From NCBI GenBank assembly GCA_943359345.1, contig CALRHE010000005.1:1-46916 (forward strand): a stretch of 46,916 bases of DNA, read 5' to 3'. The DNA comes from Candidatus Uhrbacteria bacterium. Its GTDB lineage: Bacteria; Patescibacteriota; Patescibacteriia; UBA9934. Position 1 is the first letter of the stretch. The number at the start of each line of letters is the position of its first letter. The translations under genes were made by a program, and so were the position numbers. This document shows positions 1 to 46,916 of this stretch, piece by piece. The notes under the pieces were generated by a model. It ran no database searches and was not told the origin of the DNA. It was given only the letters and a program-made list of their open reading frames with translations.

Positions 1-1
1 T

Positions 2-1414
2 GAGGCCGAGGTGGTCGACACCATGATCGCAGCCTATCTCCTGTCTTCGAGTGGCCGTGACTACACTTTTGAAGAAGTTGTTCAGGAACATCTTGGTTTG
101 ACCATAGGTGCGAACGCTGATGTCAGTGAGCGAGCTGCAGTCTTGTTAAAACTCGCCGACAAACTCGTCGCACGACTTCAGACCGACGGCATGGCATCGC
201 TGTATCGCGATATGGAAGCCCCGCTTATTCCGATTCTTTTCAGAATGGAGCGTGATGGCATTGCTGTCGACAAGAAAAAACTTCAACAGCTCTCGAGTGA
301 CTTTGCTAAGACGCTCGAGTCACTCACAAAAAAGATTTACAAACTTGTGGGGAGCGAATTTAATATCAACTCCCCTGCCCAGCTCGCCGACATTCTCTTC
401 GTGAAGCTTGGTTTGCCGACCAAGGGCATCAAGAAAACCAAGAACGGTTTCTCGACAGCTGCACCAGAGCTTGAAAAGTTGGCCGATGAGAGTCCGATCA
501 TCGCCATGATCGAGGAGTATCGCGAAGTTTCTAAGCTGAAGTCCACCTACGCTGACAGTTTGCCAGAACTTGTAGCTGACGATGGGCGTATCCACACGAC
601 TTTTAGTCAGACCGTAGCTGCCACCGGCCGTTTAAGCTCGTCGAACCCGAACGTCCAGAACATTCCCATTCGGACTGAGCTTGGTCTTGAAATCCGCAAA
701 GCTTTCGTAGCTGATAAGGGCAAGGTTTTAGTCTCGGCCGACTATTCGCAGATCGAGCTCAGGCTGGCTGCACATATGGCCAAGGACGCGTCGTTTATCA
801 AAGCTTTTAATGAGGGAGCTGATGTCCATCGACGCACAGCCGCAGAGGTTTGGGAGGTGGCTGAAGACCAGGTCACCAAGGAACAACGAGCTGCTGCTAA
901 GGCCATAAACTTTAGCATTCTTTATGGTGTGGGTGCGCGCTCCCTTGGCCGAGCCACTGGCCTTAGTTTCAACGAGGCTAAGCAGTTTATACAGCGTTAC
1001 TTTGAGGTCCATCCGGCCATTGCCGAGTTTATGGACGCCATGAAATTGAAAGCTCGGACTGATGGTTACGTCGAGACTGTGTTTGGACGACGACGTTATC
1101 TGCCGGATATTAACTCCGGGATGCCGCAACTCGTAGCTTCGGCCGAACGCATGGCCGTCAATATGCCGGCTCAGGGTACCCAGGCAGATATTTTGAAGCT
1201 GGCCATGATCAAAATTGCAGCTTGGCTCGAAAAGTCCAAGCTCGACGCCAAAATGTTGCTCCAGGTGCACGACGAATTGGTGTTTGAGGTTGCCGAGGGC
1301 GACGTGGCTAAGCTTGAAAAAGAAGTTGCCACCCTCATGAGCTCGGTGATCGATCTCGATGTCCCGCTCGTCGTCGATGTCGGTTCTGCCAAACGTTGGG
1401 GAGACATTGATTAA
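2..1414 (+). CDS. polA: DNA polymerase I, C-terminal part (5' end outside window)
   Basis: Open reading continues to the window edge (E-A-E-VVDTMIAAYLL). Pol A motifs: TVAATGRLSSSNPNVQNIPIRTELG, VSADYSQIELRLAAH, KAINFSILYGVGARSLG, LLQVHDELVFEV. Confidence 0.97.
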   Translation, partial: EAEVVDTMIAAYLLSSSGRDYTFEEVVQEHLGLTIGANADVSERAAVLLKLADKLVARLQTDGMASLYRDMEAPLIPILFRMERDGIAVDKKKLQQLSSDFAKTLESLTKKIYKLVGSEFNINSPAQLADILFVKLGLPTKGIKKTKNGFSTAAPELEKLADESPIIAMIEEYREVSKLKSTYADSLPELVADDGRIHTTFSQTVAATGRLSSSNPNVQNIPIRTELGLEIRKAFVADKGKVLVSADYSQIELRLAAHMAKDASFIKAFNEGADVHRRTAAEVWEVAEDQVTKEQRAAAKAINFSILYGVGARSLGRATGLSFNEAKQFIQRYFEVHPAIAEFMDAMKLKARTDGYVETVFGRRRYLPDINSGMPQLVASAERMAVNMPAQGTQADILKLAMIKIAAWLEKSKLDAKMLLQVHDELVFEVAEGDVAKLEKEVATLMSSVIDLDVPLVVDVGSAKRWGDID

Positions 1415-1941
1415 AGTGCTAGACGGTTTATAACTGTTGCTAACATGTTCACGGCTCTTTCGAATCCTCCGGGTTCGAAGGAATTTACAATCGTCAGATC
1501 GTAGTTAATGGCAATTTTATTGCGCTCCTCGTCGTCGCGTAAGCGTTGCATCTCATGTCTAGGTTGGTGTCCCTTAGGATCGATGTTGATTACGTAGAGC
1601 TTATAGCCGGCGGCTTGGTAGTCCAGTACTGATTTTTGAACTAATACGATTAACCCCATTTTTTGTGACACAACTGCGTCGGTTTGCGCACGGTCGCAAC
1701 CGTAACGATAACCGCCAAAGCGCACTTGTTGGAACAGTCGACCCTGAGCATCGAGCTGATCAAACTCGCCATCGGTAAGAAAATCGTAAAAGAGACCGTC
1801 CTGTTCATCACGTCGAGGCCGCGTCACTTTGGATTTAATTGGAGCGCAGAAATCCGGAAAGCGTTTCAGGATTTCAAGCAGCAACGAGGTTTTGCCTCCC
1901 CCGCTAGGGCCTACGAGCGCGATGATCGGATACCTCTGCAT
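1411..1941 (-). CDS. Guanylate kinase-like protein (divergent)
   Basis: P-loop GPSGGGKTSLL, then VTRPRRDEQDGLFYDF, resembling the GMP-binding TTRPPR..E.dG.dY.F motif. Alternative upstream start at 1959. Convergent with polA, 4-nt overlap. Confidence 0.75.
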   Translation of the reverse strand: MQRYPIIALVGPSGGGKTSLLLEILKRFPDFCAPIKSKVTRPRRDEQDGLFYDFLTDGEFDQLDAQGRLFQQVRFGGYRYGCDRAQTDAVVSQKMGLIVLVQKSVLDYQAAGYKLYVINIDPKGHQPRHEMQRLRDDEERNKIAINYDLTIVNSFEPGGFERAVNMLATVINRLAL

Positions 1942-1997
1942 ATAGGCATAGATTACCATCCCTCGACGGCTGTATGAACATGCTTTAATCTACCGTC

Positions 1998-2975
1998 ATG
2001 ATCATCTTCATTTACGGCGACGATACGCTCAGAGTAAAAGAACGAGCCGAAGACATGCGCCAAAAATTTGCTGAGAAATTTGATCCCACGGGTATGAACG
2101 TGGACGAATTTGTGGTCCGCGATGGACAGGAATCAGAACGCGGCACAGTCATTGGCGCGGCTCAGGCTTCACCGTTTTTGTCGGAAAAGCGCATGGTGGT
2201 TATTCGTGGCCTGGTGTCATCCGTGAAAAAGGTCGAATCGAAGCTTTGGGTAGAGGGTTTTTCCAGGGTCCCGAGTTCGACGATTGTCATTTTTGCTGAC
2301 GCCGTGGCTCCAGCCACGCTTGAAAAGTCGGAAATTTTTAAGTCTCTTAAAGACACGCCGGATGTTCATGTCTATCCCCTGCCCCAACTTGAGGGTCACG
2401 AGCTGACTGCCTGGGTTGTGGCTAGAGCCAAGGTTCACGGTGCAATTTTGCTGCCAGCCGTACTCGCCGCGCTACTCGCACGAACCGGAAACGACAGTTG
2501 GCGCATTGATGCCGAGCTTCAAAAGTTGGCCGCGTATGCCAATGGTGTCCCGATTGACCAGAAAATGATCACCGAGCTCGTTCGCGTCGAGTCGCAGGAA
2601 GATATCTTTGCATTTATGGACGCCTTGTCATCCGGGCAGTCGTCACGAGCCCTCGGCAAGCTCGCCGAGGAGCGGGAGGCTGGAACAGACGAGTTTCAAC
2701 TTTTCGGTATGTTGCTTAGACAGATCCGCTTGTTACTTCAAGCGCGCGATGTCGTCGACAGCAACTCAAAGGCGATGAAGCAGGACGTCGCCGACGCCCT
2801 TTCAATTCATCCTTTTGTGGCCCAGAAGCTCTTGTACGAGGTCCGCTCTTGGTCGCCCGCTAGGCTCGAATCCCTTCACGGATTGGCCTCCAAATTGGAT
2901 AAATACATGAAAACTGGCTTGGCCCCAGACATTTCCGTCGACAGACTGGTGACGAGCTTCCTCAAGGTTTCTTGA
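1998..2975 (+). CDS. holA: DNA polymerase III delta subunit
   Basis: N-terminal MIIFIYGDDTLRVKERAEDM, SPFLSEKRMVVIRG and C-terminal LLRQIRLLLQARD...HPFVAQKLL are typical of HolA. Confidence 0.88.
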   Translation: MIIFIYGDDTLRVKERAEDMRQKFAEKFDPTGMNVDEFVVRDGQESERGTVIGAAQASPFLSEKRMVVIRGLVSSVKKVESKLWVEGFSRVPSSTIVIFADAVAPATLEKSEIFKSLKDTPDVHVYPLPQLEGHELTAWVVARAKVHGAILLPAVLAALLARTGNDSWRIDAELQKLAAYANGVPIDQKMITELVRVESQEDIFAFMDALSSGQSSRALGKLAEEREAGTDEFQLFGMLLRQIRLLLQARDVVDSNSKAMKQDVADALSIHPFVAQKLLYEVRSWSPARLESLHGLASKLDKYMKTGLAPDISVDRLVTSFLKVS

Positions 2976-3000
2976 CGATTCTCTTGTTCTCCGCTATCCT
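2972..3000 (+). promoter_or_regulatory. Sigma-70-type promoter for rpsT
   Basis: TTGACG - 17 nt - TATCCT, about 20 nt upstream of the rpsT ATG. Confidence 0.6.
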
Positions 3001-3020
3001 CTGCCTACTTTTAATGATGT

Positions 3021-3290
3021 ATGCCAAATCTCCAAAACGCTAAAAAGGCCTTACGCCAAAGCATTGTTCGCGCTAGCCGTAATAAAAAGATGCGCGAAGG
3101 TATCGACTACATGCGCCGCAGCTTCCGTAAGCTTTTGGCCGAAAACAAACTTGACGAGGCTAAGAAATTGGTAAGCGAGCTAGCTCAGGCTCTCGATAAA
3201 GCAGTCGGCAAGAACCTCATCAAGAAAAACGCCGCCGCTCGCGTCAAGAGCCGCGCCATGGCGCATTTGAACAAGCTCATCAAGAAGTAA
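3021..3290 (+). CDS. rpsT: 30S ribosomal protein S20
   Basis: MPNLQNAKKALRQSIVRASRNKKMRE...KNAAARVKSRAMAHLNKL is typical of S20. Confidence 0.95.
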   Translation: MPNLQNAKKALRQSIVRASRNKKMREGIDYMRRSFRKLLAENKLDEAKKLVSELAQALDKAVGKNLIKKNAAARVKSRAMAHLNKLIKK

Positions 3291-3300
3291 ATCTCTTCCC

Positions 3301-3327
3301 AAAAAGCTGCCTCATGGCAGCTTTTTG
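3301..3327 (+). terminator. Rho-independent terminator after rpsT
   Basis: AAAAAGCTGCCtcatGGCAGCTTTTT, perfect stem with T-tract. Confidence 0.85.
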
Positions 3328-3329
3328 GT

Positions 3330-3358
3330 TTGACAAATGCCGGATTTTCCATTAGTAT
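3330..3358 (+). promoter_or_regulatory. Consensus sigma-70-type promoter for the HExxH protein
   Basis: TTGACA - 17 nt - TAGTAT immediately after the rpsT terminator. Confidence 0.75.
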
Positions 3359-3398
3359 GGTTGGTTACTCGTTCCTTCCACTCGTACAGAGGTGTAAC

Positions 3399-4232
3399 TT
3401 GAAAAAGACCTTGTTGGTAGTCCTTGGTTTGTGTCTGGCGGCGTTTTGCGCCTTCGGTCTCATGCAGCCGAGCGCGCCTGTGTTGGCATCACCCCCAGCG
3501 GCAATTGATTACAGGCATTGGCCTGAGCTCAACCCGAGGGTCCGGCCGACCTACGGTTCCCCACCGGATCTGTCCTGGCTGGACGACGGTTTGCCATCCG
3601 AGCCGTTCGCACGCTTGGAGATGCTGGTCAAGCATCACCCCAATCCTGCGGTGAGCCAGGAGCTAAACGCGGCTCTCACAAGCCGCGAGCTCTTCCTGGA
3701 CCTCAGTCACAGGCCAGGGCTACTCGGTCAATTCTTCCTGACCACAGCTGGCGAGGTCAGGATTGCCGGCCGAGAAAACGAGGCCGATGCCCCGATTCTC
3801 AACCTCAACGGTGAGGTGATGATGAGCCTGTCTTCGACGCCCGAGGTGCTCGAGTACATGGGCCTCATCTACCACGAGACTGTCCACTACCTTGATTGGC
3901 GTAAGTCGCCAGAGGCGGATCGAGGATTCTTGTACGCCAAGGATCCTAACGATTGGTCGTTGTCCGAGTGCATTCAGGACTGGGATGACGAACTCCATGC
4001 CTTCCAGCTTGAATGTGAAGCGATGGTGGCCTGGGGTATGAAGGTTCGTCCGGTGTTTGGCAACAGCAACGAACCAAACACCATGTGCGACTACAGCCTT
4101 GACCCTCGCGCCTTCAAGCAGCAGGTCTGGAAGAAGTTGACCGGTGCAAACCAAGGCTCGCAGTTTACTCCGCCACCATGCGAGCGAGTCTGGGCCGAAG
4201 CAGCTGGACACCCAAACGCCAAAGAGTTCTAG
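3399..4232 (+). CDS. Secreted protein with a putative zinc-protease HExxH motif
   Basis: TTG start chosen because the ORF-track start (3330) lies inside the promoter. Signal-peptide-like LKKTLLVVLGLCLAAFCAFG. Motif IYHETVHYLDW (HETVH). Confidence 0.65.
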   Translation: MKKTLLVVLGLCLAAFCAFGLMQPSAPVLASPPAAIDYRHWPELNPRVRPTYGSPPDLSWLDDGLPSEPFARLEMLVKHHPNPAVSQELNAALTSRELFLDLSHRPGLLGQFFLTTAGEVRIAGRENEADAPILNLNGEVMMSLSSTPEVLEYMGLIYHETVHYLDWRKSPEADRGFLYAKDPNDWSLSECIQDWDDELHAFQLECEAMVAWGMKVRPVFGNSNEPNTMCDYSLDPRAFKQQVWKKLTGANQGSQFTPPPCERVWAEAAGHPNAKEF

Positions 4233-4252
4233 GTTCAGTCCATCGTCTACGT

Positions 4253-4279
4253 CCGCGCTCCCCTGGGGCGCGGCGTTTT
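4253..4279. terminator. Hairpin between convergent genes
   Basis: CCGCGCtCCCCtGGGGCGCGG followed by cgTTTTgTT. Confidence 0.65.
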
Positions 4280-4280
4280 G

Positions 4281-5384
4281 TTATTCGAGGATTGGAGTAT
4301 CGACTACTTCTATTTCGATGACTTCCCCACCCTTACCGTTGGTAATCTTATTTACGTCCTTACTGACTTTACGCAGTTCGCTCGATGATAGATTGAATTG
4401 ATTAACGGTCGTCGACAGATTTTTGGCGACCTTGCCGTGGTACTCCGAGTAAGCACGCATGTGTTTGCCGAGTTCCTCGACCTGTTTTTGAATCATCAGG
4501 GCACTTTCTTCGATCTTCAAAGCTCGCAGACCTTGCAAAACTGTTTGTAAGAAAGCAAAGAACGAGGTTGGTGAGACCACGATCACGCGATACTTAGAAG
4601 CCGCGCGAGCGATCAAACTATCGGTTTCATCAGCGATAGTACCGATTTTGTTCACGAGTAGATCGTAATATACGGCTTCGTGAGGGATAAACATGAAAGC
4701 AAAATCCATAGTTCCCTCTTCCGGCCGGATGTACTTGGCGGTTTCTTGAATCCGGAGTTTGAGATCGTTTAAGAAAGTCTTTTCGAGCTTCTCGCGAGCT
4801 TCCGGGTTATTTTCTACGGCTAAGCGATTGTAATTTTCCAAACTGAATTTGGAGTCGATCGGAATAATCTTGCCATCGAGCAAAACCGCCGCATCGACAA
4901 TCTCACCGTTATTGAATTTGTACTGCATTTTGTAATGTTCAGGCGACAAAACGTTCTTCAGAGCTGTCTCAAGAAAATACTCCCCAAGGATGCCACGATG
5001 TTTGGGGTTCTTAAGGATGTCTTGAAGGTTCTGTAGCTGCGATGAGAAGTCGAGTACCTGCTTATTGGTAGCATCGAGGGTTGTTAGACGCAAAGTAATG
5101 TCTTCAATGATCTTCGAAGTCTGTGCAAACTGCGTCTGCATAGCCTTCTGTGAGTCACTCATACCCTTATAAACCTGATCATTGACTCGACCGAGCTGAG
5201 ACTGCATTTCGAGCCGCCCTTTGTCCTGGCCATCGTAAAGTTCTTTACGCATGGTGTTTAATTGTTCGATCAGTGCAGCTGTTGGGTCTGCAGCTTTTTG
5301 CGATAGTAGGCGTAAAAGAATGAAACCAAGACTAAAAAGTGTGAGAACGAGTAGGAAGATGATAACTAGAAATTCCGTTTGCAT
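4281..5384 (-). CDS. rmuC: DNA recombination protein RmuC
   Basis: N-terminal TM, coiled coil, then RGILGEYFLETALKNVLSPEHYKMQYKFNNGEIVDAAVLLDGKIIPIDSKF..., IRPEEGTMDFAFMFIPHEAVYYDLL, VVSPTSFFAFLQTV. Confidence 0.92.
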   Translation of the reverse strand: MQTEFLVIIFLLVLTLFSLGFILLRLLSQKAADPTAALIEQLNTMRKELYDGQDKGRLEMQSQLGRVNDQVYKGMSDSQKAMQTQFAQTSKIIEDITLRLTTLDATNKQVLDFSSQLQNLQDILKNPKHRGILGEYFLETALKNVLSPEHYKMQYKFNNGEIVDAAVLLDGKIIPIDSKFSLENYNRLAVENNPEAREKLEKTFLNDLKLRIQETAKYIRPEEGTMDFAFMFIPHEAVYYDLLVNKIGTIADETDSLIARAASKYRVIVVSPTSFFAFLQTVLQGLRALKIEESALMIQKQVEELGKHMRAYSEYHGKVAKNLSTTVNQFNLSSSELRKVSKDVNKITNGKGGEVIEIEVVDTPILE

Positions 5385-5417
5385 ATTGACCCAAGGGTGT
5401 TACGGAGACTATACTAT

Positions 5418-5432
5418 GTTCGCTTGCTGTTC
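5418..5432. promoter_or_regulatory. Candidate LexA-type operator GTTC-N7-GTTC upstream of rmuC
   Basis: GTTCGCTTGCTGTTC, flanked by an 8-bp inverted repeat CTATACTA/TAGTATAG. Same extended pattern TGTTCG-N5-TGTTCGTA upstream of recA. Confidence 0.55.
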
Positions 5433-5447
5433 GTAGTATAGCATGGC

Positions 5448-5610
5448 GGACCTTCTTAATTTTGCTCATTTTGACTCACGGGTCCCTGTTTCGACCTCAG
5501 CCTTCGATTACCTCAGGCTGCCCTGAGCTTGTCGAAGGGCACCGTATGGGTTACATACGCCTCGGTCAAAACATCCCGTTCATCCAAACTGGTCCAAAAT
5601 TAAAAAGTCC
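5448..5610 (-). repeat. Palindromic element family A, copy A1 (reverse orientation, with nested palindrome E)
   Basis: Core GACTCACGGGTCCCTG...CCGTATGggttaCATACGCCTC...CCCGTTCATCC. Outer arms GGACcttctTAATTTTG / CAAAATTAaaaaGTCC. Nested CCTTCGAttaCCTCAGGctgCCCTGAGcttgTCGAAGG. Confidence 0.85.
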
Positions 5611-5650
5611 TAAAATGCATTGTGCGACGCATGATGAACCAATGTCCAAT

Positions 5651-5772
5651 AAAACCCATTAAGTTTTTCAGCTACGAGGCGCGGGAAAGAAAATTCTGAG
5701 GCGTAGGTAGCCCTACGGTGAAGAATTTTCAGGGACCCGCAACAAAGTAGATGGAAAACTTGGGTGGGTTTT
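5651..5772 (+). repeat. Palindromic element family A, copy A2
   Basis: GCGGGaaaGAAAATTCTgaggCGTAGGtagcCCTACGgtgAAGAATTTTCagggaCCCGC inside outer arms AAAACCCAttAAGTTTTtCagCTAC / GTAGatGgAAAACTTgggTGGGTTTT. Confidence 0.85.
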
Positions 5773-5776
5773 ATGA

Positions 5777-5851
5777 GCTCCCATAGTTCAATGGATAGAA
5801 CGAGTGCGTCCTAAGCTCTAAATCCTGGTTCGACTCCGGGTGGGGGCACCA
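5777..5851 (+). tRNA. tRNA-Arg (anticodon CCU), CCA encoded
   Basis: Acceptor GCTCCCA/TGGGGGC, D arm GTTC..GAAC, anticodon loop GTCCTAA, T arm CCTGGTTCGACTCCGGG, 3' ACCA. Confidence 0.88.
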
Positions 5852-5852
5852 G

Positions 5853-5968
5853 AAACTCATTTAAACAACCAACTGCTGTGTCGCTTTCTTCCGTCGGACT
5901 CAACGTACCTTCAGTACGCTTCGTCCTTACTCAGATAGCTCCTTGCATTTGGCCGTTTAAATGAGTTT
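5853..5968. repeat. Long palindromic element, family B
   Basis: Perfect 14-bp outer arms AAACTCATTTAAAC/GTTTAAATGAGTTT. Inner hairpin GGACtcaaCGTACcttcaGTACGcttcGTCC. Starts 2 nt after the tRNA-Arg CCA. Confidence 0.75.
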
Positions 5969-6081
5969 ATGTGCTAAGTTAACTTAACGATGTCATAAGG
6001 TGCTAATTTAACTTCTGGCATCTGACACCTTGTACGTTTAATGACACTTCTTTGCTAAGGTTAGCTAAATTAGACATTGAA

Positions 6082-6097
6082 TGTTTCACGTGGAACA
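6082..6097. promoter_or_regulatory. parS-like ParB-binding site
   Basis: TGTTTCACGTGGAACA, one mismatch to TGTTTCACGTGAAACA. Confidence 0.7.
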
Positions 6098-6103
6098 TTG
6101 CCC

Positions 6104-6117
6104 GTTCCATGTGAAAC
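6104..6117. promoter_or_regulatory. Second, degenerate parS-like site
   Basis: GTTCCATGTGAAAC, about 21 bp centre to centre from the first site. Confidence 0.5.
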
Positions 6118-6203
6118 CCTAGTTGAAAACCTTGAACGTTGTACCTAAATACTCTAATATCAAATTCCTAGTATCTAAAAACTTTGATCACCTAGATACG
6201 CAA

Positions 6204-6304
6204 TGGCTCGCGGCTCGGTTTGGTAGAGCCCTGCATTCGCATTGCGGAGGTCGGTTGTTAGAATCCGTCCTGCCCTGAGCGTAGGCGAAGGATCGAGTCC
6301 ACCA
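6204..6304 (+). pseudogene. tRNA-Ala(CGC)-like sequence interrupted by a hairpin in the T-arm/acceptor region
   Basis: Acceptor TGGCTCG/CGAGTCC + ACCA, D stem GCTC/GAGC, anticodon arm CTGCA-TTCGCAT-TGCGG. T arm degenerate (GGTTGTTAGAATCC), then extra TCCTGCCCTGAGCGTAGGCGAAGGA before the 3' acceptor strand. Confidence 0.5.
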
Positions 6305-6391
6305 TGTTAACCTAGTTGAAAGCTTGACGTTGTAATCTTATTTCGCCGCTTAATAATTTATCCTAAAAGAGTTCTCTGCAAGACCAGAAAA

Positions 6392-6506
6392 TGTGGACTG
6401 AATGGGGATAAGATTTGTCACGTGAAGAATAGCTTATATTTGTCCACACTAGAGTAGACAAAAGTATTTCCATATTAATAATAGTTTATACACAGGGTTA
6501 TCCACA
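6392..6506. other. Cluster of DnaA-box-like sequences (candidate oriC)
   Basis: TTATCCACA (6498-6506), TTATACACA (6486-6494), TTGTCCACA (6440-6448), reverse TTATCCCCA (6403-6411) and CAGTCCACA (6392-6400), in AT-rich intergenic DNA. Confidence 0.55.
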
Positions 6507-6559
6507 TTTAAGGGCTTGTGTGAACATTGCTGACGACATATTGTGTTCAATATGGCTTT

Positions 6560-7483
6560 ATGTTGAGTTATTTAAGGAACCCAATATTAATCTTTTCGCT
6601 ATTATTAGCTATATTTTTGCCAATGGTTGGTCGGGCAGCTATGTCGTCGACAAACTATCAAATTCGTTTTGACAGCGTCGGTGTGGGCGGTAGTGAAACA
6701 TCAAGTTCGTCCACCTATAAGGTACGTGATTCACTGGAATTCATTCAGGGAAGCGCTAGTTCTAGTTCATACCGTGTAGATCAGGGTTACCGTGGAGGGG
6801 TTTACGATCCGGTTGTGCATTTTAACGTTATTTCGCAGAATATTGCCTCGCAGGTGGCTGCGACAGCTATTACGAGTACTTCGGTGACGGTTACGGTGAC
6901 TACCGGTTACGCTACTGGCGATTACATCGTGGTGATCGCAAATGAGGGGTTGACTCAGGTGGCCGCCATGGGGCGCATAACCTCAGTAGCAGGATCAATC
7001 ATTAACGTTGATTTTTTTAGGTATTCAGCAAGTATACCGACTATTGATGGGTCTAATGATTATGTTTATGAACTAACCGGATCGTCTGTTCCGTTATCGT
7101 CCTTATCGCCAACTACCGTCTCGATGGGCATTATTGGTTGGGAAGTGGCGGCCGATGTACCTACTGGTTACAGAGTGTATGTCATGGAAAATCAAGATTT
7201 TCTCCTTTCAGGAGGCTCGAATTTTATTAATGATGTCGAGGACGGGGCAGTGACTGCGGAGCAGGAAGAGTATGGAGGTATGTCCTCAGACACATCCTTA
7301 TCTGCCTCTACTTTTGACACCGTGGATACGGCTTTCACTCCCAATCTTCAGCAAGTCGCTAGTCGTAGTCAATCCACCCTGAAGGCTCGTGATTTTTTGA
7401 CTCTCAAGGCAGCTGCCGCCGTAACTACGATTAACGGTGCCTATTCCCACACGCTTACGGTTGTCTTCGTAGGCAACTACTAG
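6560..7483 (+). CDS. Secreted hypothetical protein, Ser/Thr-rich with repeated S-S-Y-x-V motifs
   Basis: Signal peptide LRNPILIFSLLLAIFLPMVGRAAMS. Repeats SSSTYKVRDSLEFI and SSSSYRVDQGYRGG. ORF track starts at 6527; ATG 6560 gives a better signal peptide. Confidence 0.65.
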   Translation: MLSYLRNPILIFSLLLAIFLPMVGRAAMSSTNYQIRFDSVGVGGSETSSSSTYKVRDSLEFIQGSASSSSYRVDQGYRGGVYDPVVHFNVISQNIASQVAATAITSTSVTVTVTTGYATGDYIVVIANEGLTQVAAMGRITSVAGSIINVDFFRYSASIPTIDGSNDYVYELTGSSVPLSSLSPTTVSMGIIGWEVAADVPTGYRVYVMENQDFLLSGGSNFINDVEDGAVTAEQEEYGGMSSDTSLSASTFDTVDTAFTPNLQQVASRSQSTLKARDFLTLKAAAAVTTINGAYSHTLTVVFVGNY

Positions 7484-7486
7484 GTT

Positions 7487-8356
7487 ATGCGTTCCTGGAT
7501 TTCGATCTGGATTGCGAGTATAGGCGTGTTGTGTCTAATCTCACCAGCTAGCGCGGCAGTTCTCGATCCAGACTCAGTTACCTTGAACGTTCTACCTGGA
7601 AACAAGCTGCAACAAACATTAAGTCTCGAAAACGATGCTGCCGAGCTCAAGACCTACCGTTTGCAGGTGAGTGGCATATCATTCGGCTCATCAGCTGATG
7701 ACTTACGCTTTGAAGACCTAGAAACTGTTAAGAGGGCTTGGATTGTACTTGATCAGAGTGAATTTTCCGTTGGTCCAGGTCAGACACAAGTGATGAACAT
7801 GGAGATTAATGTTCCTGACGCCACTGACGAGCAGGTATTTTCGTTTGCGGTGATCGCTATCGAACAAGCCACTGACGGAGCAGGCGTGGGTGTAACGAGT
7901 GGTTTGGCCTCACTATTTTTTATTGAGATCGGGGAAGGGTTACAGCCAGCTCTGGAGCTTGAGACGTTTGGGGTTGTATCTGATAACGATCGCCAACTAC
8001 CTGTGCGTTTTGCTAGCTTACTTGCGAATACTGCTGCAGGATTATCAACACCAGACATCGGTATAGTCATCAAAAATATGTGGGGCAAAAAGATTGAGCT
8101 AATTTCACTCAATCCTACACAGCGACGCTTACCGGGCTTTACGCACCGAGTGTTTTCTGAGGAATGGCAGGGAAGCGCTTGGCGTTTTGGCAAGTATTCT
8201 GCAGAGCTATTCGTTTTTGCTGATGAAGCTAGTCCGCCAATAATTGCCAGCACCAGCATGGTATTATTGCCTTGGCGCACACTCAGTGTTTTTGGTGTTA
8301 GCGGCCTGTTTTTGGCCGGAGTTATTTACTCTTTTACACGTGTTCGGCGCCGTTAA
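7487..8356 (+). CDS. Exported beta-sandwich protein with C-terminal TM anchor (DUF916/COG1470-like architecture)
   Basis: Signal peptide; LDPDSVTLNVLPGNKLQQTLSLENDAAELKTYRLQV...FSVGPGQTQVMNMEINVP; C-terminal TM + RVRRR. Confidence 0.6.
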   Translation: MRSWISIWIASIGVLCLISPASAAVLDPDSVTLNVLPGNKLQQTLSLENDAAELKTYRLQVSGISFGSSADDLRFEDLETVKRAWIVLDQSEFSVGPGQTQVMNMEINVPDATDEQVFSFAVIAIEQATDGAGVGVTSGLASLFFIEIGEGLQPALELETFGVVSDNDRQLPVRFASLLANTAAGLSTPDIGIVIKNMWGKKIELISLNPTQRRLPGFTHRVFSEEWQGSAWRFGKYSAELFVFADEASPPIIASTSMVLLPWRTLSVFGVSGLFLAGVIYSFTRVRRR

Positions 8357-8357
8357 T

Positions 8358-10808
8358 GTGTTTACACGCACAGGGGGTTTTCAGCGATCAATACGTGTTC
8401 TGATTACGATCCTAGCAGTGGTCGTAAACAGTTTTTTTGTGTTGCCAGCTGGAGTAAAGGCGGCTACGGTTGATAATCTTACTGATCAACCATCATCACT
8501 CCAGATTTCGACAGCCTCAAATCATAAGTTTACGTTCACGCTAGTTGATGCTTGGAGTGAAACCGAATCGATCGTGTTTACGTTTCCAACGGCTTTTGAT
8601 ACTTCTACTGTTACCGCTACTGATGTTGACCTTTCACATGACGCAAGTGATCTAACTATTGCTAATGTTTGTGGACAGGTGCAAATTTCTGTCATCATGA
8701 CTGCCGACGTTTTAACCTTAACTCGCTGCTCGGGAGCAGCTGGTACAGCCTCACTTGGTACGGTTGTGACCATTGAGGTGGGTACCAACGCTTCGTTCGG
8801 TGGTAATGGCGTAAATCAAATTACAAATCCTTCAACAGAAGCCACTTATTATATTGCGCTTGGTGGGACATCTGGAAATGATGGATCTATTCCGCTTCCA
8901 ATTGGACCCCGGAGTGGCGCTGGTGTTTCGGTGAGTTTTAGTGGCGGAACGACTAGTACGGGTGATGGCGGAGATGAGAATGGTGGAAATGACGGAGGTG
9001 GACCCCCAGACCCTGATCCGGACCCCGACCCTGATCCAGATCCTGATCCGGACCCAGAGCCCGATCCTGATCCAGACCCTGATCCGGACCCTGATCCGGA
9101 CCCTGAAGATGATCCGCGAGACGAGCCCGAAGACGGTCAGGGTGATGATCCAGAGGATGACTCTGACTCAGAATCTGAAGACGATAGCTCCGTCGAGCCT
9201 AGAGAGGAGGGAGAGGTGATTATTGATATCGATGTTTTTGCCGTCCCGGGCCTTGAGTTGGATGAAGGCGGAGAAGGTATCGAGGTTTTACCAAATTCTC
9301 CAGCTATTGTTGTAGTTGATGTTGAGGCTGATCAGGAGCCGACGGCAGTTTTGGTGGTGATTGGTGACGAGGAATACGTACTCTCGCCTAACGATGACGG
9401 GACTTTTTCTGGCTTGATAATTTCTCCTGAAGGTGACGACGTGATTGGAGCCGTGGCGATTTTTGAAGATGGTACCAGGAGCACACAAACTGTCCTAATT
9501 GACGTGGTGGGAGGTGGCAGTGTTTACGAGTTGCTTAATGGCGAGAGAATTTTAGTTAGCAACAGCGTGGTAACGGCGTACGTGCTATCGCAGGGGCAAG
9601 AGACAGCTTGGTTGGCGGGTGTTTATGGTCAAAATAATCCCATTGTAACCGCGACCGGGTATTTTTCGTGGTATGCCCCTAACGGGACATATGTCATTTA
9701 TGCCAATAAAGAGGGGTATGAAGAAGGGAGCGAGACTGTTAAAGTCACAAATAATATTTTGGTGGCTCAAATTGAGGTTTCGCGCGAACTGAATTTACTC
9801 TTCGAACTACCGCCACAAATTGAAGAAACCGTAGAAGATGTACGAGATTTACTGAATACCCCGGAGGCTAAAACTATAGCCAATATTGCCTTGCCGGTGG
9901 CGGTGGCTGTGGCCACTAGCACGGCAGTAACTCTGGCTCTAGGTTTCAATCTTTTGCCGTATTTACAATATTTGTTTACCTCACCGCTGCTGTTGTTTGG
10001 TCGGAGAAAACGCCAGGCTTATGGGGTAGTTTATAACGCAGTCACCAAAGTGCCGGTAGAGTTAGCCATTGTTCGCCTCTATCACCTGCCAGACAACCGC
10101 TTGGTTAAGCAGGTAGTGACTAGCCCTGAGGGAAAATACAGCTTATCTGTTGACCCAGGCAAGTACAGACTCGAGGTTAGTAAATCCGGTTTTGAGTTTC
10201 CTAGTCAGTATCTTAAAAATATTCATGTTGACGATAAATTTTTGGATGTTTACTTGGGCGAACTTTTAGAGGTGACTGAAAAAGACGCAGTAGTTACAGC
10301 GAATATTCCGATTGACCCCCTGCAAACAGAGGCTTTTCATGCGCCGCGAATTCTGGCCTTTAGGCGCTTTGTCCGAACTTTCCAAATGTTGACCGTACCG
10401 GCTGGCGTCATTTTGTCGGTAGGGGTGTTCATTATTAGCCCGTCAATTTTTGCCGGCAGCATGATTGGCGTGCAGTTTGTTGTCATGTTGTTGGTGCTCA
10501 GATTAGCTAAACCCAAGAAGCCGAAGGGGTGGGGGGTTATTTATGATGAAAAGACGCATAGGCCTGTGGGCAATGCCATCATCCGTATCTTCGAACCGAA
10601 GTATAATAAGCTGGTCGAGACGGCGCTTAGTGACAGTCTCGGCAGGTATTCGTTTTTACTCGGGCCGAACGAGTATTACGCAACCTACAATAAGCCTGGT
10701 TACGTAGAGAAAATAGTCAGGTCAATTGATTTCAAGGATAAACCAGAGCCAACCCCGTGGTCGGCCAATACGGTGTTGCAACATGTATCGGAGGAACAGC
10801 ATGTTTAA
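8358..10808 (+). CDS. Large membrane/surface protein with Pro-Asp repeat linker, TM segments and two carboxypeptidase-regulatory-like domains
   Basis: GTG start 2 nt after the upstream stop; signal peptide IRVLITILAVVVNSFFVLPAGVKA. (PD)n linker. Two similar modules AYGVVYNAVTKVPVELAIVRLY... and GWGVIYDEKTHRPVGNAIIRIF.... Confidence 0.7.
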   Translation: MFTRTGGFQRSIRVLITILAVVVNSFFVLPAGVKAATVDNLTDQPSSLQISTASNHKFTFTLVDAWSETESIVFTFPTAFDTSTVTATDVDLSHDASDLTIANVCGQVQISVIMTADVLTLTRCSGAAGTASLGTVVTIEVGTNASFGGNGVNQITNPSTEATYYIALGGTSGNDGSIPLPIGPRSGAGVSVSFSGGTTSTGDGGDENGGNDGGGPPDPDPDPDPDPDPDPDPEPDPDPDPDPDPDPDPEDDPRDEPEDGQGDDPEDDSDSESEDDSSVEPREEGEVIIDIDVFAVPGLELDEGGEGIEVLPNSPAIVVVDVEADQEPTAVLVVIGDEEYVLSPNDDGTFSGLIISPEGDDVIGAVAIFEDGTRSTQTVLIDVVGGGSVYELLNGERILVSNSVVTAYVLSQGQETAWLAGVYGQNNPIVTATGYFSWYAPNGTYVIYANKEGYEEGSETVKVTNNILVAQIEVSRELNLLFELPPQIEETVEDVRDLLNTPEAKTIANIALPVAVAVATSTAVTLALGFNLLPYLQYLFTSPLLLFGRRKRQAYGVVYNAVTKVPVELAIVRLYHLPDNRLVKQVVTSPEGKYSLSVDPGKYRLEVSKSGFEFPSQYLKNIHVDDKFLDVYLGELLEVTEKDAVVTANIPIDPLQTEAFHAPRILAFRRFVRTFQMLTVPAGVILSVGVFIISPSIFAGSMIGVQFVVMLLVLRLAKPKKPKGWGVIYDEKTHRPVGNAIIRIFEPKYNKLVETALSDSLGRYSFLLGPNEYYATYNKPGYVEKIVRSIDFKDKPEPTPWSANTVLQHVSEEQHV
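9005..9107 (+). repeat. Low-complexity tandem Pro-Asp coding repeat
   Basis: Repeated CCnGAy units encode PDPDPDPD...EPDPDPDPD followed by an acidic tract. Confidence 0.9.
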
Positions 10809-13800
10809 GCTAGGTAAATATAGGACTAAACGAACACTCGCCAGAGTGCTGTTGGCGTGTGTTTGGGTTTTTCAGATATCGTTTTTACTGACGCCGACGG
10901 TTGCACTAGAAGCTGCCTCGGCACCAAATATAGTTAATTATCAAGGTCGCGTTTTGAATGCTAACGGCATTCCGGTTACCGATACTAGCCTGAGCATGAT
11001 TTATGAGCTGTACACAACCGTGTCGGGTAGTACGTGTGTGTGGTCAAACTCGTCAGCAACTTGTGCTTCGGCCACAGCTCGTTCAGTAACTCTGACTGAC
11101 GGCTTGTTTTCTGAGCAACTTGGCGACACAACGGCCACTTACGCTGCTATAAGCGATAGTATTTTTGGTGATAACGCGGCGCTTTTCTTACAAGTCACGG
11201 TTGGCGGGGAGACCCTGACACCACGTAAGCAAATTGTGGCTGCCCCGTATGCACTTAACTCTGATACCGTCGATGGCCTTGACGCTGATACCGATGGAGC
11301 CACGGCAAGCGCACTGGTAGCTCTCAACTCATCTGGTAATGCTATTTTTACTGGCGATCCAACCGGGGCGACTGTGTCTACGGGTGTGGTTTTCATTAAT
11401 CCGGCCGGGGCAGCTACTAACGAAACAATTTTTGGAATCGGTGATAATGCCAGCGATCGCTTCAGGGTTGATAAAGAGGGAGATGTGTTCATTAAGACCA
11501 TCGAACTTGATGGCGTAGGCACGACCAATACTACTTCTGGTGCATCGTTGGTGGGTGCTTTTGATGAATTCGCGCAGTCAAGCTCAACTACAGTTCAGGA
11601 CGTGCTTGATGATCTTGATTCGGTACTGGACGGCATTGTGACCGGCGGCGGGGCCTCCAAGTGGACCGATGGCGGCACTTTTACGCATTTGACGGCTGTG
11701 ACTGACGATCTTGTGATTGGTGACAGCACAGTGGCTGGAGCTTCATTGTTTTTTGATGAAAGCGCCGGTCAACTTGATGTGGGTACTGACAGCGCCTTAG
11801 CTGGAACGCTCAAGCTATTTAGTGCTACGGCGGCTACGTCAGACCCGACCTTGGCAGCTGACACGAGTGGAAATTTAGATATCACTGCTACGACAGTAGA
11901 GCTTTCAGGTGATTTGTTAATTACAGGTGGTGATTTGACCTCAACCTCAGCCACCTTTAATTTCTTAGACGCAGCCTCCAACTCGACCACCCTTGATATT
12001 GGAGGCGTGACTACGGATTTGGGAAACACCATAAATATAGCTACCAATGCTACTTCCGCTGATACGATTACGATTGGTAATACCCATGTGTCTACTGCGT
12101 TTGCGTTGACGGGCGGTGATGAATGGTCAATTTCAGCTGCCGGTCTTATTACCACGGCTGATGATATCGCTGTGAACGGCGACGACATCACTAGCGATGG
12201 CACTTTGACCATAAATGCCTCGAGCACGGTGCAATTAGGTACTAACGATGATTGGGCCGCTACCGGTGACGCCCTGTTTACACTGAGTGATGCTGAGGAA
12301 TTTATTGTTTCAAACACTGGCACTGCGAATATTATACTGGCACTTTCATCCACAGGAGATTTCAATATTCAAGATGTGGCCACGAATGTATTTAGCGTGC
12401 AGGATACGGGTTTTGTACGGGTTGGGAGTGGTTCTAGCACTAATAGCAATGAGGGTTTAGTGATTGATATAGCTAATATTACTGGGATCACCTCTACATA
12501 TCGGGCTTTTTTGAGCGGCGACATGACTATTGGCGTAGCGAGTGCGACTACGGTAGCCACTCAATATGCCAACGAATTTTTGGGAGCAACCTTGTCTGGT
12601 GTAGCCGGTGGTGGGACCGAGACAATAACCACGGCAGCTACTATTCGGATTGATGCCCCTACTAATGGAGGCAATCTGACAATTACTAATGGCCCATATG
12701 CCTTATTTGTTGATTCCGGTTCGACTCGTTTAGATGCGGACCTGATAGTTGGCGGTGCTACCTCAGCTACCGAAACACTTACAGACGGTGGTGCTGGTTT
12801 TCTGCAAGATGGTGATGATTTATTCGTGGCCGGGTCGGCTGGCGTGGAAGGGATGATTTTTACTGACACCGGTCTGACCGTGGAGTCAGGTGGCGACATT
12901 ACTTGCGTTGATTGTCTCACCTTCACAGATTTTACTGACAGTATGACGCTTGATGCGGCTACGACAGTGGTTCACAGTACACTTAACTTTACTCACGATC
13001 TTGATTCAACTGGCGATTTCGTGATTCAAGATAACGGTGGTGCCCTGTTGACTGTAAATGATGACACCACAGTTGACTACGCAACGGCGGCAACTACTAC
13101 CGATGCTTGGGATGTGAGTTTCAATACGCTTACTGCCGGTAAGGGATTTGATATTGATTTAAACGCCTTGACTACTGGCCAGGGTTTTGACCTTGGCAGC
13201 ACCTCGAGCACGCTCACAAGTGGAGATTTTTTCGTAGCTAACCACGCGGGTACATATACAGCTAACACCACTTTGAGCGGAAACGTTTTAGACCTTGATC
13301 GCAACTTGCAGATGAATGGCGTTGGTCAAACATTGGCGGTGACTGGTTCGTTGGTTACGATCACTAGCGCCATGACTCAAACGGCCGGTACGCTTACAGA
13401 TACCTCAGTGCTCTTAGAAATTGATCAAAGCTACACCTCGGCCAGTGGACACGTTATCGATGTAGCTAACGCGGGCACTGGGTCATCTATCTTCGTTGAC
13501 CCTGCTGGTAACACAGGTACCACTGTTAGTACCACTGCCGGAGGAGCGGTACATATTGATAACACTTCTAACGCTAACCACGGTTTAACAGTTTATAGCA
13601 ATCAAAGTGGCGCTTCAGCTTCGGCATTGGCTTTGGTGTTTAACGACAACGCAGCTTTTGACGTTAATGTCCAAGAAATCCGCAATGATTCTACGGATAC
13701 TGTCGCCTCGTCAAGTCTTGTGATCACTCAAAACGTGGTGGCCGACGCCACTACTGCTGCCACCTCCCAAGCTTTAGTCATTAACGTTAATGAGGCAGCT

Positions 13801-15879
13801 AATAATGATGAGGTCATCTTAATCTTGTCTGACGCCGACGGCACACCAGACGCTGAGTTCCGTCTTGAAAACGACGGCGATCTATTTGCTGACGGAGCTG
13901 CTTATAACGCCGGTGCTGACTACGCTGAATTCTTTTACACCCTTGATAGTTCACTTGGAGCCCACCATGTAGTTTGTCAGGACCTGGTCAATAATTTAGC
14001 TGTTAAAAAATGTGGACTTGGCGACCCTACTGTGGTTGGAGTAATCTCCACTAATCCTGGTTTCGTGGGTAACAATATTCCTGGTGCTGAAGGCTCCCTT
14101 GAGGGCCATCCCAACTATCGCATGGTTGGTTTGGAAGGTCAGGTAGACACTTTTGTTACTGCCGCTGACGGCCCAGTAGCAATTGGTGACCCACTAACTG
14201 CTTCGACCGTTACCGCAGGTTACGCTGGCAAAGCTCTGGACGCTGGTCGGATTATTGGCTTTGCACTCCAGCCCATGAGCGCCGGAAGCGGTTTGATTAA
14301 GGTGCGCATTTCACCAACCTGGCATGCTGGCGACTTACTTAATGAGCAAGGTGAAGTGAGTTTATTTACTAATGAGCTGGCACTTGAATCACTCACAAGC
14401 GCTACCGCCAAATCTCAGGCGGTCGATTCAAACGGACTTGCGTTTCGAGGTTCAGTTTGGAATGGTACAGCTGCACAAACATTGACTATGTCGGTATCTA
14501 ATAAAGTAACCGACATCAATAATTATCGTTTGTCTGTTGCAAATACACTTGGCGCTGAGGTAGCCTACATTAATAATCTTGGAGACCTTGTACTCTCTGG
14601 CAAACTCTATCCGGCCAATCAAGTCACGGCCCAGACATCGGCGTATATTTACTATGACAGCAGCGGGGTAGGTTACATGCGTACCAATGCTGCTGGTTGG
14701 GGGAGCAACGCAACAGATTTTGCTACCATGTTGCCATCACCTGAGGTGTTGAAGCCTGGGGACGTGGTGGTATTTGGTGATGGTGCCGAACAGGTAAAAC
14801 TATCCACCGGACAACCTTACGACGATCGTATCGCCGGCGTTGTATCGACTCGTTCAGGCTTTTTAGCGGGTATCAACACAGCCGGTGAGAGCCCGATTGC
14901 GTTTAGCGGTCGCGTACCCACCCGGGTCAACACCGAAAACGGAATTATCGCTATTGGTGATCCACTTACCACCTCAAGCACACCGGGTGTGGCTATGAAG
15001 GCTACTGAGCCAGGGCCGATTGTTGGTTACGCCTTACAACCATGGTCATCTGATTCAGGTCTGATCACCGTATTTATTCGAGCCTCTTACTATGATGGCG
15101 ACGGTGCTAATGTGCCGGCCATCGTCGCCGCCCCAATTTCAGAAGTTGGTCAAGCTTCTGAGCTAGCAAGCCTGAATTTGAACGGTGGGCCAATTACCTC
15201 AGTGGGTCTAATCGCAGGTCTAGGTAATAGCTGGTATTTAAGTGAATTCGGAGACCTGGTTACTAAAGGCAGATTAGTGCAGATAATTAAGTCATATCAA
15301 AATGAGGATGTTGAGACCTACGCCTCGGCTACTACTGAAATGACGGTGCAAATTTCAGGCACAGTCACGCTTAACAGTGACAGAGCTACGGTTAAATTTG
15401 AAGATATTGATCCGGAGTTTAACGACATCATTGCAACGACTGCACCTTATCGTGTGCTGGTCACCCCTTCAGGAGTAACCGGACAACTGTATGTGACAGA
15501 GCGCAGTCTGAGCGGTTTCACAATTCATTCAGAAAGTTCAGCAAACGGTGTGTTAGTGGATTGGTTGGTGATCGCATATCACAAGGATTATGAGCCAGAA
15601 CCAGCCACCCTTTCAGAGGAGCTAAATGACGACGAAGAAGTGGTCGAGCCTGTACTTGAAACACCGGCACCAGTAACAGATAGCGGTGACAATCAACTTG
15701 AAGAGCCTGTGATTACTGAACCAGAGCCAGAGCTTACGGTTTCAGAGCCAGCGGTGGAGCCTGTGGCTGATCCGATCGAGCCCGAACCCGATATCTCTGA
15801 AATCATCGACCCAGTTGTTGCTGAGGCGGTTCCGGTAGTGGAATCTGAGCCTGTGCCTGAATTTGAGCCTGGGTTGTAG
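10801..15879 (+). CDS. Giant repetitive secreted surface protein (1692 aa from ATG 10801)
   Basis: GGAGGaacagcATG supports start 10801. Signal peptide; NYQGRVLNANGIPVTD domain; long D/T/G-rich repetitive body; duplicated AEF...VVGVISTNPGF.../IAGVVSTRSGF... modules; acidic Pro/Glu-rich C terminus. Confidence 0.75.
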   Translation: MFKLGKYRTKRTLARVLLACVWVFQISFLLTPTVALEAASAPNIVNYQGRVLNANGIPVTDTSLSMIYELYTTVSGSTCVWSNSSATCASATARSVTLTDGLFSEQLGDTTATYAAISDSIFGDNAALFLQVTVGGETLTPRKQIVAAPYALNSDTVDGLDADTDGATASALVALNSSGNAIFTGDPTGATVSTGVVFINPAGAATNETIFGIGDNASDRFRVDKEGDVFIKTIELDGVGTTNTTSGASLVGAFDEFAQSSSTTVQDVLDDLDSVLDGIVTGGGASKWTDGGTFTHLTAVTDDLVIGDSTVAGASLFFDESAGQLDVGTDSALAGTLKLFSATAATSDPTLAADTSGNLDITATTVELSGDLLITGGDLTSTSATFNFLDAASNSTTLDIGGVTTDLGNTINIATNATSADTITIGNTHVSTAFALTGGDEWSISAAGLITTADDIAVNGDDITSDGTLTINASSTVQLGTNDDWAATGDALFTLSDAEEFIVSNTGTANIILALSSTGDFNIQDVATNVFSVQDTGFVRVGSGSSTNSNEGLVIDIANITGITSTYRAFLSGDMTIGVASATTVATQYANEFLGATLSGVAGGGTETITTAATIRIDAPTNGGNLTITNGPYALFVDSGSTRLDADLIVGGATSATETLTDGGAGFLQDGDDLFVAGSAGVEGMIFTDTGLTVESGGDITCVDCLTFTDFTDSMTLDAATTVVHSTLNFTHDLDSTGDFVIQDNGGALLTVNDDTTVDYATAATTTDAWDVSFNTLTAGKGFDIDLNALTTGQGFDLGSTSSTLTSGDFFVANHAGTYTANTTLSGNVLDLDRNLQMNGVGQTLAVTGSLVTITSAMTQTAGTLTDTSVLLEIDQSYTSASGHVIDVANAGTGSSIFVDPAGNTGTTVSTTAGGAVHIDNTSNANHGLTVYSNQSGASASALALVFNDNAAFDVNVQEIRNDSTDTVASSSLVITQNVVADATTAATSQALVINVNEAANNDEVILILSDADGTPDAEFRLENDGDLFADGAAYNAGADYAEFFYTLDSSLGAHHVVCQDLVNNLAVKKCGLGDPTVVGVISTNPGFVGNNIPGAEGSLEGHPNYRMVGLEGQVDTFVTAADGPVAIGDPLTASTVTAGYAGKALDAGRIIGFALQPMSAGSGLIKVRISPTWHAGDLLNEQGEVSLFTNELALESLTSATAKSQAVDSNGLAFRGSVWNGTAAQTLTMSVSNKVTDINNYRLSVANTLGAEVAYINNLGDLVLSGKLYPANQVTAQTSAYIYYDSSGVGYMRTNAAGWGSNATDFATMLPSPEVLKPGDVVVFGDGAEQVKLSTGQPYDDRIAGVVSTRSGFLAGINTAGESPIAFSGRVPTRVNTENGIIAIGDPLTTSSTPGVAMKATEPGPIVGYALQPWSSDSGLITVFIRASYYDGDGANVPAIVAAPISEVGQASELASLNLNGGPITSVGLIAGLGNSWYLSEFGDLVTKGRLVQIIKSYQNEDVETYASATTEMTVQISGTVTLNSDRATVKFEDIDPEFNDIIATTAPYRVLVTPSGVTGQLYVTERSLSGFTIHSESSANGVLVDWLVIAYHKDYEPEPATLSEELNDDEEVVEPVLETPAPVTDSGDNQLEEPVITEPEPELTVSEPAVEPVADPIEPEPDISEIIDPVVAEAVPVVESEPVPEFEPGL

Positions 15880-15881
15880 GC

Positions 15882-18203
15882 GTGTTTATGATGAGTGTCT
15901 CCAAGCGGCTAAGAGCAATATCCCGAGCCGTGTTTCTGGGAACGGTTTTCCTAGTTCCAGTTTTAGTTTTACCTTGGACGACCGATATTTTTGAAACTAA
16001 TAAGCAAGCAGTTCTCATGCTTGGCATGGGTGTCTCGGCGAGCTGTTTAATGATTTCTCTACTCTTAGATAAGCACCCCCTGGCTCGTCCGAGTTCAATA
16101 TTTTTGGTGCCAGCAGTTGTGTTCGTGGCTAGTCTGCTTTCGGCTGTGTCATCGGTAGCACCAATGACAAGTTGGATCGGACAGGGAGCACAGGAGTATG
16201 CCAGTGTTTTGTCATTAGCGGGTTTGCTGCTGACTTGCTTTTTAGCCGTGATTTTTACGCGTACACCAAACGAGCGACGTGATGTGTTATTGGCTATTTT
16301 TTCAAGTTCCGCCTTAGCGAGTCTAGTCTTTATCCCAATTTTTTTAGGTTTAAAAACCGGTTTGTTTAGTAATCTAATCGGCGCACCGCATGCCTTTGGT
16401 GTGTATTTACTTGTGGCATCAACCTTAGCCTGCGGTTTGTGGCTGACGGCTTATGTGCCAGTAGAGCTTTGGGCGCAGCGCTGGCTCCGCGCAAGCACCG
16501 CGATTACGTTTTTTGTAACCCTGGTCGTGATGTTAGCTTTAGATTCGACCACCATCTGGGCCCTGGCGATTATCAGTTGCTTGAGTTTGTTTATAGTGGC
16601 TTTAGTACATGCGGATAAATTTCAGAACACGCTGCGTTTTGTTCCGAGCATGACCATATTTATTTTGGCGTTGATTTTTTTGATCTTACCAACTAGTTTT
16701 CCGTCGCCATTTCTACAGGAAGTTAGCCCCAACGCAGTTACCACCTGGGGTGTCATCCGTGGTGCTTGGCAGGAGGGTTCAATGACTCTTGGTTCCGGAC
16801 CAGGCACTTTTGCCCTTGTTTATCCAAAGTATGCTGATCAGGCTATTAATGATTCAGAATTTTGGGACCTTATCTTTGACCGCGGCAACGCTTATATCAC
16901 CACCCAGCTCGCAACCGTGGGACTGCTCGGAGTCCTGGCGTGGTTAGTGTTTGTAGGCGGGCTCTTGATTTTAGGTGTAAAGAAACTCACGGCTGTTGGT
17001 GATGATTGGAAAGACGTCGTGCCGGTTCTGGCTGCTTGGTTAGTGATGGTAGTTGCCATGTGTGTGTATAGCCAAAATCTTACTCTTGCGACCATATTTT
17101 GGTTATTATCAGGCACTTTACTAGGTTTATTAGTTCCACGAAATCATGTATCAAGTCATCATCAGGCGCGCGCTAGATTGGCAACTGTATTTGTTACCGT
17201 GTGCGTGTTAGTAGCTTTTACGACCATGTTGCTTTTGACGGTTCCGCGGTACTTAGCAGAAATAGCCTTTGTTAAAGCTGTAAAAATGAACACCGAGGCT
17301 GATTCTGCCGCCAGTCTTGATGAAGTCATTAGACTTTTAGATAAAGCGTCGACTGCTAATCCTTGGAATGATACGTATACAAGAAATTTGGCTGGAGCTT
17401 TATTGCGTCGATTGTCAGTATTAAGCTCAGATGAGGCCGCCGACAGTGAGTACGTGCAGTCGCTGATTATGACCTTGCTTGAGGTTTCAGATCGTGCCAC
17501 TAGTCTGTCACCGGCTAACGTTTTAAATTGGGAAGTGCGGGGTCTCATGTACCGTGAACTTTTGCCAGTCTTGCCAGAGGCTGCGGGGCCTTCAATTGAC
17601 GCCTTTAAGAAAGCCGTTGCGCTGGCCCCGGTTAATCCAAAATATCGCGTTCAGCTGGCCCGATCTTATCTAGCGGAAGCTGATTCAGCACTACCCTTAC
17701 TCGCAAGTGATGATGCTGATGTCGCTTCACAGGCAGAAGCCGTGCAGGTAACCGCGTTTGAGCAGGCCGAGGCACAGCTGATAGCCGCAGTTGATCTTAA
17801 GGGTGATTATGCACCAGCCCATTATTATTTAGCACTTTTGCGTCAGCGTCAGGGTAATTTAGCTGAAGCTGTGCGCGGTCTCATGTTTGTGCGTGACCAA
17901 GCCCCTCAAGATGTAGGCGTCGGACTCCAGCTTGGACTGTTATACCTGCGACAAGGCAAAAACGACCTAGCTCAGGCAGAATTTGAGCGAGTACTTGAGC
18001 TCGCGCCTGCTTACGCTGATGCGCATTGGTATTTGTCGGTAGTCTTTGAACAGCAAGACGATCTCCCAAGAGCCATTATAGAAGTCGAGCAAGTCTTAGC
18101 CACTAACCCAGACAACGTGACCGTGCAAAGCCGGCTTAACCGACTTAAAGCTGGCCAGACATCGGATATCATTCCAGATCCTGTCAGTTTGCCTAGCCCT
18201 TAA
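15882..18203 (+). CDS. Multi-TM O-antigen ligase/polymerase-like protein with C-terminal TPR repeats
   Basis: About 10 hydrophobic helices; GVIRGAWQEGSMTLGSGPGTFALVYPKY resembles the Wzy/WaaL periplasmic loop; C-terminal TPRs (APAHYYLALLRQRQGNLAEAVRGL..., AYADAHWYLSVVFEQQDDLPRAI). Confidence 0.75.
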   Translation: MFMMSVSKRLRAISRAVFLGTVFLVPVLVLPWTTDIFETNKQAVLMLGMGVSASCLMISLLLDKHPLARPSSIFLVPAVVFVASLLSAVSSVAPMTSWIGQGAQEYASVLSLAGLLLTCFLAVIFTRTPNERRDVLLAIFSSSALASLVFIPIFLGLKTGLFSNLIGAPHAFGVYLLVASTLACGLWLTAYVPVELWAQRWLRASTAITFFVTLVVMLALDSTTIWALAIISCLSLFIVALVHADKFQNTLRFVPSMTIFILALIFLILPTSFPSPFLQEVSPNAVTTWGVIRGAWQEGSMTLGSGPGTFALVYPKYADQAINDSEFWDLIFDRGNAYITTQLATVGLLGVLAWLVFVGGLLILGVKKLTAVGDDWKDVVPVLAAWLVMVVAMCVYSQNLTLATIFWLLSGTLLGLLVPRNHVSSHHQARARLATVFVTVCVLVAFTTMLLLTVPRYLAEIAFVKAVKMNTEADSAASLDEVIRLLDKASTANPWNDTYTRNLAGALLRRLSVLSSDEAADSEYVQSLIMTLLEVSDRATSLSPANVLNWEVRGLMYRELLPVLPEAAGPSIDAFKKAVALAPVNPKYRVQLARSYLAEADSALPLLASDDADVASQAEAVQVTAFEQAEAQLIAAVDLKGDYAPAHYYLALLRQRQGNLAEAVRGLMFVRDQAPQDVGVGLQLGLLYLRQGKNDLAQAEFERVLELAPAYADAHWYLSVVFEQQDDLPRAIIEVEQVLATNPDNVTVQSRLNRLKAGQTSDIIPDPVSLPSP

Positions 18204-18288
18204 AGAGAGCCTGAACACTTCACAGCCCGAAGTTTTTAGTAGGTTTGCTGGTTTGCGAAAGTCCAGTTCTCATGTAGGCTAGGGCGGT

Positions 18289-19368
18289 ATGTTAAATGTC
18301 GGGATCGTTGGTTTGCCCAATGTTGGCAAGTCAACCTTATTTACAGCGCTGACCAAAAAGCAGGTAGACTGCGCTAATTTTCCGTTTTGTACAATTGAGC
18401 CAAACGTTGGCGTAGTTGAAGTTCCAGATGCTCGCGTTGACGTTCTTGCCGGCATGTCTAAGAGCCAAAAGCTCATTAAGACAGCTATCGAGTTTGTTGA
18501 TATCGCCGGTCTTGTAAAGGGTGCGCATAAGGGTGAAGGACTGGGCAATAAATTTCTTTCAAATATCCGAGAGACAGACATGATCGTTCATGTTGTTCGC
18601 TCGTTTAAGAACGATGACATCATTCATGTGGACGGATCGGTTGATCCCATGCGTGACGTTGAGGTCATCGAGCTTGAGCTGGCCATGGCTGACCATACGA
18701 GTGTTGAAAAGATGCTTGATGGCGTTAAGCGAACCTTAAAGGCCGGGAAAGATCCGGATGTCGTTAACCAGGTGTCTGCACTCGAGAAGTGGTTAGCTGC
18801 CTTGTCCGCCGGTAAGCTCGCCAGGACTGTCGAGTTCACAGATGAGGAACGAGAAACCATCAAAGACATTCGTCTACTCACGAACAAGCCCATCTTGTAT
18901 GTAGTGAACGTGAATGAAGAAACCGCCAATGATCCGAACTGGGTGTCACCACTCGGTCCCGACCGCTTAGCCGTTCCCATCTCTGTGAAAATTGAGGCCG
19001 AGCTGGCCGGACTTTCGTCAGACGAAGCTCGTGACATGTTATTGGCCCTGGGTATGACCGAGTCGGGACTTGATAAGGTTATTAAGAAGTGTTACGAGCT
19101 CCTGAATTTGATCACTTATCTGACGACGGGGGAACAGGAAACTCGAGCTTGGACAATTAAGCAGGGGACCAAAGCTCCGCAAGCAGCCGGAGTCATTCAC
19201 ACTGATTTTGAAAAGAATTTTATTCGTGCCGAAGTCATCTCGTACCTAGACTACGTCGATTGCGACGGGGAAGCCGGAGCTCGCGACAAGGGGAAACTAC
19301 GTATCGAGGGTAAGGATTACACCATGCAGGACGGGGACGTGTGTCATTTCCGAATCGGGGGTGCTTAA
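18289..19368 (+). CDS. ychF: Redox-regulated ATPase/GTPase YchF (OLA1 family)
   Basis: MLNVGIVGLPNVGKSTLFTALTKKQVDCANFPFCTIEPNVGVVEVPD...; TGEQETRAWTIKQGTKAPQAAGVIHTDFEKNFIRAEV. Confidence 0.97.
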   Translation: MLNVGIVGLPNVGKSTLFTALTKKQVDCANFPFCTIEPNVGVVEVPDARVDVLAGMSKSQKLIKTAIEFVDIAGLVKGAHKGEGLGNKFLSNIRETDMIVHVVRSFKNDDIIHVDGSVDPMRDVEVIELELAMADHTSVEKMLDGVKRTLKAGKDPDVVNQVSALEKWLAALSAGKLARTVEFTDEERETIKDIRLLTNKPILYVVNVNEETANDPNWVSPLGPDRLAVPISVKIEAELAGLSSDEARDMLLALGMTESGLDKVIKKCYELLNLITYLTTGEQETRAWTIKQGTKAPQAAGVIHTDFEKNFIRAEVISYLDYVDCDGEAGARDKGKLRIEGKDYTMQDGDVCHFRIGGA

Positions 19369-19412
19369 AACCCGACAGCCAGCACGCCCGTGGCGTGACG
19401 TAGCTATCGGGT

Positions 19413-20321
19413 TCACGGGACGTCCTGTACGCTGAAATCATTTTCACTCGTGAGGTGCTCTCGCAGTCTGCCTATCGACCTGACGACTATTTGTCGCACC
19501 CGCTCTTTCGTGATAGACAGCTGATCCCCTATCATCTCCAATGTCATTGGACCGTCTTCTGTCAGTCCGAAACGCTGGCAGACGATTCTTCTGTCTCTTT
19601 CCGACAGGATACTCAGACTGTCATTCGTCATCTCTCTTAGGGCCGCTCTTGCTAAGAGGAAGTCTTGGTCTGGATCAGGGTTCGGTATGAGTTCATGAGC
19701 GGAGGTGCCATCAGAGTCGTTATCGTCGAGGCTGCTGTCGAGCGATAGAGCCGACCAGTTCGCTGTAGCCATGGCAGCATGAATTTTGTCGGTATCAGCC
19801 GGATTTCTGATTGGGTTAGCTACTAGCCTAGCGATGACCTGATCTACAGTTGGGTCATCAATTCCTTCACGTTGTAAACGTTCACGGCAGTAACCTAAAT
19901 TACGAATGATTTCCTGTGTTCGCGCACTGGTAACCGGTAGCATGCCTGGCCTACTGCTGTTGATGGCTACAAATATGTAGGCTTGAATCCAGTATTTGGC
20001 GTAGGTACTAAACAGGACGCCGCGCGAGTTGTCATAACGGTTGACGGCATCCTGTAGCCCTATCACACCGTTCTGGAAAAGGTCATTTAGTGATAACCCT
20101 CTGTTTATGCCAGTGGCTCGCAGCCTCAGGGCTGGATTTAAGACCAGGCCCAGGTTTCGGTTGATAATCTGGTGGAGTAATCTTATCCGCCCACGCTCAT
20201 CTACCTCAGCCCGCATGACAGCAATGTGTTTGGCGGTTTCTGAGCCTGTAAATGGGGCGTTGGTGTAGATTAGCTTCCTGAGCTTGGCTAGCTCATCGTC
20301 TACCAAATATGAGGATCGCAT
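19413..20321 (-). CDS. Sigma-70 family RNA polymerase sigma factor
   Basis: Region 2 LNDLFQNGVIGLQDAVNRYDNSRGVLFSTYAKYWIQAYI; region 4 ILSERDRRIVCQRFGLTEDGPMTLEMIGDQLSITKERVRQIVVRSIGRLREHL. SD AGGAGA upstream. Confidence 0.9.
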   Translation of the reverse strand: MRSSYLVDDELAKLRKLIYTNAPFTGSETAKHIAVMRAEVDERGRIRLLHQIINRNLGLVLNPALRLRATGINRGLSLNDLFQNGVIGLQDAVNRYDNSRGVLFSTYAKYWIQAYIFVAINSSRPGMLPVTSARTQEIIRNLGYCRERLQREGIDDPTVDQVIARLVANPIRNPADTDKIHAAMATANWSALSLDSSLDDNDSDGTSAHELIPNPDPDQDFLLARAALREMTNDSLSILSERDRRIVCQRFGLTEDGPMTLEMIGDQLSITKERVRQIVVRSIGRLREHLTSENDFSVQDVP

Positions 20322-20372
20322 GGTGTCTCCTGCGAAGAAAGGTTGTGAAAGTCCCAGTCGAGATTAACAGTC

Positions 20373-21584
20373 TTACCTGATTGTTGCAATCGGGAGGGGT
20401 GATGCTTGAGGAATTATGAACCGCAAAATTTGGCGACCTACATATTGATCTTTGTGATGGTAAACCATGTTGTCGCAGGTAGTTGGGGCCGAGGTGTAGC
20501 CAAGCTTGTGCATGATGTCGGTAACGGGAACGTAGAAAGGTTTTTCGTTTACAAAATGAACCGGAGCCGCGACGACCACAACACCACCCGGTTTCAAGAC
20601 GTTTTTCAAAGCTTCGAAGCTCTCTTCGTAGAGCGTGACGAGGTAGTCGATGGCTTCTTCGATTTCGGCTTCGGTTTCTAGGCCTTTGCGTGGTCTACCG
20701 AGATAAGTTTCTGTGACTATGGCATCAACACTGCGAGCGCCAATATGATTGCCAACATCCTTAGCCTGACCAACGTAGGTACGCAGTTCTGCAGTTTTTA
20801 AATTTTGAGCGATTAACCAATCCTGATTCGCTTCAGTATCAGCGATGGCGATTTCATTAATGTCTCCGCCGATAATTTTAGAAAAGCCAACTAAGCCAGC
20901 TTCCATAAGCACAGTGCCACTACCACAGAAAGGGTCGAGTAAGGTCTTATCGACTCCTTCTAGGCCAGTTAGGTTGACCATGATACGAGCCAACTTGGGC
21001 GGCAACATACCTTGCTTGGCGTTGCGGCGAGGGCGGTTGAAGTCGCGGTTGGCCCAGTCGTCAACATTTTGGACGGCGACTGTACGACCAATAACAACAT
21101 CGTTATCACGGACGAGTAAAACATATTCAGCGCCTTTGCTGAGCAAATGGTTGCTCACGACCACGACGGCCGACAGGGTCGCCTCACGAGAAATAACGTA
21201 ACGAGCTCCACGGCCGGCCTCTTTGAGGCGAGATTTTGTCTCGAGACCGAGGTTTTTGGTGGCGGTACGGACTTGGTCGAGCCTTGATTGGTTGTGACCG
21301 TAGACACTCAAACCAAAGTTGAGCTTGCCTTCTGGGTACAAAGTCATGAGGTCGTTGGCCAAAAAGCTGGCCAGCTCCTGTTGATCGGTCGACGTAACCG
21401 TGCTGATAACTAGACCAAGCTTCTGGGTTCCACCCAAACGGAATTGAAGGGGATTCAATTCTGCTTCGAGATTATCAAAGATGGCTAAAGTGCCTTCAGA
21501 CCATGATGGAGAGGCGTTAGTTAACACGCCAATCTCGGAAATCGACAAATCCGGATGGGCACCCAGGAGTGCAAAAATTTGCAT
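20373..21584 (-). CDS. TRM11/COG1041-like RNA methyltransferase
   Basis: KTLLDPFCGSGTVLMEAGLVGFSKIIGGDINEIAIADTEAN. DAIVTETYLGRPRKG in the DPPYG-like position. N-terminal THUMP-like region. Confidence 0.75.
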   Translation of the reverse strand: MQIFALLGAHPDLSISEIGVLTNASPSWSEGTLAIFDNLEAELNPLQFRLGGTQKLGLVISTVTSTDQQELASFLANDLMTLYPEGKLNFGLSVYGHNQSRLDQVRTATKNLGLETKSRLKEAGRGARYVISREATLSAVVVVSNHLLSKGAEYVLLVRDNDVVIGRTVAVQNVDDWANRDFNRPRRNAKQGMLPPKLARIMVNLTGLEGVDKTLLDPFCGSGTVLMEAGLVGFSKIIGGDINEIAIADTEANQDWLIAQNLKTAELRTYVGQAKDVGNHIGARSVDAIVTETYLGRPRKGLETEAEIEEAIDYLVTLYEESFEALKNVLKPGGVVVVAAPVHFVNEKPFYVPVTDIMHKLGYTSAPTTCDNMVYHHKDQYVGRQILRFIIPQASPLPIATIR

Positions 21585-21607
21585 ATTGGCCAGAGCCTAA
21601 CAGGTAT

Positions 21608-21636
21608 TTGACTTTTTGGCTAGTCTAAACTACTCT
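21608..21636 (+). promoter_or_regulatory. Promoter of the rpsF-ssb-rpsR operon
   Basis: TTGACT - 17 nt - TACTCT. Confidence 0.65.
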
Positions 21637-21710
21637 TCCGGCACTAAATATTGTCCATGATTGAGCCTGGGCTCAGTCGTTCCGGGCTTGTCCCGGGACC
21701 AAACAACCCT

Positions 21711-22196
21711 ATGTTGTACGAAATCATGACCATCTTGCCGTCTCAGTACGCTGATACGGAAGTAGACGGAGTCATTGAAACCATCTCTAAGGTGCTAGAA
21801 AAAGCTGGCGCTAAGGTAGAGAAGACTCACTCGTTTGGTAAGATCAAAACTGCTTACCCAATTGAGCGTCAGCGTTATGGTACTTATATACTTTTTTACG
21901 TCACGGCTGAGCCGGAGGCTATGAAAAAGGTTGATGGGGATCTTCGTCTAACTGACGAAGTACTTCGTCATATGAGCATTGCTCGGCCAGAAGGTATGCC
22001 TAAGGGTGAATTTAAGCTTGTGTCTTACACTCCACCACTTACGCCTGAGGGTCGCCGCGCTGGTGAGCGTGATGAGCGTTCCGATCGCCCAGAACGTCGT
22101 CCTCAAACTGCCGACACCACCGGCAAGGTGACTACTGAGGAGTTCGCTAGCAAACTGGACCAAATCCTAGACTCAGATATTATGAAGAATATCTAA
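21711..22196 (+). CDS. rpsF: 30S ribosomal protein S6 (C-terminally extended)
   Basis: MLYEIMTILPSQYADTEVDGVIETISKVLEKAGAKVEKTHSFGKIKTAYPIERQRYGTYILFYV. Start moved from 21651. Confidence 0.92.
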   Translation: MLYEIMTILPSQYADTEVDGVIETISKVLEKAGAKVEKTHSFGKIKTAYPIERQRYGTYILFYVTAEPEAMKKVDGDLRLTDEVLRHMSIARPEGMPKGEFKLVSYTPPLTPEGRRAGERDERSDRPERRPQTADTTGKVTTEEFASKLDQILDSDIMKNI

Positions 22197-22198
22197 AT

Positions 22199-22358
22199 GG
22201 CCTTCCTCATTTGGCCCATTTTGGACTCACGGGCCCCTATTTTGACCTCAGCCTTCGATTGCCTCAGGCTGCCCTGAGCTTGTCGAAGGGCACCGTAGCA
22301 TTAACTACGTTTAGGCCAAAACATCCCGTTCATCCAAATTGGTCTCAAATGAGAAGCC
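22199..22358 (-). repeat. Palindromic element family A, copy A3 (reverse orientation, with nested palindrome E)
   Basis: GGACTCACGGGcCCCTatTTTGACCtcag[CCTTCGAttgCCTCAGGctgCCCTGAGcttgTCGAAGG]gcaCCGTAGcattaaCTACGtttaGGCCAAAAcatCCCGTTCATCC; outer arms GGCcTTCcTCATTTG / CAAATGAGAAGCC. Closely similar to A1. Confidence 0.85.
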
Positions 22359-22376
22359 CTATGATGATTTATTACT

Positions 22377-22844
22377 ATGGCTGCTTCATTGAATCGTGTC
22401 ACATTGATTGGAAACCTCACGCGTGATCCAGAATTGCGTAAGACTACCGGTGGTCAGTCAGTAGCTTCGTTCACTATCGCCACCAACCGTGTTTACATGG
22501 GCTCTGACGGTCAAAAAAAAGAGCAAGCTGATTACCATAGCTTGGTAGCCTGGGGCCGACTGGGAGAAGTTTGTGCTCAGTACCTTGTAAAGGGCAAAAA
22601 GATCTACGTTGATGGTCGTCTCCAGACTCGTGAATGGGAAGGCCAGGATGGTCAAAAGCGTTACCGTACCGAAGTTGTACTTGAAAACATGATCATGCTT
22701 GATCGCTCCGGCCAGACCTCTGGAGCTCCACGTCCTGCTGACGCCAATGAAGTAGCCGCTGAAGCAGCTGCCGCTCCGGTCATGACCGATGAACCCTCAC
22801 AAGCCCCGGCTGATGAAATTAAACTTGAAGACATTCCCTTCTAA
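22377..22844 (+). CDS. ssb: Single-stranded DNA-binding protein
   Basis: SLNRVTLIGNLTRDPELRKTTGGQSVASFTIATNR...; acidic C terminus ending DIPF. Confidence 0.96.
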   Translation: MAASLNRVTLIGNLTRDPELRKTTGGQSVASFTIATNRVYMGSDGQKKEQADYHSLVAWGRLGEVCAQYLVKGKKIYVDGRLQTREWEGQDGQKRYRTEVVLENMIMLDRSGQTSGAPRPADANEVAAEAAAAPVMTDEPSQAPADEIKLEDIPF

Positions 22845-22850
22845 TCCCCT

Positions 22851-23081
22851 ATGATGCCCAATAAACCCGCAGCTAAGAAAGAGCGTTATTGCTTTTTCTG
22901 CGTCAATAAAGACGTAGTCATAGATTACAAGCACACAGATCTACTCCGTCGCTTCCTGTCTTCCTATGGCAAGATCGTGCCCCGCAAGCGTTCTGGCGTG
23001 TGCGCCTCTCACCAACGTCAGGTGGCTTCTGAAATCAAGCGTTCACGTATTATCGGGCTACTCCCGTTTGTCTTGAAATAA
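22851..23081 (+). CDS. rpsR: 30S ribosomal protein S18
   Basis: CFFCVNKDVVIDYKHTDLLRRFLSSYGKIVPRKRSGVCASHQRQVASEIKRSRIIGLLPFV. Confidence 0.96.
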   Translation: MMPNKPAAKKERYCFFCVNKDVVIDYKHTDLLRRFLSSYGKIVPRKRSGVCASHQRQVASEIKRSRIIGLLPFVLK

Positions 23082-23087
23082 TTGATT

Positions 23088-23228
23088 TGATTTACACACA
23101 GAGTAAATCTTCGATTACAGGTTAAACGCAGATGCAAATGGGCCTTCCTGAGGTAATCGGAGGCCCTTTTGTATACTGACATCTGTGTAAAATCTGTGAT
23201 TACCGTTTCATTTAATCTGTGTAAATGC
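23088..23228. repeat. Long imperfect palindrome with ATCTGTG-type arms (family D) enclosing the terminator
   Basis: GATTTACACAcagAgTAAAT...GATTACAGgTTaaACgCAGATG versus CATCTGTGTAAAATCTGTGATTACC...ATTTAATCTGTGTAAAT. Confidence 0.55.
23140..23170 (+). terminator. Terminator of the rpsF-ssb-rpsR operon
   Basis: GGGCCTtcctgaggtaatcggAGGCCCTTTT. Confidence 0.7.
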
Positions 23229-23231
23229 AAT

Positions 23232-24140
23232 ATGTTAACCCGTGAAGATTTGGAATATCGAATAAGGTTGTGGAGTGATGTTCAGTCATCGATCCATGCT
23301 TTTTTTGCGTCTCGAGGTTATCTCAACGTGCAGACCCCACTCCTAGTCCGTTCTCCTGGCATGGAACCGAATCTTGATCCTGTGGGTGTTGACGTGAAAC
23401 TGCTCGGCGACGTGTTGCATCGCGGGGGTTTGATTACGAGCCCAGAGTATGCGATGAAAAAGTTGCTCGGAGCCGGGCTTCAGAAGATCTACACGCTCAC
23501 TCCCGTCTTTCGCAACGGTGAAAAAATGGGGGAGCGTTGGAGCGTGGAGTTCACGATGCTTGAATGGTACCAGCAAGGTAAGGGATACGAGGTTTGCATG
23601 CAAGAAACTGAGGAGCTCGTGAATTCGATTTTGGGAGAAGCGACGAGCTGGCCGAGGATCAGCTATGTTAAGGAGTTTGAGAAGGTTTTCGGGTATCACC
23701 CGGCTGACGCCACGCCAGAACAGGCCGCTAAGGTCGCAGATTTATTCCAGTTTGAGGTTATGCCTAAGCTTGAGGCCGAGCACGCGCGCTTCTTTCTGAT
23801 CGAGTATCCTGTAGCTGAGGCCGCCTTGGCCCAAAAGAACCCTGATGGTCGCTCAGCTCAGCGTTTTGAGGCCTATGTGAATGGGCTTGAGATCTGTAAC
23901 GGCTTTACAGAGCTCGTCGATCCGGTTGAGCAGCGTGCTCGTTTTAAGGAAGAGGCTGAGGAGCGTCGCCAAGCCGGTAAGGAGGTCTTTCCGATTGACG
24001 AAGAGCTCTTGAATGGGTTAGCATCCGTGGCATCGTCAACTTTTGGCAATGCTTTGGGGATTGATCGATTGATTATGCTCAAGGCTGGCGTTAACAACAT
24101 TGACGCCATTCATTTATTCCCTCCATCGCTCAGATTCTGA
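23232..24140 (+). CDS. epmA: EpmA/GenX/PoxA-type lysyl-tRNA synthetase paralogue (EF-P lysyltransferase)
   Basis: Class II aaRS catalytic core without the anticodon-binding domain: VQTPLLVRSPGMEPNLDPV, LITSPEYAMKKLLGAGLQKIYTLTPVFRNGEKMGERWSVEFTMLEWY, NGLEICNGFTEL, GNALGIDRLIML. Next to efp. Confidence 0.9.
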   Translation: MLTREDLEYRIRLWSDVQSSIHAFFASRGYLNVQTPLLVRSPGMEPNLDPVGVDVKLLGDVLHRGGLITSPEYAMKKLLGAGLQKIYTLTPVFRNGEKMGERWSVEFTMLEWYQQGKGYEVCMQETEELVNSILGEATSWPRISYVKEFEKVFGYHPADATPEQAAKVADLFQFEVMPKLEAEHARFFLIEYPVAEAALAQKNPDGRSAQRFEAYVNGLEICNGFTELVDPVEQRARFKEEAEERRQAGKEVFPIDEELLNGLASVASSTFGNALGIDRLIMLKAGVNNIDAIHLFPPSLRF

Positions 24141-24143
24141 AGG

Positions 24144-24249
24144 TATTAGGAATTAGATATTAGTAAGACTGTAGAGGGTAGATTTTAGAAGAGCTGCCGA
24201 TTACCTAAACTCTAAATTCTAAGCTCTTACTAATATCTAATTCCTAATA
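24144..24249. repeat. Palindromic element, family C (25-bp perfect inverted repeat)
   Basis: TATTAGGAATTAGATATTAGTAAGA (24144-24168) / TCTTACTAATATCTAATTCCTAATA (24225-24249), with a partly self-complementary spacer. Confidence 0.9.
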
Positions 24250-24271
24250 TCTCCACAGAGCACTTAGTACT

Positions 24272-24838
24272 ATGGCATCTCCTAATGACATCCGAAAGGG
24301 CACAGTTATCAATCTTGATGGCGAACTCTGGGCCGTAGCTAGCTTCCAGCGTGTTTCACCTGGTAAGGGCAGCTCGTTTGTCCGTACTCGCATCAAGTCT
24401 TTATCAAACGGCAAGGTCGTCGAGCATAACTTCAAGTCAGCTGAAAACCTGACCTATGAAGATGTGGGCTACAAAAAGATGCAGTACATCTTTAGTGATG
24501 ACAATACGCTCACCTTCATGGACGGCAATAGTTATGAGCAGGTCATGATCGGCCGCGATATGGTGGGCGATGATGCTAAGTACCTAAAGGAGGGCTTAGA
24601 GTGTACCGTCGTCATGCATAATGACAACGCTATCGCTATGGAATTGCCGCTTAAGGTTAGGTACACCGTGAAACAGACCGATCCTGCCGTAGCCGGAAAC
24701 ACTGCTTCGGGCAACGTTTTAAAGGATGCAGTAACCGATAATGGTTTGAACATCCGTGTACCGATTTTTATCAAAGAAGGTGATGAAGTAATGATAAGTA
24801 CCGAGACGGGTGACTACGTCGAGCGCGTGGCTAAGTAA
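24272..24838 (+). CDS. efp: Translation elongation factor P
   Basis: MASPNDIRKGTVINLDGELWAVASFQRVSPGKGSSFVRTRIKSLSNGKVVEHNFKS. Conserved Lys in PGKGSS. Confidence 0.96.
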   Translation: MASPNDIRKGTVINLDGELWAVASFQRVSPGKGSSFVRTRIKSLSNGKVVEHNFKSAENLTYEDVGYKKMQYIFSDDNTLTFMDGNSYEQVMIGRDMVGDDAKYLKEGLECTVVMHNDNAIAMELPLKVRYTVKQTDPAVAGNTASGNVLKDAVTDNGLNIRVPIFIKEGDEVMISTETGDYVERVAK

Positions 24839-24843
24839 GCACA

Positions 24844-24874
24844 AACAAGGCCGCCTGCGGGCGGTTTTGTGTTT
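24844..24874 (+). terminator. Terminator after efp
   Basis: AAACAAGGCCGCCtgcGGGCGGTTTTGTGTTTT. Confidence 0.75.
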
Positions 24875-24894
24875 TCTGCTACAATACCTTTGCT

Positions 24895-27147
24895 ATGGCA
24901 AAAAAAGTGAAACGGCGGTCATCGGCGGCAGATTATTCGGAACCGCTGTTGTCTGAAGAGGTCAAACACAGCATATTAGCGATCCTTATGATTGCCATTG
25001 GGGCCATCATGCTACTTGCTGTTTTTGGTTTAGCCGGGGGAGTGGGAGATTGGGCCGACGCCAAAATGGCTTGGGCATTGGGTGTATCGCGCGTAGTTAT
25101 TCCGGTTTTGCTGATGATTATGGGTGCTTCGGTTGTCATGAAGGAATCACGACTCTTCAGTGCTCGCGGCTTGTTAGCTTTAGGTTTCTTTGTTTTAGGC
25201 CTTAACGGCCTGTTAAACCTGGTCTTTGTTTCTGATCCAAACGATGTGGTGACATTGGCTAGGGCGGGCGGAGCAGCTGGCAGGTTTACTTCCGAGCTCT
25301 TAGTCGGTGCCATGGGTTTTTGGGCGGCTTTGATTGTGGCCACTAGCGTTTTTTTGGTCTCATTCATGGTGTTGTTTAACATCTCGGTTTTGACCATTGT
25401 GGGTGCGCCGCTGCGATTTTTGAAAGGCTCAACAGCAGGTGATAACACAGACACTGATGATGACGGGGTTGAGACAACCGAACCAGAGCCAGTGGAGGTC
25501 ATAGATGATGAAGCCGAGCCCGCCGGGTCAGCCAAAGGAAAAATGGGCCGTCTGGCGGCTGCTTTTATGGCCAAGGGTGACGAAGAACAGGTGATGACTA
25601 CCACCGCTCACCGTAAGATTGAAGTTCCTCTTGATCTCCTGGACGGTAAGCGCTCTGAGGGAAAGGCTGGTGATATTGAGCGCAATCAACAAATTATCGC
25701 TCGAACTCTCGAACAGTTTGGGATTCAGGTTGAAATGAGTGAAGTTCGTGTAGGCCCAACGGTGGCCCAGTACTCGTTCAGACCCGCTCAAGGTGTAAAA
25801 CTTGCTCGCGTGGTTGCCCTTCAGAACGATCTCGCCTTAGCACTGGCAGCTCACCCAATTCGTATCGAGGCTCCAATTCCCGGTAAGGCACTAGTGGGTG
25901 TTGAGGTGCCTAACCAAACGGTAGCTCGGGTGGGTTTGCGAGAAGGCATGGAGTCAAAAGAGTTCAACGCGCGCAAGTCCGCCTTCTCGGTGCCGCTTGG
26001 CAAAGATATTTCTGGTGGTACGCCCATACTCCAAGTTGAAAAAGCTCCTCACATGCTGGTGGCTGGCGCTACAGGTTCAGGTAAGTCAGTGTGTTTAAAT
26101 GGGCTTATCATTTCGCTCTTGTATCAAAATGGTCCTGACGAACTTAAGTTCATCATGATCGACCCTAAGCGCGTTGAACTGGGGGTTTACGCCGGTATCC
26201 CGCACTTGCTCGTGCCGCCGATTGTGAAGGCTGACGAAGCCGTAAATGCTTTGAAGTGGGCAGTTAGAGAAATGGAGCGCCGCCTTGACTACCTGTCTAA
26301 GTTTGGAGCTCGCGATATCGACTCTTACAATGCCAAGAGTAAAGAGCGCATGCCGCGGATTATAATTGTAATTGATGAGCTGGCTGACCTCATGATCCAG
26401 AATAAGCGTGAAGTTGAGGCTGTGATTGTGCGTATTGCTCAGATGGCTCGGGCGGCTGGTATACACCTAGTTCTTGCTACTCAAAGGCCATCGGTTGACG
26501 TCATTACGGGTACCATCAAAGCCAATATCCCTACACGTCTGGCTTTTGCCGTGGCTTCTCAAGTTGATTCTAAAACCATTATTGATACTGCTGGCGCTGA
26601 TAAACTTCTCGGTCGTGGTGACATGTTGCTGTCTACGCCTGAGCTTAGTAAGCCTAGGCGTGTTCAGGGTGCTTACGTGTCAGACTCAGAAATCGAAAAG
26701 GTTGTGGCTTTTCTCAAGAAAGAAAGTGTTCCAGACTACAACTATCAAATTACTGAAGGGGGTAATGGTAACTCTGGTGGCACCAATTTCAAGGCGGAGG
26801 ACACGGATGTGTTGCTTGAAGATGCTATTAAAATCGCTATCGATGCCGGCCGCGTGTCTACCTCCTTCTTACAACGTCGCATGAAGGTTGGTTATTCCAG
26901 GGCTGCCAGGATTGTCGATATCATGCAGGAGATGGGTGTGGTTGGAGCCGCTGATGGTGCTAAGCCGCGCGAAGTTTTAATCTCCGAATGGCCGCCCGCC
27001 GGTATGGACGTTGGACCAGATGAAGATTTTGACGAGCCTGAGTCAACCGGCGATATTGATGAAGATGAGATGGACGAAATCATGGGAGCAGCTGATCCGG
27101 AGGTTGACGTTGATAGTAAGGAAGAGGACGATGTCGAAAAAACGTAA
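24895..27147 (+). CDS. ftsK: DNA translocase FtsK/SpoIIIE
   Basis: N-terminal TM helices; VAGATGSGKSVCLNGLI Walker A, IIIVIDELADLM Walker B; C-terminal gamma winged helix STSFLQRRMKVGYSRAARIVDIMQEMGVVG. Confidence 0.96.
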   Translation: MAKKVKRRSSAADYSEPLLSEEVKHSILAILMIAIGAIMLLAVFGLAGGVGDWADAKMAWALGVSRVVIPVLLMIMGASVVMKESRLFSARGLLALGFFVLGLNGLLNLVFVSDPNDVVTLARAGGAAGRFTSELLVGAMGFWAALIVATSVFLVSFMVLFNISVLTIVGAPLRFLKGSTAGDNTDTDDDGVETTEPEPVEVIDDEAEPAGSAKGKMGRLAAAFMAKGDEEQVMTTTAHRKIEVPLDLLDGKRSEGKAGDIERNQQIIARTLEQFGIQVEMSEVRVGPTVAQYSFRPAQGVKLARVVALQNDLALALAAHPIRIEAPIPGKALVGVEVPNQTVARVGLREGMESKEFNARKSAFSVPLGKDISGGTPILQVEKAPHMLVAGATGSGKSVCLNGLIISLLYQNGPDELKFIMIDPKRVELGVYAGIPHLLVPPIVKADEAVNALKWAVREMERRLDYLSKFGARDIDSYNAKSKERMPRIIIVIDELADLMIQNKREVEAVIVRIAQMARAAGIHLVLATQRPSVDVITGTIKANIPTRLAFAVASQVDSKTIIDTAGADKLLGRGDMLLSTPELSKPRRVQGAYVSDSEIEKVVAFLKKESVPDYNYQITEGGNGNSGGTNFKAEDTDVLLEDAIKIAIDAGRVSTSFLQRRMKVGYSRAARIVDIMQEMGVVGAADGAKPREVLISEWPPAGMDVGPDEDFDEPESTGDIDEDEMDEIMGAADPEVDVDSKEEDDVEKT

Positions 27148-27153
27148 TCGCTT

Positions 27154-27846
27154 ATGGTCTTCGTGATGCGTAAATTGGATGCTGTTCCAGAAACGCTCGG
27201 CGAAAAGCTTAGGGCCTTGCGGCGTACTCAGGCGGTGAGCCTAGCGATGCTCGAAGACAAGACGCGCATTCAAAAACGGTATCTTGAGGCACTTGAGCAC
27301 GGTAGGTATGCTGACTTGCCAGAACCGCTGTATACCAGAAATTTTATTAAAGCCTACACCCGGGCGCTTCAGGCAGACGAAAATTACTTTTTAGAACTTT
27401 ACGAAGAAGAAGTGGGACAGATGGATTTGCTAGGGCCGCACCGTTTACCACGTACGCGCGTGCGTAAGGGTAGATTTTTTGTGTTTTCACGTCTAACGAC
27501 TGGGCTTGGGATACTTTTACCGGCACTCGCCATTGTGGCTTATTTGTTATGGCAAACGTCATCTTTGGTTCGGGCGCCTGAAATTGTGATTCTGAGCCCA
27601 GCAGATGGTTCAGCTGTCCAAACAGCCTTATTGCCGGTTTGGGGTTACGTTAGCAAAGATGATGTAACGGTGGTTGTTAACGGCAATACGATTGTGATCG
27701 ACGAGTCTTTGCAATTTGCAACTCAGGTCGATCTTACGCGTGGTCTAAACGTTATCACTATACAGGCCAAACGGCGTTACTCACGCGAAGCTACGGTTTA
27801 TCGCCGGGTGGTTTTTGACCCGGTAGTGCCGGCAGCCATGCGCTAG
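27154..27846 (+). CDS. RodZ-like HTH membrane protein
   Basis: LGEKLRALRRTQAVSLAMLEDKTRIQKRYLEALEHGRYADLPEPLYTRNFIKAYTRAL, one TM, C-terminal beta domain. Possible start at ATG 27166. Confidence 0.8.
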   Translation: MVFVMRKLDAVPETLGEKLRALRRTQAVSLAMLEDKTRIQKRYLEALEHGRYADLPEPLYTRNFIKAYTRALQADENYFLELYEEEVGQMDLLGPHRLPRTRVRKGRFFVFSRLTTGLGILLPALAIVAYLLWQTSSLVRAPEIVILSPADGSAVQTALLPVWGYVSKDDVTVVVNGNTIVIDESLQFATQVDLTRGLNVITIQAKRRYSREATVYRRVVFDPVVPAAMR

Positions 27847-27882
27847 CTGGTTTCAGATTAAGACTAAGAGTGGATAAGTGGG

Positions 27883-27911
27883 GTGACCCTGCTGGTTGGT
27901 TAAGGTAATAT
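27883..27911 (+). promoter_or_regulatory. Putative recA promoter
   Basis: GTGACC - 17 nt - TAATAT; predicted +1 falls inside the GTTC-N7-GTTC box. Confidence 0.45.
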
Positions 27912-27913
27912 CT

Positions 27914-27928
27914 GTTCGTGAATTGTTC
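27914..27928. promoter_or_regulatory. Candidate LexA-type operator GTTC-N7-GTTC upstream of recA
   Basis: GTTCGTGAATTGTTC; extended TGTTCG-TGAAT-TGTTCGTA matches the rmuC site. Confidence 0.65.
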
Positions 27929-27943
27929 GTAAAGATATTGTGT

Positions 27944-29005
27944 ATGGCGAAAGCAGGAGTAAACCCCCGGTTGGCAGCCGCCGCAGAGGCCATGAATCAG
28001 ATTAAAGAACGTTTCGGTGAAGGCAGTATTATGCGTTTTGGTGAGGCCAAGTCAACTAACGTTGATGCGATTCCGACAGGTTGTTTGTCACTTGATCTCG
28101 CGCTTGGTGCTTTGGGTGTGCCACGTGGTCGTGTGATTGAGATTTACGGACCAGAATCATCGGGTAAAACTACTTTGGCCCAACACATCATCGCTGAATG
28201 CCAGAAGCGGGGCGGGATTGCGGCCTTTGTTGATGCCGAACACGCTCTTGATCCAGATTATGCACGCAAAATTGGTGTTAACGTTGATGAGTTATTTATT
28301 TCTCAACCAGATACCGGTGAACAAGCCCTTGAAATTGTTGAAACCTTGGTTCGGTCTAATGCCATTGACGTGATTGTAGTTGATTCTGTAGCTGCACTGA
28401 CTCCTAAAGCTGAGATTGAGGGAGAGATGGGGGATAGTCACATGGGTTTGCAGGCTCGTTTAATGAGTCAGGCCTTGCGTAAGCTTACCGGGACTCTCTC
28501 TAAGACTGGGACTGTGCTGATTTTCATTAACCAGATCCGCATGAAGATAGGTGTGATGTTTGGAAATCCTGAAACCACGCCTGGCGGTAATGCCCTTAAA
28601 TTCTACGCCTCTGTGCGTATGGAAATCCGTCGTGCTGCCCAAATCAAGCAAGGCGACAAGGTGATTGGCAACCGCGTTAAGGTCAAAATCGTAAAAAATA
28701 AGGTGGCTCCGCCGTTCCGTGTGGCTGAATTTGATATCATGTACAATGAGGGTATTTCTGTAGCTGGCGACATGCTTGATTTGGGAGTTGTGGTTGGTTC
28801 GCTTGAGAAGCGCGGCAATAGTTATGCTTACGGTGAAGAAAAACTCGGCGTTGGTAGAGAGGTCGCCAAGCAGTATCTACGTGAACATTCTGAAACCATG
28901 GATCGACTCCGTATTGATACCCGCGAAGCAGCCCTAAGGGCTGAAGGTTTGGCTCCCGGTTCAACTTTAGTCAAGCCAGAAGACAATGACACAGATATCA
29001 ATTAA
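27944..29005 (+). CDS. recA: Recombinase RecA
   Basis: [89 protein letters not shown]. Start moved from 27896. Confidence 0.98.
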
Positions 29006-29011
29006 ATCCCC

Positions 29012-29039
29012 TTGCAAATTCAGACATTCCGGCTATACT
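29012..29039 (+). promoter_or_regulatory. Promoter of an intergenic RNA
   Basis: TTGCAA - 16 nt - TATACT, 7 nt downstream of the recA stop; no ORF follows within the next ~200 nt. Confidence 0.65.
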
Positions 29040-29045
29040 CTTAAG

Positions 29046-29212
29046 GTGATCTTTGCCAATATTTGCGGGATAAGACGCGATTTTCTAGCTCCACGTCTGA
29101 ACGTAGTCGGGGCGTAAGCCCTGGCGAATTCTCTCTCCTCACGTTCGTTATGCGGGGCTGGTATTTTTCTCTTCGTAGTTCTTGTCCTGCATGTTTTGGT
29201 AAAGATGGCTAA
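29046..29212 (+). ncRNA. Structured ncRNA candidate with 6S RNA-like architecture
   Basis: Closing stem 29049-29059/29196-29206 (11 bp), 4x4 loop, stem 29064-29075/29180-29191 (12 bp), large asymmetric bubble, stem 29085-29092/29154-29161 (8 bp), distal GAACGT/ACGTTC and GGGGC-GTAA-GCCCT hairpin. Confidence 0.55.
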
Positions 29213-29242
29213 AATTAGCGAATTTTAAAAACACAGGCGATA

Positions 29243-29271
29243 TTGACTCTTGTCAAGACCCCTGTTATACT
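29243..29271 (+). promoter_or_regulatory. Extended -10 promoter for rpoBC
   Basis: TTGACT - 17 nt - TATACT with upstream TG (TGtTATACT). Confidence 0.75.
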
Positions 29272-29428
29272 TCCGGCCACGACCCAAAAATCTTCACTCG
29301 TTTAGGCATGTTTGTGAGCCGCCTGAACGCTGCCACAGTTGGCTTCAAAACCGCTGTCGTGGCGACGGAAAAAAACGAGCAATAGGAATTTACGACACCT
29401 GCCTTTGGTATGGTGCCTTTTGCGTTTT

Positions 29429-32400
29429 ATGTCAAAAACTATCATTACGCAGATCGGAGATCGCAAGGCCTTTGCCGCTGTCAACACGGCGGCTGACTTG
29501 CCAGATCTTATTGAAATCCAAAAGTCGTCTTACGACTGGTTCTTGGAGAGTGGTATCCGAGAACTTTTTGATGAAATTTCTCCGATTAAAGATTTCATCG
29601 GCCGCGATCTTGAGCTCAGTCTAGAGAATTATTATCTGGACGAGCCTAAATTTGATGAAATTACTAGTCGCGCCAAAAACGTGACCTTTGAATCACCGCT
29701 GCGCGTAAAAGCGAAGCTCAAGAATTTGCGTACCAACGAAAGCAAGGAGCAGGAAATCTACTTGGGTGACCTGCCGGTCATGACCCCGCGCGGCACCTTC
29801 ATTATTAACGGTGTCGAGCGTGTGGTCGTGTCGCAGCTGGTGCGTTCAGCTGGCGCCTTCTTTACAGCTGAAGTCTTACGCGGTCGCCGCTACTATGGTG
29901 CTAAGATCATCCCGAACCGTGGTGCTTGGTTAGAGTTTGAAACCGATGCCAAGAACGTTATCTGGGTAAAAATTGACCGCAAGCGCAAGGTGGCCGTCAC
30001 AGCACTTATGCGTGCTTTTGGTTACGGTGACAATGAAGAAATTAGCTCCTTGTTTACTGACGTTGATATTCACCCCACGGTGAAGTACATCGAGTCAACT
30101 TTGCAAAAAGATATTTCAAGCAATGAAGAAGAGGGTTTGCGGGAAGTTTATAAGCGTATTCGCCCAGGTGATTTGGCTACAGCTGATAACGCTCGTCAGC
30201 TTATTCATGCCATGTTCTTCAAGTTTGATCGTTATGACCTTGGAGCCGTGGGTCGTTACAAGTTCAATTTACGTTTTGGTGTGGCTAACCCTGACGACAA
30301 CGTCACCATTGAAGAGCTGCGCATTTTGTCTAAGGCAGACTTGGTGGCGATTGTCCGTGAGATTATTCGTTTGAACATCAATCAGGACGAACCCGATGAC
30401 GTTGACCATCTCGGTAATCGCCGCGTGCGCTCAGTTGGTGAGTTACTCCAATCACGTTTCCGGATTGGTTTGGCTCGGATGGAGCGCATTGTTAAGGATC
30501 GTATGTCCACTCAGGACATTGATTCCTTAACGCCTGGCAAACTTATCAATGCACGCCCCGTGATTGGCGCCGTGCGTGAGTTTTTCATGTCGTCCCAGTT
30601 ATCTCAGTTCATGGATCAAACCAATCCGTTGGCCGAGCTTGAGCACAAGCGCCGCTTGTCAGCCATGGGTCCGGGCGGCTTGTCACGTGAGCGCGCCGGT
30701 TTTGAAGTCCGTGACGTACACACCACTCACTACGGTCGGATTTGTCCGATTGCTACTCCAGAAGGTCCAAACATTGGTTTGGTTGGCCACTTGGCTAGCT
30801 ACGCCCGTGTGAATCCCTACGGTTTTATTGAGACCCCTTATCGTAAGGTCATCAAAGTTGGTGGTAAGGCACAGGTATCTGACGAAATTGTTTATTTGAA
30901 CGCTTTTACAGAAGAGAAGGCAGTAACCTGCCCAGCTACGGTTGAGATTGACGCCAAGGGTTTTATTGTTGATGAATACGTTGAGGGTCGTGAGCAAGGC
31001 GAGCCGCGTTTGGTCCAGGCCAAAGACGTGGAGTACATGGACGTCTCGACCACCCAGATTGTGTCAGTCGGTACGGCTTTGATTCCGTTTCTTGAGCATG
31101 ACGACGCTACCCGCGCGCTCATGGGTACTAACATGCAACGTCAAGCTGTACCAACTGTGAAGCCACAGGCTCCACTTATTGGTACCGGCATGGAGCGCCG
31201 CGCCGCCCTGGATTCTGGTCACGTCTTGGTAGCAGAGGAAGATGGCTTGGTTACGGAAGCTGATGGCGTAAAGATCACGGTTGATTATAAGAAGCGCGGT
31301 CTCGTTACCTACAAGCTCAACAAATATTTGCGCTCGAACAACTCGACCGCCATTACGCAGCGTCCCGTGATTGTGGCCGGCGTGAAGGTGAAGAAGGGGG
31401 ACGTCATGGCTGACGGTCCATCCGTGCAGAACGGCGAACTCGCCCTTGGTCAAAACATGCTCGTAGCTTTCATGAGCTGGGGCGGTTACAACTACGAAGA
31501 CGCTGTCATCATGTCAGAGCGCGTAGTTCAAGATGATCGTTTTACCACTATCCACTTGGAGCACCTGACACTTGATGTTCGCGATACTAAACTTGGACCC
31601 GAAATCGTTACTTCTGACATTCCGAACGTTTCTGAAGAGAAACTCAAGAACCTTGATGCTGAAGGTGTTATTCGTATCGGTGCCGAGGTCAAGAGCGGTG
31701 ACATTCTCGTGGGCAAAATCACCCCAAAGGGTGAGACCGAGCTTTCAGCTGAAGAAAAACTGCTGCGTGCCATTTTCGGTGAAAAGGCTCGTGAAGTTCG
31801 CGACTCATCTTTGTACTTGGAGCACGGTCGTAAAGGTAAGGTAGTCGACATTAAAGTTTTCTCTCGTGAAGAGGGTGACAATTTGCCACCAGGCGTGATC
31901 AAGTCGATCCAGGTCACCATTGCTGACTTACGTAAATTGCAGGCTGGTGACAAGGTAGCTGGTCGCCACGGTAACAAAGGCGTGGTGTCGATTGTAGTTC
32001 CAGTCGAAGACATGCCATTTACTGAAGACGGTCGTACCGTTGATGTCATTCTGACCCCACTTGGTGTGGTGTCGCGTATGAACCTTGGTCAGATTCTTGA
32101 AGTTCACTTGGGTCTGGCAGCCGATAAGCTCGGCTTCAACGTGGCCACTCCAGTGTTTGCTGGAGCCCCCGACGTGGCTATTCGTGAGCAGCTGGTTGAA
32201 GCTGGTTACCCAGAGAGTGGCCAGTTACGTTTGATCGATGGCCGTAACGGCAACCCGTTTGAACACCCTGTCACGGTTGGCGTTATGTACATGCTCAAGC
32301 TGAACCACATGGTGGAAGACAAGATGCACCAGCGTTCAATTGGACCTTACTCGTTGATCACGCAACAGCCGCTTGGTGGTAAAGCCCAGTTTGGTGGCCA

Positions 32401-32671
32401 GCGTTTTGGTGAAATGGAAGTCTGGGCACTCGAGGCTTACGGGGCCGCGCATACCCTACAAGAAATTCTTACGATCAAATCCGATGACGTGCCTGGTCGT
32501 GCCAAGGCTTACGAAGCCATTATTAAGGGCGAAGTAATTACCAAGGTAAACATTCCAGAATCTTTCAACGTGCTGATTCGTGAGTTGAAGGGCCTTGGTC
32601 TTGATGTCGAACTACTTAAAAACAACCGCAAGATCGAGTTCGGCGAAGACAAGCCTAACCGCCGCAGCTAA
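29429..32671 (+). CDS. rpoB: DNA-directed RNA polymerase beta subunit
   Basis: [105 protein letters not shown]. Start moved from 29339. Confidence 0.98.
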
Positions 32672-32682
32672 GCCAGAGCTAT

Positions 32683-35600
32683 ATGTCAATGAAATTTGAA
32701 ACCCTCAAATCTACGGACTTTGACTCGATCCGTCTCAAGGTGGCCTCGCCGGATGTAGTCCGCAGCTGGTCATACGGCGAAGTCTCAAAGCCGGAAACCA
32801 TCAACTACCGTACCCAGAAGCCTGAAAAGCAAGGTTTGTTTGCTGAAGAAATTTTTGGACCTTCCAAGGACTGGGAGTGTTATTGTGGTAAGTACAAAAA
32901 GATCCGTTATAAGGGCATTGTGTGTGACAAGTGTGGGGTAGAGGTTACCCAGACTTCGGTACGCCGTGAGCGTATGGGCCATATTGAACTGGCCGCTCCC
33001 GTGACCCATATTTGGTTCTTGCGCGGTGTGCCATCAAAGATCGGCACGGTGCTCGACATGAGCGTTCAGCAAATCGAGAAAGTGGTTTATTTTGGCGCTT
33101 TCATTATTACCGATGTTGTCGAGGAAGCCAGGGTCCAAACTCAAGAGCAGGTAAAGGAAGAGTACAAGGCCAAGAAAAAGATGATCGAAGGGGAAGTGAA
33201 GCGTGACATCGTCCGGGCTGAAGAAAAAATGGCCGGCGATAAAGCTGGCCTCAAAGCCGAGCTCAAGCGTATTAATGAGATCGCAGAGGCTAAGCTTGAA
33301 GAGCTCGAGACGGACTTTATTCAGGTCGACAAAGACTTGAAGGAGCTAGCTCCACTTAAGGTCATCAGTGAAGCCACCTACCACGACTGGTCCATGCGTT
33401 ATGGCCATATTTTTGATGCCGGTATTGGTGCCGAAGCTATTGCTAAGCTGTTGGAACGCGTTAACGTTGAAGAGACTATTAAGAAGCTTAATGCCGAGCT
33501 TGTAGAGACCTCTTCTAAAGCCAAGTATGACCGCATCATGCGCCGTTTGAAGTTGTTTAAGGCACTGAACAAGAATACGGTTAATCCGGCCTGGATGATA
33601 ACCCGTGTGTTGCCGGTTATTCCTCCAGATTTGCGCCCGATGGTGCCTTTGGACGGTGGTCGATTTGCGACCTCTGATTTGAACGATCTTTACCGTCGCG
33701 TGATCAACCGTAACAACCGTTTGCGCCGCTTATTTGCTTTGAACGCTCCGGAAGTTATTACCCGCAATGAGAAGCGCATGCTGCAGGAGGCTTGTGACGC
33801 TTTGGTAGATAACTCTGCACGCCAGTCCAAAACAGTAATTGCAGCTACCGGTAAAAAGCGCCAGCTCAAGTCATTGGCTGACATTTTGAAGGGTAAGCAA
33901 GGTCGTTTCCGTCAGAACTTGCTGGGTAAGCGCATCGATTACTCCGGTCGCTCAGTGATTGTAGTTGGTCCTCACCTCAAGTTGTCTGAGTGTGGTATCC
34001 CGAAAAAGATGGCGCTCGAGCTGTTCCGTCCCTTCGTGATCTCTAAGTTGATTGGCCGCGAATATGTTCACAACATTCGTTCAGCCAACCGCTTCATTGA
34101 AAGCGATCGCGCTGAAGTCTGGGACATCCTGGAAGAGGTCACCAAAGACAGTTATGTGCTCTTGAACCGTGCTCCAACTTTGCACCGCTTGGGTATTCAG
34201 GCCTTCCGCCCTAAGTTGATTGAAGGTAAGGCCATCCAAATTCACCCACTTGTGTGTGAAGCCTACAACGCTGACTTCGACGGTGACCAAATGGCTGTGC
34301 ACGTGCCACTAACGGCTGAAGCTCGCCATGAAGCTGAGCACCTAATGTTGTCTATCCGTAACCTCTTGAAGCCGTCTTATGGTGGGCCGGTGGCTACGCC
34401 CGGTAAAGATATCGCTTGGGCCTGTTTCTACTTGACCTCAACGCACACCGAGGCTGATGACAAGAATTTGTTCTCGTTTGCTGATGAGGATGAAGCTGTT
34501 TATGCTCAGGAGGCTGGTGCTATTACGCTTCAGGATTGGATTCGTGTTCAGCGTAGCGGTGAAAATGTGGTCACAACCGTGGGTCGTATCATTGTGAACC
34601 GCATGTTCCCAGACAAGATCGGTTTCCAGAACAAGATTCTAGCCAAAAAGGAACTCGCCAACATTATTCGTGACATTCTTGAGTACTACGGACAAGAGTT
34701 TACGGCTGGTGTCCTTGATGAGCTTAAAGAACTGGGCTTCAAGTACGCCACCGCTTCCGGTTACTCATGGGGTATGGGTGGTCTGCCAGAAGTAACAGGT
34801 AAGAAGGGGCTGATTGAGGAAGGTGATAAGCGTATTCTTGAAGTTGAAAACTACTACTCACAAGGTTTGTTAACGCAAAGTGAGCGTCACAGTCAGATTA
34901 TTAAGATTTGGACCGAAATCAAGGATCGGATTGCTGATCTAGCCAAGTCGTCATTGCCACATACTAGTTCCGCGTACACCATGATCGAGTCTGGCGCGCG
35001 CGGCGCCTGGGGTCAGCTTACTCAGATGATCGGTATGATCGGTTTGAAGAGCTCACCTTCAGGTGACATTATTGAACTTCCGGTGAAATCGTCGTTTAAA
35101 GACGGTGTTTCCGTGCTTGAGTTCTTCATTTCAAGTCACGGTGTGCGTAAGGGTTTGACTGACACGGCTTTGAAGACCGCTAATGCTGGTTATTTGACCC
35201 GGCGTTTGGTGGATGTTGCTCAGGATGTGGTGGTGCGCGAGGTTGATTGTGGCGACGAACAAGGCGTGCTCCTGACTAAGACGGAATCTGATGAAATTGG
35301 TGAAGCCTTGCTGATCCGTATTTTGGGACGCATCACGTTGTCTGATGTCAAACTTCCTGGCGAGCGTAAAGCCATTGTGAAGGCTGGCGATCTGATCACT
35401 GAAGATCATATTCGAGCCCTCAAACAGTCAGGTAAAGAACTGGAAGAAGCTCATGTACGCTCGGTCATGACCTGTAAAATTCGTCGCGGTGTGTGTCAGA
35501 AGTGTTACGGCTATGACTTAGCTCACAACAAGCTAGTTAAGATGGGTACGGCCGTAGGTATTATGGCGGCTCAGTCTATTGGTGAGCCAGGTACTCAGCT

Positions 35601-36711
35601 CACCATGCGTACTTTCCACACGGGTGGCGTGGCAGGTAAAGATATTACCCAGGGTCTGCCACGTGTTGAAGAGCTGTTTGAAGCTCGTTTGCCAAAGCGT
35701 AAAGCGGTCATGAGTGAAGTCTCAGGTAAGGTTGAAATCGAAAAGGCTGCCCGGACCGTGGTTCAGGCAGTGACTGGCAAGGCCATGGTTGATACTACGC
35801 CAGGTCAGAAGATTGTGAAGATTCGTCACGCTGCGGTTGAAGAAAAAAACTTCTTGTTTGGTCGTGGTGGCAAGGCTTTGGTGGAAGACGGCGACAAGAT
35901 TCGTGAAGGTCAGGCTATTGCTGAAAAGACCAAAGGTGAAAAGATCACTGCCGATGTGTCTGGTGTGGCCAAGATCGGTAAGACTAGTGTCATGGTTATT
36001 TACGATGCTGAAAAGATTCGTGAGTACATCATTCCGCACGGTTATACACTCTACGTGAAAGATGGTGATGATGTTTTGGCCGGTGATGCCTTGACCGATG
36101 GTCATTTGGACCTTCAGGCCCTGTTTAAGGCCAAGGGTCAAGATGCTGTGCAGAAGTACTTATCTAAAGAAATGCAGTTCATTTACTCTTCACAAGGTCA
36201 AAAACTCAATAACAAGCACATTGAAGTCATCATTCGCCAGATGTTTAGCCGCGTGCGCGTGGATGACCCAGGTGATACTGATCTGCTTCCAGGTGAAGTT
36301 ATAGAAAAGGCTACCTTGCTCGATGAGCAGGATCGGATTGGCGCCATAAACGGTAAGTTGTCTGGTTTTGAGCCGTTACTCCTTGGCGTGACGAAGGTTT
36401 CGTTGTCTACTGAAAGTTGGTTGTCATCGGCGTCTTTCCAGGAAACCGCCCGGGTGCTGATTAACGCTGCGGTTACCGGCAAGGTTGACGAGCTAACAGG
36501 TTTGAAGGAGAACGTGATCATTGGCCGCTTAATTCCAGCGGGTACTGGTTTCCCGGGAAATGAAGTGGTCATTGATTATCCTAAGAAAGCTTACGAACCT
36601 GTGGCCGCTGCTTTGACTCCGATTATCGAAGCTGAAATCAAAGTTGAAGGGCCGCAGACGGGTACCGCAGCTCTTGAAGACACGTCGCCGGCTGTAGACA
36701 AGGTTGAATAA
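32683..36711 (+). CDS. rpoC: DNA-directed RNA polymerase beta' subunit
   Basis: [26 protein letters not shown] zinc motif; [37 protein letters not shown]. Confidence 0.98.
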   Translation: [1342 protein letters not shown]

Positions 36712-36713
36712 GC

Positions 36714-36748
36714 AAACACCAACGAGCCGTCAGGGCTCGTTTGTGTTT
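36714..36748 (+). terminator. Terminator after rpoC
   Basis: AAACACcaACGAGCCgtcaGGGCTCGTttGTGTTT. Confidence 0.75.
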
Positions 36749-36764
36749 GTGATAGCATACTGGC

Positions 36765-37265
36765 ATGCTAAAAATTGTTCCCAAACGTATTCTCGGTATT
36801 GATCCAGGCTATGCTCGCCTGGGGTTTGGGGTGATCGATAGGAACGAATGCGGAGAGCTAATTTATGGCACCTGTGGCGTGATTACTACCTCACCGGGTG
36901 CTGCCATGCCTGACCGGCTATTGGAAATCGCCAACGATCTCCAGAGCCTGATAGCTAAACATAAGCCAGAACTCATAGTCCTTGAAGAATTGTTTTTTGG
37001 ACAAAACACCACCACTGGGTTAAAGGTTGCTGAGGTGCGTGGAGTCATTCAACTCTTAGCGGCTGAGGCGCATGTGGCTAGTGTTGAAGTCAAGCCGGTT
37101 GAAGTCAAGTTGGCAGTCACAGGGGATGGCCATGCCGACAAGGCACAAATGCAAAAAATGATTACGCTCCTTTTAAAACTAGACCACAAACCCTCACCCG
37201 ATGACGCGGCTGATGCCTTGGCAATTGCCTGGGCGGGGGAGGGTAAATATCGGCTTACGCAGTAG
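36765..37265 (+). CDS. ruvC: Holliday junction resolvase RuvC
   Basis: RILGIDPGYARLGFGVID...LIVLEELFFGQNTTTGLKVAEVRGVI...KADKAQMQKMI-like region...DDAADALAIAW. Confidence 0.95.
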   Translation: MLKIVPKRILGIDPGYARLGFGVIDRNECGELIYGTCGVITTSPGAAMPDRLLEIANDLQSLIAKHKPELIVLEELFFGQNTTTGLKVAEVRGVIQLLAAEAHVASVEVKPVEVKLAVTGDGHADKAQMQKMITLLLKLDHKPSPDDAADALAIAWAGEGKYRLTQ

Positions 37266-37270
37266 GCTCA

Positions 37271-37744
37271 ATGCTATACTTTGCCCAAAGTATGGTCCGG
37301 AAAAAGCCAAAAAATCACTGGCGCGCCGCCATCACCGTAGCGATTTCAAGTTCATTGCTTTCCATCAACATGGCTGGCCTGTTTTTATTGCAGTTCAACC
37401 CGTTTCAGCCACAGCCATTTGTGCCACCCACACCACCACGTGAGTATTTAGCAGCCGAATGTGAAAAACTGGGTTATGACTGTTTGCTGTTAGACACGAT
37501 CGCTTTTTGCGAGAGTAGTTGGCACATGGTCAAGAACTCTTCGTCCTCGGCCTTTGGTTACTTTCAAATTATTGACGGCACTGAGCAGACCACTCCGCAA
37601 TATGCTGACGGTCAACGTAAGTACGATCCCTACACCAATATCGATATGGCTCTGTACCTGTATGGTAAACGTGGCTCAAATCCTTGGAATGAATCGCGGG
37701 GTTGCTGGCAGTGGCGTTATCGACAGGCCTTGCGATCTGAATAG
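37271..37744 (+). CDS. Membrane-anchored lysozyme/SLT-like protein
   Basis: N-terminal TM; LLLDTIAFCESSWHMVKNSSSSAFGYFQIIDGT...DMALYLYGKRGSNPWNESRGCW resembles transglycosylase SLT proteins. Confidence 0.7.
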   Translation: MLYFAQSMVRKKPKNHWRAAITVAISSSLLSINMAGLFLLQFNPFQPQPFVPPTPPREYLAAECEKLGYDCLLLDTIAFCESSWHMVKNSSSSAFGYFQIIDGTEQTTPQYADGQRKYDPYTNIDMALYLYGKRGSNPWNESRGCWQWRYRQALRSE

Positions 37745-37775
37745 AAAAAGCACTGACCTTGTGTTAGTGTCAAAC

Positions 37776-37902
37776 AGAAAACGACTTTATTCGCGACGAG
37801 TTTGGATGAACGGGAAAGAAATTTTTGAGGCGTAGATAAGTCTACGGTGAGAAAATTTCAGGGACCCGTGAGTCCGAAATCGGCCGAATAAAGTCGTTTT
37901 CT
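37776..37902 (+). repeat. Palindromic element family A, copy A4
   Basis: 18-bp perfect outer arms AGAAAACGACTTTATTCG/CGAATAAAGTCGTTTTCT. Core GGATGAACGGGaaaGAAATTTTTgaggCGTAGAtaagTCTACGgtgAGAAAATTTCagggaCCCGTGAGTCC. Confidence 0.9.
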
Positions 37903-37903
37903 C

Positions 37904-37978
37904 TGGAGCGGGCAGTGGGAGTCGAACCCACATCATGAGTTTGGAAAACTCAGATAATAACCGCTATACGATGCCCGC
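37904..37978 (-). tRNA. tRNA-Gly (anticodon UCC), CCA encoded
   Basis: Reverse complement GCGGGCATCGTATAGCGGTTATTATCTGAGTTTTCCAAACTCATGATGTGGGTTCGACTCCCACTGCCCGCTCCA folds as a cloverleaf. Confidence 0.93.
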
Positions 37979-37992
37979 ACGGCAATAATTTA

Positions 37993-38973
37993 TCAGACTA
38001 CTGGGATTTTTTCAACTACCCAACGGCCGTCTTTTTCCATCAGCTTGGAGTTAGGGATTTTGAAGCCAGCCGCCAGTTTGTGGCCACCGCCACCGTATTT
38101 TTCAGCAGCGAGTTTGGCAACGTCACGGCCACGGCTACGCATTGAACCTTTGACTGAGCCGTCGTCGGTTTCTCGATAAACGACTACGACCTCATGTTGG
38201 GTATCCAGCATGGCGTGCAGGAAACCAGAAATACCGCTTACGTCTTCCTCGGTGCCCTGGAATTTTTCAATATCCGCTTTCATGATGACCGTAGCGGTAG
38301 CATCAAACGTAGTGTCATGGTAAAGGCGCTCCATTGCCAAGCCCCACAACTTTAAGGCGGAGACGGATTTATTCATGAGGTTGTGACGAACTATTTCTGG
38401 AAGTTGTGCCCCGAGTTTTACCAGCTCAGCTGAGGCGTCGAGGGCGTCGGTTGTAGTGTTTGGTGTTGAGAACAGCACCGTATCGGTACAAATACCGGTC
38501 AGGATGCATTGGGCCGCTTCGGGGGAGATCGACCAGTCAGTCGACTTCAAAAAACGCCAAACTACGTCGGCTGTTGAAGCTGCTTTGGGCTCGACGACGT
38601 TGACGGTGCCGTACATGGGATTCGTGGAGTGATGGTCGAACGAGATCAACGGCACTTTATGCGGCATGGTTGGCAAGAGTTTCTTGATGTACTCGCCGTC
38701 TGAGCAGTCACAGATGATCACAAGATCGATGGTGGACTCTAAAAAGACCTCGATATCACGACGGATGACATCGACACGGGGGAGGTATTTGAAGGTATTT
38801 GGGAGTGGCTTAGGGGAGAAGACCTCGACCCGCTTACCAATATCGGCTAACACGTGAAAAAGCCCCATGGTTGAACCCATGGTATCGCCATCAATCCGTT
38901 CATCGGTCAAAAGCAAAATATGCTCGGCTTTGGAGATGTGTTCTTGGACTTTTTCGTATAAAAGTGAGGGCAT
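37993..38973 (-). CDS. DHH/DHHA1 phosphoesterase (NrnA-like)
   Basis: LLTDERIDGDTMGSTMGL, VIICDCSDGEYI, ISFDHHSTNPMYG, SMRSRGRDVAKLAAEKYGGGGHKLAAGF. Confidence 0.9.
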   Translation of the reverse strand: MPSLLYEKVQEHISKAEHILLLTDERIDGDTMGSTMGLFHVLADIGKRVEVFSPKPLPNTFKYLPRVDVIRRDIEVFLESTIDLVIICDCSDGEYIKKLLPTMPHKVPLISFDHHSTNPMYGTVNVVEPKAASTADVVWRFLKSTDWSISPEAAQCILTGICTDTVLFSTPNTTTDALDASAELVKLGAQLPEIVRHNLMNKSVSALKLWGLAMERLYHDTTFDATATVIMKADIEKFQGTEEDVSGISGFLHAMLDTQHEVVVVYRETDDGSVKGSMRSRGRDVAKLAAEKYGGGGHKLAAGFKIPNSKLMEKDGRWVVEKIPVV

Positions 38974-39057
38974 AGGCTAATGGGTTAGTTTAGCCTGGGT
39001 TTGAGTAATGGTCAAGCTTGGCCCAAGTACGATTTTTAGGTTAGAATAGGGCCATCT

Positions 39058-41367
39058 ATGCATCTCCAGCGTCTTGAGGTTCAGGGCTTTAAAACTTTTG
39101 CCAAAAAAACGACTCTCGAGTTTGCTGCGCCTAAGGCTGGGCTAAATCCTCTGACCGTGGTGGTTGGCCCCAACGGTTCTGGGAAATCCAACCTGTCTGA
39201 TGCTATTCGCTGGTGTTTGGGTGAACAATCAATGAAACAACTCCGTGGTAAAGAATCGCAGGATATTATTTTTTCTGGTTCCGAAGGCAGGGGCCGCGCT
39301 AATTTTGCTGAAGTGACGTTGACCTTTAACAATGAAGACAAGAGCATGTCCACCATTGAGGCGGCCGAGGTTACAATTACGCGACGACTTTATCGTGACG
39401 GCGAATCTAGCTACATGATGCAAGGTGCTGAGGTCAGGCTCGCCGACATCCAGCTGGCTCTTGCAGAGGCTGGGGTAGGGCAACGCTCGTATGCTGTTAT
39501 CGGCCAGGGCATGGTAGATCATATTTTGACCTCGTCACCTGAAGAGCGAAAGATTTTTTTCGATGACGCTACCGGTGTGCGTGGGCTCCAGATTCGTCGC
39601 CATCAATCCATGCTCAAGCTTGAGCGCTCGGCTAAAAACTTGTCAGATGTTGAAATGTTGCTTCAAGAACTTGAACCTAGATTGAATTTACTGCGACGCC
39701 AAGTGAAGCGTCTGAATGAACGCGAACAAGTTGAAATTGAGCTAAAAACCTTGTCGCTGAGCTATTTTGGGACTCAGTATTGGAATTTGCAGGATGAAAA
39801 AGCCGAGATCGATGTTCGCATAAAGACGGCCACGGTCAAGGTCGATCAGAAAAAGTCCGAGCTCGCCGCTGGTGACGCTAAGCTAACTGAGATGGAGAGG
39901 GCTGAGGCCGGAAAGTCAGCCAGCGTGAGTGGCGTGCAAGAATTTCAGACTGCTTACAAGCAGGCGCAGGAAGAATTGGCGGCCGCTCGTAAGGCTCATT
40001 TTGCCATCGAGCGTGAGATCGAGCTCGCCAAAGTACGTGCTCAGTCATCCTGGGCACCCTTGCCGTTGATCGACATTATCGGCGAAGTAAAGGAGCTCGC
40101 GAGCGTGCACGAACGCCTGTTGTCAGCCTTGCGGAGAGTAAAAGCGCTTGAGGAGCTCGACGCTATCGTGAAGGAGATTGAATCGGCTCATGGACGTTCT
40201 TCCAAGCTGCGTGATCGCTTGATTAAGCCGAATCCTGAGGATATTAAGGCTGATCCTAAGCTGAAGGTTGATCTCGACCAGGCTAACGCCTCAATCAGGT
40301 CTGCTGAGACCAAGGTCAAAGAGGCTGAGGCAGCCATGGACGCCAAGGCCAAAGAGTCGACAGCCTCGAAGAGCGAAGTTTTTGCCTTCCAGAGATCGTT
40401 GCGCCAACTCCAAGCCGAGGTGATGCAGCTTGAAAACGAGCGCAACTCACACAGTGTTGAACTGGCGCGTATCGAAACTCGCATCGAGTCAGTCATGGTC
40501 GAGTCACGCGATACCATTGGCGACAAGGCCACGGGTTTCGTGATCGAAAAGGCTCCTGAAATCCGAGCTGAGAATACCCAAGAGCTCCATGACAAGATGG
40601 TGCGGGTTCGCCATCAGCTTGAAATGATTGGAGGTATCGACCCCGAGGTCGTGAAAGAACATTCGGAAGTCGATGGGCGCTTTACGTTCTTGTCGACCCA
40701 GGTTTCCGATCTACGTTCCGCCATCGCTTCGACCGAAAAGATCGTTGATGAGCTCGATAGCGAGATCCGTTCGCAGTCAGAACGTGCTTTCAAGGTCATT
40801 AATGAGCAGTTCCAGAAATATTTCAAAATTTTGTTTGGCGGCGGCAGCTGCTCGCTTGTCAAAATGAGTGAAGATGACATTCAGATTGAAACCAAAGTGG
40901 CTCTTGACCGGGCCATGGAGGAGGTGGCTGAGGAGTATAACAAGGAAGATGAGGAATCGCTCGAGGCGATCACCAAGCGTGTTGCCAGTCGTAAGGATGC
41001 AGTGGCCGGTATCGACATTCAGGCGACGCCACCAGGCAAAAAACTCAAGGCGCTCAACCTGCTTTCCGGTGGTGAGCGGGCCTTGACGTCGATTGCCTTA
41101 TTGTCGGCTATTATGGAGACCAATCCCTCGCCATTTGTGGTGCTCGACGAGGTTGACGCTGCCCTGGATGAAGCCAACACGGTTCGTTTTGCCAATATTT
41201 TGAACGAGCTACGCGTGCACACGCAATTTATCGTCATAACCCATAACCGAGCCACCATGGAGAAGGCCGATACGCTGTACGGTGTAACGATGGGGGACGA
41301 GGGTGTCAGCTCGCTCTTATCAGTGAAGCTTGAAGATATCGGCGAGGGCGGAACGGCACGCCGCTAG
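39058..41367 (+). CDS. Short SMC-like chromosome segregation ATPase (769 aa)
   Basis: MHLQRLEVQGFKTFAKKTTLEF, VVGPNGSGKSNLSDAIRWCLGEQSMKQLRG; LNLLSGGERALTSIALLSAIMETNPSPFVVLDEVDAALDEANTVRFANIL. Coiled coil short, no recognisable hinge. Confidence 0.88.
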   Translation: MHLQRLEVQGFKTFAKKTTLEFAAPKAGLNPLTVVVGPNGSGKSNLSDAIRWCLGEQSMKQLRGKESQDIIFSGSEGRGRANFAEVTLTFNNEDKSMSTIEAAEVTITRRLYRDGESSYMMQGAEVRLADIQLALAEAGVGQRSYAVIGQGMVDHILTSSPEERKIFFDDATGVRGLQIRRHQSMLKLERSAKNLSDVEMLLQELEPRLNLLRRQVKRLNEREQVEIELKTLSLSYFGTQYWNLQDEKAEIDVRIKTATVKVDQKKSELAAGDAKLTEMERAEAGKSASVSGVQEFQTAYKQAQEELAAARKAHFAIEREIELAKVRAQSSWAPLPLIDIIGEVKELASVHERLLSALRRVKALEELDAIVKEIESAHGRSSKLRDRLIKPNPEDIKADPKLKVDLDQANASIRSAETKVKEAEAAMDAKAKESTASKSEVFAFQRSLRQLQAEVMQLENERNSHSVELARIETRIESVMVESRDTIGDKATGFVIEKAPEIRAENTQELHDKMVRVRHQLEMIGGIDPEVVKEHSEVDGRFTFLSTQVSDLRSAIASTEKIVDELDSEIRSQSERAFKVINEQFQKYFKILFGGGSCSLVKMSEDDIQIETKVALDRAMEEVAEEYNKEDEESLEAITKRVASRKDAVAGIDIQATPPGKKLKALNLLSGGERALTSIALLSAIMETNPSPFVVLDEVDAALDEANTVRFANILNELRVHTQFIVITHNRATMEKADTLYGVTMGDEGVSSLLSVKLEDIGEGGTARR

Positions 41368-41403
41368 CCATTTCGAATGGTTTCTGCTAAACTGTCAGGT
41401 CTT

Positions 41404-42294
41404 ATGCCTTTGACCTTCGATGACAATAAGAAGCTTGATAGTCGTCCGGTTCGCCGCCCAGGGCGTCGTCCGAACTCTTCGCTTTCGCTCAGGGCAGGTG
41501 CTTCAGGTCGCCCTGACCAGCGAGGTCCAAAGGGAGCTAAGGGTTCTTGGGAGCCCGTTGCAAAATGGTACGGGCAGCACCTCAAAGAAGAGGATACTTT
41601 TCAAGCCGAAGTCATTTTTCCTGGTTCATTACGGCTGCTCTACCCGGTAAAGGGTAAGAGTTATATCGACATTGCCTGCGGCGAAGGCTCGTTTGCTCGT
41701 GCCGTAGCCAACACCGGCGCGTCAGTACTCGGTTTCGACATCTCTTCGACGCTGATCAAGCAGGCCGAGGCCAAAAAGATCAAAGGTGCGACTTTTCGCG
41801 TGGCTAACGCCACCGATTTCGCTCGTTATTATGATGCTGCAAGTTTTGATGGCGCCTCGTGTAACCTGGCAGTTCAGAACATTGAAGATTTTGCAGCGGT
41901 CTTCAAGGACGCTGGTAAAGTTTTGAAATCCGGAGCACCTTTTGTCATCGTTTTAAACCATCCGATGTTCCGCATTCCACGTCAGACAGGTTGGGGCTGG
42001 GATGAGAAGCGCGGTTTGCAGTATCGTCGCACGGATGCCTATTTGACGCCTAACGAGATTCCAATTGTAGCCAACCCTGGTTCAGGCGCCCGCAGTAACG
42101 TCACATACTCCTATCATCGACCTCTGGAGGTTTACATTAAGGAGCTTGCAAAAGCCGGGTTCATGGTTGATGCTATCGAAGAATGGATTTCACATCGTAA
42201 CAGCGATAGCGGTCCTAAAGCCAAAGCTGAAAACCGTGCTCGTACAGAGATTCCGATGTTCATGGCGATTCGGGCCATTAAAAAGTCGGCCTAA
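41404..42294 (+). CDS. Class I SAM-dependent methyltransferase
   Basis: KGKSYIDIACGEGSFARAVANTGASVLGFDISSTLIKQAEAK; FDGASCNLAVQNIEDFAAVF. ATG 41404 preferred: extended -10 TGCTAAACT lies 10 nt upstream. Confidence 0.8.
   Translation: MPLTFDDNKKLDSRPVRRPGRRPNSSLSLRAGASGRPDQRGPKGAKGSWEPVAKWYGQHLKEEDTFQAEVIFPGSLRLLYPVKGKSYIDIACGEGSFARAVANTGASVLGFDISSTLIKQAEAKKIKGATFRVANATDFARYYDAASFDGASCNLAVQNIEDFAAVFKDAGKVLKSGAPFVIVLNHPMFRIPRQTGWGWDEKRGLQYRRTDAYLTPNEIPIVANPGSGARSNVTYSYHRPLEVYIKELAKAGFMVDAIEEWISHRNSDSGPKAKAENRARTEIPMFMAIRAIKKSA
41476..41524. repeat. Palindromic E-like element inside the methyltransferase coding sequence
   Basis: TCTTCGCTTTCGCTCAGGGCaggtgcttcaggtcGCCCTGAcCAGCGAGG; resembles the CCTTCGCCTACGCTCAGGGCAGG element in the tRNA-Ala-like gene. 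Confidence 0.6.
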
Positions 42295-43244
42295 TTAATC
42301 CGACACAAATCCTTGAGTGCCAAAACGTCAGCCGTAGTCAGGTTGGCGTTTTCACCTTCATTAAGTCGATACATCACTGCCTCCGGGTCGTCGACGTGCT
42401 CAAGTCCGAGCGCGTGACCAAGCTCATGTGCGAGTACGCGTACGAGCTTATCGTAGTTTTCAAACTGATAAATGTTAATTTCATCACCATTGGCACTGGC
42501 GCCAAAAGTACCTTCCACAAATTCGTCGCCCAGCGTGTTTCCGATGGTGTTATAGCGCTCAGCTGTGAGGTTTAAACGCTCGGCTAAATCGTTTAAGGCG
42601 GCCGCTAAAGCGTTAACTGTGTCAGCAGTAGAATTGATAGTTGTTACTAGGGCATTAATATCTGCAGCTTCTTCGTTTAAAGCCTCGCGTGCTTGATCAA
42701 GTTTGCTGACAAGACGTGGGTTGTTGCCGCTACTCGAGTTGGTCCGCTCCAGATCAAGGGTATAGGTAGCGCTGTTAGCTTCGTGGGCTTTAAGTAAGGC
42801 GTCGAGTTGGGTTTTCTGGCTTAAATAAGTCTCGTATGAGCCGTCATATTCGCTTTTTAGCAGTTCGTAACTTTCGTGGCTATCTTGGATGTTTAATCCG
42901 AGCTCTTCTAGGCGCTGTGTACCAGCTTGGCGATAATCGTAAATAAGATTTATGCTCAAATCGCCGTTATCAGGTACGGCTTCAAACAACTCCAGGTCTA
43001 CGGTTTCTTCCCACAGACTTTCAGCCTCTGTGACCGCAGCCATGAATTGTGCTTCAGATACACTGAAACGATCATCAAAGCTACCAATCGAATACCTGAT
43101 TGGTGCTTTACAAGGGAAGAGTGGGGGAAATTGGCTATAAAAGATCAACACGCCCACGAGTAGAGCCAGCAACAAGCCCCAGAAGACGCTGTTCAGAGTG
43201 CTTTTATCCTCAGTCGATGAGGTACTAACTGGTTGATTACGCAT
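42291..43244 (-). CDS. Membrane-anchored matrixin-like zinc metalloprotease
   Basis: N-terminal TM; LVRVLAHELGHALGLEHVDDPEAVMY (HExxHxxGxxH + downstream Met). Confidence 0.85.
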   Translation of the reverse strand: MRNQPVSTSSTEDKSTLNSVFWGLLLALLVGVLIFYSQFPPLFPCKAPIRYSIGSFDDRFSVSEAQFMAAVTEAESLWEETVDLELFEAVPDNGDLSINLIYDYRQAGTQRLEELGLNIQDSHESYELLKSEYDGSYETYLSQKTQLDALLKAHEANSATYTLDLERTNSSSGNNPRLVSKLDQAREALNEEAADINALVTTINSTADTVNALAAALNDLAERLNLTAERYNTIGNTLGDEFVEGTFGASANGDEINIYQFENYDKLVRVLAHELGHALGLEHVDDPEAVMYRLNEGENANLTTADVLALKDLCRIN

Positions 43245-43335
43245 GCAGTCAGCATACCCCAACTTTACTGGATTTTAAAGGGTTTTATTGATTGGCTGTG
43301 TGTGTGTTCTTGAAATTGAGTTATACTTTGACTAT

Positions 43336-44667
43336 ATGGATCAACAACCAAAATCTTCGCCAACTACCTCAGAGCCAACAGATAAATCTGAACAAATGCC
43401 TCAAGAACCTGTATCTGTCCACCACAATGCCGCTGCGCATTGGTCAATGGTAGCTGCAGCTATAGGTATACCAGTTTTGGTTTTATTGGTGGTAGCTGGT
43501 TTATTTTTGTTGCCTGAACCTAGCTCAGATGATGATGTTGAGGGTAGACAACAAAATCAACAAAACAATAATTCAGGACGGAATAACGACGATCGGGATG
43601 ACAATCAAGACGTGTCTACAAATCCTACTAAACCGCAACGAGAAATGAATCTCATGACGGTGGCGGATGCAGAAGCCAGGGGAGCAATCTGTAATGACGG
43701 TAGCCCTGCCAAGTACTATTTTAGACCTGGAACTGAGGCCGATAAAGATAAGTGGATCATTTACTTCCAGGGCGGGGGCGGTTGTGGTTCAGAAGAAGCT
43801 TGTATTATTAGAGCTGCAGAAGACGATCCAGGCTTGATGTCATCTGAACAGTATGCTCAGACCACTGGTGGCGGAGGTATATTGTCGGCTGATGATAAGA
43901 ATGCGGACTTTAATACTTGGAATCAGGTCAAATTAATGTACTGTAGCTCGGATACCTGGAGTGGTAACGCCGAGCAGATTATTGCCGGTGAAACTTGGTA
44001 TTTCCATGGCAAGACAATCGCCGAGGCCATAATTGCAGATTTACAGAACCCCGATGTCATAAAGACTTCTAATTTGTCGTCAGCGACCGAAGTTATTGTG
44101 GCCGGTAGTTCGGCGGGCGGCGGTGGCGCTTCACATAATATAGATGACATCGCTAAGGAGTTGTCTTCGGCCGAGGTAAAGGGCTTCATAGACAGCAGTT
44201 GGGGATATGAAATTGAAAATCCCTTTGTTGCTTCGGGGGAATTTGAGGCACGAGATCGCACAGGGATCGGGGATTTTAACAACAAGCAGCTAGACGACAC
44301 TTGTGTAGCCGCTAATTCAGATGATCCTGGTGTTTGTACGTTTTTATCCTCCGTCTATCCGTATCTTGAAACTCCTACGTTCATTTTCATGAACCAATAT
44401 GATCAACTAAAACTTGGGAATCTTGGGGTTAAGCAGCCCTTTGATGCGGCTGAGCAGTCCTGGCTTGAGACTGAATATATACCCGGTCTTTTGGCTTCTT
44501 ACGAGATTATTGAGGACGGTTTGTTCTCACCACGTCAAACCTTCCACACCATGTTGACCTCAGAACGTTACTTTGGCACCAAAATTGGCAACGTCACAAT
44601 CCAAGAGGCCTTTACCAATTGGTACTTCAACCGTCCGGGTGACACTTATCTGATTGAAGGTATCTAA
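43336..44667 (+). CDS. Pectinacetylesterase/Notum-family hydrolase, N-terminally anchored
   Basis: AICNDGSPAKYYFRPGTEADKDKWIIYFQGGGGCGSEEACI; EVIVAGSSAGGGGASHNID nucleophile elbow. Start moved from 43288. Confidence 0.78.
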   Translation: MDQQPKSSPTTSEPTDKSEQMPQEPVSVHHNAAAHWSMVAAAIGIPVLVLLVVAGLFLLPEPSSDDDVEGRQQNQQNNNSGRNNDDRDDNQDVSTNPTKPQREMNLMTVADAEARGAICNDGSPAKYYFRPGTEADKDKWIIYFQGGGGCGSEEACIIRAAEDDPGLMSSEQYAQTTGGGGILSADDKNADFNTWNQVKLMYCSSDTWSGNAEQIIAGETWYFHGKTIAEAIIADLQNPDVIKTSNLSSATEVIVAGSSAGGGGASHNIDDIAKELSSAEVKGFIDSSWGYEIENPFVASGEFEARDRTGIGDFNNKQLDDTCVAANSDDPGVCTFLSSVYPYLETPTFIFMNQYDQLKLGNLGVKQPFDAAEQSWLETEYIPGLLASYEIIEDGLFSPRQTFHTMLTSERYFGTKIGNVTIQEAFTNWYFNRPGDTYLIEGI

Positions 44668-44692
44668 ATTACTAACAGCGTATCAATAGAAG

Positions 44693-44737
44693 AACGCCGC
44701 GTCCTGGCCAGAGCCGTTGCTCTGAGGACGCGGCGTT
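44693..44737. terminator. Long hairpin between convergent genes
   Basis: AACGCCGCGTCCTggcCAGAGCcgttGCTCTGAGGACGCGGCGTT. Confidence 0.65.
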
Positions 44738-44749
44738 TCGGTGTTTGGG

Positions 44750-45313
44750 CTATTCGCCCCTGGCAGCTTTGCGCCGCCGCAGTCTGTTGTAGCGTGCCAC
44801 TCTACCCTTACCACCGGGGTCGAGCATGTGGATGCACGTGAATACAACCTCCATGACTTGTTCGAAGAAGCTCAGGTGGTAGCGTACCGGTGCGACCCTG
44901 ATCCCACTGCCGTACATGGCCTTGAAGCTGTGTACGAAGCGTGCTGCGTGCAGAGGTTCCGTCACCAGTGTGACGGTGATCAGGCTTGGATCGCCATGGC
45001 CATGTCGTGCCAGAGCTTGCATGCCTAACCGGATGTTTTCGAAGGTGTCGACAGATTGCAGATCGCGTACGATCACTTTCTCGGAGACGCCGTGATCGAC
45101 CAACCAGTGCTCCATGAGGAGCGCGGCTGGGGCGGTTTGGGTGCTAGGTGGCAGGAATTTACCCCCTGATACCACGATGTAGGTGTACTTGCCAGTAAGC
45201 CAAAGATCCATGGCTCGCAAGCAGCGCAACTTGGTCCGAACCGACAGCCGGTTGATGGGCTCAATCAGCTCGGCTGGCACGAACAGAACCTCCAAAATTT
45301 CGGTGTCCGACAT
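44750..45313 (-). CDS. YdcF/DUF218-like protein
   Basis: YIVVSGGKFLPPSTQTAPAALLMEHWLVDHGVSEKVIVRDLQSVDTFENIRLGMQAL matches the DUF218 pattern. GGAGG SD upstream. Confidence 0.75.
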   Translation of the reverse strand: MSDTEILEVLFVPAELIEPINRLSVRTKLRCLRAMDLWLTGKYTYIVVSGGKFLPPSTQTAPAALLMEHWLVDHGVSEKVIVRDLQSVDTFENIRLGMQALARHGHGDPSLITVTLVTEPLHAARFVHSFKAMYGSGIRVAPVRYHLSFFEQVMEVVFTCIHMLDPGGKGRVARYNRLRRRKAARGE

Positions 45314-45399
45314 TGGTCCTCCTCAGGTGACGAACACCTAAGATTAGCCAGCTTTGTGTAATTAGTCAAGCTGTTTTAGTGTATTTGCCCTGACAGGCC

Positions 45400-45428
45400 T
45401 TGACAAAGATTGATCACAAAGTTACTCT
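45400..45428 (+). promoter_or_regulatory. Promoter of rpsP
   Basis: TTGACA - 17 nt - TACTCT; rules out the ORF-track start at 45410. Confidence 0.7.
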
Positions 45429-45469
45429 TCTGCCAAATTAACTCTCTACTGTCACTATCCATACGATCT

Positions 45470-45841
45470 ATGTTGACCATCCGTCTGTCACGCACCGGTA
45501 AGCGCAAGCAGCCGTATTATCGTATTGTTCTACAGGAAAAGACTCGTGACCCATGGTCACCAGCTATCGAGGTTTTGGGTCAGATGAATCCACGCTTGGA
45601 TCGTTCTGAGACCGTTCTTGATGAAGAGCGTATCAAGTACTGGCTGTCTAAAGGTGCTGAGGTATCTAAGGGCCTTCACAACCTGTTTGTCGATAAGAAG
45701 CTCATCAAAGGTGAGAAAGTAAACAATATTAGCTTGACGGCAGCCCGCCGTAAGGCCATTGAAGATGCTAAGCCTAAGGCCGCCGTGCCAAAGGTAGAGG
45801 AATCTCAGGTTGAAGCTCCTGCTGAGCAAGCAGCTGCCTAA
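45470..45841 (+). CDS. rpsP: 30S ribosomal protein S16
   Basis: MLTIRLSRTGKRKQPYYRIVLQEKTRDPWSPAIEVLGQMNPR. Confidence 0.96.
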   Translation: MLTIRLSRTGKRKQPYYRIVLQEKTRDPWSPAIEVLGQMNPRLDRSETVLDEERIKYWLSKGAEVSKGLHNLFVDKKLIKGEKVNNISLTAARRKAIEDAKPKAAVPKVEESQVEAPAEQAAA

Positions 45842-45885
45842 GGTGTTGTATACTGAGTTTAAGAGAATTTGTAATAAAATCCTGT

Positions 45886-46239
45886 ATGGAGTTTGACCAG
45901 CAGTTCGTGGAATACATAGTTAAGGCACTCGTGAACAAACCAGATGAGGTAAAGTCAGATCGTAAGGTGGATGAACAGGGTGTACTGATTACCGTGCATA
46001 CTTCGCCGGAAGACACCGGTTACGTGATCGGCAAGGGCGGTAAGACCGCAGTGGCTATTCGCACCTTGCTCGCAACCCTTGGTGCCAAAGGCAATATGCG
46101 TGTGAGTTTCCGCATCGACGCGCCAGACAATGGCAAGCGCCGACCAATGAATGGTGATAGTGACGCGGTCGCTGCCCCGATGGCTGTAGCTCCGGTGGTT
46201 GAGATGGATGAGGCTTCGGTCGACAGTTTGACGTTTTAG
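45886..46239 (+). CDS. khpA: KH-domain RNA-binding protein (KhpA/YlqC-like)
   Basis: FVEYIVKALVNKPDEVKSDRKVDEQGVLITVHTSPEDTGYVIGKGGKTAVAIRTLLATLGAKGNMRVSFRI; rpsP-khpA-trmD context. Confidence 0.9.
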   Translation: MEFDQQFVEYIVKALVNKPDEVKSDRKVDEQGVLITVHTSPEDTGYVIGKGGKTAVAIRTLLATLGAKGNMRVSFRIDAPDNGKRRPMNGDSDAVAAPMAVAPVVEMDEASVDSLTF

Positions 46240-46252
46240 GCTCGAGAGAAAC

Positions 46253-46283
46253 AAAAAATCGATTCCTAGTGGATCGATTTTTT
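46253..46283 (+). terminator. Terminator after khpA
   Basis: AAAAAATCGATtcctagtggATCGATTTTTT. Confidence 0.85.
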
Positions 46284-46347
46284 AGTGAAGAAAGGGGAAG
46301 GTGGCAGCAACGCGTGTTGCTGCCCCCGAGGGGTGGTCGAGATCGGC

Positions 46348-46551
46348 CTACCAAGCAGAATCGTCTTCGTTCTTTACATCAGCGCGATCTGAGTACCCAG
46401 CGGGGCCTCGGCGCTCACGATTACCTCCCGGGCAGGGTGCATACGAGTTTGAATCGGTTTCTTCTCGACACGGCTCGCCCGGAGAAGTTTTGCGCGGCCC
46501 GTAAGTATCCTCTCGACACCCGACACGAAGAATCTGTTTTAATGTGAGCAT
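46348..46551 (-). CDS. Possible small basic protein (67 aa)
   Basis: TGGGAGGTTCAATG gives a good SD-start pair. No recognisable domain; overlaps other short ORFs. Confidence 0.3.
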   Translation of the reverse strand: MLTLKQILRVGCREDTYGPRKTSPGEPCREETDSNSYAPCPGGNRERRGPAGYSDRADVKNEDDSAW

Positions 46552-46631
46552 TGAACCTCCCAGATAAATATTAGTCTATTCGTATTCGTATGTACAGACT
46601 GACTCAATGTCTGTAGTATGCTTTGTCAGCT

Positions 46632-46916
46632 ATGAAACGCTACGATGTCATTACTATTTTTCCGGAAGTGATCGCTCCTTACGCCGAGGCGAGTATTTTG
46701 GGTAAGGCCCAGAAGAAAAAGCTTTTGAAAATTGAAGGGCATGATCTGCGTAAATATTCGAAGGATAAACACAAGAAAGTCGACGATACGCCGTACGGCG
46801 GGGGAGCTGGCATGGTCATGACCGTGCAGCCGTTCGAGCTGGCCGTAGATACCGTTCGACTCAAGAAGCCTGGAGTTTTAAAGAGGCTATTAGGACGATC
46901 GAAAGGCACACCGAGC
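46632..46916 (+). CDS. trmD: tRNA (guanine-N1)-methyltransferase TrmD, N-terminal part (truncated by window)
   Basis: MKRYDVITIFPEVIAPYAEASILGKAQKKKLLKIEGHDLRKYSKDKHKKVDDTPYGGGAGMVM. Confidence 0.95.
   Translation, partial: MKRYDVITIFPEVIAPYAEASILGKAQKKKLLKIEGHDLRKYSKDKHKKVDDTPYGGGAGMVMTVQPFELAVDTVRLKKPGVLKRLLGRSKGTPS

Follow-up and report, generated by a model that had tools for sequence, protein, structure and literature searches.

The two direct-repeat sites upstream of recA and rmuC in the 46,916-nucleotide stretch of Candidatus Uhrbacteria DNA analysed here (the window) are, as a whole, best explained as operators of the single LexA repressor of this genome, a reading to which comparison of sequences leads us to give a probability of about 0.93. 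The same comparisons give good support to an SOS regulon in Uhrbacteria that uses a direct-repeat LexA operator, and they also indicate that an uncultured Patescibacterium with a reduced genome retains a LexA-controlled DNA damage response that would comprise at least lexA, recA and uvrB.

Sites upstream of recA and rmuC

A sequence-only reading of the window had proposed that recA and rmuC share a motif with 14 common fixed positions at equal spacing. Both copies were found to be exact (TGTTCGTGAATTGTTCGTA at recA and TGTTCGCTTGCTGTTCGTA at rmuC; Table 1), and the N5/N7 spacing was borne out at both. A -10-like element lies upstream of each box or runs into its edge, which would put the transcription start point inside the box. 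A simple scan for the sigma-70 consensus found no full promoter at recA, and for this reason the -10 and start assignments are offered as candidates; TAATATCTGTTCG at the recA -10 region was retained in G009, the nearest sequenced relative. An inverted repeat flanking the recA box (AATATCT/AGATATT) was dropped from consideration since it is lost in G009. The flanking inverted repeat at rmuC is retained there and was read as two -10 elements, and the box in this region may therefore be flanked by two divergent -10 elements.

Table 1. Positions of genes, predicted operators and candidate promoter elements (window coordinates unless a contig or locus is given)
Feature	Position	Strand	Details
Predicted LexA operator of recA	27913..27931	+	TGTTCG-N5-TGTTCGTA direct repeat; 12 nt to recA ATG
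Candidate -10 element of recA	27906..27911	+	TAATAT
recA	27944..29005	+	Pfam RecA, 460.8 bits
Predicted LexA operator between rmuC (-) and tRNA-Arg (+)	5417..5435	+	32 nt to rmuC ATG
Candidate -10 element of rmuC	5435..5440	-	TATACT; overlaps box edge; identical in G009; putative function
Second TATACT	5410..5415	+	Opposite strand; TTGACC-18-TATACT, 10/12 matches; putative function
rmuC	4281..5384	-	Pfam RmuC, 166 bits
lexA	C2:42003-42623		TIGR00498, 186.5 bits, above cut-off
First box of lexA promoter	C2:41948-41966	+	TGTTCGTTTTCTGTTCGTG; 36 nt to lexA ATG
Y-family polymerase gene	L184:2291-3562		IMS domains

Across the 732,051-base genome these two sites are the only exact matches to the 14-base pattern, and TGTTCG-N5-TGTTCGT (13 fixed bases) is matched exactly only in the recA, rmuC and lexA promoters; these are three occurrences against an arithmetical expectation of ~0.02 per genome with both strands counted. 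The core GTTCG-N6-GTTCG was also present in three copies in 732 kb, all of them in these promoters; because ~1.4 copies would be expected, the bare core count is not significant, and it is location and conservation that carry the significance. All three exact copies lie <60 nt from the start codon of lexA, recA or rmuC. Summed over the 23 family genomes, TGTTCG-N5-TGTTCGT with at most one mismatch yielded 95 matches versus 38 for the reversed control pattern. Matches with three mismatches were at chance level in the window (5 versus 4.35 expected), and such loose matches thus carry no meaning; those in the window and the genome were discarded as being at or below the control level, and most of the remaining one-mismatch matches in the genome were not accepted, being located inside coding sequence. 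The sequence-only reading had named two outcomes that would tell against it, a motif frequent in this genome or one missing from lexA and other repair genes; the motif instead proved to be rare and is present upstream of lexA.

Two repeats of other kinds were observed in the window. A non-coding interspersed repeat (GGCTGCCCTGAGCTTGTCGAAGGGCACC ... CCCGTTCATCCAAA) is located at 5469-5605, 22220-22355 and 37786-37815 and occurs in part upstream of the G009 rmuC as well, and an array of short repeats with 18/12-nt spacing and Asp-Pro-like codons lies within a large open frame at 8988-9142.

Boxes at repair genes of this genome and its relatives

A position weight matrix made from the family lexA, recA and rmuC boxes was applied to candidate loci of the Uhrbacteria genome; as the regulon search was a pattern search, the resulting gene list is a lower bound. 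The promoter scan suggested earlier recovered lexA and, when one mismatch was allowed, uvrB and uvrD, and the boxes next in the matrix ranking were intergenic ones before uvrD/pcrA (CGTTCGTTTTTTGTACGAT, 15 nt to the ATG) and uvrB (TGTTCGTATTTTGTACGGC). Every one of the nine recA promoters that could be scored in genera g1 and g2 has a box, whereas recA boxes were absent from the remaining genera of the 23-genome family, which means that the link to recA is either recent or has been lost there. For uvrB, 15 of the 22 genomes had a box of at least 14.8 bits, which could lie on one strand or the other, and box orientation is therefore not fixed. The uvrD box was seen in the Uhrbacteria genome only and was not found in its closest relatives; boxes near uvrD in genus g7 were rejected, since at the locus that was checked (L180) they lie within the upstream coding frame.

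A separate account has to be weighed for the rmuC site: LexA would truly act at recA, but the rmuC box would have arisen by chance or would act on a different transcript, such as one directed towards tRNA-Arg. The rmuC box reads on the plus strand and is thus inverted with respect to its gene, it is found at this position in only 2 of 23 genomes (the Uhrbacteria genome and G009; in G017 a box lies elsewhere in the rmuC promoter), and one of the TATACT elements, preceded by a fair -35, is directed away from the gene. Orientation is equally free at uvrB, however, and a chance origin must contend with the low expectation for the exact 13-base pattern, with the retention in G009 of the box and both TATACT arms as a footprint within otherwise diverged DNA, and with the listing of rmuC as a known SOS gene of Vibrio cholerae (PMC5963079). 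We consider this account of the rmuC site unlikely, and retain LexA control as the probable function of the box at rmuC as at recA.

LexA-like boxes were also seen in front of other kinds of genes. In genus g2, a conserved intergenic box near 2028-2139 (L165-L168) lies upstream of a phosphatidylethanolamine-binding-protein-like gene (PF01161), with eno on one side and a Y-family polymerase gene on the other, and in most g2 genomes a BRO-N domain gene (PF02498) is preceded by a conserved box near 1903-1972 (L169-L173). In two genomes of genus g8, LexA-like boxes (TGTTCGGTTTTTGTTCTT near 1983 in L182 and TGTTCGGTATTTGTTCCT near 2016 in L183) are found upstream of the mraZ cluster, a possible link between SOS and cell division.

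lexA, its promoter and the half-site

The genome contains one lexA gene, whose product is the only LexA-family match in the genome. Inspection of the gene and its helix-turn-helix, proposed as a check in the sequence-only reading, revealed a canonical LexA with a winged helix-turn-helix (PF01726), a PF00717 domain, an Ala-Gly cleavage site and a Ser/Lys dyad; none of 22 family LexAs departs from the A91-G92 cleavage site or from the catalytic residues S126 and K164, and the protein aligns over its full length with LexAs of solved structure. The gene is followed by two small ORFs that lack any Pfam match and, ~0.7 kb downstream, by a Y-family polymerase gene.

Two boxes are present in the lexA promoter, the first occupying the spacer upstream of the candidate -10 element and the second, weaker one (CGTTCTCCTTATGTTCGTA), which faces the first, covering the putative start region. 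GTTC-N7-GTTC was found upstream of lexA in 23/23 family genomes, and more than half of the family lexA promoters have two converging boxes that enclose a TATAAT-like element and are separated by ~25-26 bp. The lexA box of L082 is located ~470 nt upstream; in L203, which has the same promoter sequence, an inserted reading frame separates the LexA box from lexA, and the inserted gene would therefore also fall under LexA control. In most family lexA promoters (L062-L084), TTATCCACA or TTATCCCCA, resembling a DnaA box, stands shortly upstream of the LexA box, and GGATAA words related to it occur near several recA and BRO-gene boxes.

Protein and motif are tied together independently by covariation between residue 46 of the recognition helix (helix 3) and base five of the half-site; in many distant Uhrbacteria the half-site is GTTCT rather than GTTCG. 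With Q, E or D at residue 46 the fifth base was G in 64 of 74 half-sites, and with V, G or A it was T in 26 of 36 (in both cases raw counts that ignore kinship). The covariation occurs at three or more separate places in the LexA tree, namely the V clade, L200 (G) and L206 (A), with L225 (V with G) and L224 (E with T) as exceptions. These family-wide operators and LexA sequences with their natural covariation provide material for direct in vitro tests of direct-repeat recognition.

The covariation bears on whether some other helix-turn-helix regulator binds the box and merely happens to control repair genes. Some family members do contain further LexA-like proteins, yet the Uhrbacteria genome has its single LexA-family match, the box precedes lexA itself in every family genome, and it is a LexA residue that covaries with the half-site; binding by another regulator thus appears very improbable. 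That the likeness of the recA and rmuC sites is a short-motif coincidence would fit the expectation for the bare core and the chance-level three-mismatch matches, but conflicts already with the conservation seen at lexA, recA and uvrB, as well as with the rarity of the full pattern and its placement at promoters, and can be set aside as having almost no likelihood.

Proposed mechanism and relation to known LexA systems

Under LexA control of these sites, we infer binding, repression, induction by damage and the exact start points as follows. A LexA dimer would bind the two GTTCG half-sites, arranged in tandem with a spacing of one helical turn (11 bp), and at recA and rmuC would sit over the -10/+1 region and block initiation. 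Upon DNA damage, RecA filaments would trigger self-cleavage of LexA at Ala91-Gly92 and relieve the block, and the genes switched on would be lexA (with the Y-family polymerase gene downstream), recA, uvrB, probably rmuC and possibly uvrD.

In Gram-positive bacteria (Bacillus/Mycobacterium) the LexA box is CGAAC-N4-GTTCG, which has the same GTTCG half-site as the Uhrbacteria box but is palindromic. A scan of the upstream regions of 72 lexA loci revealed neither this inverted repeat nor GAAC-N4-6-GTTC. The sequence-only reading had drawn its comparison with Alphaproteobacteria, whose LexA box is indeed quoted as GTTC-N7-GTTC (PMC8565304). The GTTC half-site, the direct repeat and the N7 spacing are all the same; the likeness described here is one of motif. 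The host belongs to Uhrbacteria, and a fifth base, G, is part of the half-site in most Uhrbacteria-family members. The proposal of a LexA-like repressor with direct-repeat recognition is supported by the conservation of the lexA, recA and uvrB boxes, with the predicted repressor residing in Uhrbacteria and not in an alphaproteobacterium.

Direct-repeat operators have been described for Balneolaeota LexA at lexA, recA and error-prone polymerases, although their sequence (TTACACATATTTTWTACATA) differs from that in Uhrbacteria (PMC7739468). The same paper cites the Patescibacteria SOS network (Sanchez-Osuna, Barbe, Erill 2017, Environ Microbiol 19:3465) among apparent independent origins of direct-repeat recognition by LexA. 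The 2017 study, known here through that citation, concerns the same superphylum and subject, and may already contain parts of the present findings. Given the alphaproteobacterial box and the cited Patescibacteria study, the Uhrbacteria operator is a kind of switch already known; what may be new is the covariation at residue 46 and the pairing of converging boxes.

LexA relatives at 71-91% identity were mostly from Candidatus Uhrbacteria (Patescibacteria). The direct repeat upstream of lexA was present in most Uhrbacteria, including those at 60-64% LexA identity, and in several Berkelbacteria relatives, some of them at 50-53%; it was not found at the Gottesman-, Levy-, Magasanik- and Saccharibacteria lexA loci scanned. 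In a tree made here, which contained no alphaproteobacterial LexA, the Uhrbacteria and Berkelbacteria LexAs formed one clade. We propose tentatively, at odds a little short of even, that in this clade direct-repeat recognition arose independently of Alphaproteobacteria with the Gram-positive-type GTTCG kept, that residue 46 (Q/E/D versus V/G/A) sets the fifth base (G versus T), and that many members autoregulate lexA through two converging boxes. Separately, a direct-repeat box (TGTTCGGTTTTTGTTCGGT) accompanies one Lysobacteraceae lexA (L263:2501-3112), which differs in this from the genes placed next to it in the tree.
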